Assembly: GCF_003323745.1 (NCBI RefSeq)
Contig: NZ_QOIL01000011.1
Span: forward strand, 186,001-250,000
Length of the DNA stretch: 64,000 nucleotides
Direction of reading: 5' to 3'
From: Sphaerisporangium album
GTDB taxonomy: Bacteria; Actinomycetota; Actinomycetes; Streptosporangiales; Streptosporangiaceae
Part shown: positions 1 through 64,000 of the stretch, piece by piece
Numbering within the stretch: position 1 is the stretch's first letter
Layout: every line of letters begins with the position of its first letter
Program-made: the position numbers and the translations under genes
Notes under the pieces: model-generated
The model's database searches: none
Told to the model about the DNA's origin: nothing
What the model saw: only the letters and a program-made list of their open reading frames with translations

Positions 1-775
1 GACGCCGGACGACGCGACGGCCGAGGCGCAGCGCGTCGTGCTCGTCCAGCGCGAGGTGGTCGGCCAGGCCGGAGACCCGGGCGTGCATCTCGGCGCCGCC
101 CAGAGACTCGTCGTCGGCCTCCTCGCCGGTGGCCATCTTGACGAGCGGCGGGCCGCCGAGGAAGACCTTGGCGCGCTCCTTGACCATGACCACGTGGTCG
201 CTCATGCCCGGGACGTACGCGCCGCCCGCCGTGGAGTTGCCGAACACGATCGCGACGGTCGGGACGCCGGCGGCCGACAGACGCGTGAGGTCGCGGAACA
301 CCCGCCCGCCTGGGATGAAGATCTCTTTCTGCGTGGGCAGGTCGGCACCGCCCGACTCGACCAGGTTGATCAGCGGGAGCCGGTTCTCCAACGCGATGTC
401 GGCCGCCCGCAGCGTCTTGCGCAGCGTCCACGGGTTCGACGCGCCGCCGCGTACGGTCGGGTCGTTGGCGGTGATCACGCACTCGACGCCCTCGACCACC
501 CCGATGCCGGTCACCACGCTGGCGCCCACCGGGAAGTCGGTGCCCCACGCGGCCAGCGGCGACAGCTCCAGGAACGGCGAGTCGGGGTCGAGGAGCAGCT
601 CGACGCGTTCGCGGGCGAGCAGCTTGCCCCGCCGGTGGTGGCGCTCGGCGTACTTGGGGCCGCCGCCCGCCACCGCCTTGGCCTGCTCGGCCGAAAGGTC
701 GCGCAACTTGGCCAGCATGGCCTCGCGCCTCGCCCGGTGGTCGGCGCTCGCGGCGTCGAGCCTGCTGTCGATCAC
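1..775 (-). CDS. acyl-CoA carboxylase carboxyltransferase (beta) subunit, C-terminus cut by window edge
   Basis: Reading leftward from a GTG at 775, the frame stays open to base 1 and encodes about 258 residues of a carboxyltransferase beta subunit (acetyl/propionyl-CoA carboxylase class). The N-terminus has the family segment KYAERHHRRGKLLARER near residue 35, then the crotonase-fold stretch with GVVEGVECVI, NLVESGGADLPTQ and GNSTAGGAYVPGMSD, which line the acyl-CoA and carboxybiotin site. The protein should transfer CO2 from biotin on a partner alpha subunit to an acyl-CoA in the cytoplasm, feeding malonyl- or methylmalonyl-CoA. The alpha subunit is not in the window. It lies 75 nt downstream of the kinase gene on the same strand. 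The PTQKEIF segment resembles methylcrotonoyl-CoA carboxylase beta subunits too, so the substrate is not settled. Confidence 0.9.
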   Translation of the reverse strand, partial: MIDSRLDAASADHRARREAMLAKLRDLSAEQAKAVAGGGPKYAERHHRRGKLLARERVELLLDPDSPFLELSPLAAWGTDFPVGASVVTGIGVVEGVECVITANDPTVRGGASNPWTLRKTLRAADIALENRLPLINLVESGGADLPTQKEIFIPGGRVFRDLTRLSAAGVPTVAIVFGNSTAGGAYVPGMSDHVVMVKERAKVFLGGPPLVKMATGEEADDESLGGAEMHARVSGLADHLALDEHDALRLGRRVVRR

Positions 776-850
776 GCTTCACTCCCCGGATGCCGGTGGC
801 CTGGCCCAGAAGTTAGTACACCGCGCCGACACTTCCGGCGGCGGACCCGG

Positions 851-2554
<1,704 letters not shown>

Positions 2555-2634
2555 CCCGACCCCCGATATCCGCCTGTCTGCCCGTTCTGAGATAGAACGC
2601 TACCAGCGAGACCGTTGGTATCGGGGTTTCATGG

Positions 2635-3993
2635 TCAGATGGCCTTGCCGGGGTTCAGGATGCCCAGAGGGTCGAAGACCTGCTTGATCCCCCGCTGGAC
2701 CTCGCTCACGACCGGCCCGCTCTCCAGGCCGAGCCAGCGCCGCTTGAGCAGCCCGACGCCGTGCTCGCCCGTGAGCGTGCCGCCGAGGTCGAGAGCGGCG
2801 CGGAACACCTCGTCGGCCGCCGCCCAGACGTTCTGCGGCGGCTCGGGCAGGCCCCGGTCGAAGATGAACACCGGGTGCAGGTTGCCGTCCCCGGCGTGCG
2901 CGACCGTGCAGATCAGCACGTCGTGGCGGGCGGCGGCCCGCTCGACCGCCGAGATCATGTCCGGCAGCACCGAGCGGGGGACGCACACGTCCTCCACCAG
3001 GCACGCCCCGAGCCGCTCCTTGGCGGAGTAGGCCAGGCGCCGGATGCCGATGAGCTCCTCGGTCTCCTCGGGGGTGGAGGACACCGCGACGAAGCCGGCC
3101 CCGTTCAGCTCGCACAGCCGCGCCATCTCGGCGGCGTCGCCGGGCGCGTCGCCCTCGGCCTGCGCGATGAGCATGGCCTGGACGCCGGGTTCGAGGCCGA
3201 TGTTCTTCCAGTCGTCGATCGCCTTGAGCGTGTTGCGGTCCATCAGCTCCAGCAGCGACGGCCGGCACCCGGCCGCGACCATGGCCGCCACGGCGTCGCC
3301 CGCGGCGCGCAGCGAGGGGAACTCGGCGGCGATGGTGACCGGCGGCAGCGCGGGGGCCCGGCGCAGGCGCAGGGTGGCCGAGGTGATGACGCCGAGCGTG
3401 CCCTCCGAGCCGACGAACAGGCCCGTGAGGTCGTACCCGGTCACGCCCTTCATGGTGCGGCGCCCGGTGGAGATGATCCTGCCGTCGGCGAGCACGACCT
3501 CCAAGCCGAGCGCGGAGTCCCGGGTCACGCCGTACTTCACGCAGCGCAGCCCGCCCGCGTTGGTGGCGAGGTTGCCGCCGATCGTGGAGATCTCGTAGGA
3601 CGAGGGGTCGGGGGCGTACATGAGCCCGTGCTCGCGCGCGGCGCGGTCCAGGTCGGCGGTGATCACGCCGGGCTCGGCCACGGCGATCTCGTCGGCGGGG
3701 GACAGCTCGCGGATCGCGGTCATGCGCGCGAGGGACAGCGTCACGCAGCCGTCGACGGCCGTCGCGCCGCCGGCGAGCCCGGTGCCCGCGCCCCGGGGGA
3801 CGACCGGCACGCGGTGCTCGGTCGCCCAGCGCAGGGTGGTCACGACGTCGTCACGGGTCTGCGCCGCCACGACGCACAGCGGGGTGCCGGGCACGAGGAA
3901 GGTCTGGTCGCGGGCGTAGGAATCGGTGACGTCCGGATCTGTCAGGACTCGTCCAGCCGGGAGCGCGTCGACCAGGGCAGCGAGAGCGTTCAC
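2635..3993 (-). CDS. FAD-linked oxidase, glycolate/D-lactate dehydrogenase (GlcD) type
   Basis: About 452 aa. An FAD-binding type 4 (PCMH) fold occupies residues ~25-210 with PRGAGTGLAGG for the FAD pyrophosphate, PDPSSYEISTIGGN and NAGGLRCVKYGVT. The C-terminal FAD-oxidase domain ends with AHAGDGNLHP (metal/substrate histidines), GTLTGEHGVG and a DPLGILNPGK tail. It should oxidise a 2-hydroxy acid such as glycolate or D-lactate, passing electrons to an unidentified acceptor. I chose the GTG at 3993 (VNALAALVDALP) because homologues start about there; a TTG at 4041 would add 16 residues. No GlcE/GlcF partner is adjacent, so it resembles stand-alone forms. The exact substrate cannot be read from sequence. 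Confidence 0.88.
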   Translation of the reverse strand: MNALAALVDALPAGRVLTDPDVTDSYARDQTFLVPGTPLCVVAAQTRDDVVTTLRWATEHRVPVVPRGAGTGLAGGATAVDGCVTLSLARMTAIRELSPADEIAVAEPGVITADLDRAAREHGLMYAPDPSSYEISTIGGNLATNAGGLRCVKYGVTRDSALGLEVVLADGRIISTGRRTMKGVTGYDLTGLFVGSEGTLGVITSATLRLRRAPALPPVTIAAEFPSLRAAGDAVAAMVAAGCRPSLLELMDRNTLKAIDDWKNIGLEPGVQAMLIAQAEGDAPGDAAEMARLCELNGAGFVAVSSTPEETEELIGIRRLAYSAKERLGACLVEDVCVPRSVLPDMISAVERAAARHDVLICTVAHAGDGNLHPVFIFDRGLPEPPQNVWAAADEVFRAALDLGGTLTGEHGVGLLKRRWLGLESGPVVSEVQRGIKQVFDPLGILNPGKAI

Positions 3994-4323
3994 GCCTGTG
4001 ACTGTACGTTCTGCCCGGGAAACCCGCCGACTCGGGGGCAAGAGGTGATATGTCTGGCGGTGTTCGCCGGTAAAGGGAGGGTACGGGACGTCCGGGACGC
4101 TGGAACCCCGTAGGCGCCGTCCGATCCGTATGACGATTTCACAACATCCTCGGATGCCTTTACTGTTACTTTACTTTTTCCTCTAACGTCCGCTTTGCCG
4201 ATTCTGGGGCGTTCCATGGTGGACGCGCCGGATCTCCACTGCTGGCGCGTCCATCCCGGCGTGCCTTGGACGTCGCCCGGTGAACCCGGGTGAAGCCCGG
4301 CCACGGGCGGAGGAGGAACCCTG

Positions 4324-7095
4324 TTGTCACGCAAAATCAGGCGGCTCGTCGCCGTGCTGCCGGTCATGGGACTGGCGGCCGCCGGCCTCTCGGTCACCAG
4401 CGCCGCGGCGTCGGGGGACACGACGGTCGCCAGGTACGTGCCCACGGCGAGCGACTACTACATCAACTACGCGCCGCCGAGGGTCCAGGGCGACAGCGCG
4501 TCGAAGTCCGACGAGAAGGTGGACACCGCCACCGACAAGCGGAAGGCGGGCACCCCGACCGCCGAGGACATCGACCACAAGTTCGCCGAGGGCAACCCGG
4601 TCGCGGCCCGCGAGCTCGCCAAGCACGAGCGCCAGGCCGTCCGCACGGGTAAGAACCCCTTCGAGTTCCTGTACAAGAAGGCGCAGACGACGAAGAAGGC
4701 CAAGCTGCTCACGCTGCTGGTCGAATTCAACGAGAACGCCAACGACGACTTCTCCGGGTTCAGCCACCCGAAGGACACCACCGACGCGGACGACTGCATC
4801 ACCGAGCCGCCCGGCACCAAGATCAGCGGTCCGCTGCACAACAACATCCCGGACCCCGCCACGGCCGCTGGCGGCGGCAAGGACAACAACTCGATGTGGG
4901 TGAAGGACTTCAACAACGCCCACTACAACGACATGCTCTACAGCACCAAGGGCATCACCAAGCGGGTCCGCACGGACCTGAAGGACCCTCGCGACGGCAA
5001 GCCGGGCATCGACATCTCCGGCTACACCATGAAGAACATGTACGAGGAGATGTCCAAGGGCGCCTACACCGTCACCGGTGAGGCCATCGGCTGGATCAAG
5101 GTCCCGCACTCCGAGGCCTGGTACGGCGCGGGCGCCTGCCACGCCGCCGTCCAGGACTCCTCCGGCCACCCGGACAACCCGCGCGGCGCCGCCCAGATGG
5201 GCGTGGACGCCGTGAACGAGCTGGCCAAGGCGAACCCGAACTTCCCCTGGGCCGACTACGACCAGGAGGACACCTCCGACGCCGACGGCGACGGCAACTA
5301 CGCCGAGCCCGACGGAGTGATCGACCACCTGGTGCTCGTCCACGCGGGTGAGGACAAGTCCGGCGGCGGCGGCGCCCAGGGCACCTTCGCCATCTGGGCC
5401 CACTCCAGCGCGATCCCGGGCGGCTACACGATCCCCGGCACCTCGGTCAAGATCTCCAACTACATCGTGCAGCCCGAGGACTCGGGCGTCGGCGTGTTCG
5501 CCCACGAGTACGGCCACGACCTCGGCCTGCCCGACCTGTACGACGCGACCGGCGCAGGCGACAGCGACGTGGAGTTCTGGGACCTCATGTCCACCGGCTC
5601 CCACTCCGGCCCGATCTTCCAGTCCATGCCGATCCACATGGGCCTGTGGGACAAGTGGGTGCTCGGCTGGGCCAACCCGAAGGTCCTCAACCCGGGCGAC
5701 GGCACCAAGCTCCTCACCGTGGGCCAGTCCTCGCGCACGCCCAAGCTGACCGAGGACGGCGTCCGGGTCAACCTGCCCGACAAGGACGTCACGCTCACGA
5801 CCCCGCACAGCGGCGCCAAGGTGTGGTGGGCGAGCAACGACCAGGACTGGGCCGACGTCAAGCTGACGCGTGACATCGCCGTCCCGGCCGGGGCCGACAC
5901 CAAGTTCTGGTTCTGGAACGACTACACCATCGAGGGCGACTGGGACTACGGCTTCGTCGAGGTCTCCACCGACGGCGGCGCGACCTGGAACGAGCAGAAG
6001 ATCTACGGCGCGGACGGCGCGCTCGTCTCCACCGATGACGACTACGCCGACCCCAACAAGCGGATGAAGGACTACGGCAACAAGAAGTACGGCCTGACCG
6101 GCGACTCCGGCGGCTGGCAGCACTTCTACGCCGACCTGGCTCCGTTCGCCGGCAAGAACGTCAAGCTCCGCCTCCGGTACGCGACCGACGCGGCCGCCAA
6201 CGAGCGCGGCTGGTTCGTCGACGACTTCTCGCTCGTCAGCGGTGGCAGCACCCTCTGGAGCGACGACGTGGAGTCCGGCCTCGCCGGCTGGACCCCCGCC
6301 ACCGGCACCTTCGTCGACACGAGCGGCGCGGGCTGGGTGCAGCACCCGGGCTTCCTGAAGAGCGCCCAGTACTACCTCGCCGAGTGGCGTAACCTGGACG
6401 GCTTCGACAAGGGCCTGAGCTACACCTACGACACGACCTGGAACCGCGACGGCGCCTGGAAGGTCGAGAAGGTCCCCTACAACGCGCCGGGCATGCTCGT
6501 GTGGCTGCGCGACGCCTCGCTCGGTTACAACAACCCGGCGAGCAACGTCTGGGAGCTGCCGTCCGCGGGCGCCAAGGGCCAGCTCCTCCTGGTGGACTCC
6601 CACTTCGACCCGCTGCGCCGCACCGGCCAGGCGGCCACGGTGGACACCAGCACGCTGAAGAACATCCCCTCCCGCCCGCAGTCGTCCAACGCGGCCTTCG
6701 GCTTCATCAAGACGTACCCCTTCAAGGAGTGCATCGAGGGCGCGGCGTTCACCGAGTACTGCACGCAGTTCCAGCCGCAGAACCCGGTCAGCACGTTCAC
6801 CGACGCCAAGGGCTGGTACCCGGGCCTGGAGAGCCGCGACACCGGCCTGTACTTCCGGTTCCGCGACGGTTCCACGGTCGTCCCGTCCAAGGGCAACGCG
6901 CCCTACTCCCTCCGTGTGGTCAACGCCGACGGCACCCCCGCGACGGACCTGTACGGAGAGGACGTCAACGGCTTCACCCTCGGCTCCGGCAACCCCGGTG
7001 ACGAGGGCAAGCAGCTCGGCGTGAAGATCCAGCTCCTGGCTCCGCTGCCGGGCAACCTCGGCGTGATCGCGCAGTTCACCACGCCGAAGAAGTAA
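4324..7095 (+). CDS. secreted M6-family metalloprotease (immune inhibitor A type)
   Basis: 923 aa starting at TTG 4324 after a strong GGAGGAGG site. A Sec signal peptide (KIRR, hydrophobic core, cut near AAASG about residue 32) precedes a propeptide. The catalytic domain carries the zinc motif HEYGHDLGLPDLYD at residues 394-407, with nearby FWDLMSTGSHSG as the Met-turn region. Calcium-type acidic stretches (SDADGDGNY) lie before it. The C-terminal half contains two jelly-roll-like segments with repeated GWFVDDFSL and WNRDGAWKV blocks typical of immune inhibitor A proteins. It is expected to degrade extracellular proteins. It is a single-gene unit: AT-rich DNA lies upstream (4130-4195) and a perfect hairpin terminator follows. 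Length and domain order match the family. Confidence 0.95.
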   Translation: MSRKIRRLVAVLPVMGLAAAGLSVTSAAASGDTTVARYVPTASDYYINYAPPRVQGDSASKSDEKVDTATDKRKAGTPTAEDIDHKFAEGNPVAARELAKHERQAVRTGKNPFEFLYKKAQTTKKAKLLTLLVEFNENANDDFSGFSHPKDTTDADDCITEPPGTKISGPLHNNIPDPATAAGGGKDNNSMWVKDFNNAHYNDMLYSTKGITKRVRTDLKDPRDGKPGIDISGYTMKNMYEEMSKGAYTVTGEAIGWIKVPHSEAWYGAGACHAAVQDSSGHPDNPRGAAQMGVDAVNELAKANPNFPWADYDQEDTSDADGDGNYAEPDGVIDHLVLVHAGEDKSGGGGAQGTFAIWAHSSAIPGGYTIPGTSVKISNYIVQPEDSGVGVFAHEYGHDLGLPDLYDATGAGDSDVEFWDLMSTGSHSGPIFQSMPIHMGLWDKWVLGWANPKVLNPGDGTKLLTVGQSSRTPKLTEDGVRVNLPDKDVTLTTPHSGAKVWWASNDQDWADVKLTRDIAVPAGADTKFWFWNDYTIEGDWDYGFVEVSTDGGATWNEQKIYGADGALVSTDDDYADPNKRMKDYGNKKYGLTGDSGGWQHFYADLAPFAGKNVKLRLRYATDAAANERGWFVDDFSLVSGGSTLWSDDVESGLAGWTPATGTFVDTSGAGWVQHPGFLKSAQYYLAEWRNLDGFDKGLSYTYDTTWNRDGAWKVEKVPYNAPGMLVWLRDASLGYNNPASNVWELPSAGAKGQLLLVDSHFDPLRRTGQAATVDTSTLKNIPSRPQSSNAAFGFIKTYPFKECIEGAAFTEYCTQFQPQNPVSTFTDAKGWYPGLESRDTGLYFRFRDGSTVVPSKGNAPYSLRVVNADGTPATDLYGEDVNGFTLGSGNPGDEGKQLGVKIQLLAPLPGNLGVIAQFTTPKK

Positions 7096-7116
7096 CCACA
7101 AGGAGTGAAACGCGGG

Positions 7117-7150
7117 CACCCGCCCGGACGGTGAGCCGTCCGGGCGGGTG
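7117..7150 (+). terminator. perfect hairpin terminator after the M6 protease
   Basis: Left arm CACCCGCCCGGACGG (7117-7131), loop TGAG, right arm CCGTCCGGGCGGGTG (7136-7150): a 15-bp perfect stem starting 22 nt after the protease stop. There is no T-tract, as is common in actinomycetes. Confidence 0.85.
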
Positions 7151-7295
7151 ACGCGGGCGGGCCGCGCCGGCACGGGCGGCCCGTGAAACGGCCTGCGGGA
7201 CGGGTACGGCATCGCCGCGCCCGTCCCGTACGCTGTCCAGGACGTTTCGCGACTGCACGGCATGTCCCCCCGGAAGCGCTAAGGACGGAAGATCG

Positions 7296-8234
7296 GTGAG
7301 CGAGCTGCGGAGCAAGGCGGAGCACACGGCGGCGATCCGCGACCTGCGCCGAGCCGTCCTGGTGGTGAACACCCGGTCCCGCAAGGGCCGCCACAGGTAC
7401 TTCGAGTCGCTGCGGCTGCTGGAGGCCGACGGGTTCCGGCCACTGCGGTCCTACGCGGTCATGGACCCGTCGCGGCTTCCGCAGACGATCAACGAGGCCC
7501 TCGACCTGCGGCCCGACCTGCTCGTGGTCGGCGGGGGCGACGGCAGCCTGAGCGAGGCCGTCAAGCACGTCGCCCACCGCGACGTCGCCCTCGGCGTCCT
7601 GCCGCTCGGCACGACCAACAACTTCGCCCGCAGCCTCGGCCTGCCGCTGGACCTGGGCCTGGCCGTCAAGGTGTTCAGCAGGGGCAAGGTCGCCGACATC
7701 GACCTCGGCATGGCGGGCGACCGTCCCTTCGCCAACCTCGCCAGCTTCGGGGTGTCGGTCGAGGTCGCCGGCACGGTGAAGCCCTGGCTCAAGCGCGCCC
7801 TCGGCCGCGCGGCCTACCCGCTGACCGCGCTGACCGTCCTGCCCGGGCACAAGCCCTTCCGCGCCTTCATCACCGTGGACGGCCGCCGTCACGAGCTGCT
7901 GACCCACCAGCTCAACATCGCCAACGGGCGCTACCACGGCGGCTGGCAGATCGCCCGGGACATCAGCATCGACAACCGCCGCCTGGTCGCCTACCAGCTC
8001 GGCTCGGGCAAGCGGCTCCGGCTGATCGCCGAGACGATGGTACGGGCGGCGGGCGGGCGCTGGCGCAGCCTGGCGGGCGGCCCGTTCGTCACCGGCGGCG
8101 AGATGCTGCTGGAGACCGAGCCCACGATCGCCGCCGACGTCGACGGCGAGGTCCGCCTGCGCACGCCTCTGACGATCCGCACGATTCCGAACGGCCTGCG
8201 GGTGATGGTGCCCCCGCGCTTCGTCGACACCTGA
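7296..8234 (+). CDS. diacylglycerol kinase-family lipid kinase
   Basis: 312 aa from GTG 7296, preceded by an AAGGACGGA site. The DAGK catalytic domain shows VVNTRSRKG near residue 23, the nucleotide-binding VVGGGDGSLSEAV near residue 77 and PLGTTNNFARSLGLP near residue 103. The C-terminal beta-sandwich of the YegS/BmrU family follows (DVDGE near residue 285). It should phosphorylate diacylglycerol or a related lipid alcohol at the inner membrane face using ATP. It is a lone gene between a terminator and a gene remnant. Family assignment is firm; the lipid substrate is inferred. Confidence 0.9.
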   Translation: MSELRSKAEHTAAIRDLRRAVLVVNTRSRKGRHRYFESLRLLEADGFRPLRSYAVMDPSRLPQTINEALDLRPDLLVVGGGDGSLSEAVKHVAHRDVALGVLPLGTTNNFARSLGLPLDLGLAVKVFSRGKVADIDLGMAGDRPFANLASFGVSVEVAGTVKPWLKRALGRAAYPLTALTVLPGHKPFRAFITVDGRRHELLTHQLNIANGRYHGGWQIARDISIDNRRLVAYQLGSGKRLRLIAETMVRAAGGRWRSLAGGPFVTGGEMLLETEPTIAADVDGEVRLRTPLTIRTIPNGLRVMVPPRFVDT

Positions 8235-8277
8235 TCGAACGGGCGCGCAGGGTGACCTCGGTGACGAACGCCCGCCC

Positions 8278-8337
8278 GAGGCCCTGGACCCGCACCGGAT
8301 CTTCACCAACGCCTTCCTGACCACCCTGCTCGGCTGA
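8278..8337 (+). pseudogene. C-terminal remnant of an FAD-linked sugar/sterol oxidase
   Basis: In frame before a TGA at 8335-8337 the DNA reads EALDPHRIFTNAFLTTLLG. This resembles the C-terminal tail of aldonolactone-oxidase-type flavoproteins (LDP...F.N.FL..LL). No start codon or upstream oxidase domain is present because the lipid kinase ends 44 nt earlier. I infer the tail of a deleted gene. Confidence 0.45.
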
Positions 8338-8360
8338 ACGCCTCCCGGCGGGCGCGGCGG

Positions 8361-9575
8361 CTAGGGACGTACCGGCGTCCCGCCCGCGCCCGCACGGGGC
8401 CGGCCGGCCAGCGAGGCCGCCATCCGGCCGACCGCGTCGGCCACCCGCCCGGGGGAGGTGGCGAAGTTGAACCGGGCGAACCCGCGCCCGGGGGCCCCGA
8501 ACTTCGGCCCGGGGTACAGCGCGACGTCGCCCCGCCGCCGGAGCCAGTCGGCGGGGTCGTCGCCGAGCCCCAGCGCGCGCAGGTCCAGCCAGGCGAGGTA
8601 GGTGGCCTGCGGCGGCTGGTACCCGGCCTCGGGCAGCCGCTCGGCCAGCAGCTCGCCGAGCAGCGCCCGGTTGGCGGCGAGATCGGCCAGCAGCTCCTCC
8701 AGCCACGGCTCGCCCGAGGCGAAGGCCACCTCCGAGGCGATCACGCCGAGCAGCCCGGCGCCGTCGGCGACCTCGGGGGCGATGCGGGCGACGTCGGCGT
8801 GGGCCTCCGCGCCGGGGACGGCCAGCGCCGCCTTCAGCCCGGCGAGGTTCCACGCCTTGGAGGCCGAGGCCAGCGTGATCGAGCGGGCGCCCGCCGTGGC
8901 GTCCAGCGACCCGAACGGCACGTGCCGGGCCCCGGGGTAGACGAGCGGCGCGTGGATCTCGTCCGAGACCACCCGCACCCCGTACCGGCCGGCGAGCCCG
9001 GCGACGGCCAGCAGGTCGTCCTCGCCGAAGACCAGGCCGGTGGGATTGTGCGGGTTGCACAGCAGGAAGGCGGAGGCCCCGGCGGCGAAGTCGCGCTCCA
9101 GCGCGGCGAGGTCCAGCCGGTAGCCGGCCGGGGTGAGCACCAGGGGGTTCTCGACGATCGGGCGGCCGATGCGGGGGAGCCAGTAGAAGTACGGAGGGTA
9201 GGCGGGGGTGTTGACCACCACCCGGTCCCCGGGCTCGGTGACCAGGTGCAGCACCTCGACGATGCCCGCCATGACGTCCGGAACCAGGCGCATCGCGGCC
9301 GGGTCGGGGCGCCAGCCGAACCGGCGCGCGGCGAACCCGGCGAACGCCTCCGGCAGTCCTCCGGTGGCGGCGTACCCGGTGTCGCCCTGGCGGATCGCCT
9401 CGGCCAGCGCCGCCGCGATCGGCTCGGCGAGCGGGGTGTCCATCTCCGCCACCCACACCGGCAGCACGTCCGGTGGATACTCCCGCCACTTGGAGCTGCG
9501 CCGCTCCCGGAGCTGGTCGAGGGTGTACGCGGACAGAGGGCCCGCGTGGCCGCCGCCTGTGCTGGTCAAGATCAT
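8361..9575 (-). CDS. PLP-dependent C-S lyase / aminotransferase, PatB/MalY type
   Basis: 404 aa, fold-type I PLP enzyme. The N-terminus has the PatB hallmark W-R-E-YPPDVLPVWVAEMDTPLA. CNPHNPTG binds the cofactor region, SDEIHAPLVYPG carries the PLP-ring aspartate, and SASKAWNLAGLK contains the Schiff-base lysine. The C-terminus has GPKFGAPGRGFARFNFA with the carboxylate-binding arginine. Such enzymes cleave cystathionine or cysteine conjugates to thiols, pyruvate and ammonia. The gene is separated by 67 nt from the ApbE gene on the same strand and is probably expressed alone. Some members act mainly as aminotransferases, so the reaction is family-level only. Confidence 0.9.
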   Translation of the reverse strand: MILTSTGGGHAGPLSAYTLDQLRERRSSKWREYPPDVLPVWVAEMDTPLAEPIAAALAEAIRQGDTGYAATGGLPEAFAGFAARRFGWRPDPAAMRLVPDVMAGIVEVLHLVTEPGDRVVVNTPAYPPYFYWLPRIGRPIVENPLVLTPAGYRLDLAALERDFAAGASAFLLCNPHNPTGLVFGEDDLLAVAGLAGRYGVRVVSDEIHAPLVYPGARHVPFGSLDATAGARSITLASASKAWNLAGLKAALAVPGAEAHADVARIAPEVADGAGLLGVIASEVAFASGEPWLEELLADLAANRALLGELLAERLPEAGYQPPQATYLAWLDLRALGLGDDPADWLRRRGDVALYPGPKFGAPGRGFARFNFATSPGRVADAVGRMAASLAGRPRAGAGGTPVRP

Positions 9576-9642
9576 CCCTTCGCGAAGGGCCGCCGGACCC
9601 GGCCAGGAGGCCGAGTATTCCCCGCTTCACCGATAAGTCAGG

Positions 9643-10419
9643 TCATAGCATAGGTTTTGGGACTTGTGCCGGTTCCACCAGGCCATAGCGGAGGAAGCCG
9701 CCGGTCCACCACGTCGCCCCCGACGGCGCGACCGCGAACGCCTCCAGGCCCGGCTGCCGCTCGGCCCAGTCACGGGCCGCCGCTCCCATGGCGAAGGCCG
9801 CCGTGGCCATCGCGTCCGCCCTGGTCAGCGTCTCGGCGACCACGGTGACCGAAACCAGGCCCGTCGCCGGGGCGCCCGTGTGCGGGTTCAGGATGTGCGG
9901 GCCGCGCTCGGCCGTCCCCGACGTCGCCACCGCGAGATCACGGCCGGAGACGACCGTGGCCAGCTCGCCGGGGCGGCACGGGTCGGCGACCCCCACCCGC
10001 CACGGCCGGCCGGGCTCCGGCTCGCCCGAGACCCGCACGTCGCCGCCGCCGTTGACGCAGTGCCGGGTCGCGCCCGCCGCGCGCAGCAGCGCCGACGCCC
10101 GTTCCACCGCCCACCCCTTCACCACGCCGGACGGGTCGAGCCGCCCGCCCGGGGCGCCGGTGAAGTACCCCACGCTGACCGCCGCCGCCTCCTCGCAGAG
10201 CGCCAGCACCTCGGCGACCTCCCGCGGGCACTCGGCCAGGGTGATCTCGCCGCGCCCGAGACGGCTGACCGGGCTGTCCACGCGGTAGGTCGAGAACACC
10301 GCGTCCACCTGGTGGAGCAGGGCCACCGCCCCGCGCAGGGCCGCGTGCAGTTCCTCGGACGGCTCGTGCCGCAGGTCGAAGGAGAAGACCGTGCCCATGA
10401 CGCGCTCGACGTGCCGCAC
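9643..10419 (-). CDS. apbE: FAD:protein FMN transferase (ApbE family)
   Basis: 258 aa. It starts VERVMGTVFSFDL, then DPSGVVKGWAVERA near residue 116, NGGGDVRVSG near 143, HILNPHTGAPATG near 195 and the metal-binding TRADAMATAAFAMG near 217, all ApbE hallmarks. It attaches FMN covalently to a threonine of target proteins using FAD and Mg2+. The target is almost certainly the FMN-binding protein encoded directly upstream, whose stop codon overlaps this start by one base. No signal peptide is visible, although many ApbE proteins work outside the membrane, so the side of action is uncertain. Confidence 0.93.
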   Translation of the reverse strand: MRHVERVMGTVFSFDLRHEPSEELHAALRGAVALLHQVDAVFSTYRVDSPVSRLGRGEITLAECPREVAEVLALCEEAAAVSVGYFTGAPGGRLDPSGVVKGWAVERASALLRAAGATRHCVNGGGDVRVSGEPEPGRPWRVGVADPCRPGELATVVSGRDLAVATSGTAERGPHILNPHTGAPATGLVSVTVVAETLTRADAMATAAFAMGAAARDWAERQPGLEAFAVAPSGATWWTGGFLRYGLVEPAQVPKPML

Positions 10420-10937
10420 TACAGGCCCGCCTTGTCCAGGGCGCTCTGCAGGGATCCGGTGTAGCCCTCGCTGGTGTAGGTCGCGCCGGACACCGTGTCG
10501 ATCCGGGCGCTCTGCGCCGCCAGCGCCTCCTGGGTGAGGATCGGCACGGCCACGGAGTTGATCTCCCGGTCGCGGGGGTTGGCGTCCGGGACCACCACGG
10601 CGTCCACCGCGGTGATCTGCCCGCCCGCGACGGTGATCCGCACCTGGACGGGGCCCCAGCGGGTGTCGACGGCGTCCCCGGTCACCGTGCGCGAGCCCGT
10701 GGACGAGCCTGAACCGCCCGACGACGAGCCGGAGCCGCCCGCCCGCGTCCCGGAGTCGCCTCCGGACGAGCCGGAGTCGCTACCGGAGGCGACGGAGCCG
10801 TCCTGGGCGGAGGGGGCCGTCGCGGGGGCGATGGCGGCGGGCGGCCGGTCGGCGGAGGCCACGTCGTGGGGTTTGAACGAGAGCAGCAGGATCAGGCCGG
10901 CGGCCGTGGCGAGCACGGCGAACGTGGCTCTGCGCAT
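10419..10937 (-). CDS. membrane-anchored FMN-binding protein, ApbE substrate
   Basis: 172 aa. An N-terminal hydrophobic anchor (ATFAVLATAAGLILLLSF) is followed by a Gly/Ser-rich linker (~40-90). A small FMN-binding domain follows with TRWGPVQVRITVAGGQITAVD and the flavinylation motif SGATYTS near residue 150, whose first Thr is the expected FMN-phosphoester site. It should carry electrons outside the membrane. It sits between the ferric-reductase-like gene (41 nt upstream) and apbE, forming a three-gene operon. A GAGGAG ribosome site precedes the ATG. The terminal electron acceptor cannot be read from sequence. Confidence 0.92.
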   Translation of the reverse strand: MRRATFAVLATAAGLILLLSFKPHDVASADRPPAAIAPATAPSAQDGSVASGSDSGSSGGDSGTRAGGSGSSSGGSGSSTGSRTVTGDAVDTRWGPVQVRITVAGGQITAVDAVVVPDANPRDREINSVAVPILTQEALAAQSARIDTVSGATYTSEGYTGSLQSALDKAGL

Positions 10938-10977
10938 GGGGGCTCCTCGGATCAGGACGCCGGAGACCGGCGGGCGG

Positions 10978-12366
10978 TCAGAACTCGAAGGACTCGTGGT
11001 GGACGCGGCGGCGCGGCACCCCGGCGCGGCGCAGCGCCGCCACGGCGGCCGCCGTCATGCCGGGCGGCCCGCACACGTAGACGTCGTGGTCGCGCAGCCC
11101 GGGGACCAGCGAGGCGAGGACCTCGGCCGTGAACGGCTCGCCGATCCGCGCCCTCGGGCCCACCAGATAGTGCACGGCCGCGCCCCGCGCGGCGGCGATG
11201 GCCGACAGCTCGTGCTGGAAGACCACGTCCCGCGGGGCGCTCGCCCGGTAGAGCAGGGTGACCTCGCCCGGCACCGTCTCGAACAGCGCCCGGATCGGCG
11301 TGATGCCCACCCCGCCGGCGATCATCAGCACCTTGCGACTGGTCGCCCGCCCCGCGGTGAACGCGCCGTACGGGCCCTCAGCCGCCACGCGCGTCCCCGG
11401 CCGCAGGCGGGCCAGCGACCGGCTCTGGTCGCCCAGGTCCTTGACCGTGATCCTCAGCTCGTGCGGCGAGGGCGCGGCCGACAGGGAGTACGGATTGGCC
11501 GCCCACCACAGGTCCCGGGTGAGGAACCGCCAGCGGAAGAACTGCCCGGCCTCGGCCCTCAGCTCGCCGAGACGGCGCCCGGTCAGGTGGATCGAGACGA
11601 CGTCCGGGGCCTCGCGCACGACGTGCGTGACCCGTAGCCGGTGCCGGAAGGCCCGCGCCACGGGGGTGAGGAACCGGTACCAGACCAGAAGCGCCCCCAC
11701 CCCGCCGTACAGCGCGTACCACGCGAGCCGGGCGGCCCGGTTCCCTGCGAACTCCGCGCCGCCGGACAGCTGATGGCCGAACGCCAGCGCCGCGGCCAGA
11801 TACGTGTAGAAGTGCAGGTAGAACCAGGTCTCGTAGCGCATGCGCGGCCGGATCGCCCGCGCGGACACGACGCCGACGCCGACCAGCAGCAGCACCGCCA
11901 CCGTCGCCTCCAGCACGTCGGGGTAGGACAGCACCAGGCTCGCCGTCTGGGACACCACCGAGGCGTGGCCGGTGACGGCGTAGCCCCAGATGATCAGCAG
12001 GGTGTGCGCGACGGCGAGCCCGACGGTGTACCGCCCGCCCATCGCGTGCCAGCGGGCCAGCCGGTCGGCGCCGAGGCCCCGCTCCAGCGCCGGGACGCGC
12101 GCCATGAGCGCGAGCAGCACGACGATCGCGTAGCCGGCCAGCAGCCCGGTGATCCGCCCCGCGTTCGTCAGCCAGTCGCCGATCCCGGCCACCGACGGGG
12201 TGTCCGCCCACCACAGCCCGACCACGGCCGCCGCCCCCGCGCCGATGAGCGCCAGGGTCACCGCCGAGACCACGCCCGGACGCACGCCCCGCGCCGGGCG
12301 CCGGTCCGGGGCGGAGGTGTGCCGCCCAGGCGCCCGTCCCCGATGGCCGGCGTCGATGGTGGTCAC
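10978..12366 (-). CDS. ferric-reductase-like transmembrane flavocytochrome with FAD/NAD(P) domains
   Basis: 462 aa from GTG 12366 with an AAGGGAG site. About six membrane helices fill residues 30-220; histidines in RWHAMGGRYTVGLAVAHTLL and FYLHFYTYLAAALAFGHQL are the likely haem ligands of a ferric-reductase-like domain. A ferredoxin-reductase module follows: FAD-binding FFRWRFL and NPYSLSA-type RxYS region, and NAD(P)-binding MIAGGVGITPIRAL, ending with YVCGPPGMTAA. It should move electrons from NAD(P)H across the membrane to the FMN-binding protein made by the next gene. The gene is divergent from the two-component system at 12504, from which it is separated by a possible operator. Confidence 0.9.
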   Translation of the reverse strand: MTTIDAGHRGRAPGRHTSAPDRRPARGVRPGVVSAVTLALIGAGAAAVVGLWWADTPSVAGIGDWLTNAGRITGLLAGYAIVVLLALMARVPALERGLGADRLARWHAMGGRYTVGLAVAHTLLIIWGYAVTGHASVVSQTASLVLSYPDVLEATVAVLLLVGVGVVSARAIRPRMRYETWFYLHFYTYLAAALAFGHQLSGGAEFAGNRAARLAWYALYGGVGALLVWYRFLTPVARAFRHRLRVTHVVREAPDVVSIHLTGRRLGELRAEAGQFFRWRFLTRDLWWAANPYSLSAAPSPHELRITVKDLGDQSRSLARLRPGTRVAAEGPYGAFTAGRATSRKVLMIAGGVGITPIRALFETVPGEVTLLYRASAPRDVVFQHELSAIAAARGAAVHYLVGPRARIGEPFTAEVLASLVPGLRDHDVYVCGPPGMTAAAVAALRRAGVPRRRVHHESFEF

Positions 12367-12440
12367 GAAATGCTCCCTTCGTCGGGTTCACCGGCCACCG
12401 TGCCAGCGCATTCTCTGCGTTTCCTCTCAGGACGGCCCTT

Positions 12441-12470
12441 CAGAGGATTCTCAGAGGAATCCCATAGGGT
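12441..12470 (+). promoter_or_regulatory. phased direct repeat and -10-like element before the OmpR-type regulator
   Basis: TCAGAGGA occurs at 12441-12448 and again at 12452-12459, an 11-bp spacing typical of OmpR-family response regulator sites. A TAGGGT box (12465-12470) fits the actinomycete -10 pattern TAnnnT, with no good -35, which suits an activator bound at the repeats. It lies in the 137-nt gap between the divergent reductase operon and the two-component genes. Confidence 0.5.
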
Positions 12471-12503
12471 GCGTTGCATTACGGAGAGGACCCTGGGAAA
12501 ACC

Positions 12504-13240
<737 letters not shown>

Positions 13241-13244
<4 letters not shown>

Positions 13245-14842
13245 TCCCCGCGCGGACACGGTGGGCACGCGGGCTGCCCGCGACCATGCGAGGCCGGCTC
13301 ATCGCCGGGCTGCTCGTCCTGCTGGCCTGCGCCTGCGCGGCGGTGGGCGTGGCCAGCTTCCTCGCCCTGGACCGCTCCCTGCTCGCGGGCGTCGACCACC
13401 AGCTCGCCCAGTCCAAGGGCAGGTACGCCGCCAGCCTGGAGCACGCCGCCACCCAGCCCGGCGACGACCGGTACGCCGCCCGGGGCGACACGCGGGCCCA
13501 GGCGGCGGGCACCTTCGGCGCGCGGGTGCTGAACGGGACGGTGACGCACGCCGGGGTGGTGAGCCCGCGCCGCGACCTGGACGACGTCTCGGCCGCCGGT
13601 TCCGCGTTGAGCCTGTCCCCGCGGGATCGGGCCACGCTCGCGGCGCTGCCGGCCGACGGGCACGGGCACAGCGCGAGGCTCTCCTGGCTCGGCGACTACC
13701 GGCTGATGGCCGTGCCGGGGGCCGACGGCGACACGCTCGTCACCGGGCTTCCTCTCGTGGAGGCCGAGGGGATCGTCCACCGGCTCCAGGTGGTGGAGGG
13801 CGTGGTCTTCGCCGTCGCCCTGCTGGTCACCGGCGTCGCCGGGGCCATGTGGGTGGGCGCCGCGCTGCGCCCGCTGCGCAGGGTGGCAGCCACCGCGCGC
13901 GGCGTGACCGAGCTGCCGCTGGCCGACGGCGAGGTCGCGCTGCCGGACGGCGTCCCCTACACCGACCTCCGCACCGAGGTCGGGCAGGTCGGGGCGGCGT
14001 TCAACCGGATGCTGGAGCACGTCGGCGACGCCCTGGCCCGCCGGCACGCGGGCGAGCAGCGCCTGCGGACGTTCGCCGCCGACGCCGGCCACGAGCTGCG
14101 CACGCCGCTGGCCGCGATCCGCGGGCACGCCGAGCTGGCCCGCCGCCACCCCGGCCCCGTGCCGCCGGAGGTCGGGCGGGCGCTGGACCGGATCCAGGCG
14201 GAGTCGGTGCGCATGGGCCGTCTCGTCGAGGACATGCTGCTGCTCGCCCGCCTGGACGCCGGGCGCCCCCTGCGGCGCGACGAGGTGGACCTGACCCGGC
14301 TGGTCCTGGACGCCACCGGCGACGCCCGCGTGTCAGGGCCCGATCACCGCTGGCGGCTGGACCTGCCCGAGGAGCCGGTGATGATCCGGGGGGACGCCGA
14401 CCGGCTCCACCAGGTGCTGGCCAACCTGCTCGACAACGCCCGCAGGCACACCCCGGCGGGCACCACCGTGCTGGTCCGGGCGGGCGCCCCCGCGCGCGAG
14501 CCTGTGACGGGCGCCCCCGCGCACGGGCCGGCGGGACCGGCGGGGCTGACGGAGCTTTCGGTGATCGACGACGGGCCCGGAATCCCCGAGGAGCTCGTGG
14601 GGGAGATCTTCGAGCGGTTCGTCCGCGCCGACCAGGGCCGGTCGCGGGCCTCGGGCGGCACGGGGCTCGGGCTGGCGATCGTCCGGGCGGTGGTGGCCGC
14701 GCACGGCGGCTCGGTCGAGGCCGAGAGCCGTCCCGGCCGCACGGTGTTCCGCATCCTGCTCCCCACGCCGGGGCCGGAGGCCCTGCCCGCGGGGCCGGAG
14801 GCCTTCCCCACGTCCGGGACGGGGCACGTGCCGCATCCTTGA
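13241..14842 (+). CDS. membrane sensor histidine kinase
   Basis: 533 aa from ATG 13241, translationally coupled to the regulator (ATGA). Two membrane helices (about 20-40 and 186-208) flank an extracellular sensor of about 145 residues. A HAMP linker follows, then the DHp box FAADAGHELRTPLAAIRGH with phospho-accepting His284, and an ATPase domain with NLLDNARRHTP, DDGPGIP and the G2 box GGTGLGLAIVRAV. It should phosphorylate the upstream OmpR-type regulator. The stimulus is unknown. Architecture and length fit the classical CutS/TcrY-like actinomycete kinases. Confidence 0.95.
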
Positions 14843-14938
14843 CCGGCGGTTCTAGTCGATCGGGTGATGTGGACGATCAACGATTCGCCCAGCATGGTGA
14901 GGACGCGGCCCAGTTGCGGCCGGGGAGGGGGCGAGGAG

Positions 14939-15313
14939 ATGAACGAGCAACGGCCGGAGCTACCGCGCGACCGGTGGCGAGAGTTCTTCGACGCGATGAC
15001 CCGCGACTACGAGGGCGCCGACGTGACGATCGAGGAGCTGCGCAAGGATTTCGGCGATCTCTACGAGGCGGAGAGGCTGCCGCTGGCCTACCTGGAGTAC
15101 GACCCGAAGGACGACCAGTTCTCGGTCGGCGTGGGCGGCCGGGACGGGCGTTACCCGGTGGTGCTGCGCCACGCGGTCGACCACCCCCGGACGATCCTCG
15201 CCGACGTCGTCGGGCAGGGGGAGCAGCGGGCCTTCGACGTGTACGACGCCGAGGGCGACCAGACGATCGTGACGGTCTACCTCGTCGAGACGCCCGAGAC
15301 CGCCTACGCCTGA
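14939..15313 (+). CDS. DUF5335-like small protein of unknown function
   Basis: 124 aa from ATG 14939, preceded by GGGAGGGGGCGAGGAG. It reads RDRWREFFDAMTRDYEG, VTIEELRKDFGDLYEAERLPLAYLEYDPKDD, then a small beta-rich half with HAVDHPRTILADV. This pattern (W..FFD.., ..LPL..., DH..H.V..P) resembles the DUF5335 family from memory; no function is known. It is acidic with no membrane segment and no catalytic motif that I recognise. It stands 96 nt after the histidine kinase and may be a separate unit. Confidence 0.6.
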   Translation: MNEQRPELPRDRWREFFDAMTRDYEGADVTIEELRKDFGDLYEAERLPLAYLEYDPKDDQFSVGVGGRDGRYPVVLRHAVDHPRTILADVVGQGEQRAFDVYDAEGDQTIVTVYLVETPETAYA

Positions 15314-15315
15314 CC

Positions 15316-15365
15316 GCGCCGGATCTCAGCGCCCGATCTGCAGCGCCGGATCTCAGCGCCCGATC
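15316..15365. repeat. 23-bp perfect direct repeat, 27-bp period
   Basis: The 23-bp unit starting GCGCCGGATCTCAGCG is present at 15316-15338 and identically at 15343-15365, just after the DUF5335-like gene stop. It is non-coding, with no obvious hairpin. Confidence 0.85.
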
Positions 15366-15512
15366 GTCCGTGCCCGGCCGCGTCCGAGGCCAGGTGATCA
15401 CCCGTGCCCGGCCGGCCCCCGCCTCGCGCCGGGGCGGCCGGCGTGGCAGCGTGAAACCATGGCCGGGCGAGCCGCCCCCGCGCGGCGGCCGGAGCGAGGA
15501 GATCGGACGTCC

Positions 15513-16670
15513 ATGGATTTCGAGCTGAACGAGGAGCAGCGGCTGTTCCAGCGCACCATGCGCCAGTTCGTCGACAAGGAGATCGTCCCGGTCGCCTCCG
15601 ACTGGGAGCGCGAGGGCCGCTACCCGGCGGAGATCGTCGAGGGCTTCGCGCGGCTCGGGCTGTTCGGCGTCACGGTCCCCGAGCGGTACGGCGGCCTGGA
15701 CCTGGACCGGGTGTCGTTCGCCCTGGTCTTCGAGGAGATCTCCCGCGGCTGGATGGGCGTGGCCGGCGTCCTCGGCTCCCACTCCCTGTCGACATGGATG
15801 ATCGCCAGGTACGGCACTGAGGAGCAGCGCGAGGCGTACCTGCCGGCGCTGGCCACCGGCGAGCGGCGCACGGGCATCGCCCTGACCGAGCCGGGCGCGG
15901 GCACCGACCTGCAGGGCATCCGGACCCGGGCGGTCCGCGAGGGCGGCGAGTACGTGATCCACGGCACCAAGACGTGGATCACCAACGCCCGGCACGCCGA
16001 CCCGCTGCCCGTCCTGGTGAAGACCTCCGTCACCGAGCCCGCCCACAAGGGCATGTCGGTGCTGCTCGTGGACGCCGACCGCGGCTTCACCATCAGCCGC
16101 GACCTGCCCAAGCTCGGCTACAAGGGCACCGAGACGTGCGAGGTGGTCCTGGACGGGGTCCGCGTGCCGGCCTCGGCGCTGCTCGGCGGCGTGGAGGGGC
16201 GCGGCATGCAGCAGGTGCTGTCCGCCCTCGAACTCGGCCGTATCAACATCGCGGCCCGCGCGGTCGGGGTGTCCCAGAGCGCCTACGAGGCGGCGCTGGC
16301 CTATGCCAAGGAGCGCAACGCCTTCGGCCGTCCCATCGCCGAGTTCCAGGCGATCCAGCTCAAGCTCGCCGACATGGCCACCGAGATCCAGGCGGCCCGC
16401 CTGATGACGTACTGGGCGGCCAGGCGCTCGGAGGCCGGGGCGGTGAACGCCGAGGCCGCGATGGCCAAGTACTTCGCCTCCGAGGTCGCGGTCAGGACCA
16501 CGATGGAGGCGATGCGCGTCCACGGCGGGTACGGGTACTCGCAGGAGTTCGTGGTCGAGCGGTTGTACCGGGACGCGCCGCTGATGGCCATCGGCGAGGG
16601 CACCAACGACGTGCAGCGCATCGTGATCGCCCGCGCGCTGGTGTCCGGGGACGCGAAGGTGGGCTGGTGA
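15513..16670 (+). CDS. acyl-CoA dehydrogenase
   Basis: 385 aa from ATG 15513 with a GGAGCGAGGAG site; an in-frame ATG at 15459 would give an Arg/Pro-rich extension absent in the family. The N-terminal helical domain starts LNEEQRLFQRTMRQFVDKEI. The middle domain has TGIALTEPGAGTDLQGI for FAD/substrate and HGTKTWITNA. The C-terminal domain has AYAKERNAFGRPI, VHGGYGYSQEFVVERLYRDA and IGEGTNDVQ with the usual catalytic glutamate of the short-chain and glutaryl classes. It should introduce the alpha-beta double bond in an acyl-CoA, passing electrons to ETF. It is coupled to the HIT gene by a GTGA overlap. Substrate chain length is not evident. Confidence 0.93.
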   Translation: MDFELNEEQRLFQRTMRQFVDKEIVPVASDWEREGRYPAEIVEGFARLGLFGVTVPERYGGLDLDRVSFALVFEEISRGWMGVAGVLGSHSLSTWMIARYGTEEQREAYLPALATGERRTGIALTEPGAGTDLQGIRTRAVREGGEYVIHGTKTWITNARHADPLPVLVKTSVTEPAHKGMSVLLVDADRGFTISRDLPKLGYKGTETCEVVLDGVRVPASALLGGVEGRGMQQVLSALELGRINIAARAVGVSQSAYEAALAYAKERNAFGRPIAEFQAIQLKLADMATEIQAARLMTYWAARRSEAGAVNAEAAMAKYFASEVAVRTTMEAMRVHGGYGYSQEFVVERLYRDAPLMAIGEGTNDVQRIVIARALVSGDAKVGW

Positions 16671-17110
16671 GCGCCGCCGCCGGGACGGTGCCCGGCTGCC
16701 CGTTCTGCGAGATCGCCGCCGGTGCGCTGCCCGCGCACGTCGTGCACGCCGACGACGTCGCCGTGGCGTTCCTCGACGCGCGCCCGGTGTTCAAGGGGCA
16801 CGTCCTCGTCGTCCCGAGGACGCACGTCGAGACCCTCACCGACCTGCCGGTGGAGGCGGTCGGCCCGTTCTTCACGCGGGTGCGGGCGCTCGCGCGCGCG
16901 GTGGAGGACGGGCTCGCGGCGGCGGGCACGTTCGTGGCGATGAACAACAAGGTCAGCCAGAGCGTGCCGCACCTGCACGCGCACATCGTACCCCGCAACC
17001 GCAAGGACGGCCTGCGCGGCTTCTTCTGGCCGAGAGTCAAATACGAAGACGACACCGAAGCCGCCACCTACGCCAAAAGAATCCGCGAGACCCTTGAAGC
17101 CACCCCATAG
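16667..17110 (+). CDS. HIT-family nucleotide hydrolase
   Basis: 147 aa from GTG 16667, overlapping the dehydrogenase stop (GTGA). It starts with CPFCEIAAG, a Cys pair typical of Zn-binding HIT proteins, then GHVLVVPRTHVETL and the histidine triad SVPHLHAHIVPR near residue 105. Family members hydrolyse adenosine phosphoramidates or dinucleoside polyphosphates. It is co-transcribed with the acyl-CoA dehydrogenase; a link through acyl-AMP by-products is speculation. A hairpin terminator begins at its stop codon. Confidence 0.92.
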   Translation: MSAAAGTVPGCPFCEIAAGALPAHVVHADDVAVAFLDARPVFKGHVLVVPRTHVETLTDLPVEAVGPFFTRVRALARAVEDGLAAAGTFVAMNNKVSQSVPHLHAHIVPRNRKDGLRGFFWPRVKYEDDTEAATYAKRIRETLEATP

Positions 17111-17141
17111 CGTGCCGGATGACGGGCGGCGCCCGGCACGC
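17110..17141 (+). terminator. hairpin terminator after the HIT gene
   Basis: GCGTGCCGG (17110-17118) pairs perfectly with CCGGCACGC (17133-17141), with a 14-nt loop, directly at the stop codon and followed by an A-rich stretch. Confidence 0.75.
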
Positions 17142-17563
17142 AAACGTGATGTTCGCCTATAAGGAGGGAACGACGACCCGCACAACAGCCCATGCAACTG
17201 TCGGCTGGTGAGGCTCAGAGCGGAGCGGGTCCAAGGGCGGCGACGCCGAAGGGTTCGCTGATATCCGCCCGCGCCGGATCTGGGCATCGGCCGCGGTGGT
17301 TCAGAGTGGCCCGATCCCGCGCGGCCTGTGTGAGGCGGAGTTCGCCGAGGCTGCCTGACCTCCCCTTGCCGCGCTTCGCGCCGGCCCCTCCGCTACGGTG
17401 CGGGCGGGCCTGAATTTCCGGCTGATTTCCCGCGTACGCAGGAGGCCGAGGTGCGCGAAGATGGCTTCCCGACGCCTCGTCAGCGGACGTGCGTTGCGGG
17501 GGCGCGACTACCCCAGTGGCCCCGCGCAGCCATGCATGTTGAGTGAGTCCTGTAAGGAGCCCT
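17142..17563. other. 422-nt gene-free leader region before the restriction genes
   Basis: No ORF with convincing codon use, tRNA or repeat was found on either strand. A good SD (AAGGAG, 17554-17559) marks the downstream gene start. The region probably holds the promoter of the restriction-modification operon and the left junction of that block, but I cannot mark either one. Confidence 0.5.
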
Positions 17564-19309
17564 GTGAGCACGCTCGGTAGTTTCATCTGGTCGATCGCCG
17601 ACCAGCTTCGGGGACCCTACCGCCCCAACCAGTACGGGAACGTGATCCTCCCGTTCACGATCCTTCGGCGCCTCGACTGCATCCTGGAGCCGGACCGCGA
17701 GACCGTCCGAGCCCTGGCCGCGGCGTACGAAAACCCGGCCCGGCTCCGGATGGAGGTCAAGAAGGCCACCGGCCGGCCGTTCTACAACACCTCGAAGTAC
17801 AGCTTCGACAACCTTCTGAAGGACGCGGACGGGCTCGAGGACAACCTCGTCGACTACATCGACCGGTTCTCCGTCGATGTCGATGTGTTCGAGTACTTCG
17901 ACTTCAAGAAGGAGATCATCGCCCTGGAGAGGGCCGGTCTCCTGCGCGAGATCGTGAAGTCCTTCGGCGCCGTCGACCTGCACCCCGATGTCGTGTCCAA
18001 CGCCGACATGGGCGACGCGTTCGAGTACATCATCCGCAAGTTCAACGAGGCCGCGAACGAGACCTCCGGTGACCACTACACGCCGCGTGACGCGATCCGG
18101 CTGCTGGTCGACCTGCTCTTCGCCGAAAAGGACGCCGACCTGTCTGAGGCACTCATCGTTCGCACACTCTACGACCCCACCGCCGGCACCGGCGGCATGC
18201 TCGCCCTGGCCGAGGAGCACCTGCTCGCACAGAACCCGGACGCCCGGCTGAGCCTGTACGGCCAGGAGTACAACCCCCAGTCGTACGCGATCTGCAAGTC
18301 CGACCTGCTCGCCAAGGGCCACGACGCGTCCAACATCGCCTTCGGCAACACGCTGACCGACGACGCCTTCAAGGGCCGCCAGTTCGACTTCTGCATGTCC
18401 AATCCGCCGTACGGCGTCGACTGGAAGCAGTACGCCAAGGCCGTCACCAAGGAGAAAGCGGAGGCCGGGCCGTACGGCCGGTTCGCGCCGGGCCTGCCCG
18501 CCACCTCGGACGGGCAGATGCTGTTCCTGCTGCACCTGGCGCACAAGATGCGCGCCCCCGAGGACGGCGGCGGCCGGGCCGGGATCATCATGAACGGTTC
18601 GCCGCTCTTCAACGGCGCCGCCGAGTCCGGCCCGTCCAACATCCGCAAGTGGCTGCTGGAGAACGACCTGGTCGACGCGATCGTCGCGCTGCCGACCAAC
18701 ATGTTCTTCAACACCGGCATCGCCACCTACATCTGGATCCTCGACAACGACAAGCACCCCGCCCGCAAGGGCGTGGTCCAGCTCATCGACGGCACGTCGT
18801 TCTGGACCAAGATGCGCAAGAACCTCGGTTCCAAGGGCCGCGAGATCAGCGACACCGACCGCGCCCAGGTCGTGCGGCTGTACGCCGACTTCACCGACGC
18901 CGACCCAGACTTCTCAAAGGTGCTGCGCACCGACGAGTTCGGCTACTGGGCCATCACCGTCGAGCGGCCACTTCTGGACGAGGACGGCAACCCCGTCGTC
19001 GACCGCAAGGGCACCCCGAAGCCCGACCCCAAGAAGCGCGACACCGAGAACGTGCCCTTCACCTACGGCGGCTCGACCGCCGGCGCCGCGGCCAAGGCCG
19101 AGGTCATCCAGGCGTACTTCGACACCGAGGTGAAGCCGCACGTGCCGGACGCCTGGATCGACTGGGCCAAGACCAAGGTCGGCTACGAGATCCCCTTCAC
19201 CCGCCACTTCTACAAGTACGTCCCGCCCCGCCCTCTCGCCGAGATCGACGCCGACCTGGAAAAGCAGGTCGCCAAGATCCTCGATCTGCTGCGGGAGGTC
19301 GAGCAGTGA
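17564..19309 (+). CDS. hsdM: type I restriction-modification system, methyltransferase subunit (HsdM)
   Basis: 581 aa from GTG 17564 with AAGGAG five bases upstream; an earlier GTG at 17543 lacks a site. The N-terminal HsdM helical domain contains RPNQYGNVILPFTILRRLDC. The SAM-binding motif D204PTAGTGGML and catalytic NPPYG (280-284) define an N6-adenine methyltransferase, followed by ATYIWILDNDK. With HsdS it should methylate adenines at a bipartite target, and with HsdR it forms the restriction complex. It is the first of three genes with overlapping ends, M-S-R. The C-terminus is longer than that of EcoKI HsdM, as in the actinomycete group. Confidence 0.96.
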   Translation: MSTLGSFIWSIADQLRGPYRPNQYGNVILPFTILRRLDCILEPDRETVRALAAAYENPARLRMEVKKATGRPFYNTSKYSFDNLLKDADGLEDNLVDYIDRFSVDVDVFEYFDFKKEIIALERAGLLREIVKSFGAVDLHPDVVSNADMGDAFEYIIRKFNEAANETSGDHYTPRDAIRLLVDLLFAEKDADLSEALIVRTLYDPTAGTGGMLALAEEHLLAQNPDARLSLYGQEYNPQSYAICKSDLLAKGHDASNIAFGNTLTDDAFKGRQFDFCMSNPPYGVDWKQYAKAVTKEKAEAGPYGRFAPGLPATSDGQMLFLLHLAHKMRAPEDGGGRAGIIMNGSPLFNGAAESGPSNIRKWLLENDLVDAIVALPTNMFFNTGIATYIWILDNDKHPARKGVVQLIDGTSFWTKMRKNLGSKGREISDTDRAQVVRLYADFTDADPDFSKVLRTDEFGYWAITVERPLLDEDGNPVVDRKGTPKPDPKKRDTENVPFTYGGSTAGAAAKAEVIQAYFDTEVKPHVPDAWIDWAKTKVGYEIPFTRHFYKYVPPRPLAEIDADLEKQVAKILDLLREVEQ

Positions 19310-20538
19310 CCAACGCCCACACCGATCTAGCGCCAGCCTGGACCGCCTCGATTCCACGCCACTGGTGCTGGATGCGGAACAAGGTGCTGCTGTTCGAGGC
19401 GCAAACGCTGTCGACGGACGGCTCTGAGGAACTTCTCAGTGTCTCGCACCTAACTGGAGTCGGTCCCCGATCGGAGAAGAATGTCACGATGACGGAGGCC
19501 GAGAGCCTCGAGGGATACCGTGTTGTCGAGCAAGGTGACCTCGTCATCAACACGATGTGGGCCTGGATGGGCGCTCTTGGCGTCGCTCGGCATGCAGGCA
19601 TCGTGAGCCCGGCTTATGGTGTCTACCGGCCGCGCCCCGCGGCACCGTTCGAGCCGAGATTCTTCGACTATCTGTATCGCTCGACTGAGTACGTGATGGA
19701 AATGACTCGGATCTCTCGGGGGATCTGGTCGTCGCGGCTTCGCCTCTACCCAGAGGTCTTCCTTCGCATGGCGGTTCCGGTGCCGCCACTGGAGGAGCAA
19801 CGCGCCATCGCCGACTACCTCGACCGCGAGACTGCCCGCATTGACACGCTCATCGAAGAGCAGCAGCGTCTGATCGTGATGCTCCGCGAGCGTCGCGAGG
19901 CAGTCATCGGTGCCGCCTTCCTCGACGCTCAGGCTCAGCAGCCGCTGAAACGCGTAGTCCGGGACGTCACCGTCGGTATCGTCGTGCAGCCTTCCCGGTG
20001 GTACGTAGAGGACGGCGTACCTGCCCTGCGCGGCCTCAACATCAACCGAGGTTCTGTTTCTACTCGTGACCTGGTGTACATCTCCGCTGAAGGGGACGCC
20101 GCAAACCCCAAGTCCCGCCTCAATGGGGGGGATGTTGTCGTCGTCCGAACTGGTCAGGCTGGTGCAGCCGCCAAGGTCCCTGAATCGCTTGATGGTGCCA
20201 ACGCCATTGATATCCTCATAATTCGTCCGGGGACGGGAACTGACGCAGACTTCCTCGTCTGGTACCTCAACTCTCCTGTGGCCGCTTCCCATATTGATGA
20301 AGGCTCCGTTGGAGCACTCCAAGGGCACTTCAACGTTGGGGCTCTGCGCGAGTTGCCGTTCCCGACCATCTCTCTGGATTCGCAGCGCCGGATTGCTATT
20401 GACTTGGATACGAAAGTCTCTGCTATCGATGCCTTGATTGCGGAAACCGAGCGGTTCATCGAGCTCTCGCGGGAGCGCCGAGCCGCGCTGATCACGGCGG
20501 CGGTGACCGGCCAGATCGACGTACGAGGAGCCGTGTGA
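19306..20538 (+). CDS. hsdS: type I restriction-modification system, specificity subunit (HsdS)
   Basis: 410 aa from GTG 19306, overlapping the hsdM stop. Two target-recognition domains (~15-150 and ~210-350) are each followed by a conserved helical spacer: EEQRAIADYLDRETARIDTLI near residue 165 and the partly similar SQRRIAIDLDTKVSAIDALI near residue 362. The duplicated layout is normal for recognising two half-sites. The recognition sequence cannot be read from the protein. Base use is visibly more AT-rich (gat, aac and att codons) than in hsdM and hsdR, especially in the second recognition domain, which suggests recent domain exchange. Confidence 0.94.
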   Translation: MTNAHTDLAPAWTASIPRHWCWMRNKVLLFEAQTLSTDGSEELLSVSHLTGVGPRSEKNVTMTEAESLEGYRVVEQGDLVINTMWAWMGALGVARHAGIVSPAYGVYRPRPAAPFEPRFFDYLYRSTEYVMEMTRISRGIWSSRLRLYPEVFLRMAVPVPPLEEQRAIADYLDRETARIDTLIEEQQRLIVMLRERREAVIGAAFLDAQAQQPLKRVVRDVTVGIVVQPSRWYVEDGVPALRGLNINRGSVSTRDLVYISAEGDAANPKSRLNGGDVVVVRTGQAGAAAKVPESLDGANAIDILIIRPGTGTDADFLVWYLNSPVAASHIDEGSVGALQGHFNVGALRELPFPTISLDSQRRIAIDLDTKVSAIDALIAETERFIELSRERRAALITAAVTGQIDVRGAV

Positions 20539-23500
20539 TGGCCGACCACAACGAGGTTGTCTTCGAGACCGAGATCTGTGAGTACCTCGCAGCGCACGGC
20601 TGGCTGTACTCAGCCAACGACACCGGATATGACCGGGAGCGAGCGCTGTTCCCCGAGGATCTGTTCGCGTGGCTGGAGGCGACGCAGAAGGCGGCGTACG
20701 AGAAGGCGTTGAAGGCGGCTGGGTCGCAGGCGAAGTTCCTCGACGTGCTGGTCACGGTGTTGGACAAGCCGCTGGAGCACGGCGGCGGGATGCTGAACAT
20801 CCTTCGTACCGGAGTGCTGTACATCGGTGGTGGCCGTTTGAAGATGGCACAGTTCCGGCCCGAGACGACGCTGAACGAGACGACGAACGCCGAGTATGCG
20901 GCGATGCGCGTGCGGGTGATGCGCCAGGTACATTTCTCGACCGCCGACAAGCGCAGCATCGACCTGGTGTTCTTCGTCAACGGGCTCCCGGTCGCCACGG
21001 TGGAGCTGAAGACCGACTTCACGCAGTCGCTGGACGAGGCGATCCAGCAGTACCGCAAGGAACGCAACCCACTGACCAGCGGCCGAGTCGAGCCGCTGCT
21101 GTCGTTCGGGCACCGGGCGCTGGTCCACTTCGCGGTGTCCAACGACCGGGCCGCGATGACGACCCGGCTCGAAGGCGACAAGACGCACTTCCTGCCGTTC
21201 GACACCGGCTTCGAAGACGGTGCCGGGAATCCGCCCGGTGTGGACGGGAAGTCGGCGACGGCGTACCTGTGGGAGCGGGTCTGGGAGAAGCACGCGTGGC
21301 TCAACATCATCGGCCGGCTGATGATCGTGGAGACCAAGGAGGAGTGGGACGTCGCGACCGGCACATCGGTGCGCCGTACGAGCATGCTGTTCCCCCGGTT
21401 CCACCAGTGGGAGGCGGTCACGAACATCGTGGCCGCCGTGACCGACGAGGGTGTTGGCCAGCGCTACCTGATTGAGCACTCCGCAGGGTCGGGGAAGACG
21501 AACACGATCGCCTGGACGGCGCACCGTCTCGCGCGGCTCCACGTCGATGATGAGAAGGTCTTCGACTCGGTCATTGTGGTCGTCGACCGCACGGTGCTCG
21601 ACGGGCAGCTTCAGGACGCGATCCGGCAGATCGACGGCACCGGGAAGATCGTCGCGACGATCAGCCCCGAGGACGTGCGCAAGGCCGGCGCGAAGTCGAA
21701 GTCCGGTCTCCTGGCCCAGGCGCTGAAGAACGGCGAGTTGATCATCGCGGTGACGGTGCAGACCTTCCCGCACGCCCTCGATGAGATCCGGGCCGACTCC
21801 GGCCTGAAGGGCAAGCGGTTCGCTGTTATCGCCGACGAGGCGCACTCCTCGCAGTCGGGGCAGATCTCCTCGAAGCTGAAGCAGGTCCTGACCGCCGAGG
21901 AGATCAAGGAGATCGAAGACGGTGGCTCGGTCGACGTCGAGGCGATCCTGGCGGCGGAGATGACCGAGCGGGCCGAGTCGGAGAACATCTCCTACTTCGC
22001 CTTCACCGCGACGCCGAAGAACAAGACTCTGGACCTGTTCGGCCGCCAGGGTCCGGGCGGCAAGCGCGAGTTCCACCTGTACTCGATGAAGCAGGCGATC
22101 GAGGAGGGCTACATCCTCGACGTGCTCAAGGGCTACCAGTCCTACGACACCGCGTTGAAGATCGCCGGTAAGGCCGAGAGCGGTGACGGTGGCGAGGTCG
22201 AGGAGTCGGCCGCGCGCAAGGGGCTGATGCGATGGGTGCAGCTCCACCCGACCAACATCAGCCAGAAGGTCGAGATCATCGTCGAGCACTTCCACGTCAA
22301 CGTCGCCCACCTGCTGGAGGGCAGGGCGAAGGCGATGGTCGTCACCGACTCGCGCAAGGCCGCGGTGAAGTACCGGAAGGCGATCGAGGCCTACATCGCC
22401 AAGCGGGCCGCCGAGGACGCGTCGTACAACTACCGGACTTTAGTCGCCTTCTCCGGGTCGGTGTCGATGACCGAGAAGGACGAGTGGAGCCAGGACTGGG
22501 GGCCGAGGCCGCCGGAGGACGACGACTTCACCGAGGCCAAGATGAACCCCGGAGCGGGCGCCGATTTAGCCGCCGCGTTCAAGGGCGACACGTACAAGAT
22601 CATGGTGGTCGCCAACAAGTTCCAGACCGGCTTCGACCAGCCGCTGCTCTCGGCGATGTACGTCGACAGAAAGCTCTCCGGGGTCACCGCCGTCCAGACG
22701 CTCTCCCGGCTCAACCGAACTCACCGCACCGCCGGAGGGGAGCAGAAGACCAAGACGTTCGTCATCGACTTCGCCAACAAGCCCGACGACATCCGGGCCG
22801 CCTTCGAGCCGTACTTCACCAACGCCACTTTGGAGACCGAGACCGACCCGTACGTCGTTGTCCACCTTGCGAACAAGCTCGCCCAGGCGGGGATCTACAC
22901 CGAGGAGCAGGTCCGCCAGGTCGCCGAGCTGTGGGTCGCCCGCAAGGGCAACAACGCGCTCTCGGCGGCGATCAGCCCAGCTCAGCATGACTTCCGGCGT
23001 CGCTACGCGGCGGCGATCGAGGCCGAGGACAAGGTCACGCTCAACACCCTCGATCTGTTCCGCAAGGACGTCTCCACCTACGTGCGGCTCTATGACTTCA
23101 TGAGCCAGATCGTCAACTACGCCGACCCGTACATGGAGATGCTCTCGATCTTCCTCCGGCTTCTGGAGAGGGTCATCGCCGAGTCCTCGTGGAGCGCCGA
23201 TGTCGACCTGTCGGACGTGGTCCTGGTCGGTGTGAAGCACAACAAGGCGATCGCGGTCGACATCTCGCTGACCGGAGACGGCGCGCTGAAGGGGATCAGC
23301 GCGGCGGGCACCGGCACCAGGAAGGAGCCGAAGTACGTCGCGCTCCAGGTCGTCATCGACAAGATGAACGACCTCTTCGGTGCCGAGTCGTTCGCCGAGT
23401 CCCAGATCCGGGAGTTCGTGCAGGGGCTCGTGCAGCGACTGCTCACCGACCCGGACCTGATCCAGCAGACCCGGGTGAACTCGAAGAAGCAGTTCATGGA

Positions 23501-23714
23501 GTCGCAGGACTTCCAGGCGGCCGTCACCGAGGCCGTCGCCGACAACCAGCAGGCGCACAACACCATGGCCGACTACTTCTTCACCGACGGGCTTGCGATC
23601 AAAGGGATCATCGTGGCGCTCGCCGACGCGTTCTACGAGGCCGCGTTCTACGAGGCCGCGATCGACGTGGAGGCAGATCGGCTTGCCGAGGGTGTTGACC
23701 TCCACCCCTCGTAA
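20538..23714 (+). CDS. hsdR: type I restriction-modification system, endonuclease/translocase subunit (HsdR)
   Basis: 1058 aa from ATG 20538 (ACGAGGAG upstream; TGATG overlap with hsdS). The N-terminal nuclease domain carries LVFFVNGLPVATVELKTDF, matching the PD-(D/E)xK region. The helicase domain has Walker A S315AGSGKT, Walker B D433EAH436 and later FQTGFDQPLL and QTLSRLNRTH (motif VI). The C-terminal helical part binds the methylase core. It should translocate DNA and cut unmodified DNA away from the site. All three subunits look intact, so the system is probably active. Confidence 0.96.
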   Translation: MADHNEVVFETEICEYLAAHGWLYSANDTGYDRERALFPEDLFAWLEATQKAAYEKALKAAGSQAKFLDVLVTVLDKPLEHGGGMLNILRTGVLYIGGGRLKMAQFRPETTLNETTNAEYAAMRVRVMRQVHFSTADKRSIDLVFFVNGLPVATVELKTDFTQSLDEAIQQYRKERNPLTSGRVEPLLSFGHRALVHFAVSNDRAAMTTRLEGDKTHFLPFDTGFEDGAGNPPGVDGKSATAYLWERVWEKHAWLNIIGRLMIVETKEEWDVATGTSVRRTSMLFPRFHQWEAVTNIVAAVTDEGVGQRYLIEHSAGSGKTNTIAWTAHRLARLHVDDEKVFDSVIVVVDRTVLDGQLQDAIRQIDGTGKIVATISPEDVRKAGAKSKSGLLAQALKNGELIIAVTVQTFPHALDEIRADSGLKGKRFAVIADEAHSSQSGQISSKLKQVLTAEEIKEIEDGGSVDVEAILAAEMTERAESENISYFAFTATPKNKTLDLFGRQGPGGKREFHLYSMKQAIEEGYILDVLKGYQSYDTALKIAGKAESGDGGEVEESAARKGLMRWVQLHPTNISQKVEIIVEHFHVNVAHLLEGRAKAMVVTDSRKAAVKYRKAIEAYIAKRAAEDASYNYRTLVAFSGSVSMTEKDEWSQDWGPRPPEDDDFTEAKMNPGAGADLAAAFKGDTYKIMVVANKFQTGFDQPLLSAMYVDRKLSGVTAVQTLSRLNRTHRTAGGEQKTKTFVIDFANKPDDIRAAFEPYFTNATLETETDPYVVVHLANKLAQAGIYTEEQVRQVAELWVARKGNNALSAAISPAQHDFRRRYAAAIEAEDKVTLNTLDLFRKDVSTYVRLYDFMSQIVNYADPYMEMLSIFLRLLERVIAESSWSADVDLSDVVLVGVKHNKAIAVDISLTGDGALKGISAAGTGTRKEPKYVALQVVIDKMNDLFGAESFAESQIREFVQGLVQRLLTDPDLIQQTRVNSKKQFMESQDFQAAVTEAVADNQQAHNTMADYFFTDGLAIKGIIVALADAFYEAAFYEAAIDVEADRLAEGVDLHPS

Positions 23715-23810
23715 CCCGGTCATCAAGCCTCCCCGTGAAGTCCACACAGCGCTTGTACTCCTCGTCGCTGGTGAGGACCGCGACAAGCGGCCGGTCCGCC
23801 GGTCGCCCTG

Positions 23811-25397
23811 TCACCTGCCGATCAGGGGGATGCCCAGGGAGGCGAGTTCCTCGTCTAGGGTGCGGACGTGTTTGTTGGTCGCCCATGGGTCGAGGCGGGC
23901 GCGGGTCTGGCGGACGGTGTCGGCCAGGCGTCCGGAGCTGTGCCCTACGGTGATCTGGGCCGCCTGGCCGATCTTGTCGGTGGCGGCGGCTATTTCCCGC
24001 TTGTCGATCAGGGCCTCGGCGTACTCCAGCAGGGTTCTGCCGCGTGCGGATTTGCGCATGCCCGATGCCAGGGCTCGTTCTGCCGTACGGATCGCGTCGT
24101 CCGGACGTCCCCAGGCGACCATGCAGGCCGCCGTGTGCCGTTCGACGCCTGCGGCCGTCCACCAGTAGAGGTAGGCGGGATCAGCTTCGGTTCTCGGCCG
24201 TTCGGCCAGATGGCGCGACAGGACGAGTGCGTGTTCGCTGTCGCGGGCACTGCCGTTCGCGGCCAGGATCCGCGCGAGGTCCACGGCGTGTACCGATCGG
24301 AGCAGGGTGCTCGGGCTTTTCTGTGCCCAGCCTTGGGCGGCGTAGATGTGGTCGAGAGCCTCGCCGTTAAGGCCCAGGAATCGTGACATGTTCGCCAGGC
24401 AGGTGTGTAGGTAGGCGATGAGGGTGGGGTCGCGGATCTGGTGGGCGGCGGTCAGGCCCTCCCGGTAGCGCTGGCGGGCTCCGGTGTGGTCGAGGAGGTC
24501 GTGGTGGAGCCAGCCGGAGAGCTGGCTGAGTTCGGCGTAGGCGCGGATGAGGCGGTCGCGGAGGGCGGGGAGGAGCGACTCGCGGCGCAGCAGGTCGGCG
24601 ACGAGGGCCCGCTGGCCGTCCACGACGGGCAGGACCCTGGCGGGGCCGAACTCGTCGTCCAGGCGGCGGCAGCGGGCGGTGAGCTTCTCGATCAGCTCCA
24701 CGGTGGCGGCGTCTACCCGAGTAGCGGATCGGATGGCGGTGGCCAGCCGGTCTTTCTCCGGTGGGGACAGGTGGCGCAGGAGCACCAGGGCGGGGGCGCC
24801 GCCGAGCGCCAGGGCCAGTTCGAAGAGCAGGTCACGGCGCTTCACATCGGCCTCCTCGGCTGTGAGGGCACGCAGCAGCGCGGCGCAGTCCTTGTAGCCG
24901 GGAACCGGGATCGCCGGGCGTGCCGCTTCCACTTGCTCACCCATGGTGACATGCCCGGGAAGGGCGGCCGGGACGGCAGAGGGCCGCTGGGGGCTGAGGG
25001 ACGAACGGTGGTCGGTGCGGTCGATGAGGTCGCGGTCGCGCACGCTGTAGGAGGCGTAGACCCGGTCGCCGACCAGGCGGCGGGCGGTGGTCTGGTAGAC
25101 GTGCGCGAACAGGGCGATGGTGCGGGCGGTCGGGCGCATGCCACGCTGCGGCCAGTGCTCGAACTCGTACAGCCGTGACTCGCGCAGCGCGGCGGTGCCC
25201 GCCGGGTCGAGGTCGTTGTACCGCGCGGCGGCCTCGGCGGCGGTCAGCCCGTAGGCGTAGCGGTACAGGCGTAGCGGGCTGACATCGTGGCAGACCGAGA
25301 ACAGGTCGGCGATCTGGTCATGGGTGTAGCCCATGGCGCGCAGCGCCTCGCCGCGTCGCCGGCATTCCAGCAGGATGTGGATTCCCTCGCCCGACAT
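23811..25397 (-). CDS. large XRE/TPR-type transcriptional regulator
   Basis: 528 aa from ATG 25397 with GGGGAGG nine bases upstream; an in-frame start at 25436 lacks a site. Residues ~10-60 resemble a divergent HTH module (GYTHDQIADLF...LRLYRYAYGLTAAEAAARYN), and a second helical part has RMPTARTIALFAHVYQ-like sequence. The rest is helical repeats of TPR type (YREGLTAAHQIRDPTLIAYLHTC, LNGEALDHIYAAQGWAQ, GRTLLEYAEALID). It resembles streptomycete XRE/TPR regulators often found beside mobile or biosynthetic genes. It faces the restriction operon tail to tail, 96 nt away. Target and ligand are unknown. Within the gap, the minus strand reads VAVLTSDEEYKRCVDF, possibly a stray antitoxin-like fragment. 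Confidence 0.7.
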   Translation of the reverse strand: MSGEGIHILLECRRRGEALRAMGYTHDQIADLFSVCHDVSPLRLYRYAYGLTAAEAAARYNDLDPAGTAALRESRLYEFEHWPQRGMRPTARTIALFAHVYQTTARRLVGDRVYASYSVRDRDLIDRTDHRSSLSPQRPSAVPAALPGHVTMGEQVEAARPAIPVPGYKDCAALLRALTAEEADVKRRDLLFELALALGGAPALVLLRHLSPPEKDRLATAIRSATRVDAATVELIEKLTARCRRLDDEFGPARVLPVVDGQRALVADLLRRESLLPALRDRLIRAYAELSQLSGWLHHDLLDHTGARQRYREGLTAAHQIRDPTLIAYLHTCLANMSRFLGLNGEALDHIYAAQGWAQKSPSTLLRSVHAVDLARILAANGSARDSEHALVLSRHLAERPRTEADPAYLYWWTAAGVERHTAACMVAWGRPDDAIRTAERALASGMRKSARGRTLLEYAEALIDKREIAAATDKIGQAAQITVGHSSGRLADTVRQTRARLDPWATNKHVRTLDEELASLGIPLIGR

Positions 25398-25626
25398 GGC
25401 CGTGTGCCTCCCCGGCTCGAACAGTTCCCGGAGCACAGAACTTATACGGAAAGTATCTCCTTGACTACAGAGAATGATGAAGTTGGGGCATCACGCAGGG
25501 CGCCTGGCGGGTGGTGACCAGCCGGATGCATGTGTTCGCGCACGTCACCGGGGGTCCCGGTTGAAAGATCGTCCTGGTGGAAGGTGGGATCGGCGAGGTG
25601 CATCCGATCGTCGATCGTTGTGGCTC

Positions 25627-26196
25627 GTGTCCATCACAACCGACCCCGGCGACGAGGTGCCTCGCGTGGCCGCCGCTCCCGTCACCTCGCCCGGCCTGCC
25701 GCAGGCCGGTCATTCCTCCCGCGCCCTGCCGGTCGACGAGGCCGTACGGACCGGCCCGGAGATCCTCATCTGGCGGCGCGCCTTCCCCGGCGCGCTCGAC
25801 CAGGCCGCGGAGGCCAGGCGCCTCACCCGCTTCCTGCTCGGCGGCACGCCGTTCGCCGATGACGCCGAACTGGTCGTCGGCGAACTGGCGGGTAACGCCG
25901 TCCGCCACACCCGCAGCGGATCCCCGGGCGGTCACTTCACCGTGGAGATCATCCTCACCTCGCCCCGTCGTGAACCGCTCGGCGGCCCCGCGGCGGCCGC
26001 GAGCGTCCTGGTCACCGTCTACGACCTCGGCGGGGCCGGTGTCCCGCGGTTCGGCGGCCACGGCCAGGCGGACGTCCCGTGCGCGGAAGGCGGGCGTGGG
26101 CTGGCCATCGTGACCGCCCTGGCGGAACGGACCGGTTTCCAGGGCGCCCCGGCGACTGGGCACAGAGTGTGGGCCTACCTCGCACGCAGGCCGTGA
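25627..26196 (+). CDS. anti-sigma-factor-like ATP-binding (HATPase) protein
   Basis: About 189 aa from GTG 25627 (SITTDPGDEV); the true start is uncertain because no clear ribosome site is visible. The HATPase_c fold reads FADDAELVVGELAGNAVRHTRSG (N box), a D-L-G-G turn in VTVYDLGGAGVP, and EGGRGLAIVTALAERTGF (G box). This is the RsbW/SpoIIAB-like group, very common in actinomycetes, which binds sigma or anti-anti-sigma factors; true kinase activity is unproven. It is divergent from the XRE/TPR regulator at 25397, an arrangement often seen in streptomycetes. No partner sigma factor is in the window. Confidence 0.8.
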   Translation: MSITTDPGDEVPRVAAAPVTSPGLPQAGHSSRALPVDEAVRTGPEILIWRRAFPGALDQAAEARRLTRFLLGGTPFADDAELVVGELAGNAVRHTRSGSPGGHFTVEIILTSPRREPLGGPAAAASVLVTVYDLGGAGVPRFGGHGQADVPCAEGGRGLAIVTALAERTGFQGAPATGHRVWAYLARRP

Positions 26197-26345
26197 TCGG
26201 CGTTGCCCGTACGGGACGGCGGGGTGGACCGGGGGAGGCGGGGCCGGGCGGTGAGCGGTCAGGTGAGCCGTCCGTGCGGCGGGTGGGCGGGCCGGCGATT
26301 ATCGGCGGGTGCTGGGGCCGGGACGGTCGGGTAGGCTCCGGCGGC

Positions 26346-27539
26346 GTGGAACCGCTCCTGGCCGTGCCCGTGCTGCTGGTCCTCGTCGGAGTCCCGGCCG
26401 TGGTGCTGTGGCGCGTGCTGCGCGGCCGGCGCGAGCTCGGCACCAGCCCGGCCGAGCGCGCCACCTTCGAGACCCTGCACACCGCCTCCCTGGCCGCGCC
26501 GCCGCTGCGCGCGGGCCTGACGGCCGCGGGGGCGCTGAAGGCCTCGCGCTACCTGCGCGAGCTGCTCGGCTCGCCCGCCATCGCGATCACCAACGGCGAG
26601 GAGCTGCTGGTCTACGACGGCGCGGGCGACCACCACGCCAAGAACGCCTTCGCCGACGCCGCCGAGACCCTGCGCGACGGCCGCATCCAGGTGCTCGGCC
26701 CCGACGCGGTCTCCTGCGACCTGCCCGAGTGCCCGGTGAGGTACGCCGTGGTGGTGCCGCTGACCACCGACGACCGGGTGGTGGGCTCACTGGCGGCCTA
26801 CGGCGACCACGCCTCGGCGGGCCTGGTCCGCGCCACGCAGGAGGTCGCCACCTGGGTGGACTCCCAGCTGGAGCTGGCCGAGCTCGACCGGTCGCGCACC
26901 CTGCTCATGGAGGCCGAGGTGCGGGCCCTGCGGGCGCAGATCTCCCCGCACTTCATCTACAACTCGCTGACGACGATCGCCTCGTTCGTGCGCACCGACC
27001 CCGAGCGCGCCCGTGAACTGCTGCTGGACTTCGCCGACTTCACCCGCTACTCCTTCCGGCGGCACGGGGAGTTCACCACGCTCGCCGAGGAGCTGCGCTC
27101 GATCGACCGCTACCTCACGCTGGAGCGCGCCCGCTTCGGCGACCAGCTCAGGGTGACGCTGCGTATCGCCCCGGAGGTGCTGCCTGTGGCGGTGCCGTTC
27201 CTCTGTCTTCAGCCCCTGGTGGAGAACGCCGTGCGTCATGGGCTGGAGAGCAAGGACGGGGTCGGCCGCATCACGATCCTCGCCGAGGACGCCGGCGCCG
27301 AGTGCCTGATCAGCGTGGAGGACGACGGCATCGGCATGGACCCCGAGCGGCTGCGGCGCATCCTGTCCGGCGACCCCGACGAGCGCTCGGGCGCGGGCGG
27401 GGTCGGCCTCGCCAACGTGGACGAGCGGCTCCGCCAGGTCTACGGCGACGAGTACGGCCTGGTGGTCGAGACGGCACAGGGCGCTGGCGCCAAGATCAGC
27501 GTCCGCCTCCCCAAGTACAAGAAGGGCGTCTCGGTCTAG
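26346..27539 (+). CDS. LytS-type sensor histidine kinase
   Basis: 397 aa from GTG 26346. One N-terminal membrane helix (LLAVPVLLVLVGVPAVVLW) is followed by a GAF-like cytoplasmic domain (~60-180). The His_kinase (PF06580-type) core follows, QISPHFIYNSLTTIASFV, with phospho-His202. The ATPase domain has LQPLVENAVRHGLESK, EDDGIGMDPE and GGVGLANVDERL. Kinases of this class pair with LytTR regulators. None is adjacent, but one lies at 40137, directly before two acetate-type symporters. In related genomes this kinase, LytTR regulator and symporter set usually forms one locus (from memory), so I infer the pair has been split by the intervening block. Confidence 0.9.
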   Translation: MEPLLAVPVLLVLVGVPAVVLWRVLRGRRELGTSPAERATFETLHTASLAAPPLRAGLTAAGALKASRYLRELLGSPAIAITNGEELLVYDGAGDHHAKNAFADAAETLRDGRIQVLGPDAVSCDLPECPVRYAVVVPLTTDDRVVGSLAAYGDHASAGLVRATQEVATWVDSQLELAELDRSRTLLMEAEVRALRAQISPHFIYNSLTTIASFVRTDPERARELLLDFADFTRYSFRRHGEFTTLAEELRSIDRYLTLERARFGDQLRVTLRIAPEVLPVAVPFLCLQPLVENAVRHGLESKDGVGRITILAEDAGAECLISVEDDGIGMDPERLRRILSGDPDERSGAGGVGLANVDERLRQVYGDEYGLVVETAQGAGAKISVRLPKYKKGVSV

Positions 27540-27699
27540 CGGGTCTGATCACCCCGTCTTCCGGCCGGCAACGGGCGTGGCCCCATGACGCCTGTGAGCG
27601 AAGGCCTCGCCGTACCCGACCGCACCGGGCACAGGATGTCGGGTCCGGCGGGTCACGTCCTACCTAGCGTGGTGAACGGAAAGGGAAGGAGGGCTGGGA

Positions 27700-28565
27700 G
27701 TGCTGGAACGGCTGAGCCAGGCCATGGAGTACATCGAGCGGCACCTCGATCAGCAGATCGAGGTGGCCGAGCTCGCGCGGATCGCCGTCACGTCGGAGTA
27801 CCACTTCAGGCGGCTGTTCTCCGCGCTGGCGGGCATCCCGCTGTCCGAGTACGTCCGTCGCAGGCGGCTCACCGTCGCGGGCGCTCAGGTGCTCGCGGGG
27901 GAGGAGACGCTGCTCGATGTCGCGGTGTGTTACGGCTACAGCTCGGGCGAGGCGTTCGCGCGCGCGTTCCGCGCCGTGCACGGCATCGGCCCCGGCGAGG
28001 CCAGGCGGACCGGTGCGGCTCTGTACTCCCAGCCACGGATGTCCTTCCGTCTCATCATCGAAGGGAGCGGCAGCATGCGGTATCGGGTCGTGGAGAAGGA
28101 GGAGTTCCGTGTGGTGGGCAAGAAGGCGCGCGTCCCGCTCGTCCACGAGGGGATGAACCCCGCGATGGTCGAGTTCATCCGGAGCATCGACCAGGAGACC
28201 GTGCGGCGTATCGCGGGACTGTCCGACCAGGAGCCGCAGGGGATCGTCAGCGTGGCCGACCAGGTCGGCGACGGCCGTGAGGAGGGCACCGAGCTCGACT
28301 ACTACCACGCCGTCGTGACCGGCGCCGACGTGCCCGAGGACATGGACGCCCTCGACGTCCGGCGGGTACATGGGCGGTGTTCGAGAGCTCGGGCGCGTTC
28401 CCGCAGGCGCTCCAGTACCTGTGGCGGGACGTGTTCACGCAGTGGTTCCCGTCCAACCCGTACCGGAGCAGGCCGGGTCCCGAGATCTCACGCACCCTGC
28501 TGTCGCAGGACGGGACCCAGGCGGACGCCGAGCTGTGGATCCCCGTGGAGCGGACCACGGACTGA
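27700..28565 (+). pseudogene. AraC-family regulator with GyrI-like domain, broken by a one-base frameshift
   Basis: From GTG 27700 (AGGAGG upstream) the frame encodes two AraC helix-turn-helix units (IEVAELARIAVTSEYHFRRLF; LLDVAVCYGYSSGEAFARAF) and then a GyrI/effector-binding domain from about residue 117. After DALDV (about 28360) the frame loses family character. Continuing in the +1 frame restores AGTWAVFESSGAFPQALQYL through AELWIPVERTTD to a TGA at 28565. The 866-nt span is one base short of 289 codons, consistent with loss of one C in the CC at 28359-28360. If translated it would yield a 290-aa protein with a wrong C-terminus. A sequencing error is the alternative. Confidence 0.8.
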
Positions 28566-28685
28566 GGGATGACAGCGCGCCGGCGGCCCGGGCCCCAGTC
28601 CGGTCCCGGACCACCGGCGCCTCCTCCGTCTGCCCGGCCCTCCAGGGTGCTCCCTGACCACACCACGTCGCGGGCTTCCGGACCG

Positions 28686-28862
28686 ACTCCAGGTTCGACG
28701 CCCATCGACTCCGGCCGCCTGAATCTGACAGCGAACCAGACGACCCGGCCGGCGCCGTCCCTATAGATGCCCCACCGCTCGGAGAGGGCGGCACGGTGCT
28801 CGGCCTCCTCGATCTCGCGCAGGCGACGCGCCTCGTCGCCGAGACGCTCCTGCTCGATGCGG
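28686..28862 (-). pseudogene. orphan coding-like fragment on the minus strand
   Basis: The minus strand reads RIEQERLGDEARRLREIEEA, EHRAALSERWGIYRDGAGRV and VWFAVRFRRPE, a highly charged helix followed by a beta-like stretch with good codon bias. There is no start codon and no domain that I recognise. It ends abruptly where the plus-strand GntR remnant begins, so it looks like debris at a recombination junction. Confidence 0.3.
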
Positions 28863-28865
28863 AAC

Positions 28866-29315
28866 CTAATGAGGGAGCACGGCTGTAGCCGGCACGTCAT
28901 CACCAACGCCATGCCGGCTCTGAAGGAGGAGGGCCTGATCTGACGCGTGGCCAACAAGGGCATGATCGTCCTCGGGCCAGCCGTCATTGTCGAGATCCCC
29001 ATGGCCATCGGCTTCCGCGACGAGCCTGCCGCATGGGCAGTCGCGTGCCGCCGGGCAGGAAGCACAGCACCTCACAACCATCATCGGCCGCGTCAGGCCC
29101 GCGACCGATGAGGTCGCCCACGCCCTACGTCTCCCGGCCAAGGCCAAAGTGATGATCAACGAAATACAGGGGACGTCGGCCGCGGGAGTCCTCTGCTCGA
29201 CATCACCCGCATCACCTACGACCACGCCGGCCAGCCTGTGCAACTACTGCGCCGCCTCCTCAACCCGCAGCGGGTCCACGTCGCAGACCGACGCGTGCCG
29301 CTTACCTCGCCCTGA
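28866..29315 (+). pseudogene. decayed GntR-family regulator
   Basis: The first piece reads LMREHGCSRHVITNAMPALK, EEGLI, then an in-frame TGA (28941-28943), then RVANKGMIVLG: the GntR winged helix minus its first helix. A second piece in another frame (from ~29071) reads TTIIGRVRPATDEVAHALRL. A third piece, back in the first frame, reads LLDITRITYDHAGQPVQLLR and ends VPLTSP at a TGA (29313-29315), as in UTRA domains. The 5' end is missing and at least two frameshifts and one stop are present, so the gene is dead. It marks the left side of the accessory block. Confidence 0.75.
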
Positions 29316-29371
29316 ACTACGCCCCTTCTCTGGACCATCGCGAATGCTTCCACCGGTCCGAGGCCGTGCCT

Positions 29372-30229
29372 ATGCTGCTGAAGGTGACTTCAACAGAGCA
29401 TGAGATCACCTTCCGGACTCTCGACGGCCAGCAGCTCGCCGGAACGCTCGTCGCACCAGATGGACCGCCAGAGCACGCCGTCGTCCTGGTCCACGGCGGC
29501 GGGGTGACGCGTCACGAAAGCGGCTTCTTCACCCGGATGGCCCACGGACTGGGCGACCACGGCTTGGCATCCCTCCGCTTCGACCTGCGCGGCCACGGCG
29601 AGAGCGAAGGCAGACAAGAAGAACTGACCCTCTCGATCATCCTCAACGACATCCGCGCCGCGCTGCAGCAGCTCCGCGAGACGACCAAGGCCGCCAGACT
29701 CAGCCTGCTCGGCACGAGCTTCGGCGGTGGCATCTGCGGCTACTACGCCGCTCACCGGCCTGACGAAGTGTCCCGGTTGGTACTGCTCAACCCTCAGCTC
29801 AACTACAAGAAGCGCACCATCGACAGCCGCCCCTACTGGCACGACGACTACCTAGACGAAGACGTTGCCCGCGAGCTCACCGAGCAGGGGTCCATCACCT
29901 TTACCCCCACCCTGCGCCACGGCCGACCACTCCTCAACGAGGTCTTCTGGCTGCAGCCGCACACCATCCTCGGTTCCATCAAGGCCCCGACCCTGATCGT
30001 GCACGGCACCAAGGACACCCTCGTGCCGATCGAGTCCTCCCGAGCGGCCGTGCCCCAGTTCACCGCCCCGTGCGACCTGGTCGAGGTCGAAGGCTCACAG
30101 CACACCTTCGCCGTCCACGACGATCTGCAATATCACAACCCCCAGAGCCAGGCATGGCAGGCTGCGGTGATCCGGACGGTCGCCGAATGGCTGCGGAACG
30201 GACGCCTACGCGACAGGACGATCAGCTAA
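29372..30229 (+). CDS. alpha/beta hydrolase
   Basis: 285 aa from ATG 29372 (GAGG eight bases upstream; GTG 29366 is an alternative). The fold has VVLVHGGGVTRHESG (oxyanion hole), FDLRGHGESEG, the nucleophile motif GTSFGG near residue 122, HGTKDTLVP with the acid residue, and SQHTF with the catalytic histidine. It resembles serine esterases/acyl hydrolases of the BAAT/feruloyl-esterase group. Codon use is more mixed than in the flanking core genes. Its last 24 nt overlap the 3' end of the convergent XRE/TPR gene. A role in lanthipeptide maturation is possible only by position. Confidence 0.88.
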   Translation: MLLKVTSTEHEITFRTLDGQQLAGTLVAPDGPPEHAVVLVHGGGVTRHESGFFTRMAHGLGDHGLASLRFDLRGHGESEGRQEELTLSIILNDIRAALQQLRETTKAARLSLLGTSFGGGICGYYAAHRPDEVSRLVLLNPQLNYKKRTIDSRPYWHDDYLDEDVARELTEQGSITFTPTLRHGRPLLNEVFWLQPHTILGSIKAPTLIVHGTKDTLVPIESSRAAVPQFTAPCDLVEVEGSQHTFAVHDDLQYHNPQSQAWQAAVIRTVAEWLRNGRLRDRTIS

Positions 30230-31381
30230 GAAGTCCTGCAGGGCGCGTACCTGCGGCCGACGCTGCCAGCGGCCCATCGACTCCACCACGTCGCCCAAGA
30301 CTGTGATCGTCCGCCGCGAACGAGTGGCCCGCGCAACGCGCGCCGCTGCGAGCCCCAGAGTGGCCGCCTGATCGGGTTCGCCGATCAGGGCCAGCGCGGC
30401 CGCGTGACGGGCCTGGAAGTAGCCGACGTCGCGATATGACAGGCTGCCGCCAGCGATGATCAACTCAAGGATCTCGGCCGCCTTGGCGGGCTTGCCCGCC
30501 TCGGTGAAGCACGCGCTGCTGCGCAGCAACAGCATGTGCTCCGTGAAGGAACTGCCGAGTGTCCCCGGCTCCTCCTTCGGCACGCCGGGCAGCAGTCCGC
30601 GCGCTTCGTCGAGCTTCACCTCGACCTCGCGCACCGGCTCCCCCATCATGGCCAGGCCTAACGCCTGCTGTTGCAGTACTTCTGCCCGCACCCCAGTTGG
30701 GAGCCGCGTGCTGCTGTGCTGCGCCGCTTCCGCCAGCGTCAGCACCTTCAAGGCGTCCTGCCGGTCATAAGCGAGCTGGGACTTGCGCAGCAGCACATAC
30801 CCCTGCATGGGGCCGTCGTCAGCTTCTTGCGCCCACTCGACCGCCCGGTCGTACCAGTACGTTGCCGTGGGCAAATCCCTTAGATCGCGGTACAGCCAGC
30901 CGATGAACTCCGCGGCCTCCGCTCCCAGGGCCAGAAGTTGCCGCCGAATCTGAGGGTGAACTTCGCGGACGGAGTGCTGCATGGCCGCGATCACGGCCTG
31001 CACTCTGGGCAGAGCCGCTGATGGTCCGAGAGTGCCATCCTCCGCCTTGCTTGCGTCGAGCTGGAGGCGTAGTTCCTTCACCACGGCCCCGCCCACGTAG
31101 CGGCGAGGGTCCGTCATGACCCCCTCGACAGGTGGTAGCGTCTCCATGCTTGCCGCTGGCCAGACAACGGCGCGTTGTCTGCGGTCAGCCAGGGCCACGA
31201 GTTGACCGTTTGCCCTGAGAGCCTTGTCGAGTGCCGTGGCGACCGCCATGGTCGGTAACCGTCGTCCGTTTTCAAGATCGGCGATGTAGCTCTTGCTGCA
31301 GTGGGCCACACGAGCCAGCTCGCGGAGTGACATTTCGGCACGTAAACGTCGAAGCGCCTCACCGAACGTTTCAATGCCCAC
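30206..31381 (-). CDS. XRE-family regulator with TPR-like domain, next to the lanthipeptide genes
   Basis: 391 aa from GTG 31381 with AAGGAG at proper spacing; upstream in-frame starts would run through the repeat-rich leader. The N-terminal HTH reads FGEALRRLRAEMSLRELARV, AHCSKSYIADLENGRRLPT (Cro/C1 type, residues 5-45). The remaining 330 residues are helical repeats (YWYDRAVEWAQEADDGPM, LTLAEAAQHSSTRL, HMLLLRSSACFTEAGKPAKA). Such regulators in streptomycetes often control adjacent biosynthetic or mobile genes. The leader contains four TGTCCGC half-sites, suggesting autoregulation. It is divergent from the lanthipeptide operon, 634 nt away. Confidence 0.85.
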   Translation of the reverse strand: MGIETFGEALRRLRAEMSLRELARVAHCSKSYIADLENGRRLPTMAVATALDKALRANGQLVALADRRQRAVVWPAASMETLPPVEGVMTDPRRYVGGAVVKELRLQLDASKAEDGTLGPSAALPRVQAVIAAMQHSVREVHPQIRRQLLALGAEAAEFIGWLYRDLRDLPTATYWYDRAVEWAQEADDGPMQGYVLLRKSQLAYDRQDALKVLTLAEAAQHSSTRLPTGVRAEVLQQQALGLAMMGEPVREVEVKLDEARGLLPGVPKEEPGTLGSSFTEHMLLLRSSACFTEAGKPAKAAEILELIIAGGSLSYRDVGYFQARHAAALALIGEPDQAATLGLAAARVARATRSRRTITVLGDVVESMGRWQRRPQVRALQDFLADRPVA

Positions 31382-31397
31382 GCGGTGCTCCTTACCG

Positions 31398-31442
31398 TGT
31401 CCGCACGGTGGTGTCCGCAAACTCGCGGACACCCTGCGGACA
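31398..31442. promoter_or_regulatory. four TGTCCGC half-sites, probable operator of the XRE/TPR gene
   Basis: TGTCCGC occurs at 31398-31404 and 31412-31418, and its complement GCGGACA at 31425-31431 and 31436-31442. The inner pair forms the perfect palindrome GTGTCCGC-N6-GCGGACAC (31411-31432). It lies between the start codon at 31381 and the likely promoter, so binding would block transcription or the hairpin could act in the mRNA leader. Confidence 0.6.
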
Positions 31443-32015
31443 GCCCACGCCTAGACCCTGACTAGCGGTGCTGACAACGCTATCCCTAAGGGCTGCTTCT
31501 ACCAGCGCCCTCACCACAAAGGCGGCCCGGCCCACGGCGCGACGAACACCGGGGGGAATTCCGGCGCCTTGATCAGGAATCGAGGTCCTGACCCATGCAG
31601 AAGCGTAGAGCCATCCGAGCCCAGCGGAGTCACGAAGGGCGAGTCTCATGAGCACCGCCAGGCGGCGGCCGAGGCCATCCCCGCACACCCTCCCAAGATC
31701 GTCCACGTACCGCCCAGTTTCCTGCTGGAAGTGCTCGGGTGAACAAACGAGCGCGGAGAGCCTGCCATCGCGTTGGCCCGGCCCTCAGCGGTTGCGCCCC
31801 GGAGTCCGGACGGGGCGAGGAAGGGCCGTGGTCCTGGTGCTGCTGGTGTTCGGCGGCGCGAGGACCCCCCGCGAGACATGCCGCACTGCGTGGGGGTACG
31901 TGGCTGTCCCGGCGTGTCCAGTGGACAGCGATGACCGGCCATGGCCAGCGTGAACCCGCGCTACACCGCCCCTCCGTGAAACCCGACCAGTAGACAAACA
32001 ACGAGGAGATCATCT
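31443..32015. other. 573-nt gene-poor region between the regulator and the lanthipeptide operon
   Basis: No complete gene is convincing. One coding-like tail ends at a TGA at 31740-31742 and reads HRQAAAEAIPAHPPKIVHVP before PSFLLEVLG, possibly a gene remnant. The region should hold the lanthipeptide promoter; a GAGGAG ribosome site lies just before 32016. I see no clear -35/-10 pair. Confidence 0.4.
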
Positions 32016-33251
32016 GTGAACGGCAAGGCCACCGACGAGACGCGGGCCGCTGAATTGAGGGGCAAGCTCGCGGGCGAGCTCAGGGACGCCGGGTTCATCA
32101 CCTCGGCCTCGGTCGAAGCGGCGTTCCGCGCAGTGCCGCGGCACGCCTTCGTCCCTGCCGACACTCCGCTGGAAGTGACCTACCAGCTCGACAGCGCGGT
32201 GGTGACCAAGCGGGACGAGCACGGCGTGGCCGTCTCCTCCGTCAGCGCGGCATACATCCAGACCGCGATGCTGGAACAGGCCGAACTGAAGTCGGGTATG
32301 ACGGTGCTGGAGATCGGTTCAGGGGGCGTAAACGCGGCGATGATCGCCGAGATCGTCGGGCCGAAAGGCCGCGTCGTCTCCGTGGACATCGACCCGGAGG
32401 TGACCGACCGCGCCGCGACGCTCCTAGAAGCTGCCGGGTACGGCGACCGCGTCACAGTGCTCACGATCGACGCCGAGGACGAGATTCCCGGGTTCGAGAA
32501 GTTCAACGCGATCATCGTGACGGTCGGCGCGTGGGACCTGGCTCCGGCCTGGCTGCGCCAGTTGGCCGAGGACGGCACGCTGGTGGTGCCGTTGCGGATG
32601 AACGGCATCAGCCGCTCCATCGCGTTCCGCCGCGTCAACAACCACTTGGCCAGTACATCCGCCGTGGTCTGCGGATTCGTCCCGATGCAGGGCACCGGGG
32701 AGCACATCGATCAGGAACTTCGGTTGCCGGACCCGAACGGCCACATGGTCACGCTGCGATTCGACGACAGGGCACCCAACAACCCGAGCCTGCTGGACGG
32801 TGTCCTGGCCACCGAACGCAGCGAAGTATGGTCCGGGGTCACCATCAAGAACGGCGTGTCATTCGCCGACCTGCACCTGTGGTTCGCCAGCTTCCTGCCG
32901 GGTTTCTGCAGACTCGCCGCGCAGGAAGGAACCGAGCTGGCGCAGGAGCGCAAGACGTGGTTCCCGTTCGCCGGCGTACACGGCGACTCCTTCGCCTACC
33001 TGTCGGTGCGGCCCGCGCTGGAGGGCACGGGTGTGGAATTCGGGGCACGCGCGTACGGGCCGCACGGCCAGGAGGCCGCGGCCGCAATGATCAAGCAGAT
33101 TCAGGCGTGGGACGAGCGGGCCCGGAACCGGGCAGAGCCGATGTTCGCCTACTGGCCGACCGGCAGCAACGCCCCCACCCGCCTGCCGGACGGTACGGCG
33201 ACCTTCAACAAGACCCACGGTCTTGTCACGATCTCCTGGCCCACCGGCTGA
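32016..33251 (+). CDS. FxLD-system protein-aspartate O-methyltransferase (LanS-like, PIMT fold)
   Basis: 411 aa from GTG 32016 (GAGGAG upstream). The N-terminal half is a PIMT/PCMT-type methyltransferase: FRAVPRHAFVP near residue 33, VLEIGSGGVNAAMIAEI (SAM motif I) near residue 100, VVSVDID and FNAIIVTVGAWDLAPAWL, then LVVPLRM. The C-terminal ~190 residues are an extra domain absent from housekeeping PIMTs but present in RiPP-associated members. Family knowledge: such enzymes methylate an aspartate in class I lanthipeptides, leading through succinimide to isoaspartate. The likely target is an Asp in the DDGCG core of the next gene. It is first in an operon of six genes. Confidence 0.88.
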   Translation: MNGKATDETRAAELRGKLAGELRDAGFITSASVEAAFRAVPRHAFVPADTPLEVTYQLDSAVVTKRDEHGVAVSSVSAAYIQTAMLEQAELKSGMTVLEIGSGGVNAAMIAEIVGPKGRVVSVDIDPEVTDRAATLLEAAGYGDRVTVLTIDAEDEIPGFEKFNAIIVTVGAWDLAPAWLRQLAEDGTLVVPLRMNGISRSIAFRRVNNHLASTSAVVCGFVPMQGTGEHIDQELRLPDPNGHMVTLRFDDRAPNNPSLLDGVLATERSEVWSGVTIKNGVSFADLHLWFASFLPGFCRLAAQEGTELAQERKTWFPFAGVHGDSFAYLSVRPALEGTGVEFGARAYGPHGQEAAAAMIKQIQAWDERARNRAEPMFAYWPTGSNAPTRLPDGTATFNKTHGLVTISWPTG

Positions 33252-33306
33252 CCAGCCGCTCAGCCAGGATGCCTTACCCCCAACCCAATGTGAGGAGTGT
33301 GATCCG

Positions 33307-33504
33307 ATGACCCCATCGCTGACCCTCGACGCCACCGACATCCAGAACCTGGCGGGCGGCGTGGCCGACGAGGAGTTCGAGCTGGACATGCGCGTTGTGG
33401 AGGCGACCACACCGCTGGTGACCATGATGTGCGCCACCGACGACGGATGCGGCACCACATGCAGCACCAGCGCGTGTAGCACCAGTTCCAACGACCCGTC
33501 CTGA
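33307..33504 (+). CDS. FxLD-family lanthipeptide precursor peptide
   Basis: 65 aa from ATG 33307 with GAGGAG nine bases upstream. The leader contains the class motif F24-E-L-D27 in EEFELDMRVVE. The core is Cys/Thr/Ser-rich: MMCATDDGCGTTCSTSACST, with Cys42, 48, 52 and 57 and about eleven Ser/Thr as dehydration sites (residues 44 to 65). Up to four lanthionine/methyllanthionine rings are possible. Asp45-Asp46-Gly47 is the expected substrate of the upstream methyltransferase because Asp-Gly favours succinimide formation. The cleavage site is not marked by a double-Gly; it probably lies around residues 32-40. Ring pattern is unknown. Confidence 0.92.
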   Translation: MTPSLTLDATDIQNLAGGVADEEFELDMRVVEATTPLVTMMCATDDGCGTTCSTSACSTSSNDPS

Positions 33505-33582
33505 ATCACTCTCTGCCGCCGACGTCCAGCGACAACTTGGGCGTCGGCGGTGCGGTTCCCGATCGACCAAGGAGAGGGGATC

Positions 33583-36500
33583 ATGGTAAGCGTTCCCCCG
33601 CGCTACCAGCACACCGGCCTTGTGGTGGTGCGAGCGAGCACCGACCAGGGCGACCTCGAACTACCCGAACATCTTGATCTGGATCTGGGCGATCCCGCCG
33701 CCTTCCTACCGGAAGGCCGAGCCTGGCTGGCGAAGACATGGGCACGCGGCGACGTCCGCGAGGCCCTCCTGATCGCCAGTCCTGCGCTGGCCACTCGCAT
33801 CAACGCCCTGATCGACTCTGCCACAGCCTCGGCCAACGACGTGCGCCGCGCCATCCTGTCTACCGCCACCTACCTGCTGCGCTGGCAGCGCCGCCCGACT
33901 CCGTTTGGGCTGTTCGCCGGAGTTGCCACAGCCGACATCGGGCCCGCACATGCCGAGATCGGCACCCGGCACCAGGCGTTCGCGCGAGTGGACGGAGACT
34001 GGATCACCCGCCTTGTAGACCAGATCGAGCGGCATCAACGCCTGCGCCCGCACCTGACGGTGATTGCCAACAGCCTCGGCGTCGTCCGCAACGGCCGCTT
34101 CATCGTGGCCACCCGGGCACAAGGCGACACCCGCGACTCCGGGCATGAGGTGTCGGTACGTCTGACCCGGCCCATGCGACTCGTGCTGACGTTGGCCACG
34201 GCACCGATCCGGTTCGACCAGCTCACCGCTCAACTGGCCGGGTGCTTCCCGGAAACTCCTGCGGAGAAGATCCTCGCGCTGCTACACACGCTGGTGGACC
34301 AGCACATCCTGATCACGAACCTGCGTCCGCCGATGACGGCCGCTGACCCGCTGTCTCATCTGCTCGATGTCCTGCACGACGCTGGCGGTGAGGACCTGGC
34401 CGAGGTCTCGGCGCTGCTGCGCGACCTCGAACACCTCCGCGACCTGCTGGCCCGCCACAACGCTGTCGCCGACCCCGAACAGGCCGCCGCGATCCGCGCC
34501 ACGACCAGCACGCACATGGCGACGCTCGCCTCCGGTTCTCGACCGGCCACGGGTCTGGCCATCGACGTAGCCCTCGACGCGTGGATCACCATCCCGGAAC
34601 CGGTACTGCAAGAGGCCGCACGCGCCGCCACCGTCCTGCTGCGGCTGTCCACCGAGCCGTTCGGCCGCACCGCCTGGATGGACTACCACGCCCGCTTCCT
34701 GGCTCGCTATGGCCCCGGCGCCCTCGTTCCGGTGAAAGAGCTGGTGGCCGACTCCGGGCTTGGCTTCCCCGCCGGCTACCTCGGTGCCCCCCGCGCCCGG
34801 CCCACCTGGCGCACGCTCACCGAGCGAGATGCCCACCTGCTGGCCCTCATTCAGAAAGCCACCATGACCGGAGCCGAGATCACCCTTACCGACGCAGACA
34901 TCACGGCCCTGACGGTAGGTGACCACGACACCGTCTTGACGCCACAGCGTGTGGAGATCGGTGTCGCCCTGCATGCCACATCCACCGAGGCGATCAACCG
35001 CGGCAAGTTCGGGCTGCGCGTCGTTGCCGCGCCTCGGGCCTGCACCAGCATGGCCGGACGATTCACCCACCTGCTGAATGAGGACCAGCAGACGCGGCTG
35101 GCCGCGTCCCACAGGCACCACGACGGTGCCATCGCGGCGCAGTTGTCCTTCCCACCCCGCCGCCCCCACAACGAGAACGTCACGCGCGTCCCACCGCTCG
35201 TCCCCGAGGTCGTGCATCTGGGCGAGCACCCCGGCAACAACGCAATCGACGTCGGAGACCTGGCGGTCACCGCTGATGCCGCTCACCTGCACCTGGTGCA
35301 GTCCTCCACTGGTCGGCTCGTCGTCCCTCGGCCCGGACACGCGTTGGACACCGTCGTGCAGACACCACCGTTGGCCCGCTTCCTCGCCGAGATCGCCGAC
35401 GCCCGCAGCGCGGTCTACCGGCCGTTCAGCTACGGTGCCGCGCGCACCCTGCCGTACCTGCCGCGCATCCGCTACCAGCGCACCATCCTGGCCGCCGCCC
35501 GCTGGCTCCTCACCCCCGCCGACCTGCAACCCGGCGTCGGCCAGGACTGGGACGCCGCCCTGCAGGCGTGGCGACACCAGAGGCGAGCACCGGCGCGCGT
35601 CCTGCTGTGCCACGAGGACCTCCGGCTCCCGCTCGACCTCGATCAGCCACTGGACCGCGCCGTCCTTCGGACACGGCTGGGGCGAGCTGGGCGAGTTGAG
35701 CTGCAAGAGGACCACCCGCCGGAGGGGTTCGGCTGGATCGGGCGGCCAGCCGAACTGCTGATCCCGCTGACCGCGACCGACTCGCCTCCGCGCCACCTGC
35801 CGATCACCACAGCACCGGGTCTTGCTCTCCGACCGGGCGATGCCCCGGTGCTGTGCGCCCACCTGGTGGGCAACCCGGCGCGATTCGATGACATCCTCAC
35901 CCGCCACCTGCCCGCCCTCGTCTCCGAGGTCGCCGACCTGGTCACCTGCTGGTGGGTGCGCCGACACCGAGACATGATCCGGCTCGACGCCGACCAGCAC
36001 CTCGCCGTGTTCCTGCGCCTGACTGATTCCCGCCAGTACGGACCGGTAGCGGCGCGCCTAGCCGCGCTCGCCGCCCACCTGGAGGCGCGTGGACTGCCCG
36101 CGCACCTCACCTTGGCCACCTACCGCGAGCAGCCCGGCCGATATGGCGAAGGCGCGGCCCTTACGGCGGCCGAGCAGGTGTTCGCGGCCGACACCCGAGC
36201 GGCCATCACGCAGATCACGATGGCCACCAGCACCGGATTGTCCGGTCAGGCGCTGGCCGCCGCGTCCATGGCGCACCTGGCCGCCGCGTTCGCCCCCGAC
36301 CGCCTCATCGGGTACCGGACGCTGGTTCGCCATCTGGAGCAGCAGACCGGGACGCTGGATCGGGCGCTGCGCAACCAGGCGCTCGACTGGAGTGATCCCA
36401 CCGGGGACTACCAGGCCGTGCGCACTCTGCCGGACGGCGAAGCCGTCGCCGCCGCCTGGCAGGCGCGCGATGCGGTGCTGGCCGACTACCATCACGCCCT

Positions 36501-36651
36501 CGCCCAGCAGCGCACGCCCGCCACAGTTCTGCGGACCCTGCTGCATGACCACCACGTGCGAGCCCTCGGCGTCGATCCCGAGTTCGAGAAGGTGACGATC
36601 CGCCTCACCCGCGCGGCCGCAATGCGCCGTCTCGCCTTGGCAGGTGCTTAG
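33583..36651 (+). CDS. class I lantibiotic dehydratase (LanB), full length
   Basis: 1022 aa from ATG 33583 with AAGGAGAGGGG; a GTG at 33550 would place this site inside the gene. The N-terminal glutamylation domain starts near residue 30 and includes the conserved RWQRRPTPFGLFAGVA near residue 104. The C-terminal elimination (SpaB-C) domain includes TYREQPGRYGEGAALTAAEQ, VFAADTR. It should use Glu-tRNA to glutamylate Ser/Thr of the precursor and then eliminate glutamate, giving dehydro-residues. It is followed with a one-base overlap by lanC. Having both domains, it should act without help, which makes the separate SpaB-C-like protein downstream notable. Confidence 0.93.
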   Translation: MVSVPPRYQHTGLVVVRASTDQGDLELPEHLDLDLGDPAAFLPEGRAWLAKTWARGDVREALLIASPALATRINALIDSATASANDVRRAILSTATYLLRWQRRPTPFGLFAGVATADIGPAHAEIGTRHQAFARVDGDWITRLVDQIERHQRLRPHLTVIANSLGVVRNGRFIVATRAQGDTRDSGHEVSVRLTRPMRLVLTLATAPIRFDQLTAQLAGCFPETPAEKILALLHTLVDQHILITNLRPPMTAADPLSHLLDVLHDAGGEDLAEVSALLRDLEHLRDLLARHNAVADPEQAAAIRATTSTHMATLASGSRPATGLAIDVALDAWITIPEPVLQEAARAATVLLRLSTEPFGRTAWMDYHARFLARYGPGALVPVKELVADSGLGFPAGYLGAPRARPTWRTLTERDAHLLALIQKATMTGAEITLTDADITALTVGDHDTVLTPQRVEIGVALHATSTEAINRGKFGLRVVAAPRACTSMAGRFTHLLNEDQQTRLAASHRHHDGAIAAQLSFPPRRPHNENVTRVPPLVPEVVHLGEHPGNNAIDVGDLAVTADAAHLHLVQSSTGRLVVPRPGHALDTVVQTPPLARFLAEIADARSAVYRPFSYGAARTLPYLPRIRYQRTILAAARWLLTPADLQPGVGQDWDAALQAWRHQRRAPARVLLCHEDLRLPLDLDQPLDRAVLRTRLGRAGRVELQEDHPPEGFGWIGRPAELLIPLTATDSPPRHLPITTAPGLALRPGDAPVLCAHLVGNPARFDDILTRHLPALVSEVADLVTCWWVRRHRDMIRLDADQHLAVFLRLTDSRQYGPVAARLAALAAHLEARGLPAHLTLATYREQPGRYGEGAALTAAEQVFAADTRAAITQITMATSTGLSGQALAAASMAHLAAAFAPDRLIGYRTLVRHLEQQTGTLDRALRNQALDWSDPTGDYQAVRTLPDGEAVAAAWQARDAVLADYHHALAQQRTPATVLRTLLHDHHVRALGVDPEFEKVTIRLTRAAAMRRLALAGA

Positions 36652-37829
36652 TGAGCAGCAGGACGAGTGAAACGGTGCAGCTCACCCCGCACGACGTGGA
36701 GCGGCAATCACTGGCTAAGGGGTCTGCCGCGACCGCGCTCCTACACATCGAGCGGGCCTTGAGCGGCACTGGGGGCTGGGCAACCGCTCACGCCCACATC
36801 AAGCAGGTCGCGAACGGGCCGATCGACGGCGCACCGCACGCCGGCCTCTACTACGGGGCACCCGCCGTCGCGTTCGTCCTGCACGCCGCCAGCGCCAGCC
36901 GCGATGCCCGCTACCAGGCGGCGGCCCACGCCCTGGACAAGCACGTCGCGCGCCTGGCCCAGCGACGTCTGGCCACCGCGGCGGAGCGGATGGGACGACG
37001 CCTCCCTGCCTCGTTCGCCGAATTCGACCTCTTCCGAGGGCTGGCCGGGATCGGCGGGCTGCTGCTCCTACGAGCTCCCGGCAGCGACCTGCTGGCCGAG
37101 GTCCTCGACTATATGATCCGGTTGACCAAACCACGCCGCATCGACGGGCAAGAGCTGCCGGGCTGGTGGGTCGATCACGATCCCGACCCGCTGATCCCAA
37201 CGCCTGGCGGGCACGTCAATCTTGGCCTCGCGCACGGCGCGGCCGGGCCGCTCGCTCTGCTGTCCCTGGCCGCGCTGCGCGGCTGCGAGGTTCCGGGCCA
37301 GATCGACGCCCTCCACGGGCTGTGCCACTGGTTCGACCGATGGCGGCAGTCCTCGGCGGAAGGGTTGTGGTGGCCTCAGTGGCTCACCCGCGACGAAATG
37401 CGAACCGGCCGCACCACCCAGCAGAGGCAAGGGTGGCCGTCCTGGTGCTACGGGACGGCCGGGATCGCGCGCGCACTGCAACTCGCCGCCCTGGCAACGC
37501 GCGACCCCATCCATCGTGGGATCGCCGAGAAGGCCATGGTTGAGTGCCTCACCGATCAGCAACTCAGCAAGATCACAGGGACGGGGCTGTGCCATGGCAT
37601 GGCCGGGGTCTATCAGACCGCGTTCCGGGCCGCTGGCGACGCCGCCAATGCCGCAATCGGCCAACGACTCCCCGCGCTCGCCGCCGCGCTGGCCCAGCGT
37701 GCGGCTGACGGCCAGGACGATCCTGGAGGGCTGCCGGATGGAGCCGCCGGGGTTGGGCTGGCCCTGGAAACCGCGCGGCAGGCCACTCCTCCACGTTCGG
37801 GATGGGACGCATGCCTCCTCATCACTTGA
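36651..37829 (+). CDS. lanthionine synthetase C-family cyclase (LanC)
   Basis: 392 aa from GTG 36651, overlapping the lanB stop. The toroidal LanC fold is indicated by GLYYGAPAVAFVLHAA, FRGLAGIGGLLLL, NLGLAHGAAGPLALLSL, then zinc-site WCYGTAGIARAL and GLCHGMAGVYQTAF, giving Cys, Cys-His ligands as in NisC. LPDGAAGVGLALE closes the ring. It should catalyse thiol addition of Cys onto dehydro-residues, forming lanthionine rings in the FxLD precursor. The next gene overlaps its 3' end by 28 nt in another frame, so the operon is tightly coupled. Confidence 0.93.
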   Translation: MSSRTSETVQLTPHDVERQSLAKGSAATALLHIERALSGTGGWATAHAHIKQVANGPIDGAPHAGLYYGAPAVAFVLHAASASRDARYQAAAHALDKHVARLAQRRLATAAERMGRRLPASFAEFDLFRGLAGIGGLLLLRAPGSDLLAEVLDYMIRLTKPRRIDGQELPGWWVDHDPDPLIPTPGGHVNLGLAHGAAGPLALLSLAALRGCEVPGQIDALHGLCHWFDRWRQSSAEGLWWPQWLTRDEMRTGRTTQQRQGWPSWCYGTAGIARALQLAALATRDPIHRGIAEKAMVECLTDQQLSKITGTGLCHGMAGVYQTAFRAAGDAANAAIGQRLPALAAALAQRAADGQDDPGGLPDGAAGVGLALETARQATPPRSGWDACLLIT

Positions 37830-38779
37830 CGACCACGGCCCCGCACCAGCTCGCCGCTGGTGTCCTCGCCTTTCTTGCAGGGGTAGATCTCGACACGGTG
37901 GCCGCCGATACGGGTGTGGACCCGGGTGACCTCGATGAGGCCGCCATCGCCTTCCAGGCCGCGGGGCTCGCGGCGCTCGAACGCCGCGCTGAGACCGGCT
38001 GGTATCAGCTACGCGTCCAGTTTCCCGACTGGGACACCGCCGAGGAGATCAGCGCCCACCACCTCGGGCCCCGTCTGGAACAGCTTCAGGGGCGCGGGGC
38101 TGTCAACGGCTGGTGGTTCCTGCGTAAGCCTCCTGGCTGGCGGCTGCGTCTGCGGGAAGCCGACGTTCCCGCCGTTGACCAGGTGCTCGATGAGCTGACC
38201 GCAGCAGGGGCACTCACCCGCTGGTGGCCGACCATTTACGAGCCGGAAACCGCCGCATTCGGCGGACCAGACGGGATGCAGGCCGCGCACGATCTGTTCT
38301 GCGCCGACAGCCTCGGCGCGCTGGAGTTCGCCCGCCAGGACAGTCCCAGCCTCGGCCGCCGTGAACTGTCCATCGTGCTGATCAACGCCCTGCTCCAGGC
38401 GGCCGGCCTGGACTGGTTCGAGCGCGGCGACGTGTTCGCCCGCGCGACTCAGCTACGACCAGCACCTGCCCCCGCCGACACCGGCCGCCTCGAAGCGCTG
38501 ACCACCAACGTGCGCACGCTGCTGTCCATCCCCGCCCAAGCCGACACCCAACCGTTCGAGCCCGGTGGGCCCGCCGCGTTCGCTGCGCCGTGGCTCACCG
38601 CCTGGCAGACCGCCGGCAACCAGCTCGGCCGCGCCGCTGCCGAAGGCCGTCTTGACCGCGGGTTACGGGCCCTCCTCACTCACGTCGTGATCTTCCACTG
38701 GAACCGGCTCGGCCTGTCGGCCACCACGCAAGGCATCCTCTCCCGCGCGGCCACGGCCGCCTTCCTTCCCGAGACTTGA
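37802..38779 (+). CDS. thiopeptide-type bacteriocin biosynthesis (SpaB-C-like) protein
   Basis: 325 aa from ATG 37802 (ATG 37811 is an alternative). After an N-terminal helical part, WYQLRVQFPDWDTAEEISAH, GPRLEQLQGRGAVNGWWFLR and GWRLRLRE match the domain found at the C-terminus of lantibiotic dehydratases and as separate proteins in thiopeptide clusters. MQAAHDLFCADSLGALEF near residue 160 and an HWNRLGLS motif close the domain. It could assist glutamate elimination or bind precursor; because LanB already has this domain, the role is unclear. It overlaps lanC by 28 nt. Confidence 0.85.
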   Translation: MGRMPPHHLTTTAPHQLAAGVLAFLAGVDLDTVAADTGVDPGDLDEAAIAFQAAGLAALERRAETGWYQLRVQFPDWDTAEEISAHHLGPRLEQLQGRGAVNGWWFLRKPPGWRLRLREADVPAVDQVLDELTAAGALTRWWPTIYEPETAAFGGPDGMQAAHDLFCADSLGALEFARQDSPSLGRRELSIVLINALLQAAGLDWFERGDVFARATQLRPAPAPADTGRLEALTTNVRTLLSIPAQADTQPFEPGGPAAFAAPWLTAWQTAGNQLGRAAAEGRLDRGLRALLTHVVIFHWNRLGLSATTQGILSRAATAAFLPET

Positions 38780-38781
38780 TC

Positions 38782-39894
38782 ATGGACCTCATACTGCGTG
38801 CCGCCGTCCGCCGCTTCCCGCTCGTCGGCCGCGCCCGGCCCGCCTGCCCTTCGCTTCCGGAGCGTGTCAAGGAGATCGCCGACAGCGCCGCGCGCCCCGG
38901 CGCGGATCCGCTGCACGAGGGGGCGCACGCACTGAACAAGGCCGCGCTGCTGGCGAGCGACTGCGGCCTACCGGACTTGGCCCGTGAGCTGTGCTGGCAG
39001 CACATCAACATCTACCGTGAGGCCGATCACCCCCTCACCGTGCTCCAAGCGCGATACATGCTGGAACCCGCCCTCAACCTCGCCCGGCTTCAGATCCGCG
39101 CCGACGCCGGGCAGCACGCGCTACGACTGCTGGACAGCATGTACCAAGCGGCCAGGAACGGCACCGACTTGGTGATCGAGGGCCGCCGCCTGCCCCTGAC
39201 CAACATCACCGCCACCCGGCAGGAACATCACAAGCTGCGCGAATGGGTCTGGCTGCAGTACCTCGCGGACGGCATCCGCGCCCTGGCGCTCGCTGACCGC
39301 TGGGACGAGGCGGTCACCCATGCTCGGGTCCACAACGGGGTCGGCGTGCACCTGATGGAGGGACGACAGGCCGAGATCATCGCCCATTGCCTGCGTGGTG
39401 AAGCTCGAGCAGCTCAGAGGGTGTTGGAGGAGTGCACGCTGACCGAGCCCTGGGAGCACTTGGTCGGCTCGTGCCTGAGCGTGATGTGCGCGGACCGGAG
39501 CAGCGCGTCGGCCGGCCGAAACGTTGCGGCGATGGTCGAGCAGTTCCTTGGAAGAGTGCCTCTGCCCGGCTTTGCGGTCTTCCGTGCCCGGCTCGGGCTG
39601 ACCGTAGCCACGCTCGCGAGCAGCACGGCCTCCGGAGCGGCTGACCGCGTGCACGCCCGGGTGGCTGAGGAGGTGGTCGAGTCTGGCGATGGTTACGCCG
39701 CTCGCGATGTGCTCACAGGTGGCCATCCCTTGTCCGCGGCGCATCGGCAAGCGTTGACTGGCCTGGTGGCGTCTGCTGGCCTGGGAGCTGGTGAACTGCC
39801 GGAGCCGCTGCTGGACGCGCTGATCTGCTCAGCGAAGATCGCGACAGACGTCTTGACCGAAGCCATACGGCTCGCCCCCTCTTCTCCATGCTGA
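38782..39894 (+). CDS. helical (TPR-like) protein of the lanthipeptide operon, unknown function
   Basis: 370 aa from ATG 38782 (TTG 38776 also possible), beginning three bases after the preceding stop. The sequence is almost entirely amphipathic helices: HEGAHALNKAALLASDCGLP, ARELCWQHINIYREADHPL, RYMLEPALNLARLQIRADAG, then RWDEAVTHARVHNG. This suggests a TPR-like solenoid with no catalytic motif and no DNA-binding domain. I recall similar proteins beside FxLD clusters, but their role is not known. It may scaffold the enzymes or bind precursor. Last gene of the operon. Confidence 0.7.
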   Translation: MDLILRAAVRRFPLVGRARPACPSLPERVKEIADSAARPGADPLHEGAHALNKAALLASDCGLPDLARELCWQHINIYREADHPLTVLQARYMLEPALNLARLQIRADAGQHALRLLDSMYQAARNGTDLVIEGRRLPLTNITATRQEHHKLREWVWLQYLADGIRALALADRWDEAVTHARVHNGVGVHLMEGRQAEIIAHCLRGEARAAQRVLEECTLTEPWEHLVGSCLSVMCADRSSASAGRNVAAMVEQFLGRVPLPGFAVFRARLGLTVATLASSTASGAADRVHARVAEEVVESGDGYAARDVLTGGHPLSAAHRQALTGLVASAGLGAGELPEPLLDALICSAKIATDVLTEAIRLAPSSPC

Positions 39895-39916
39895 GAGCCT
39901 GCACGTAGCTCTGAAA

Positions 39917-39991
39917 CACAAACTGGTCTGCTCCGCTGATGAGTGGCATGCGTTCATCGGCGGGCTCAAAGCTGGTCACATTGCTGCTTAG
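39917..39991 (+). pseudogene. C-terminal fragment of a DUF397-type protein
   Basis: The 24 codons before a TAG (39989-39991) read HKLVCSADEWHAFIGGLKAG and HIAA. This matches the end of DUF397 proteins (S..EW.AF..G.K.G..), which usually accompany XRE regulators. No start or upstream part is present. It marks the right side of the lanthipeptide block. Confidence 0.55.
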
Positions 39992-40136
39992 CGGGACATG
40001 GCCCGTTACCCGGGCGGGGGGTCGCGTGGTGTCTCCGGATAGTTATGGCCGCCGGTGACATGAGGCGTTGACTTCCTCTGTCGGATTCATCACTCTCTAG
40101 TTCACTCAGGAGTGCGATCGGCTGAATGGGAGTGAC

Positions 40137-40937
40137 GTGACCGCGCTGCGCGTGCTGGCGGTGGACGACGAGCAGCCGGCGCTGGAGGACCTGGCGTACC
40201 TGCTGCGCGCCGATCCCCGCATCGGCGAGGTGGCCACGGCGCGCGACGGGGCCTCGGCGCTGAAGATCCTCGACCGTGCCATGGCCGACGGCCGCCCGAT
40301 CGAGGCGGTGTTCCTCGACATCCGCATGCGCGGGCTGGACGGTGTCGTGCTCGGCCGTCTGCTCGCCCAGTTCACCCGTCCGCCCCGGGTCGTGTTCGTC
40401 ACCGCCTACGAGGACCACGCGGTGGACGCCTTCGAGATCAAGGCCGAGGACTACCTGCTCAAACCGGTCAGGCCGGAACGGCTGGCCGAGGCGATCCGCC
40501 GGGTGTGCGCGGCCGTCCCGGCCGCCTCCCCCGACGCGGCCGCCGCCGTCCCCGGGCCTCCGCCGGAGGACGTCGCCCGCGCCGCCCCGGACTCCGACAC
40601 CATCCCCGTCGAGCTGGCGGGCGTGACCCGGTTCGTGGCCAGCTCCGACGTCCGCTTCGTCGAGGCGCAGGGCGACTACGCCCGGCTGCACACGCCCACC
40701 GGCAGCCACCTGGTGCGCATCCCGCTGGCCGCCCTGGAGGAACGCTGGGCCGGGGCCGGGTTCGTCCGCGTCCACCGCAGCCACCTGGTCGCCGTCAAGC
40801 ACATCGACGAGCTGCACATCGACTCGGGCCGCTGCACGGTGCGCATCGGCGAGACCGAGATCCCGGTGAGCCGCCGGCACACGCGCGAGCTGCGCGACCT
40901 GCTGGTGCGCCGCGCCCGCAGGGGCCGCGCCGAATGA
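40137..40937 (+). CDS. LytTR-family response regulator
   Basis: 266 aa from GTG 40137 (GGGAG upstream). The receiver has VLAVDDEQPALEDL, phospho-acceptor Asp61 in VFLDIRM, TAYEDHAVDAF and YLLKPVRP. A Pro/Ala linker (~125-160) leads to a LytTR DNA-binding domain with FVEAQGDYARLHTPTGSHLV and FVRVHRSHLVAVKHIDEL. It should be phosphorylated by the LytS-type kinase at 26346 and control the symporters that follow. It overlaps the next gene (ATGA at 40934). Confidence 0.95.
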   Translation: MTALRVLAVDDEQPALEDLAYLLRADPRIGEVATARDGASALKILDRAMADGRPIEAVFLDIRMRGLDGVVLGRLLAQFTRPPRVVFVTAYEDHAVDAFEIKAEDYLLKPVRPERLAEAIRRVCAAVPAASPDAAAAVPGPPPEDVARAAPDSDTIPVELAGVTRFVASSDVRFVEAQGDYARLHTPTGSHLVRIPLAALEERWAGAGFVRVHRSHLVAVKHIDELHIDSGRCTVRIGETEIPVSRRHTRELRDLLVRRARRGRAE

Positions 40938-41314
40938 CGCCGCAGAAGGGGCCGCCCCGCCGCGAGGTCGTGACCAGCCCGCGCACCAGGGCCGCCCGCC
41001 GCCCCCGCTACCCGGCCACGATGGAGATCGACGAGCAGACCAGCCTCGGCGAGGTCTACATGCGCTCGCTGATCCGCACCCAGTTCCGGCTGGCGCTGTT
41101 CGTCTGCACGGTGCTCGCGTGCCTGGTCGGCGGCCTGCCGTTGCTGTTCATGCTGGTCCCCGGCCTGCGCGAGGCCCGTCTGCTCGGGCTGCCCCTGCCC
41201 TGGGTGGTGCTCGCCGGGCTGATCTACCCCGCGTTCGTGGCCGGAGCCTGGCTGTACGTGCGCAACGCCGAGCGCAACGAGCGCCACTTCGCCGACCTGG
41301 TCGAGCGCGAGTGA
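40934..41314 (+). CDS. small two-helix membrane protein of the symporter locus
   Basis: 126 aa from ATG 40934, overlapping the regulator stop. A basic N-terminal tail (RTRAARRPRYPATMEIDEQT) is followed by two membrane helices (LALFVCTVLACLVGGLPLLF and LPWVVLAGLIYPAFVAGAWL) and a charged C-terminus (YVRNAERNERHFADLVERE). Similar proteins accompany actinomycete acetate-type symporters, much like DUF485, and may stabilise or regulate the transporter. There is no enzymatic motif. Confidence 0.8.
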   Translation: MTPQKGPPRREVVTSPRTRAARRPRYPATMEIDEQTSLGEVYMRSLIRTQFRLALFVCTVLACLVGGLPLLFMLVPGLREARLLGLPLPWVVLAGLIYPAFVAGAWLYVRNAERNERHFADLVERE

Positions 41315-41348
41315 GCCCCCGGTCGACGGGGCCGGCACGGCGGGCGCG

Positions 41349-43079
41349 GTGAGCGCCGGGCTCGGCCTCACCGCGGTGCTGGTCGTGGTGGTGGCCGCGG
41401 TCCTCATCGGGGCGTTCGGGCTGCGGCTGTCGCGCACGACCTCCGACTTCTACGTGGCCTCGCGGACGGTCTCGCCGCTGTGGAACGCCTCGGCGATCGG
41501 CGGCGAGTACCTCTCGGCGGCGTCCTTCCTCGGCATCGCCGGGCTGATCCTCGCCTACGGGGCCGACATGCTGTGGCTGCCGGTGGGGTGGACCGGCGGC
41601 TACCTGGTGCTGCTCGTGCTGGTCTCGGCTCCGCTGCGCCGCTCCGGCGCGTACACGCTGCCGGACTTCGCCGAGGCCCGGCTGGAGTCGATGGCCGTGC
41701 GCCGCGTGGCGAGCGTGCTGGTCGTCCTCATCGGCTGGCTCTACCTGATGCCGCAGTTCCAGAGCGCGGGCCTGGTGTTCCGCGAGATCACCGGCGCGCC
41801 CGCGTGGGTGGGCGGCCTGCTGGTGGCGGTGGTCGTCGGGGTCAACGTGCTGTCCGGCGGCATGCGGTCCATCACGTTCGTCCAGGCGTTCCAGTACTGG
41901 CTCAAGCTGACCGCGCTCGCGCTGCCGGTCGCGTTCCTGCTGCTCGCCTGGCACAGCGCGGGACGGCCGGCTCCGCACCGCGATGCCCCGCCCGTGTTCG
42001 CCGACGCGGTGACGGTCGCGGTGAGCGCCGATGTGACCGTGCGCGTCCAGCGGCCGGTGACGGTCACCGCGACCGGCCGGGTGGACGGCCGCGCCGTCCA
42101 GGGGGAGCCGATCGCCCTGAGCCCCGGCCCGCACCGCATCGCCCACGACACGACGGTCACCTTCCCCGCCGGCACGCCCGTGCCGCACGTGGAGGATTTG
42201 CCGGTGCTCAGCGACCACGAGTGGGCGCTGCCGCTGCACGGCCGCGAGCATCCGATCTACACGACGTACTCGCTGATCCTCGCAACCTTCCTCGGCACCA
42301 TGGGCCTGCCGCACGTGCTCGTCCGCTTCTACACCAACCCCGACGGGCGGGCCGCCCGCAGGACGACGCTCGTCGTGCTCAGCCTGCTCGGCGCCTTCTA
42401 CCTGCTTCCGGCCGTCTACGGCTTCCTCGGCCGCCTCTACACGCCCGAGTTGCTGATGACCGGCCGCACCGACGCGGTGGTGCTCACCCTGCCCGGACGG
42501 CTGGTCGGCGGCGTCGCCGGCGACCTGCTGGGCGCGCTCGTCACCGCCGGGGCGTTCGCCGCGTTCCTGTCCACCTCGTCCGGGCTCGCGGTGTCGGTGG
42601 CGGGCGTCATCGGGCAGGACCTCCTGCGCGGGGGAGTGCCGTCCTTCCGCGCCGCCACGCTCATGGCGGTCAGCGTGCCGCTCGTGCTCGCCACCATGGC
42701 CCGGTCGCTGGCCGTCGCCGACGTCGTGGGCCTCGCCTTCGCGGTGGCCGCGTCCTCGTTCTGCCCGCTGCTCGTGCTCGGCATCTGGTGGCGCAGGCTG
42801 ACCACCACCGGCGCGATGGCCGGGCTGCTCCTCGGCGGCGGGCTGGCCGGCGGCGCCGGGTTCGCCGTCATCACCGGGAGCCCCAGGACGGGCTGGGCGG
42901 GCGCGCTGCTGGCGCAGCCGGCGGCGTGGACGGTGCCGATCTCGTTCCTCGTGATGATCGCCGTCTCGCTGCTCACGCCCGGCCGGACCCCGCGCGGCGT
43001 CGCGCGGACGATGGTGCGGCTGCACGCGCCCGACACGCTGGACGTCAACCGCGGCGACTGGCGCCCCCGCTCGACCTGA
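41349..43079 (+). CDS. sodium:solute symporter (acetate-permease-like) with extra soluble loop
   Basis: 576 aa from GTG 41349. SSS-family helices include FYVASRTVSPLWNASAIGGE, YLSAASFLGIAGLILAYGAD and GLPHVLVRFYTNPDGRAARR. The actP-type motif order is retained. Between helices, about residues 205-303, it carries a ~95-residue hydrophilic, beta-rich insertion (VTVAVSADVTVRVQRPVTVT; GPHRIAHDTTVTFPAGTPVP), absent in the second symporter of this locus. It should import a monocarboxylate with sodium or protons. It is third in the LytTR operon. The loop would lie outside or at the membrane face and may bind substrate or a partner. Confidence 0.88.
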   Translation: MSAGLGLTAVLVVVVAAVLIGAFGLRLSRTTSDFYVASRTVSPLWNASAIGGEYLSAASFLGIAGLILAYGADMLWLPVGWTGGYLVLLVLVSAPLRRSGAYTLPDFAEARLESMAVRRVASVLVVLIGWLYLMPQFQSAGLVFREITGAPAWVGGLLVAVVVGVNVLSGGMRSITFVQAFQYWLKLTALALPVAFLLLAWHSAGRPAPHRDAPPVFADAVTVAVSADVTVRVQRPVTVTATGRVDGRAVQGEPIALSPGPHRIAHDTTVTFPAGTPVPHVEDLPVLSDHEWALPLHGREHPIYTTYSLILATFLGTMGLPHVLVRFYTNPDGRAARRTTLVVLSLLGAFYLLPAVYGFLGRLYTPELLMTGRTDAVVLTLPGRLVGGVAGDLLGALVTAGAFAAFLSTSSGLAVSVAGVIGQDLLRGGVPSFRAATLMAVSVPLVLATMARSLAVADVVGLAFAVAASSFCPLLVLGIWWRRLTTTGAMAGLLLGGGLAGGAGFAVITGSPRTGWAGALLAQPAAWTVPISFLVMIAVSLLTPGRTPRGVARTMVRLHAPDTLDVNRGDWRPRST

Positions 43080-43251
43080 TCACCGGCGCCGGGGGACCGC
43101 TCGTCGCGTGGAACACGCCTTTCGTCGCAGGCATCCCTCCTGTGAGCGATGGGTCGGGGCGGCTTGGCGACAATGCCGCCCGGCGCCCTCCGCGACTCCT
43201 CACATCCTCCTACGGTGAGCGTGATCCAAGTCACCGTGTGCGGGAGGTCTC

Positions 43252-43584
43252 GTGACGACCAGACAAGATGAATCATCGGGGTTCGAACAGGTGCAGGCCG
43301 GCGCCGAGTTCCAGGAACTGCGCCGGCGCTACCGCAGCTGGGCCTTCCCGGTGAACGTCGCCTTCCTCGCGTGGTACCTGCTGTACGTGGTGCTGTCGGC
43401 GTGGGCGCGCGACTTCATGGGCACCAAGGTCATCGGCAGCGTCAACGTCGCGCTGATATTCGGGGTTCTGCAGTTCGTGTCGACGTTCCTGATCGCCTGG
43501 CTGTACGCGCGGCACGCGGGCGAGAAGCTCGATCCACTGGCCGACAAGCTTCGCGGCGAGATCGAGGGGGTGCGCGGTGAGTAA
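43252..43584 (+). CDS. DUF485 membrane protein
   Basis: 110 aa from GTG 43252 with GGGAGG upstream. It begins EFQELRRRYRSWAFPVNVAF and has two membrane helices (FLAWYLLYVVLSAWARDFMG; LIFGVLQFVSTFLIAWLYAR), ending KLDPLADKLRGEIEGVRGE: the DUF485/YjcH pattern. YjcH-type proteins precede acetate permease genes. Its stop lies inside the next gene (8-nt overlap), so the two proteins are probably made together. Confidence 0.92.
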   Translation: MTTRQDESSGFEQVQAGAEFQELRRRYRSWAFPVNVAFLAWYLLYVVLSAWARDFMGTKVIGSVNVALIFGVLQFVSTFLIAWLYARHAGEKLDPLADKLRGEIEGVRGE

Positions 43585-45187
43585 CCACGCGCTGTCCATC
43601 ACGCTCTTCCTGATCTTCGTCGCCGCCACCCTCGGCATCACCTTCTGGGCCAGCCGCCAGAACCGCAGCGCCAGCGACTTCTACGCGGGCGGCCGCTCGT
43701 TCACCGGCTTCCAGAACGGCATGGCCATCGGCGGCGACTACATGTCGGCGGCGTCGTTCCTCGGCATCGCGGGCATCATCGCCCTGTCCGGTATCGACGG
43801 CTTCCTGTACTCCATCGGGTTCCTGGTCGCCTGGCTGATCGCGCTGCTGCTGGTCGCCGAGCTGATGCGCAACTCGGGCAAGTACACGATGGCCGACGTG
43901 CTGGCCTTCCGGATGAGCCCGCGCCCGGTGCGCACGGCCGCCGGGGTCTCCACCATCGTCGTCAGCATCTTCTACCTGCTCGCCCAGATGGTCGGCGCGG
44001 GCGCCCTGGTGGGCCTGCTCTTCGGCATCACCTCCACCGCGGGCAAGGCCCTCACGATCGTCGTGGTCGGCCTGCTGATGATCGTCTACGTGGTGGTCGG
44101 CGGCATGAAGGGCACCACCTGGGTGCAGATCGTCAAGGCCGTGCTGCTGATGACCGGCGCCGCCCTGATCACCCTGCTGGTGCTCGGCCACTTCGGCTTC
44201 AACCTCTCCAACCTGCTCGGCACGGCCGCCCAGCAGAGCGGCAAGGGGGAGGCCTTCCTCAACTACGGTCAGAAGTACGGCGTCGAGGCCAAGGGCCTCG
44301 CGAGCAAGCTCGACCTGATCAGCCTGGGCCTCGCGCTGGTCCTCGGCACGGCCGGCCTGCCGCACATCCTCATCCGCTTCTACACCGTGCCCACCGCCAA
44401 GGACGCCCGCAAGTCCGTCCTGTGGGGCATCGGCATCATCGGCGTCTTCTACCTGTTCACGCTGGTCCTCGGCTTCGGCGCCGCGGCGCTGGTGGGCAGC
44501 AAGGCCATCGCCGAGCAGAACAAGGCGGGCAACACCGCGGCCCCGCAGCTCGCCCAGAAGGTGGGCGAGCTGATGTTCGGCGACGTCGGCGGGACGATCC
44601 TGCTCGCCGTCATCGCCGCGGTCGCCTTCGCGACGATCCTCGCCGTGGTGGCGGGCCTGACGCTGGCGTCCTCGTCCAGCTTCGCCCACGACCTGTACGC
44701 GCACGTCTTCCGGCGGGGCAACGCCACCGACCGGCAGGAGATCCTGGTGGCGCGGATCTCGGCCCTGGTCATCGGCGCGGTCTCCATCGGGCTGGGCATC
44801 CTCGCCCAGAGCCTGAACGTCGCGTTCCTGGTGGCGCTGGCCTTCGCGGTCGCCGCGTCCGGCAACCTGCCCGCGATCCTCTACAGCCTGTTCTGGAAGC
44901 GGTTCAACACCGCCGGAGCGGTCTCGGCGATCTACGGCGGCCTGCTGTCCGCCGTCATCCTGGTGATCTTCTCCCCGGTGGTGTCGGGGTCGGCGACGGC
45001 GATGTTCCCCGACGTCGACTTCCACTGGTTCCCGCTGGAGAACCCCGGACTGGTCTCGATCCCGATCGGCTTCCTGTCCGGCTACCTCGGGACGGTGCTG
45101 AGCAAGCGGTACGACCCGGCGAAGTACGCGGAGATGGAGGTCCGCTCGCTCACCGGGGCGGGCGCCGAGAAGGCCACCTCCCACTGA
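43577..45187 (+). CDS. actP: cation/acetate symporter (ActP type)
   Basis: 536 aa from GTG 43577, overlapping the DUF485 gene. The motif series SASDFYAGGRSFTGFQNGMA, GGDYMSAASFLGIAGIIALS, GLPHILIRFYTVPTAKDARK and the C-terminal HWFPLENPGLVSIPIGFLSG match bacterial ActP, a sodium- or proton-coupled acetate/pyruvate importer of the inner membrane with about 13 helices. A hairpin terminator follows seven bases after the stop. Together with the LytTR regulator it forms a carboxylate-uptake locus. The exact substrate is inferred. Confidence 0.93.
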   Translation: MSNHALSITLFLIFVAATLGITFWASRQNRSASDFYAGGRSFTGFQNGMAIGGDYMSAASFLGIAGIIALSGIDGFLYSIGFLVAWLIALLLVAELMRNSGKYTMADVLAFRMSPRPVRTAAGVSTIVVSIFYLLAQMVGAGALVGLLFGITSTAGKALTIVVVGLLMIVYVVVGGMKGTTWVQIVKAVLLMTGAALITLLVLGHFGFNLSNLLGTAAQQSGKGEAFLNYGQKYGVEAKGLASKLDLISLGLALVLGTAGLPHILIRFYTVPTAKDARKSVLWGIGIIGVFYLFTLVLGFGAAALVGSKAIAEQNKAGNTAAPQLAQKVGELMFGDVGGTILLAVIAAVAFATILAVVAGLTLASSSSFAHDLYAHVFRRGNATDRQEILVARISALVIGAVSIGLGILAQSLNVAFLVALAFAVAASGNLPAILYSLFWKRFNTAGAVSAIYGGLLSAVILVIFSPVVSGSATAMFPDVDFHWFPLENPGLVSIPIGFLSGYLGTVLSKRYDPAKYAEMEVRSLTGAGAEKATSH

Positions 45188-45193
45188 CGCCCC

Positions 45194-45215
45194 GGGCGGG
45201 CCGCTCGGCCCGCCC
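45194..45215 (+). terminator. hairpin terminator after the acetate symporter
   Basis: GGGCGGGCC (45194-45202), loop GCTC, GGCCCGCCC (45207-45215), then CCTTCC: a perfect 9-bp GC stem. Confidence 0.8.
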
Positions 45216-45390
45216 CCTTCCGCGGCGGTGACGGGCCCCTTCCTCCCGCCACCGCCGCGGGCGGCCCGGCCGCGGGTCCCCCTCCCTCTTCCTGAGGTCC
45301 CGCGACCGGGCCGTCCTTTCCTGTCTTGTCCGGATTTAATCTACTTAGTAAAGGCGCCGGGACGGTGCTCGCACGGTCGGACGCGTGGTG

Positions 45391-45460
45391 CAGTGTGGTC
45401 CGGCGTGGTCCGGCGTGGTCCGGCGTGGTCCGGCGTGGTCCGGCGTGGTCCGGCGTGGTC
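45391..45460. repeat. 10-bp tandem repeat, six perfect copies plus one degenerate
   Basis: CGGCGTGGTC is repeated six times without change (45401-45460), preceded by the 8/10 match CAGTGTGGTC. It ends three bases before the PolX stop codon in a convergent gap of 276 nt. The 10-bp period equals about one helical turn. Confidence 0.95.
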
Positions 45461-45463
45461 AGG

Positions 45464-47149
45464 TCAAGCGCGGCCGAGGAAGGCCAGCAGGCGGTCCAGC
45501 GGCCAGGTGTTGATGACGTCGTCCGTCGTCAGCCAGGCGCGCTGGGCGAGGCCGACGCCGAACCGCAGATTGCCCAGGTGGGGGACGGCGTGCGAGTCGC
45601 TGTCGATGGAGAACTTCACCCCGTGGTGGCGCGCGAGCCGGATCAGGTCGGACGGCAGGTCGGCGCGGTCGGGGTAGGCGTCGATCTCCATCACCGTGCC
45701 GGTGCGCCCGGCCGCCGCGAAGACGGCCTCCCAGTCGGCGTCCACCGGCGCGCGCTTGCCGATCTTGCGCGTGGTGGGGTGGCCGATGATCTGCACGCCC
45801 GGGTTCTCGCAGGCGGCGATGAAACGGCGGGTCATCTCGTCCCGCGACTGCGTGAAGTGCGAGTGCACGGACGCGACCCGGACGTCGAAGCCCTCCAGGA
45901 CCTCCAGCGGCCAGTCGACGGTGCCGTCCGGCGCGATGTTCAGCTCGGTGCCGTGCAGCAGCCGCATGCCCGGATACGACGCCTGAAGCCGGTACAGCTC
46001 CTCGCGCTGCTCCAGCGCCTTGTCCAGCGTCATGCGCTGCATGAACAGGTTGGGCGCGTGGTCGGTCACCGCGTAGTACGCGTACCCGCGCGCGGCCGCC
46101 GCGTCCAGCATCTCTTCCAGCGTCGCGATGCCGTCGGTGAGGTTCGTGTGCGTGTGCAGGTCGCCCCTGACGTCCTCGAGGGTGACCAGCTCGGGAAGCT
46201 CGCCGCGCAGCGCCGCCGCGACCTCGCCGCCGTCCTCGCGCATCGGTGGCGGCACCCACTGCATGCCGAGCGCCGCGTAGATCTCCTCCTCGGTCTCGGC
46301 GGCGATGACCCGCTCGCCCTCGAACAGCCCGTACTCCGACAGCTTCCAGCCGCGCTTCACGCACATCTCGCGCAGCCGCACGTTGTGCTCCTTGGAGCCG
46401 GTGAAGTACTGCATCGCCGCGCCCCACGACGCGGCCGGCACCACCCGCAGGTCCACCTGGAGGCCCGCCGTCGTGCGCACCGACGTCTTGCGCTCGCCGC
46501 TCGCGATGACCTCCGCGACGTACGGCTGCTCCTTGAACACGTCCATGAGGCTCTGCGGGCCGACGGCCAGGATGTCGACGTCGCCGGCAGTGTCCTTCAT
46601 GCGGCGCAGCGACCCGGCGTAGGCGATGCGCTCGGCGGGCAGCGAGGCGATGACGCGCTCGGCGACGTCCATGGCGACGCCGAGGTGCACGCGCTCGCCG
46701 GCCTGCCGTAGCTGCTCGATGCCCTTGAGCAGGTTCTCCTCGGTCTTGGCGCCGAAGCCCTTCAGGCCGGTGAGCCGGCCCTGGTGGATCGCCTCGGCCA
46801 GCGCCTCGGGCGAGTCGATGCCCAGCTCGTGGAACAGGAACACCGCCTTCTTGGGGCCGAGCGAGGCGATGCGCGTCATGCGGCGCACCCCCTCGGGCAC
46901 CTGGGACCGCAGGTCGTCGAGCTGGCGGAACGCGCCCCGCTGGAGGAACTCCTCGACCTTCTTCGCGATGGCCTCGCCGACCCCCGGCACCTTGCGCACG
47001 TCGGCCCGCGAGATGTCCTCCGGGAACCCCGCGATGGCCTTGGCCGCCTTCTGGTAACTACGCACCCGGAAGGCGTCCCCACCGGTCATCGCGAAGAGAT
47101 CGGCGTACTCTTCCAACGCCGCCGCGGCCTCGTCATTCGCCCGTCCCAT
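45464..47149 (-). CDS. polX: family X DNA polymerase with PHP domain (PolX)
   Basis: 561 aa from ATG 47149 (CTGAGG upstream; a GTG ten codons earlier is less likely). Helix-hairpin-helix motifs (VRKVPGVGEAIAKKVEEF; LKGFGAKTEENLLKGI) precede the nucleotidyltransferase centre AGSLRRMKDTAGDVDIL with its paired aspartates near residue 195. The C-terminal PHP domain starts GDLHTHTNLTDG near residue 330, with further metal ligands in DHAPN, GTELNI, HSHF, GHPTTR and DSDSH. It should fill gaps in base-excision or double-strand-break repair, with PHP-based 3'-5' exonuclease or phosphatase activity. Length matches bacterial PolX. Confidence 0.95.
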   Translation of the reverse strand: MGRANDEAAAALEEYADLFAMTGGDAFRVRSYQKAAKAIAGFPEDISRADVRKVPGVGEAIAKKVEEFLQRGAFRQLDDLRSQVPEGVRRMTRIASLGPKKAVFLFHELGIDSPEALAEAIHQGRLTGLKGFGAKTEENLLKGIEQLRQAGERVHLGVAMDVAERVIASLPAERIAYAGSLRRMKDTAGDVDILAVGPQSLMDVFKEQPYVAEVIASGERKTSVRTTAGLQVDLRVVPAASWGAAMQYFTGSKEHNVRLREMCVKRGWKLSEYGLFEGERVIAAETEEEIYAALGMQWVPPPMREDGGEVAAALRGELPELVTLEDVRGDLHTHTNLTDGIATLEEMLDAAAARGYAYYAVTDHAPNLFMQRMTLDKALEQREELYRLQASYPGMRLLHGTELNIAPDGTVDWPLEVLEGFDVRVASVHSHFTQSRDEMTRRFIAACENPGVQIIGHPTTRKIGKRAPVDADWEAVFAAAGRTGTVMEIDAYPDRADLPSDLIRLARHHGVKFSIDSDSHAVPHLGNLRFGVGLAQRAWLTTDDVINTWPLDRLLAFLGRA

Positions 47150-47348
47150 GCGCCTCAGCTTACGGAACCCCGCCGACAATCCGCGGCCCGCGGCCCGAGG
47201 GAACGGCCGGTGGCGGGCCGTCCTTCGCGGACGGGTCAGTGGTGGCCGGACCCTCGGCAGAGCAGTCTGGATCTTTCCCTTAAGAGCCGTCAGCGGCGGG
47301 ACGGATCCCCGGGGACCACGACCGTGGGCCGGGGCCTCCGGGGAGCTC

Positions 47349-47763
47349 TCAGTGGCGGATGACGCGGGGCCGGTAGGGCTCGGCCAGGAAGGCCAGCTCC
47401 TCGTCCGACAGCGACAGGTCCACGGCGGCGACCGCGTCCTCGATGTGCCGGTCCTTGGTGGCGCCGACGATCGGGGCGGTCAGGCCGGGCTGGTGCAGTA
47501 GCCAGGCCAGGGCCACCTGGGCGGCCGGCACACCGCGCTGCTTGGCCGTCTGGGCCACCCGGTCGAGGATCTGCCGGTCGTTCTCCTGATCGGTGTACAG
47601 GTACTCGATGCGCGGATCCGTCCCCGCCCGGGTGGTCGCGTCGTCGGACCCGGCCCGCGCGAGCACGCCACGCGCCAGCGGGCTCCAGGGGATCAGCCCC
47701 ACGCCCTGGTCCAGGCAGAGCGGAATCATCTCCCGCTCCTCTTCTCTGTAAAGAAGATTGTAG
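47349..47763 (-). pseudogene. C-terminal half of an aldo/keto reductase, cut off by element insertion
   Basis: Reading leftward from the core TTGTAG, the minus strand encodes YNLLYREEEREMIPLCLDQG, GLIPWSPLARGVLAR and GVPAAQVALAWLLHQPGLTA, PIVGATKDRHIEDAV, the second half of an AKR with the cofactor-binding loop. The N-terminal half lies at 55304-55864. A reading frame running into the element (to 47822) could start translation but would lack the catalytic residues. Confidence 0.92.
47758..47763. other. attachment site core, left junction
   Basis: TTGTAG, the only sequence shared with the right junction. Host bases lie to the left (AAGAAGA), element bases to the right. The arm TCAGGCATGA at 47773-47782 is the exact inverse complement of TCATGCCTGA at the right end. 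Confidence 0.85.
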
Positions 47764-47802
47764 CTCTGCATCTCAGGCATGATGTCGCCAGGAGGTGCAT
47801 CG

Positions 47803-49353
47803 ATGACGCCGAATCCCCCCATCCCTGTGGTCTCGTACGCTCGTATCTCGGCTGATATCCGGCGGGACGAGCACGGCGTACAAGATCAGCACAAGGTGAA
47901 TCGCGACACTGCCTCGCGCTTCGGCTGGACCGTCGTCCACGAGTACACCGACAACGACAAGTCGGCGGCGAAAGAGGGCGTTGTCCGGGACGACTTCGAG
48001 GCGATGCTACGCGCCTTACGTGCGGGGAAGCTGCCGAATGGCACACCGGTACAGGGTGTCGTGATCGTGGCAGAAGACCGGCTTGCGCGCCGTCCCGGCG
48101 ACTATGAGCGGTTCGTGGAAGCGATCACGTTTCAGGACGGGCGCGTCTTTGCCGATGGGCGGGGCAGCAAGGACCTGTACAACGAAGACGTTGAGAGTAT
48201 GGGGCTGTTCGGGGCGGTGATCTCCAAGATGGAGGTACGGAAGATGCAGCGACGCATGCGCCGTTCGCATCGTGCCCGTGCTGAGGAGGGCAGGCCGTCT
48301 GGCGGGCCACGCCCCTTCGGCTGGAACGAGGATCGTCTCACCCTGAACGAGGACGAGGCCGGGTTCCTACGGCAAGCCGCGAAGGACTTCCTTGGCGGAC
48401 GTTCACTTCATTCGATCACTCGCGGATGGCAGGCACAGAAGGTCGTGACTTCGCTTGGCAACGAGTGGAGTGTGCGCACCCTCAAGGCCGCTTTGCGGAG
48501 CCCTCGCATCTGCGGCTTGCGAGAGCTAGGCGGAGAGCTGGTCCGGGGCGTGGACGGTGACCCGATCCAGGGTAAATGGGCACCGATCATCACTCAGGAG
48601 GAGTGGACCGCGATCCGGGCTGTTTTCAACGCCCGCAAGGGCCACTTCATCACGCGAGACATGGAGATCGGAAGGGCGCATCCGCCCGACTACCGTGACC
48701 CTGCCTACCTGCTTTCGGGTATCGCGCGCTGCGGACGCGTCGGAGAGGACGGCAAGATCTGCAACACTCCCATGAGGGTCAACGTCAAGAAGGGGGCCGG
48801 TCACCACGCCTACGTCTGCCGGAGCAAGGCGGAGGGGGGCTGCGGTCGCTGTAGCCGTCGCGGTGATCTGGTGGACCTCTTCGTCTCTGAGGCCGTCTTG
48901 GCGAAGCTCGGTGAGGTGACGTTCGCCGAACCCTCGGAGGGCATAGACCCGCATGCTGAGGAGCGTCTCAAAGCCACGCAGAACCGCTTGAACGAGCTGA
49001 CCACTCAGTGGAACGCGGATAACATCGGCAATGAGCTGTTCTTCAAGCTGGCCCCGGGCTTGGAACAGGAGATCGCACGGCTTCGTGCGCTGATCAACAA
49101 ACAGAACGCTACGGCAGAACTGCGCCGCAAAAGAGTCGTAATGGACGTAGCAGCAATCCGGCGGCGGTGGATTTTCCCTGGTGATGAACGCGAGCCGCCG
49201 AGAATTCTCACGGAGGGTGAAGGCGGGCTGCCGATCTCGCAGAAAAGGACATACGTCCGCGAGGCGTTGCATGCTGTGATCGTCCGCCCGGCAGGAAAGG
49301 GGCAGAAGATCTTCAATCCCGACCTGTTGGAGCTGGTGTGGCGGGAAGACTGA
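47803..49353 (+). CDS. large serine recombinase (integrase)
   Basis: 516 aa from ATG 47803 with AGGAGG upstream, 40 nt from the left core. The N-terminal resolvase domain has VVSYARISADIRRDEHGVQD with catalytic Ser16 and VVIVAEDRLARRPGDYERF with catalytic arginines. A recombinase domain follows (GGPRPFGWNEDRLTLNEDEA; LKAALRSPRICGLRELGGE). A zinc ribbon follows (ARCGRVGEDGKICNTPM...YVCRSKAEGGCGRC) with a long coiled coil (ERLKATQNRLNELTTQWNAD). It should integrate the element at a short core without repeat duplication. The position next to att and the match to the deduced site support that it is the element's own integrase. Confidence 0.96.
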   Translation: MTPNPPIPVVSYARISADIRRDEHGVQDQHKVNRDTASRFGWTVVHEYTDNDKSAAKEGVVRDDFEAMLRALRAGKLPNGTPVQGVVIVAEDRLARRPGDYERFVEAITFQDGRVFADGRGSKDLYNEDVESMGLFGAVISKMEVRKMQRRMRRSHRARAEEGRPSGGPRPFGWNEDRLTLNEDEAGFLRQAAKDFLGGRSLHSITRGWQAQKVVTSLGNEWSVRTLKAALRSPRICGLRELGGELVRGVDGDPIQGKWAPIITQEEWTAIRAVFNARKGHFITRDMEIGRAHPPDYRDPAYLLSGIARCGRVGEDGKICNTPMRVNVKKGAGHHAYVCRSKAEGGCGRCSRRGDLVDLFVSEAVLAKLGEVTFAEPSEGIDPHAEERLKATQNRLNELTTQWNADNIGNELFFKLAPGLEQEIARLRALINKQNATAELRRKRVVMDVAAIRRRWIFPGDEREPPRILTEGEGGLPISQKRTYVREALHAVIVRPAGKGQKIFNPDLLELVWRED

Positions 49354-49385
49354 CGAGACGTCCGAAGACGTCTTGAGAGCTGTTC

Positions 49386-49416
49386 GGGGTGTCGCCTTAC
49401 CTTCAGGTGACACCCC
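49386..49416 (+). terminator. hairpin terminator after the integrase
   Basis: GGGGTGTC (49386-49393) pairs with GACACCCC (49409-49416) over a 15-nt loop, 32 nt after the integrase stop. Confidence 0.65.
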
Positions 49417-49450
49417 TCTTACCCTGGGCCGCTGAACAGGCGTACAGGGA

Positions 49451-49509
49451 CGGACTTCTCTGGACGTCCACGGACTTCCTTGGACGTTGACGGACGTTGA
49501 CGGACGCGT
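49451..49509. repeat. phased GGAC-type direct repeats (iteron-like)
   Basis: CGGACTTCTCTGGACGT (49451-49467) recurs as CGGACTTCCTTGGACGT (49471-49487), 20 bp apart. GGACGTTGAC then recurs at 10-bp steps from 49482 and 49492, followed by GGACGCGTC. The 10/20-bp phasing suggests a protein-binding array, perhaps for Rep, an excision factor or the XRE regulator. Confidence 0.6.
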
Positions 49510-49619
49510 CTGGGATGTCCTGATGCGGGAACTTTTGCCTGGTCTTACTCGTTGCGTAGGTGGTACACCTGAAGGCGTCCATGCCACCCGATCACGAGAG
49601 ACAGGACCAGCGAGAAACC

Positions 49620-49841
49620 GGCCCGCGATTTATTGGCGCGAATACAACTACCGGGAATACAAACCTAATTACATGGTTGCCGTTCCGCTGGATGTGCCCG
49701 GCCCAGCGGTAGGCCAAAATAATTGGCGCGCCAACCGGTCTATAAACATCGCGCACACACTTACAAACACTCCAAGATACTCTCGCTGAAGCACCATCGT
49801 TACGCCATGCCGTGTATTCGGCATGCCCGCGATGGTGCTTC
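49620..49841. other. AT-rich, hairpin-bearing region upstream of rep; candidate replication origin
   Basis: This stretch is far more AT-rich than its surroundings. It contains ATTGGCGCG at 49632-49640 and 49722-49730; the second copy is part of the palindrome TTGGCGCGCCAA (49723-49734). It ends with a large nested hairpin: GAAGCACCATCG (49788-49799) pairs with CGATGGTGCTTC (49830-49841), with an inner stem CATGCCG/CGGCATG. Such structure next to a rolling-circle-type rep fits a double- or single-strand origin. It could instead be a divergent promoter with a terminator. Confidence 0.5.
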
Positions 49842-49886
49842 CGTCTTCCGTGCAGGGTGGCCCCCTGCGGCGGAAGGAGCCCCCAA

Positions 49887-50069
49887 CTGGTACCCCGTGA
49901 CTCGGTACCTCTGGCAGAGCTTGCAAAGGAGTGGGGCAAGCGCAAGGCCAGTGAATCCCCCCAGTGGTCATCCGACAAGTGGAAGCGCGTCGCGACGGTC
50001 TTCGGCGTGGAAGTGAGTTCCGAGACTCCTTCCCGTCCTGTCCCGGATCAGGATGGGAGGGCCGCGTGA
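49887..50069 (+). CDS. small protein upstream of and coupled to rep, apparently CTG start
   Basis: 60 aa. The frame VPRDSVPLAELAKEWGKRKA, SESPQWSSDKWKRVATVFGV has strong GC3 bias and a stop that overlaps the rep start (GTGA at 50066). A good site GGAAGGAG (49872-49879) sits seven bases before CTG 49887. The nearest in-frame GTG is at 49857 and has no site. Two basic helices suggest a small DNA-binding protein, perhaps an excision or copy-control factor. Function is unknown. Confidence 0.5.
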   Translation: MVPRDSVPLAELAKEWGKRKASESPQWSSDKWKRVATVFGVEVSSETPSRPVPDQDGRAA

Positions 50070-51472
50070 GCGACGTTCCCGGCTTCTCGCCTGAGATCTA
50101 CGCTGCTGCTCAGCGCGCGTCGATGCCGGACTTCGCCCGGTGGCAACAGATGGTGCGCGCCACTGGTGGCTGTGCTGAGCCGATCCGGCTTCAGGGTCAC
50201 CGGATCACCTTCGACTCGGCTCTAGAGGTCCTGGATGTCTACCGGACGGCGGATGAGCCAACCGGGTATCTGCTCACCGCGTGCGGCAACCGTCGCGCGT
50301 CCCGGTGTCCGGCCTGTGCGGAGGTCTACCGGGATGACACCTATCACCTGATCCTGTCCGGCCTGCGGGGCGGCAAGGGCGTCCCTGAGGACGTGAGCGC
50401 GCATCCCAGGGTGTTCGCCACCTTCACCGCCCCCTCGTTCGGCGCGGTCCACGCTCGACGCGAGAGGGACGGTAAGGCGCTGCCGTGTCGTCCCCGGCGG
50501 GACAACCCGGTGTGCGAGCACGGACGGCCGCAAGGCTGCGGTGCCCGCCATGACGAGGATGATTCCCAGGTCGGGCAACCGGTCTGCGTGGACTGCTACG
50601 ACTACCCCGGGGCGGTGCTGTGGAACGCGCACGCGGGCGAGTTGTGGCGGCGCTTCACTCAGACTCTCCCGGCCGTCTTCGCCCGGCGGCTGGGCATCTC
50701 ACGCGCGCAGCTACGGCGGCGACTGCGGCTGTCGTACGCCAAGGTGGCCGAGTATCAGGCGCGCGGCCTGGTCCACTTCCATGCCGTGATCCGGATGGAT
50801 GGACCTGACGGCCCCGGGGCGGCCCCTCCGGGCTGGGCGAGCGTGCCTGTGCTCCAGGGGGCCATCACGGAGGCTGCGGCGGGCGTCTCGGTCCCGGTGG
50901 GCGAGGACGGCGCCTCGTTCGTCGCTCGCTGGGGTGGTCAGCTCGACGTGGAACCGATCTATGTGTCTGCTTCGCTGGAAGGGGTGGCAGATCAGCGGGT
51001 GGCGTCGTACATCGCCAAGTACGCCACCAAGGGGGCGGAAGCCTCCGGGACGGTTGACCGGCCGATTCGGCAGATGCGTGACGTGGCGTTCCTGGATGTC
51101 ACCGAGCATGCCCGGCGCATGATCTACACGTGTTTCGTGCTGAACGACCTTCCCGAGTACCGGCTGATGCCGCTTCGGCGGTGGGCTCACATGCTCGGGT
51201 ATCGGGGGCACTTCTCCACCAAGAGCCGCCACTACTCAACGACGCTGGGCACGCTGCGGCAGGCTCGGGCCGATCACCAGGCCGAAGAGGCGCGCAAGCG
51301 TCGGGGCCTGCCTGACCCGGCCGAACGGCAGACGGTCACGGTGGGCGAATGGCGGTTCGCCGGAAGCGGCCACAGGGACGGCGAACGGTTCTGGGCTGAG
51401 CTGGCACGGCAACGCATCGCCACAGCTCGCCAGATCGCACGGCAACAGGCTCGCGAGCAACCGCCCGGCTGA
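50066..51472 (+). CDS. rolling-circle replication initiator (RepSA-like)
   Basis: 468 aa from GTG 50066. The conserved zinc-type segment LLTACGNRRASRCPACAEVY lies near residue 70. A second Cys/His-rich part (CEHGRPQGCGAR...CVDCYDY) follows. The HUH motif of rolling-circle initiators is VHFHAVIRMD near residue 235, and the tyrosine motif is VASYIAKYATKGAE near residue 312. It should nick the double-strand origin and start replication of the excised circle, as RepSA does for pSAM2. This marks the element as an integrating replicon. The adjacent AT-rich region is the likely site of action. Confidence 0.9.
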   Translation: MSDVPGFSPEIYAAAQRASMPDFARWQQMVRATGGCAEPIRLQGHRITFDSALEVLDVYRTADEPTGYLLTACGNRRASRCPACAEVYRDDTYHLILSGLRGGKGVPEDVSAHPRVFATFTAPSFGAVHARRERDGKALPCRPRRDNPVCEHGRPQGCGARHDEDDSQVGQPVCVDCYDYPGAVLWNAHAGELWRRFTQTLPAVFARRLGISRAQLRRRLRLSYAKVAEYQARGLVHFHAVIRMDGPDGPGAAPPGWASVPVLQGAITEAAAGVSVPVGEDGASFVARWGGQLDVEPIYVSASLEGVADQRVASYIAKYATKGAEASGTVDRPIRQMRDVAFLDVTEHARRMIYTCFVLNDLPEYRLMPLRRWAHMLGYRGHFSTKSRHYSTTLGTLRQARADHQAEEARKRRGLPDPAERQTVTVGEWRFAGSGHRDGERFWAELARQRIATARQIARQQAREQPPG

Positions 51473-51495
51473 TGGCTGGCTGACTCCGTGCGGTA

Positions 51496-51564
51496 GTGGT
51501 GTGGCCGGCGCCAATGCGAAGCACCCCGTAGGGGCCGCGAAGCGGTTGGGGCCGGCGACACCAC
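51496..51564. terminator. large imperfect inverted repeat between convergent rep and regulator genes
   Basis: GTGGTGTGGCCGGCGCCAA (51496-51514) and TTGGGGCCGGCGACACCAC (51546-51564) pair at 17 of 19 positions. The inner loop has a second small stem (CCCCGTAGGGG). It lies between convergent stops at 51472 and 51586, so a two-way terminator is likely; an origin element is the alternative. Confidence 0.65.
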
Positions 51565-51585
51565 GGCGGAGAGGGAGTTACCGGC

Positions 51586-52701
51586 CTAACCCTGCTCGAT
51601 CTCTGACATGAGCATCCGGAGAGTCAGACTGTGCTTTTCGGGCGGAAGCTTGTCGAGGGCTGAACGGGCGTAGACCACGCCGCCCGTCCGGTCCCCTGCG
51701 CGTGCCAGCATCAGGCCCCGGTGCATCTCCAAGTGAGTAGCGAAACGAGGTAGAGAGGCAGGCAGATGCTTGGCTGCTACCTCCTGTGCTCGGAGCGCCG
51801 TCCGCTCGTCCCCTAGACGAGCCGCTAGCAGGCTGGTGAAGACGTTCACGCGCCACAGGGGGACGGCGTAGTCCGATTCCTGTTCCTCGGAACCTGCCAC
51901 GTCGAACACCCTTCGGCCTTCCTCAAGCAGTGCTTTCGCGGCCCTGCCATCTCCACGAATCGCCGCCACGTGAGCTTTCCCGAACAGGGCGTTCAACCTG
52001 CCTAGCGATGGCTTGTCCGAGATGGCCAACGCTTGGTTTGCGAAGGTCTCCGCGACCGACAAGGAAGCTCCCTCGTATCCGAGTGCGATAGCTGCCCTGC
52101 CTCGGACCCATACACGCGCTGAGTCGTCCTCGGAGCGGTCGGCTGCTTGCATGGCCATGAGGTACCAGTTGACGGCCTTTGAGCCGTCGTTGCCGGGGAA
52201 GGTCTTGCCGTACAAGGTCATGAGCTTGGCGGCGACATCCCAGATGCGAGGCTTGTCTACCTGCTGTTGCAGCACAACAAGGTCACTGGCGAGGCGACGT
52301 TGTATCTCGCTGGCTCCTAGAGACATGTAGTCGTTGCCGTAGGCGGCGAGTTTGGCGTGCCAGTGATCCAGTGTGGGTCGTTTGGTCAGTGCTGCGGCAA
52401 AACCGTGCTCAATGAGGTCGGACGCCACGACCGGAGCAATGGCGGTGGCGGCGACATTGGTAAGGAACGTCCGGCGCTTCACAGGGTCGCTCTCCAGTGC
52501 CGTAAGGGGAACTTCTAGCACTGTGGCCAGGTGCCGGAGCCAGAACGGGCCGGGAGTGCGCTTGCCAAGCTCCCAACGCGAGACGTCTTCGCGCGTCACG
52601 GTCGCGCGTTGCGCCTCCTCACAAAGCTTCGTTGCGAGGGTGCTTTGCGACCAGCCCTGATGCAAGCGAAGCTCTCGGATCACTTCACCGGTCGTGTGCA
52701 T
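51586..52701 (-). CDS. XRE-family regulator with TPR-like domain (element regulator)
   Basis: 371 aa from ATG 52701 (longer starts would add an Arg/Gly-rich tail). The HTH reads GEVIRELRLHQGWSQSTLAT, VTREDVSRWELGKRTPGPFW (residues 4-55). After VKRRTFLTNVAATAIAPVVA, a possible membrane-like stretch, come helical repeats (WYLMAMQAADRSEDDSARVW; LLEEGRRVFDVAGS; LHLEMHRGLMLARAGD-like). No clear ribosome site precedes the ATG. It faces away from the methyltransferase gene across 248 nt with tandem TGGCCCCTCC-type repeats (52761-52802). It probably controls excision or replication of the element; this is inference. Confidence 0.85.
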   Translation of the reverse strand: MHTTGEVIRELRLHQGWSQSTLATKLCEEAQRATVTREDVSRWELGKRTPGPFWLRHLATVLEVPLTALESDPVKRRTFLTNVAATAIAPVVASDLIEHGFAAALTKRPTLDHWHAKLAAYGNDYMSLGASEIQRRLASDLVVLQQQVDKPRIWDVAAKLMTLYGKTFPGNDGSKAVNWYLMAMQAADRSEDDSARVWVRGRAAIALGYEGASLSVAETFANQALAISDKPSLGRLNALFGKAHVAAIRGDGRAAKALLEEGRRVFDVAGSEEQESDYAVPLWRVNVFTSLLAARLGDERTALRAQEVAAKHLPASLPRFATHLEMHRGLMLARAGDRTGGVVYARSALDKLPPEKHSLTLRMLMSEIEQG

Positions 52702-52949
52702 GGGGCCAGTATGCGCTTGATCTGCCGTGCCATCGCGTGATCGTCGCGAAGTCCGGGGACTTGGCCCCCTCCTGGCCCCTCCCTGGCCCCTCCTGGCTCC
52801 TGGTGTGATCCCTGCCTGGCTACCACCTGACCACTTGTTGGCCACTCCGGGAACGCTTCACCAGACGGTTTGCTGTGTGCGTCACGCAACGTGCTCGCCC
52901 GCTTCCCGATCGGAACGGCGGGCGTCGTCAGGCAACGAATGGAGGCCGT

Positions 52950-53768
52950 ATGAATCTCTCGGACACTCCTGACGCCACGATCGCGGCCCCGGTTCATGAT
53001 CCACAACGTCCGAACGTCGCTCGGATGTATGACTACTTCCTGGGCGGCAAGGACAACTTCCCTGCCGACCGTGAGGAGGCAGACAAGATCATCCGGGCTG
53101 TCCCCTATCTTCCTCGGCTTGCGGTGGCCAACCGGACCTTCCTCGCCCGGGTGGTCCGCTACCTGGCTCGGGAGGCGGGCGTCCGTCAGTTCCTGGACAT
53201 CGGCTCGGGCTTGCCCACTCGGCAGAACGTTCACGAGGTCGCGCAAGAGATCATCCCCGGTGCCCGGGTGGTGTACGTGGACAATGACCCCTTGGTGCGG
53301 GCTCATGCAACGGCCATCCTCGCCACCACGCCGACCACATACGCCCTTACCGGTGACCTCCGGTTGTCCGAGGAGATCGTGAGGGCGGCCGGTCGGTACC
53401 TGGATCTGTCCGAACCTGTCGGGGTGCTGCTGTTCGCCGTCCTTCACTTCTTTCCGGACGGTGGCGCACACGACCCCTACGAGATCACGGGAACCCTGCT
53501 GCGTGCGCTGGCACCCGGCTCGTATCTGGCCGTATCCCACCTGGAACCGACTCCGGCCATGATTGCGGCATCTCTGCACTACACCCCCGCTGACGTGGTG
53601 TTCCGTGATCACGCACAAGTCTCGCGGTTCTTCACGGGCACGCGGCTGGTCGATCCGGGTGTGGTGCGGCTGAATGAGTGGCGGCCGGTCGATCATGACC
53701 CGGTGTTCCCCAGCGATCACCCCGATATCCCGGTGTGGGTGCTGGGCGGCGTGGGACGCAAGCCATGA
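52950..53768 (+). CDS. SAM-dependent methyltransferase, PF04672/DUF574 type
   Basis: 272 aa from ATG 52950 with GGAGG upstream. The family hallmark R-M-YDYFLGGKDNFPADREEA is near residue 24, the SAM-binding FLDIGSGLPTRQNVHEVAQE near residue 80, then VVYVDNDPLV and VLLFAVLHFFPDG. This family is abundant in streptomycetes and its substrates are mostly unknown. It is divergent from the XRE/TPR regulator, a pairing I recall as recurrent. Its stop overlaps the next gene (ATGA), so at least three proteins are made together. Confidence 0.9.
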   Translation: MNLSDTPDATIAAPVHDPQRPNVARMYDYFLGGKDNFPADREEADKIIRAVPYLPRLAVANRTFLARVVRYLAREAGVRQFLDIGSGLPTRQNVHEVAQEIIPGARVVYVDNDPLVRAHATAILATTPTTYALTGDLRLSEEIVRAAGRYLDLSEPVGVLLFAVLHFFPDGGAHDPYEITGTLLRALAPGSYLAVSHLEPTPAMIAASLHYTPADVVFRDHAQVSRFFTGTRLVDPGVVRLNEWRPVDHDPVFPSDHPDIPVWVLGGVGRKP

Positions 53769-54121
53769 TCGCGGAGCTTGCCACCGTGAAACGTCCCCCG
53801 GTCGCGGTGGCGGTGCTGCGGCTGGCGCGCGAACTGGAGTCCCATGGCATCACCGCCGACCCCCACGAGGGCGATGGGGTGGCTGCATTGTCGGTGGCCT
53901 GCTGGCTGGTGGTGTGGTGTCATGACCACCCTGCCGGACTTTGTTTCCGATGGTGGACCGGTCGGGTATCGCTGAATACCGGGCGGTGGATTTACGCCCT
54001 GTGCCCGGCGGACAATCCCACGACGGCGGCGCGACGGATAGCCGCGCGATTTCGAGAACTGCGCGCCCTCGAAGAGGCGGAAGTCCAACTTGAAGAACAC
54101 CGGTCGCCATGGCCTATCTAG
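53765..54121 (+). CDS. small element protein, unknown function
   Basis: 118 aa from ATG 53765, overlapping the methyltransferase stop. PPVAVAVLRLARELESHGIT and DGVAALSVACWLVVWCHDHP give a helix-strand pattern, then FRWWTGRVSLNTGRWIYALC and a charged C-terminal helix (FRELRALEEAEVQLEE). There is no motif that I recognise. Tight coupling with the methyltransferase and the next small gene suggests a common role. Confidence 0.7.
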   Translation: MIAELATVKRPPVAVAVLRLARELESHGITADPHEGDGVAALSVACWLVVWCHDHPAGLCFRWWTGRVSLNTGRWIYALCPADNPTTAARRIAARFRELRALEEAEVQLEEHRSPWPI

Positions 54122-54390
54122 ATCAACTCGAAATCGTCTGGGTGCGCTCGGCGAAAGTCGCCGCTTACCGCTATGGCATGGTCGGCGAGGTCCGGGCCTT
54201 TATCTTGGACGTGACGCCTCGGCCGTATGAACTGCGCTGTATTCTGCCTGGCCCTAAAGGGGAACAGTTCATTCAGCGTCTCCCCAGCGAGGAAGACGCT
54301 CACGAGCGGGCACGCGAAATGCTGGCTCAATTCATGCGGCGTCTTGCCTCGCCTTCATCCGGGAACGGCGGGCCTTCGCCTGCGCCGTGA
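54109..54390 (+). CDS. small element protein, unknown function
   Basis: 93 aa from ATG 54109, overlapping the preceding gene by 13 nt in another frame. It starts YLDQLEIVWVRSAKVAAYRY and is beta-rich (EVRAFILDVTPRPYELRCIL), ending with a helix (HERAREMLAQFMRRLAS) and a disordered tail. There is no known domain. It is last in the methyltransferase operon; a terminator follows at 54557. Confidence 0.65.
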   Translation: MAYLDQLEIVWVRSAKVAAYRYGMVGEVRAFILDVTPRPYELRCILPGPKGEQFIQRLPSEEDAHERAREMLAQFMRRLASPSSGNGGPSPAP

Positions 54391-54556
54391 CCTCTCAAGC
54401 TGGGGCGGTGACGTGGTGACATCCCGGCCTACAGGCCGTGGGTTGAGCCTCATCCCTGCGTCGTCGCCCCCTCCAGGCTCGGGGGACGGGCATCCAACTA
54501 AGGGGGTATGTAGATCGGCATTAGTTGATCTCAAGGCATAGGGATGTAAGCACCTA

Positions 54557-54594
54557 GAGCCCCCGGTTTGCTGAAGCCGGGGGCTCGTCCTTTT
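54557..54594 (+). terminator. strong hairpin terminator with T-tract
   Basis: GAGCCCCCGGTTT (54557-54569), loop GCTG, AAGCCGGGGGCTC (54574-54586; one G-T pair), then GTCCTTTT. It closes the methyltransferase operon. Confidence 0.9.
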
Positions 54595-54644
54595 GAGAAT
54601 AGAGCGTTGTTCATAGCGCCACCTCCAACAAAAAGGTCAAAACT

Positions 54645-54776
54645 GTGAAGAAGTCCGGCTGGGCCATCTGTCCCGGACCTTGCGGGCAGCGGGTCTACAT
54701 CCGCAGCGAACCTGAGAACTGCCCGAACTGTGGCGCGGCCATTTGCTTCGTCAACTTCGAGATTAGCGAGAACTAG
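54645..54776 (+). CDS. 43-aa zinc-ribbon miniprotein
   Basis: From GTG 54645 to TAG 54774-54776. It reads KKSGWAICPGPCGQRVYIRS, then ENCPNCGAAICFVNFEISEN. Four cysteines in C-x3-C ... C-x2-C spacing form a rubredoxin-like zinc ribbon, with a fifth Cys. An AAGG lies nine bases before the GTG, a weak site. The gene lies behind a terminator, so it needs its own promoter. Similar zinc-ribbon miniproteins occur in actinomycete mobile elements; function is unknown. Confidence 0.6.
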   Translation: MKKSGWAICPGPCGQRVYIRSEPENCPNCGAAICFVNFEISEN

Positions 54777-55246
54777 ATCACGTGGCGCAATCGGGTTATG
54801 TCGAATCCGAGAACGATCAGTGTCCCGAGAGACAGAAGGGAGAGAGGTAACGCAGAAGCCCCCCACGGGCCTGCCCCTTGGGGAGCCCGGTGGGCCGGTG
54901 CGAAGCGCCGGACCGTCGATCGCCCCCAACCCCGCAACAGGATTAACCACCCCGTGGCGATCGTAGGGCTGTAGGGGTGACTACCTGAGAAGGGTCGTGC
55001 TGCGTTGGTCGGGGGTCGTTGCCCGAGGACGGCGCGGCCCCGGGACCGGCCGAAGGCCGCAGCCCGGGAGCCGCTGGCCGCCGCAGGGCGGACGGCCCCC
55101 GACGGCGGCGCTTGCGCCGCCCTAGACCATGTAGAGAAGATCCTCGCCGAGTCGGGACTGCCGTTCAAGATCGACAAGAGGATTCGGTTTGGGAGGTTGA
55201 GCAGACGTGCAGGTCAAGGGGGTAGTGATGGCCAATGTGGGTGGCG

Positions 55247-55275
<29 letters not shown>
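54777..55275. other. 499-nt right-end region of the element without a clear gene
   Basis: It is very GC-rich in the middle, with a perfect tight hairpin GGCGGCGC-TT-GCGCCGCC (55104-55121) directly before a coding-like stretch on the plus strand reading LDHVEKILAESGLPFKIDKR. No start with a ribosome site leads this stretch, and it ends in the att region, so it may be a gene fragment. The end of the truncated reductase lies inside (stop at 55247). Confidence 0.45.
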
Positions 55276-55864
<589 letters not shown>

Positions 55865-56098
55865 GTCTATTACCTCCCGAACGGCCATCCCATCACACGT
55901 CCCTGCGAGCGCGGCAAAGGGGCGGAGAGCCCTGAGGGAGAGCTCGGCGACGCCCGTGAACGAGAGAACATTCCCTCGAGTTCGAGCGCTTCTATGTGAC
56001 GATTCCTCAATAGAAATCCGCCCGTGACGGTCGGCCACCGCGGGCCGTAGGTGCCATTCCCGGGGCCGACCGTCCGCCCCGATCTTCTGGGAGACGCA

Positions 56099-56695
56099 TT
56101 GCCGCACCACGTGGAGCCTACGTACCGGCATCTGCTCGAATGGTACGACTTCCAGATGCGGAACATCTCCGTCACGTGGGTGCCGGGCACGGACACGGGT
56201 CGGCTCGCGGAGGTGCTCGGCGCGGATCCGTCGACGGCCGGGCAGAGAAACCTCGCGGACGCCTACGACGAGTCCTACGAGCGAGCGGTGTCAGGCGAAG
56301 GTCCGAATCCGGTGCTCATCGGCCTGGCCGGGGCGTGGCTCGTCGTCCTGGAGCCCTTGGCCTCAGGAGGGCGTCGCAAGCTTGAGGCGCTCTCCGCCGC
56401 AGGCGAGGCTTGCTGCATCACCGTGGCCCATGGGTCGTATTGCTCGTTCTACTATGCGCGCGAAGGTCGGCTCGTGTGCCGTCTGGTCCGGCTCGACGAC
56501 CCGGAGGGAGACGTGCGCCCTCTCGAACCGCGCCTCGCCGGCCTCGGATTGCGGGACAAGGTGACGTTCGACGTCTGGCTGACGCACGCCTTCCTCCTGG
56601 CCGAGCGAATCACCGGCGTCCATCTAGGTGAAGAATGGTTCGCGGACGAGCACACGCGGTACTTCTACGGCGGAGCCCTGCTCGTAGGCTCGTAG
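56099..56695 (+). CDS. hypothetical protein, possibly DUF6461-like
   Basis: 198 aa from TTG 56099 with GGGAGA six bases upstream. It reads YRHLLEWYDFQMRNISVTWV, LAEVLGADPSTAG, VLIGLAGAWLVVLEPLASGG, CITVAHGSYCSFYYAREGRL and LGEEWFADEHTRYFYGGALL. The mix of W/Y-rich strands and the 'G.W...LEP' element recall the DUF6461 family of actinomycetes, but I am not sure. No signal peptide or catalytic motif. It stands alone between the reductase fragment and the ROK gene. Confidence 0.7.
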   Translation: MPHHVEPTYRHLLEWYDFQMRNISVTWVPGTDTGRLAEVLGADPSTAGQRNLADAYDESYERAVSGEGPNPVLIGLAGAWLVVLEPLASGGRRKLEALSAAGEACCITVAHGSYCSFYYAREGRLVCRLVRLDDPEGDVRPLEPRLAGLGLRDKVTFDVWLTHAFLLAERITGVHLGEEWFADEHTRYFYGGALLVGS

Positions 56696-56722
56696 ATTCA
56701 AGGACCGCTGAAAGTCTGACGG

Positions 56723-57919
56723 TCAGCGGGCGAGGGCTTCGAGGGGGCTGGAGAGCACCTTGGAGAAGGCGAGTTCGGCGGCGCCGATCAGGGTGCTGTC
56801 GTCGCCGAGGCCCGAGGTGCGGAGGTGTACTTCGCGGGAGATGACCAGGGCGTTGGAGGTGACGCGGTGGTGGACCTCCGGGGCCGCGCTCGGGTAGACC
56901 TCGCGGAGCATGCCGCCGAAGATGACGACGCCGGGGTTGAACAGGTTGATCAGGTTGGCGACGCCGATGCCGAGCCAGTCGCCGATGCGGCGCAGGGCGT
57001 CGCGGGCCGGTTCGTCGCCGCGCGCGGCCGCGTCCACCACGGCGCGCACGCCCTCGCGGCCGGACAGCTCCGAGGTGCGGCCTGCCATGTCGATCAGGGC
57101 CTGCTCGCCGACCTCCGCTTCCAGGCAGCCGCGCGAGCCGCACCCGCAGGCCCGCCCGTCGTACGGGTTGACGATCATGTGGCCGAGTTCGCAGCCGTAC
57201 CCGCGGTCGCCGTCGAGCAGCTTGCCGCCGACGATGATGCCGCCGCCCACGCCGACGTCCCCGTGCAGGTAGACGAGGTTCTGAAAGCCGACGCCCGCCC
57301 CGCGCTGGTGTTCGGCGAGCGCGCCGAGGTGGGCCTCGTTGCCGACCGCCACCGGCAGCCCGAGCCCCAGCCGGTCGCTGAGCTCGGTGCCGAACGCCTG
57401 GTCCACCCACCCCATGTTCGGCCCGAAACGCACCATTCCATCCCCGGGGCGGATCATGCCGCAGTACGCCGCCCCCACCCCGACGCACACCGAGTCCGGA
57501 CGCGCGTCGCGGTGCAGGAGGCGGGCGAAGCGGGCGAGCACGCCGACCACGTCGTCCAGGTCGGCGCCGGCGCGCCGCCGCACGGCCTCCCTGCGGGCCA
57601 GGATCGTCCCGCCGAGCCCGACCCGGGCGGCGACGAGCCGGTCCACGCGGACGTCGAAGGCCAGGACGTACACGCGGTCGGACTCGGGGCGGACCACCAG
57701 CGACGGCCGGCCCGCCTTGCGGGTCTCCTTGGGGAGCTCCTCGCGGACCAGCCCGGCGGAGGTGAGCTCGGCGGTCAGCGCCATGATGGTGCTGCGGTTC
57801 AGGCCCATGCGGTCGGCCAGCACCGCGCGGGAGACGGCGCCGCCCAGGTGCACGTGCCGGAGCAGGGCGCCCAGATTGTGCTGGCGGATCTCCTCCTGGG
57901 ACCGACCGGCTTTCAGCAT
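56723..57919 (-). CDS. ROK-family transcriptional regulator
   Basis: 398 aa from ATG 57919. The N-terminal winged helix reads GGAVSRAVLADRMGLNRSTI, TAELTSAGLVREE. The ROK sugar-kinase-like part has VYLHGDVGVGGGIIVGGKLL, ELGHMIVNPYDG and the zinc motif CGCGSRGCLEA near residue 257. With an HTH, ROK proteins of this type are sugar-responsive repressors (NagC/XylR class). ATP-site residues are partly kept. No sugar operon is adjacent, so the regulon is unknown. Confidence 0.92.
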   Translation of the reverse strand: MLKAGRSQEEIRQHNLGALLRHVHLGGAVSRAVLADRMGLNRSTIMALTAELTSAGLVREELPKETRKAGRPSLVVRPESDRVYVLAFDVRVDRLVAARVGLGGTILARREAVRRRAGADLDDVVGVLARFARLLHRDARPDSVCVGVGAAYCGMIRPGDGMVRFGPNMGWVDQAFGTELSDRLGLGLPVAVGNEAHLGALAEHQRGAGVGFQNLVYLHGDVGVGGGIIVGGKLLDGDRGYGCELGHMIVNPYDGRACGCGSRGCLEAEVGEQALIDMAGRTSELSGREGVRAVVDAAARGDEPARDALRRIGDWLGIGVANLINLFNPGVVIFGGMLREVYPSAAPEVHHRVTSNALVISREVHLRTSGLGDDSTLIGAAELAFSKVLSSPLEALAR

Positions 57920-58138
57920 CGTGGGGATCCTGATGACTCGGGAGCAGTCGGGCCGTCGCCGACGCAGTCATGATAACCGGCTGTCAGCCCGTTTTCCCGG
58001 TTCGGAATCCGAAGAAAGGGATCATCGGAGTCGCCCGTAACCTCGGCGACACCCGGCGAACCGCGCTCCGTCGCCACCGGTCGGGAGCGGCGTGCGGCGC
58101 GGCGCCGGGAGTCACCGGAGCGGCCGGGTCATCACGGT

Positions 58139-58282
58139 TCGGTGGAGCGGGGACCCCAGGACTTGACGGCGCGGGTCCCTGGGCTCGGCGGAGCCGTCCT
58201 CAGCGTTTGGTGGAGCGGGTCCTTAGGTGGTGGAGCGGGTCCGGGGTGTGGTGGAGCGGGCCCCGGGGTGTGGTGGAGCGGG
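58139..58282. repeat. TGGTGGAGCGGG repeats, ~21-bp period, at the 3' end of the formate dehydrogenase gene
   Basis: TGGTGGAGCGGG occurs at 58208, 58228, 58249 and 58271 (starts), with one more near-copy at 58139 and a degenerate one inside the dehydrogenase end (58293). Steps of 20-22 bp equal two helical turns. It fills much of the 366-nt gap between the ROK start at 57919 and the dehydrogenase stop at 58286; the rest holds no visible gene. Confidence 0.85.
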
Positions 58283-58285
58283 TTC

Positions 58286-59446
58286 TCAGGACTTGGTGGA
58301 GTAGGAGTGGGCGCCGGCGCCCGCGAGGTGCCCTCCCTGGACGATCAGGTACTCGTCGCGGATCGGCTTGCCCTCCAGCCAGCACTCCAGGATCTCCCGC
58401 GTCCCGGCCGCGTAGCGGGTCTGGGCCGACAGGGAGGAGCCGGAGATGTGCGGGGTCATGCCGTGGTGCGGCATGGACCTCCACGGGTGGTCGGCCGGGG
58501 CGGGCTGCGGGTACCAGACGTCGCCCGCGTACCCGGCGAGCCGGCCGCTCTCCAGGGCGCGGACCACGGCGTCGCGGTCGCAGATCTTGGCCCGCGCGGT
58601 GTTGATCAGGTACGCGCCGCGCTTCATGCTCGCGATCAGCTTGTCGTCGAACATGCCCTCGGTCTCGGGGTGCAGCGGCGCGTTGATCGTCACCACGTCG
58701 CAGACCGGCACCATGTCGGCGGTGGAGGGGTGCCAGGTCAGGTTCAGCTCCTCCTCGACCTCGCGCGGCAGCCGGTGGCGGTCGGTGTAGTGCAGCCGCA
58801 CGTCGAACGGCGCGAGCCGCCGCAGCACGGCCAGCCCGATGCGCCCGGCCGCGACGGTGCCGACGTCCATGCCCTCCAGGTCGTAGGACCGCGCGACGCA
58901 GTCGGCGATGTTCCAGCCGCCGTCCAGCACCCACTTGTTGGACGGCAGGTAGTTGCGCACCAGCGAGAGGATCATCATGACCACGTGCTCGGCCACGCTG
59001 ATGCTGTTGCAGTAGGTCACCTCGGCCACGGTGACGCCGTGCCGGATCGCGGCGTCCAGGTCGACGTGGTCGGAGCCGATGCCGGCGGTGATCGCCAGCT
59101 TGAGGTTGGGCGCCCGCTCGATGCGCTCGGCGGTGAGGTACGCCGGCCAGAACGGCTGGGAGATCACCACGTCGGCGTCGGCGAGTTCACGGTCGAACGC
59201 CGAGCCGTCGCCCTCCTTGTCGGAGGTGACGACCAGCGTGTGCCCGGCCGCCTCCAGGAAGGTGCGCAGGCCGAGCTCGCCGGACACGCTGCCGAGCAGC
59301 TTGCCCGGGGTGAAGTCGACGGCCGAGGGGGTCGGCAGCGTCTGGCCGCCCGGGTAGCCGTCCAGGACGGGCAGGTCGTCGCGCGCGTAGGTGGCGGGGT
59401 AGCCGTCAACCGGGTCGTCGTACAGGACGCAGAGGATCTTCGCCAT
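58286..59446 (-). CDS. fdh: NAD-dependent formate dehydrogenase
   Basis: 386 aa from ATG 59446 (GGAAGG upstream), the usual start AKILCVLYDDPVDGYP. It matches the Pseudomonas 101-type enzyme: AITAGIGSDHVDLDAAI, EVTYCNSISVAEHVVMMILS, the NAD site GMDVGTVAAGRIGLAVLRRL, TINAPLHPETEGMF, INTARAKICDRDAV and MTPHISGSSLSAQTRYAAGT with the catalytic histidine. It oxidises formate to CO2 with NAD+ and needs no metal. The LysR gene directly upstream on the same strand probably regulates it. It does not need molybdenum, so the neighbouring mod operon is not required for it. Confidence 0.96.
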   Translation of the reverse strand: MAKILCVLYDDPVDGYPATYARDDLPVLDGYPGGQTLPTPSAVDFTPGKLLGSVSGELGLRTFLEAAGHTLVVTSDKEGDGSAFDRELADADVVISQPFWPAYLTAERIERAPNLKLAITAGIGSDHVDLDAAIRHGVTVAEVTYCNSISVAEHVVMMILSLVRNYLPSNKWVLDGGWNIADCVARSYDLEGMDVGTVAAGRIGLAVLRRLAPFDVRLHYTDRHRLPREVEEELNLTWHPSTADMVPVCDVVTINAPLHPETEGMFDDKLIASMKRGAYLINTARAKICDRDAVVRALESGRLAGYAGDVWYPQPAPADHPWRSMPHHGMTPHISGSSLSAQTRYAAGTREILECWLEGKPIRDEYLIVQGGHLAGAGAHSYSTKS

Positions 59447-59522
59447 CGTCGTCGCCTTCCGTCCATCGGGAGCTGTTGATCTCACCTTCCGGGCGGGCCG
59501 GGACGGGGTCAAAGCGTATGTC

Positions 59523-59548
59523 CCTATGGGCGATAGGCGGAGTCTATC
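59523..59548. promoter_or_regulatory. LysR-type box upstream of formate dehydrogenase
   Basis: CCTAT (59523-59527) and ATAGG (59533-59537) form an inverted repeat with five bases between, and CTATC follows at 59544-59548. Together they give two overlapping T-N11-A-like sites 77-100 nt before the dehydrogenase start, placed at the 3' end of the lysR gene. Confidence 0.5.
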
Positions 59549-60464
59549 AACGCAGATGGCGGCGCAGGTTCTGGTCCAGCGCGTCCCGGATGTCCAGCCC
59601 GCGGGCGACGTGCAGCATGGCCCGCACGAGCACCGGCTCGGGGGAGCGGTCGGCGGTCACCAGGCCGATCCTCGGCGGGCGCGGCGGCGGCTCCATGCGC
59701 ACGACGCGCAGGCCGTCCGGGACGCCGAACATGGTGAGCCAGGCGTGCGCGATGACGCTGGACCATCGGCGGGTGGCCACGTGGGCGAACAGCGCGGACA
59801 CGCTGTCGGTCTCGACCGCCGGGACGACCGCCGCGCCCACCGCCCGGAACAGGTCGTCGAGGATGCGCCGGTTGCGCATCTGCCCGCCGAGCAGGCACAG
59901 CGGCAGCGCGGCGACCTCCGTCCAGCGGGCCAGCGCGCGGCCGGCGAGCTCGCCGTCGTCCGGGGTGAGCAGCAGGTAGCGCTCCTCGTACAGCGGCAGC
60001 GCGCGGGCGTGGTCCTCCTCGTCCAGGTACGTCAGCGCGACGTCGATCTCGAAGTCGCCGAGCCGGCGGTGGATCTCGCGGGACGACAGCGAGACCAGGC
60101 CGACCCGGGCGTGCGGATGCCGCTCACAGAACGGCGCGGTGAGCAGAGAGGCGGTGGGCAGCGCGGTCGGGATCGCGCCCACGTGCAGGACCCCGGACAG
60201 GCCGGTCTGCATCTGGACGAGGTCGTCGCGCAGCGCGTCGCGGTCGGCGAGGATGCGATGGGCCCACAGCAGCACGCGCTCGCCCTCGGCGGTGAGCCCG
60301 GCGAACCGCTGCCCGCGCCGCACCAGCGTCACGTCGAGGTCCTTCTCCAGCCTGCGGATGCCCGCGGACAGCGACGGCTGGGAGACGTGGCACGCGGCGG
60401 CGGCCCGCGTGAAATGCCGCTCCCGTGCCAGGGCGACCAGATACTCCAACTCGCGTAAGAGCAT
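59547..60464 (-). CDS. LysR-family transcriptional regulator
   Basis: 305 aa. The N-terminal HTH reads LLRELEYLVALARERHFTRA, AAACHVSQPSLSAGIRRLEK (residues 2-45). The C-terminal periplasmic-binding-like effector domain includes LHVGAIPTALPTASLL and IDVALTYLDEED. Same strand and 100 nt upstream of formate dehydrogenase. Similar regulators accompany fdh genes, so formate or a one-carbon metabolite is a plausible effector (inference). Length is typical. Confidence 0.92.
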   Translation of the reverse strand: MLLRELEYLVALARERHFTRAAAACHVSQPSLSAGIRRLEKDLDVTLVRRGQRFAGLTAEGERVLLWAHRILADRDALRDDLVQMQTGLSGVLHVGAIPTALPTASLLTAPFCERHPHARVGLVSLSSREIHRRLGDFEIDVALTYLDEEDHARALPLYEERYLLLTPDDGELAGRALARWTEVAALPLCLLGGQMRNRRILDDLFRAVGAAVVPAVETDSVSALFAHVATRRWSSVIAHAWLTMFGVPDGLRVVRMEPPPRPPRIGLVTADRSPEPVLVRAMLHVARGLDIRDALDQNLRRHLR

Positions 60465-60639
60465 GCCGTAGCGTACGCGAATCCGGGTTCACCCGGCGAT
60501 GCCCCGTCGCGTGACCCGCGGGTGACGGCGACGGGTCCGGGCATGATCGTGGGCGGCGACGCGCGGGCCACCCGAGGAGGTCTCGTGGATGCCAGAGGGA
60601 GGCCATGTATAACGCCGCTGTTGCGATGGGATCCGCCTC

Positions 60640-60667
60640 TTGTAGCTGGAATGTGCGAAGGTATGGT
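60640..60667 (+). promoter_or_regulatory. promoter of the molybdate-operon regulator, leaderless type
   Basis: -35 TTGTAG (60640-60645), 16-bp spacer, -10 TATGGT (60662-60667). The GTG start at 60676 lies eight bases after the -10, where transcription should begin, and no ribosome site is present, so a leaderless mRNA is likely. Confidence 0.6.
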
Positions 60668-60675
60668 GATTGCTT

Positions 60676-61086
60676 GTGACGACGTTCCGGATCAGCGAGG
60701 CCGCCGCGCTGCTCGGGGTCAGCTCCGATACCGTCCGCCGCTGGGTGGACTCCGGCAGGCTGGCGGCCGAGCGCGACGAGAACGGCCACCGGCGCGTCGG
60801 CGGTGCCGACCTCGCCGCGTTCGCGCGGTCCCAGATCGAGGCCGGGGACGGTTCGGGGCTGTCCTCGGCGCGCAACCGCTTCCGCGGGATCGTCACCGAG
60901 GTGATCCGGGACGCGGTGATGGCGCAGGTCGAGATCGCCGCGGGGTCGTACCGCGTGGTGTCGCTGATGAGCCGCCAGGCCGCCGACGAGCTGGGCCTCC
61001 AGCCCGGCGTGGTGGCGGTCGCCGTCATCAAGTCGACCAACGTCGTCGTGGAGATCCCCGACCACACCCGCATGGTGAACCAGTAA
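60676..61086 (+). CDS. HTH/TOBE molybdate-responsive regulator
   Basis: 136 aa from GTG 60676. A MerR/excisionase-type helix-turn-helix reads FRISEAAALLGVSSDTVRRW, SGRLAAERDENGHRRVGG (residues 3-45). A single TOBE (Mop) domain follows: ARNRFRGIVTEVIRDAVMAQ, VEIAAGSYRVVSLMSRQAAD and VVAVAVIKSTNVVVEIPD. The TOBE part binds molybdate or tungstate. Its position as first gene before modA fits regulation of molybdate uptake. It ends eight bases before the modA start region. Confidence 0.93.
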   Translation: MTTFRISEAAALLGVSSDTVRRWVDSGRLAAERDENGHRRVGGADLAAFARSQIEAGDGSGLSSARNRFRGIVTEVIRDAVMAQVEIAAGSYRVVSLMSRQAADELGLQPGVVAVAVIKSTNVVVEIPDHTRMVNQ

Positions 61087-61096
61087 GGAGCCCTTG

Positions 61097-61909
61097 GTGT
61101 TCAGGCGTCTATCCCGGTGGGCGGTCGCCGCCCCCGTCGTCCTCGCGCTCGCCACAGGCCTGTCCGGCTGCGGATCCGGGGAACCGGCCGCGACCGCGTC
61201 CTCCCCCACGTCCGCCTCAACGACCGCTCCCGCCGAGGCCACGACGCTGAACGTGTTCGCCGCCGCCTCGCTCACCGGGACGTTCACCGAGCTCGGCAAG
61301 GCCTTCGAGGCCGCCCACCCGGGCGCCTCGGTGAGGTTCAACTTCGGGTCCAGCGCGACGCTCGCGCAGCAGATCACCCAGGGCGCGCCCGCGGACGTCT
61401 TCGCCGCCGCCAGCCCGGCAACGATGAAGACCGTCACGGACGCCTCGCTGGCCGCCTCGCCGGTCACGTTCGTACGCAACAAGCTGGAGATCGCCGTCCC
61501 GCCGGACAACCCGGCCAAGGTGGACGCGCTGTCCGACCTCGCCGACCCGAAGGTCAAGGTCGCGCTGTGCGCCGCGCAGGTGCCGTGCGGCGCCGCCGCC
61601 GTCAAGGCGCTCGACGCCGCCGGGGTGACGGTCAAGCCGGTCACGCTGGAGCAGGACGTCAAGGCCACGCTCACCAAGGTGCAGCTCGGCGAGGTGGACG
61701 CCGCCCTGGTGTACAAGACGGACGTCCTCGCCTCGCAGGGCAAGGTGACGGGCATCGCCTTCCCCGAGGCCGACAAGGCCGTCAACGACTACCCGATCGC
61801 CCCGCTGTCCAACGCCTCCGCGCCCGGCCTGGCCCAGCAGTTCGTCGACCTGGTGCTGTCCCAGCAGGGCAGGGACGTGCTGGGCAAGGCGGGCTTCGAG
61901 ACCCCCTGA
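61097..61909 (+). CDS. modA: molybdate ABC transporter, substrate-binding lipoprotein (ModA)
   Basis: 270 aa from GTG 61097 with AAGGAG six bases upstream. The lipoprotein signal ends with lipobox LSGC near residue 25, followed by a Ser/Thr linker. The binding fold has LNVFAAASLTGTFTELGKAF, VRFNFGSSATLAQQITQGAP and ADVFAAAS (oxyanion-binding serines), then LGEVDAALVYKTDV. It delivers molybdate to ModBC at the outer membrane face. It precedes modB by 192 nt. Confidence 0.95.
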   Translation: MFRRLSRWAVAAPVVLALATGLSGCGSGEPAATASSPTSASTTAPAEATTLNVFAAASLTGTFTELGKAFEAAHPGASVRFNFGSSATLAQQITQGAPADVFAAASPATMKTVTDASLAASPVTFVRNKLEIAVPPDNPAKVDALSDLADPKVKVALCAAQVPCGAAAVKALDAAGVTVKPVTLEQDVKATLTKVQLGEVDAALVYKTDVLASQGKVTGIAFPEADKAVNDYPIAPLSNASAPGLAQQFVDLVLSQQGRDVLGKAGFETP

Positions 61910-62101
61910 TCCCGTGACCCGCGCCACGCCTTCCGTCCGGTCCCGCACGCGGCCTCGTCCGGGGTGTCGCGTGGCTTCCCTCGTGTCGTCCACCGGCCGG
62001 CGTCCCGCGCAGCGTCGTCCGGATATCTCATGACTTCTCCAGTTTCATCCTCCGGCCACGCCAGGATGCGGCCTCGCCGTGGCGCGGCCGGAGGCGACCG
62101 C

Positions 62102-62884
62102 GTGATGGGCCGCCCGCCCTGGCCGCTCCTGATACCCGCCGTGATCGGCATGGCCTTCCTGGTGCTGCCGCTGGCCGGGCTGCTGGTACGCGCGCCGTGG
62201 TCCACGTTGCCGTCCCGGCTGGCGGGGGCACAGGTGCTGGAGGCACTGCGGCTGTCGCTGGTCACCGCGACCGTCGCCACGGCCGTGTGCCTGCTGCTGG
62301 GCGTGCCGCTCGCGTGGCTGCTCGCCCGCGTGAGCTTCCCCGGGCGGCGCGTCGTACGGGCGCTCATCACCGTCCCCCTCGTGCTGCCGCCCGTCGTCGG
62401 GGGAGTGGCGCTGCTGCTGGTGCTCGGCCGGCGCGGGCTGGTCGGCCAGTGGCTGGACGCCACCTTCGGCGTCTCGCTGCCCTTCACCACGGCGGGCGTC
62501 GTCGTGGCCGAGGCGTTCGTCGCGATGCCGTTCCTGGTCATCAGCGTCGAGGGGGCGCTGCGGGGCGCCGACCCGCGCTTCGAGGAGGCCGCCGCCACGC
62601 TGGGCGCCTCGCGCTGGACGGTGTTCCACCGCGTCACGCTGCCCCTGGTCGCGCCCGGGGTCGTCGCCGGGGCCGTCCTGTGCTGGGCGCGCGCCCTGGG
62701 GGAGTTCGGCGCGACGATCACCTTCGCCGGCAACTTCCCCGGACGCACCCAGACCATGCCGCTGGCCGTCTACCTTGCCCTGGAAACCGACCCCGAGTCC
62801 GCCATCGTCCTCAGCCTGGTCCTCCTCGTCGTCTCGGTCGCCATCCTCGCCGCCCTGCGCGACAGGTGGGTGACGTCCCCATGA
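62102..62884 (+). CDS. modB: molybdate ABC transporter, permease (ModB)
   Basis: 260 aa from GTG 62102 (GGAGG seven bases upstream); an ATG at 62030 would add a polar tail not typical of ModB. It has five to six membrane helices, and the permease EAA loop EEAAATLGASRWTVFHRVTL, PLVAPGVVAGAVL contacts ModC. GEFGATITFAGNFPGRTQTM is the ModB family mark. Its stop overlaps a small ORF (62881) and modC lies 158 nt downstream. Confidence 0.94.
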   Translation: MMGRPPWPLLIPAVIGMAFLVLPLAGLLVRAPWSTLPSRLAGAQVLEALRLSLVTATVATAVCLLLGVPLAWLLARVSFPGRRVVRALITVPLVLPPVVGGVALLLVLGRRGLVGQWLDATFGVSLPFTTAGVVVAEAFVAMPFLVISVEGALRGADPRFEEAAATLGASRWTVFHRVTLPLVAPGVVAGAVLCWARALGEFGATITFAGNFPGRTQTMPLAVYLALETDPESAIVLSLVLLVVSVAILAALRDRWVTSP

Positions 62885-63045
62885 GCCGGCCCGCCCCGTC
62901 CGCCCGGCCAGTGCGACCGCGCATCCGTACACCCGCGCGGTCCGCCGCCGGGCACGCCGGATCAGGCGTCCGCCCGCCGACCTGGCCCGTGCCGCGAGAT
63001 GGTGGGGCGCACGTCGGTCCCGCCCGGCCGAGGGCGCTGCGATGA
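62881..63045 (+). CDS. possible small bridging ORF between modB and modC
   Basis: 54 codons from ATG 62881 (ATGA overlap with modB) to TGA 63043-63045 (ATGA overlap with modC). The product SRPAPSARPVRPRIRTPARS... is Arg/Pro-rich with no domain. Overlaps at both ends suggest that ribosomes could run from modB to modC through it; it may have no other role, and may not be a real protein. Confidence 0.3.
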   Translation: MSRPAPSARPVRPRIRTPARSAAGHAGSGVRPPTWPVPRDGGAHVGPARPRALR

Positions 63046-64000
63046 GCGGCTCCGGCGCCGCTGACGGTGGTGGGCTGCGGGCGCGGCTCGTCGTCACGCG
63101 GGCCGCGTTCGTCCTGGACATCGAGTTGGAGGTCGCGCCGGGGGAGGTGCTGGCGCTGCTCGGGCCCAACGGCGCCGGGAAGACCACCGCGCTGCGGGCG
63201 CTGGCCGGGCTGGCCGCCCTGTCGGAGGGGGGCCGCATCGGCCTCGACGGCCGTCCCCTGCACGACCTGCCGGCCGAGCTCCGCCCCATCGGCATGGTCT
63301 TCCAGGACTACCTGCTGTTCCCGCACCTGTCCGCCCTCGACAACGTGGCCTTCGGGCCGCGCTGCCACGGCGCGTCCAAGGCCGAGGCCCGCCGCACCGC
63401 CGCGGCCCTGCTGGAGCGGGTCGGCCTGTCCGCGCACGCCTCCGCACGTCCCGGCACCCTGTCGGGCGGTCAGGCGCAGCGCGTCGCCCTGGCCCGCGCC
63501 CTGGCCGTCGGGCCGCGGCTGCTCCTGCTGGACGAGCCGCTCGCGGCCCTCGACGCGCACACCCGCCTGGAGATCCGCTCACAACTGCGCCGCCACCTGG
63601 ACGACTTCGACGGCGCCGCCGTGCTCGTCACCCACGACCCGCTGGACGCGATGGTGCTCGCCGACCGGCTCGTGGTCGTCGAGGACGGCGCGATCGTCCA
63701 GACCGGCCCGCCCGCCGAGGTCGCCCGCCGTCCCCGCACCGACTACGTCGCCCGCCTGGTCGGCCTCAACCTGTACCGGGGCACCGCCTCCGACCGCCGG
63801 GTCGAGGTGGGCGGTATGTCCTTCAGCGTCGTCGAGCATCTTCAGGGCCCGGCGTTCGTCGCGTTCTCACCGGCCGCCGTCGCCCTCTACCGGGCCCGTC
63901 CGGACGGCACCCCGCGCAACCTCTGGCAGGCCCGCATCGAGGGCATCGAACGGCACGGCGACAACGTCCGCGTCCACCTCGAAGGCCCCATCACCGCCTT
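63042..64000 (+). CDS. modC: molybdate ABC transporter, ATP-binding protein (ModC), cut by window edge
   Basis: The first 319 residues or so from ATG 63042 are present; the frame is open at base 64000. Walker A GPNGAGKTT near residue 41, the Q loop FQDYLLFPHLSALDNVAFG, signature LSGGQAQRVALARALA, Walker B LLLLDEPLAALD and the H loop THDP are intact. After residue ~235 a TOBE-type C-terminal domain begins (LNLYRGTASDRRVEVGGMSF). It drives molybdate import by ModB. Confidence 0.94.
   Translation, partial: MSGSGAADGGGLRARLVVTRAAFVLDIELEVAPGEVLALLGPNGAGKTTALRALAGLAALSEGGRIGLDGRPLHDLPAELRPIGMVFQDYLLFPHLSALDNVAFGPRCHGASKAEARRTAAALLERVGLSAHASARPGTLSGGQAQRVALARALAVGPRLLLLDEPLAALDAHTRLEIRSQLRRHLDDFDGAAVLVTHDPLDAMVLADRLVVVEDGAIVQTGPPAEVARRPRTDYVARLVGLNLYRGTASDRRVEVGGMSFSVVEHLQGPAFVAFSPAAVALYRARPDGTPRNLWQARIEGIERHGDNVRVHLEGPITA

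Follow-up and report, generated by a model that had tools for sequence, protein, structure and literature searches.

In the lanthipeptide dehydratase (LanB) NisB, an arginine pair, R784 and R786, binds the glutamyl carboxylate. The NisB variants R786A, R826A and H961A stall at the stage of the glutamylated peptide, while R784A still makes sevenfold dehydrated nisin. For the coi system, the portion of PMC9486935 consulted here reports that with CoiB H994A the CoiSA lyase eliminates at all three Thr residues, which provides a precedent for a handover of elimination between lyases. Not all rings are closed by LanC with this variant, and thus a route in which every elimination is syn needs a changed LanC. 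According to the same text, CoiSA R51A and R53A retain activity; together with NisB R784A, this indicates that loss of an arginine need not abolish elimination. SapT, as described in the consulted parts of PMC9011353 and PMC9890492, is made by a system whose LanB is split and whose sole lyase is of the syn type, and contains three D-allo-L-MeLan. Other literature cited, likewise in part, is PMC4341554, PMC4979651, PMC12241602, PMC11855644, PMC9303977 and PMC12710340.

The window analysed here is the whole 64,000-nt stretch of Sphaerisporangium album DNA at positions 186,001-250,000 (forward strand) of contig NZ_QOIL01000011.1, assembly GCF_003323745.1. It contains a cluster of an already known kind, the FxLD or coi-olv-type class I lanthipeptides, lately named 'lanthimiditides'. 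The features of the cluster, in window coordinates, are:

30206-31432, minus strand: divergent XRE / NsdA-family regulator (NF053720 149.4 bits, cut-off 75)
32016-33251, plus strand: FxLD aspartate O-methyltransferase, PIMT fold plus C-terminal part (TIGR04364 492.6 bits, cut-off 320; PCMT 105.6 bits)
33307-33504, plus strand: precursor peptide, 65 aa (TIGR04363 57.8 bits, cut-off 30; translation)
33442-33444, plus strand: codon of Asp46, the Asp of the TxDGC motif (translation; motif conservation)
33515-33551, plus strand: hairpin with a 15-bp stem between precursor and LanB (fold z -4.08 vs 200 shuffles)
33550-36651, plus strand: LanB dehydratase (Lant_dehydr_N 699.6 bits, Lant_dehydr_C 84.4 bits)
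35827-36618, plus strand: C-terminal elimination domain of LanB, altered site (alignments; predicted model keeps the fold)
35998-36012, plus strand: codons of LanB residues 817-821, in the place of NisB HIRLR (alignments)
36651-37829, plus strand: LanC cyclase (LANC_like 136.7 bits; alignment to MadC)
37802-38779, plus strand: putative stand-alone syn-glutamyl lyase, SpaB_C fold (TIGR03891 192.4 bits; motif alignment; comparison with CoiSA and SptBb)
38776-39894, plus strand: helical-repeat (TPR-like) protein (no family; model; weak fold matches)

The initial annotation had proposed a class I lanthipeptide cluster of the FxLD type that has its own aspartate methyltransferase, and all the genes that it named are present. 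Both the precursor and the methyltransferase exceed the cut-offs of the curated FxLD models; since the scores lie far above the cut-offs and the gene order of the window recurs in most of the FxLD loci compared, the cluster is beyond chance. Its description as one overlapping operon is right for three junctions, where LanB and LanC share 1 nt, LanC and the lyase 28 nt, and the lyase and the helical protein 4 nt; gaps, however, separate the methyltransferase, the precursor and LanB. The start assigned to the cluster, 30206, takes in the minus-strand NsdA-family gene, which the accompanying description had omitted. This gene lies within the block common to the window and Sinosporangium album, and is possibly a regulator of the cluster. 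The true start of LanB may be ATG 33583, which follows AGGAGAGGGG, instead of GTG 33550, from which its residues are numbered here. The hairpin upstream of LanB is a possible attenuator; stem runs of at least 9 occur within 90 nt past the precursor stop in 59 of 64 loci, a raw count, with shuffles made for the window hairpin only.

Translation bears out the 65-aa precursor, with its FELD leader motif at residues 24-27 and four core Cys (Cys42, Cys48, Cys52 and Cys57). The methyltransferase has its PCMT domain at residues 17-226 and an extra C-terminal part beyond, as first described, and TIGR04364 spans residues 11-408. The class I genes, a PIMT homologue and a TxDGC core, which define a lanthimiditide in the consulted part of PMC13001092, are thus all found here; the motif is reported for this precursor type there and in the consulted part of PMC10787088. 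Modification had been placed at Asp45 or Asp46. Because the Asp that is conserved in precursors sits in [TS]xDxC, the sequences point to Asp46 as the most likely target rather than Asp45. This motif is present in 60/60 distinct precursor tails of a precursor-led set of loci, in which a precursor was detected in 64 of 81 loci and tails were extracted independently of the motif. Over all loci it is present in 108 of 117 distinct tails, several of the other 9 having Asn in place of Asp or resembling false matches. The lanthimiditide product would carry an aspartimide or isoAsp and, possibly, four thioether rings. We found no named product for the window cluster in the open-licence literature, in line with the suggestion that the product is undescribed; the core itself, however, is shared, being identical from FELD through the C-terminus in locus L070. 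The LanB of L070 has the same sequence as the one of Sinosporangium album (locus L122).

The LanC assignment is confirmed by its zinc ligands (Cys, Cys, His): it has WCYG at residue 265 and CHG at residue 314, both aligned to MadC, and AHG at residue 194. LanB had been called full, and both of its domains are indeed present. The glutamylation site is kept, with R111, R115, T117, D148, D339 and R504 matching MadB R89, R93, T95, D128, D308 and R483, six residues taken as listed for MadB. The elimination site has lost residues of the canonical anti-lyase. In the profile alignment, in which NisB R784/R786 fall in HIRLR, E823/R826 in EVER and H961 in HVHNNR, the counterparts of R784, R786 and E823 are Ala819, Phe821 and Gln861, while R826 and H961 are retained as Arg864 and His999.

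The SpaB-C-like protein at 37802-38779 is most plausibly a syn-glutamyl lyase, whose residues had been overlooked in the initial annotation. It carries Lys109, Arg114 and Arg116, a motif invariant in 12/12 aligned proteins, and the hydrophobic residue Ala at the NisB R826 position; allo-methyllanthionine is therefore predicted. Searched against solved structures, its single sequence gave no match, and its profile matched NisB and MibB at no better than E 0.001-0.004. The protein encoded downstream at 38776-39894 has no match in Pfam or NCBIfam at E 0.001. Its predicted model is nearly all helix (pLDDT 95.6), so the earlier TPR-like label is fair but unproven, the PDB matches being weak (none at E <= 0.001; NlpI 0.015, RapH 0.032). 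Among the loci compared it occurs only alongside syn-lyases, fused in 10 loci, and is probably their partner. Homology between this protein and the XRE/NsdA regulator was rejected (hhalign probability 0.1%).

We compared LanBs across 221 loci including the window, a non-random draw. A LanB is found in 219 loci; 15 identical rows out of 221 were dropped, and 206 were kept. Of these, 80 come from the precursor-led set, drawn from the higher-scoring among the matches listed, 71 from a LanB-led set ranked by similarity to the window LanB among the matches listed, and 55 from a PF04738-led set, hand-picked among the matches listed so as to avoid loci already included. A syn-lyase was scored as present if it exceeded 150 bits in the locus, and its absence was accepted only with 4.5 kb of downstream sequence. 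A phylum-wide PF04738 control matched 8 of 246 genomes, which is too few, and the order was used instead; at least 111 of its 297 sampled genomes have an FxLD-type precursor. The yardstick of divergence was recA in place of rpoB, which in several genomes was either broken or undetected.

Both arginines are lost in 76/206 distinct LanBs (hereafter altered), and a syn-lyase above 150 bits lies near 75 of them, the remaining one being in a decayed cluster. Full-length LanBs that could be classified and have no syn-lyase number 30: the arginine pair is intact in 28, one has a single change and one is the decayed case just mentioned. A further 21 LanBs lack the C-terminal domain and have a syn-lyase. 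Domain-less rows without one above 150 bits are those of L066 (74 bits, contig end) and L071 (stop within LanB), two rows of L091 and one of L172. In locus L162 an altered LanB accompanies a lyase fragment (65 bits) and a cut LanC. In L137 the LanB is altered, no lyase was found in the 2.3 kb of contig that follow, and LanC is incomplete; its LanB equals that of L135 and was hence dropped. L209 and L221 have each lost one Arg. In intact LanBs, R784 and R786 are Arg in 97/97 and E823 is Glu in 96/97. In the 76 altered ones, R784 is replaced by 12 other residues (including 17 Asp and 7 Glu) and R786 by eleven, and E823 becomes Gln in 58, His in 12, Pro in 5 and a gap in 1. The syn-lyases adjoining altered LanBs have the Lys and the second Arg in 76/76; those adjoining intact LanBs have the Lys in 63/64 and the first Arg in 51/64, the latter perhaps partly an alignment slip.

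In a tree of LanBs (196 rows of sufficient sequence, reduced by thinning to 173), the loss of the three conserved positions is joint and falls in one supported clade, and only about three independent arginine losses are visible. The Fisher value for arginine loss against syn-lyase (1.5e-7) is thus purely descriptive, and a test on independent pairs is without power. Next to the altered clade in this tree stand 13 intact LanBs that have no syn-lyase (SH-aLRT 82); the syn-lyase was therefore gained or lost near the same branch as the arginines. We found no report of altered LanBs in the main texts of the open-licence literature.

As loss of both arginines coincides with a nearby syn-lyase, we consider it somewhat better than an even bet that the elimination half-reaction in this FxLD cluster has moved from LanB to the stand-alone lyase. 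LanB would be bound through the FELD leader, and its N-terminal domain would glutamylate core Thr/Ser from Glu-tRNA. The lyase at 37802-38779 would then remove glutamate with syn geometry, turning Thr into (E)-dehydrobutyrine, because the LanB domain, as we propose, no longer binds the glutamyl carboxylate. By analogy with CoiA1, whose ring positions are taken from the consulted text of PMC9486935, LanC would close Thr44-Cys48, Thr51-Cys57 and Thr59-Cys52; a fourth ring may involve Cys42. Asp46, within the first ring, would be methylated and pass through an aspartimide to isoaspartate on hydrolysis. The helical-repeat protein would assist the syn-lyase.

The altered LanB domain may instead have been rewired, its insertion supplying new contacts so that some Thr/Ser are still eliminated there, giving coi-like, mixed ring stereochemistry. 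Purifying selection acts on the domain as on the rest of LanB (dN/dS 0.20-0.40 across ten pairs, vs 0.24-0.40 for the N-terminal part); the domain keeps its fold in the predicted model and contains a conserved insertion, RHR-D/E-x-x-R, with Arg811 at 0.77 in 62 rows of the altered clade. R826 and H961 are each kept in 67/76 altered LanBs, and CoiSA tolerates arginine loss. Against this, H961 has become Arg in six altered LanBs, and positions near-invariant in intact LanBs are replaced without consensus, even by acidic residues; we regard rewiring as unlikely, though a serious contender. It is improbable that both lyases work just as they do in coi, with the changes in LanB being harmless; the cluster would then be of the usual coi type, except that its syn-lyase stands alone rather than being fused. 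The gene set is shared with coi and NisB R784A alone has little effect, but the stalling of the other NisB variants and the joint loss of three positions in a single clade speak against this reading. A non-elimination role of the SpaB_C protein, e.g. cycloaddition like that of thiopeptide pyridine synthases, was raised for such proteins by Walker et al. (consulted part of PMC7268733) and is very improbable here, since the Lys/Arg/Arg pattern is that of CoiSA and SptBb, both demonstrated glutamyl lyases. A novel lanthipeptide class is rejected on the family models and the literature, which place the cluster in a known one.

Taken together, the window LanB has lost key residues for the second step of dehydration; a separate helper enzyme has probably taken over this elimination, a change that would alter ring handedness. 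The broader form of this handover has a chance just short of even: that a large actinobacterial lineage retired the anti-lyase of full-length LanB and routes every dehydration through a stand-alone syn-lyase, with all-syn products containing allo-type methyllanthionine only. Such a lineage would stand between the coi and split-LanB systems, its old domain serving as a scaffold or in a new task. The altered LanBs form a supported clade within a class I lanthipeptide type that is among the commonest. Should the handover be true, ring stereochemistry becomes predictable from a few LanB residues and a neighbouring syn-lyase, and taking nisin or CoiA1 as the template would give these clusters the wrong structures. 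The splitting of a two-step dehydratase into two proteins would also become testable, because intact, altered and domain-less LanBs coexist today; this genome, with three FxLD precursors, itself encodes two intact LanBs and one altered.

In comparison with the described systems, as far as the consulted texts go, coi of Streptomyces coelicolor A3(2) (PMC9486935) has the same gene set as the window, but its syn-lyase is fused to the methyltransferase, whereas ours is separate, and CoiB keeps the anti-lyase residues. Judged by its residues, the window therefore shares with coi the syn-lyase motif and not the LanB lyase site. The olv system of Streptomyces olivaceus (OlvA, OlvSA; PMC13001092, PMC9486935) shares the precursor type, LanB, LanC and the Asp-to-isoAsp methyltransferase; it differs in that these texts describe a canonical anti-lyase LanB without a second lyase. 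The spt system for SapT (PMC9011353, PMC9890492) shares elimination via a separate syn-lyase with the conserved Lys, but its LanB is split with no C-terminal domain left, while that of the window retains this domain, folded in the model; no methyltransferase is named in the consulted parts. Sinosporangium album (L122, NZ_FNCN01000038.1) belongs to a different genus, and blastn of the window against 21 kb of this locus gave no match outside 28769-39922. Within the cluster, its LanB is 92% identical and has the same altered lyase site, its core is identical from FELD on, and both the syn-lyase and the helical protein are present.

The initial annotation described an FxLD cluster with a probably undescribed product. 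All the genes it named are present, and the precursor and methyltransferase lie far above the curated cut-offs of the TIGR04363 FxLD precursor model and the TIGR04364 FxLD methyltransferase model, respectively.

29366-30229, S33-type alpha/beta hydrolase, adjoining the NsdA-family regulator
30206-31432, minus strand, NsdA-family regulator, upstream of the operon
32016-33251, plus strand, methyltransferase
33307-33504, plus strand, precursor of 65 aa
33550-36651, plus strand, LanB
36651-37829, plus strand, LanC
37802-38779, plus strand, stand-alone SpaB_C-type protein
38776-39894, plus strand, helical-repeat protein

The novelty was over-rated; the family is already known. According to Walker et al. 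(PMC7268733), families I 1-4, which combine a conserved core Asp with this methyltransferase, are the most abundant actinobacterial class I precursors. Lee et al. (PMC10787088) put at 1305 the number of lanthipeptide clusters that combine a methyltransferase of this type with the TxDGC motif, and a 2026 review put forward the name ‘lanthimiditides’ (PMC13001092). In a profile search of 297 genomes sampled from the order, TIGR04363 matched 111, of which 104 were above cut-off; it matched none of 14 control genomes. The source genome (9.3 Mb) holds three FxLD precursors and three methyltransferases above the TIGR04364 cut-off. It also carries two rpoB-like genes (G000:C5 and G000:C34), each above the cut-off for rpoB. 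The cluster is thus a member of a known family, yet with genuine variation in its dehydratase, of which we found no printed account among the open-licence papers searched.

The lyase-site positions of NisB were located by alignment to the intact-domain profile, namely: R784/R786 in HIRLR, E823/R826 in EVER, and H961 in HVHNNR. The window LanB (residues counted from the GTG at 33550) has Ala819, Phe821, Gln861, Arg864 and His999 at these positions, and all six glutamylation residues of MadB have aligned counterparts in it. On these alignments, the glutamylation half looks competent and the elimination half looks non-canonical. The altered lyase domain also carries a five-residue insertion with Arg811 (conserved at 0.77), which intact LanBs lack. 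The predicted model retains the fold (pLDDT 93.9; TM 0.75-0.79 to MadB/MibB and 0.59-0.63 to NisB), and dN/dS is 0.20-0.40 for the altered domain (ten pairs); the N-terminal part of those genes gives 0.24-0.40, and ten pairs of intact domains give 0.14-0.34. Purifying selection, the retained fold and the conserved Arg811 argue that the altered domain is kept for some purpose, either as a scaffold or for changed chemistry. It is more likely that the anti-lyase was retired rather than rewired.

The survey covered the window plus 220 non-randomly fetched loci, which together gave 206 distinct LanB rows. Both arginines are lost in 76 LanBs, 75 of them with a syn-lyase (SpaB_C-type, >150 bits) in the locus and 1 without. 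The 97 intact LanBs comprise 64 with, 28 without and 5 at a contig end; the lyase domain is absent or cut off in 26 (21 with a syn-lyase), and the remaining rows have a single Arg lost (2) or are partial (5). The precursor-led set contains 28 altered, 24 intact, 25 absent and 3 partial domains, and the 31 rows without a syn-lyase in the PF04738-led set are intact (29), single-Arg changed (1) or partial (1). In altered LanBs, the R784 position holds A (24), D (17), V (10), E (7) or one of eight other residues, the R786 position eleven different residues, and the E823 position Q (58), H (12), P (5) or a gap (1). The two other FxLD LanBs of the source genome are intact; a stand-alone syn-lyase accompanies one of them, and the other has a syn-lyase fused to the methyltransferase. 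Nearly all domain-less short LanBs (21 rows, including L060, L062, L065, L069 and L076) adjoin a methyltransferase-syn-lyase fusion, a combination missing from section 9 of PMC9486935.

In a tree of the glutamylation domain only (173 rows), 62 altered rows form a single clade (SH-aLRT 100) that also contains the broken L071; the group closest to this clade consists of 13 intact LanBs whose loci have no syn-lyase (support 82). All five residues differ in L108, which is the sister of 13 domain-less LanBs (support 99); L108 and this sister group suggest a possible path from intact through altered to deleted. Four further domain-less LanBs form a second clade (support 99). Only about three independent losses are visible, so a tree-corrected test is not feasible.

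In the coi cluster the methyltransferase is fused to a second lyase, which acts with syn geometry and has Lys46, Arg51, Arg53 and a hydrophobic residue at the NisB R826 position; stand-alone syn-lyases also occur next to full-length LanB (PMC9486935). The window SpaB_C-type protein has Lys109, Arg114 and Arg116, spaced as in the coi lyase, and Ala at the R826 position; all 12 stand-alone proteins in the alignment share the Lys/Arg/Arg residues. From its sequence, the 37802-38779 product is best read as a putative syn-lyase, and this reading predicts (E)-dehydrobutyrine and D-allo-L-methyllanthionine. Its N-terminal extension of ~65 residues (37802-38000) is common to L044, L056 and L058 and is short or absent in most other aligned stand-alone lyases. 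Of 156 loci with a syn-lyase, 103 also encode the helical-repeat protein, whereas none of the 31 loci lacking a syn-lyase encodes it. In 10 loci, every one of them from the altered class, it shares a single open frame with the lyase. This co-occurrence and the fusions point to it as a candidate syn-lyase partner.

Asp46 of the precursor is the Asp of the TxDGC motif. When tails of the precursor-led loci were extracted without requiring it, [TS]xDxC was found in 60 of 60 distinct tails. In three precursors upstream of LanB (L224, L228 and L240), Asn replaces the conserved Asp (TxNGC); their clusters have a methyltransferase, an intact LanB and no syn-lyase. Asn-Gly can give a succinimide via deamidation, and the task of the methyltransferase there is possibly different. 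Of 23 distinct precursors from altered-LanB loci, 21 have Asp-Pro within the last four residues (33490-33501 in the window); it occurs there in 0 of 15 intact-type and 0 of 18 domain-less-type precursors. A hairpin with a 15-bp stem (33515-33551; z -4.08) separates the precursor stop from LanB; a stem run of at least 9 within 90 nt after the stop occurs in 59 of 64 loci, a count without shuffle control.

A Pfam scan of ten flanking frames revealed no ABC exporter, known lanthipeptide protease or immunity protein. These frames include a LytTR response regulator, a histidine kinase, an SSF symporter and the S33-type hydrolase. The hydrolase may supply the missing leader-protease function, and its pairing with the regulator recurs near FxLD clusters (L070/L122, L202, L212, L197/L211 and L205). 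Most of an 11-kb block (28769-39922) spanning hydrolase, regulator and the entire operon matches Sinosporangium album (L122) at 94-95% DNA identity; the match is interrupted by gaps, and in one piece identity drops to 76%. The rest of the window has no match to the L122 contig sequence (21 kb compared). Between the two species, dS is 0.11-0.12 for LanB, far under the 0.50 for recA, which supports a probable horizontal transfer of the block between genera.

There is precedent for elimination by a syn-lyase. In the coi system with CoiB H994A, the CoiSA lyase carried out elimination at each of the three CoiA1 Thr residues, but LanC could then not close every ring (PMC9486935). The window LanB resembles a permanent version of this CoiB H994A state, and its route would depend on a LanC able to accept (E)-Dhb. 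SapT, whose pathway pairs a split LanB with a syn-lyase, contains three D-allo-L-MeLan and one DL-Lan (PMC9011353); therefore, a syn-lyase route with a split LanB exists.
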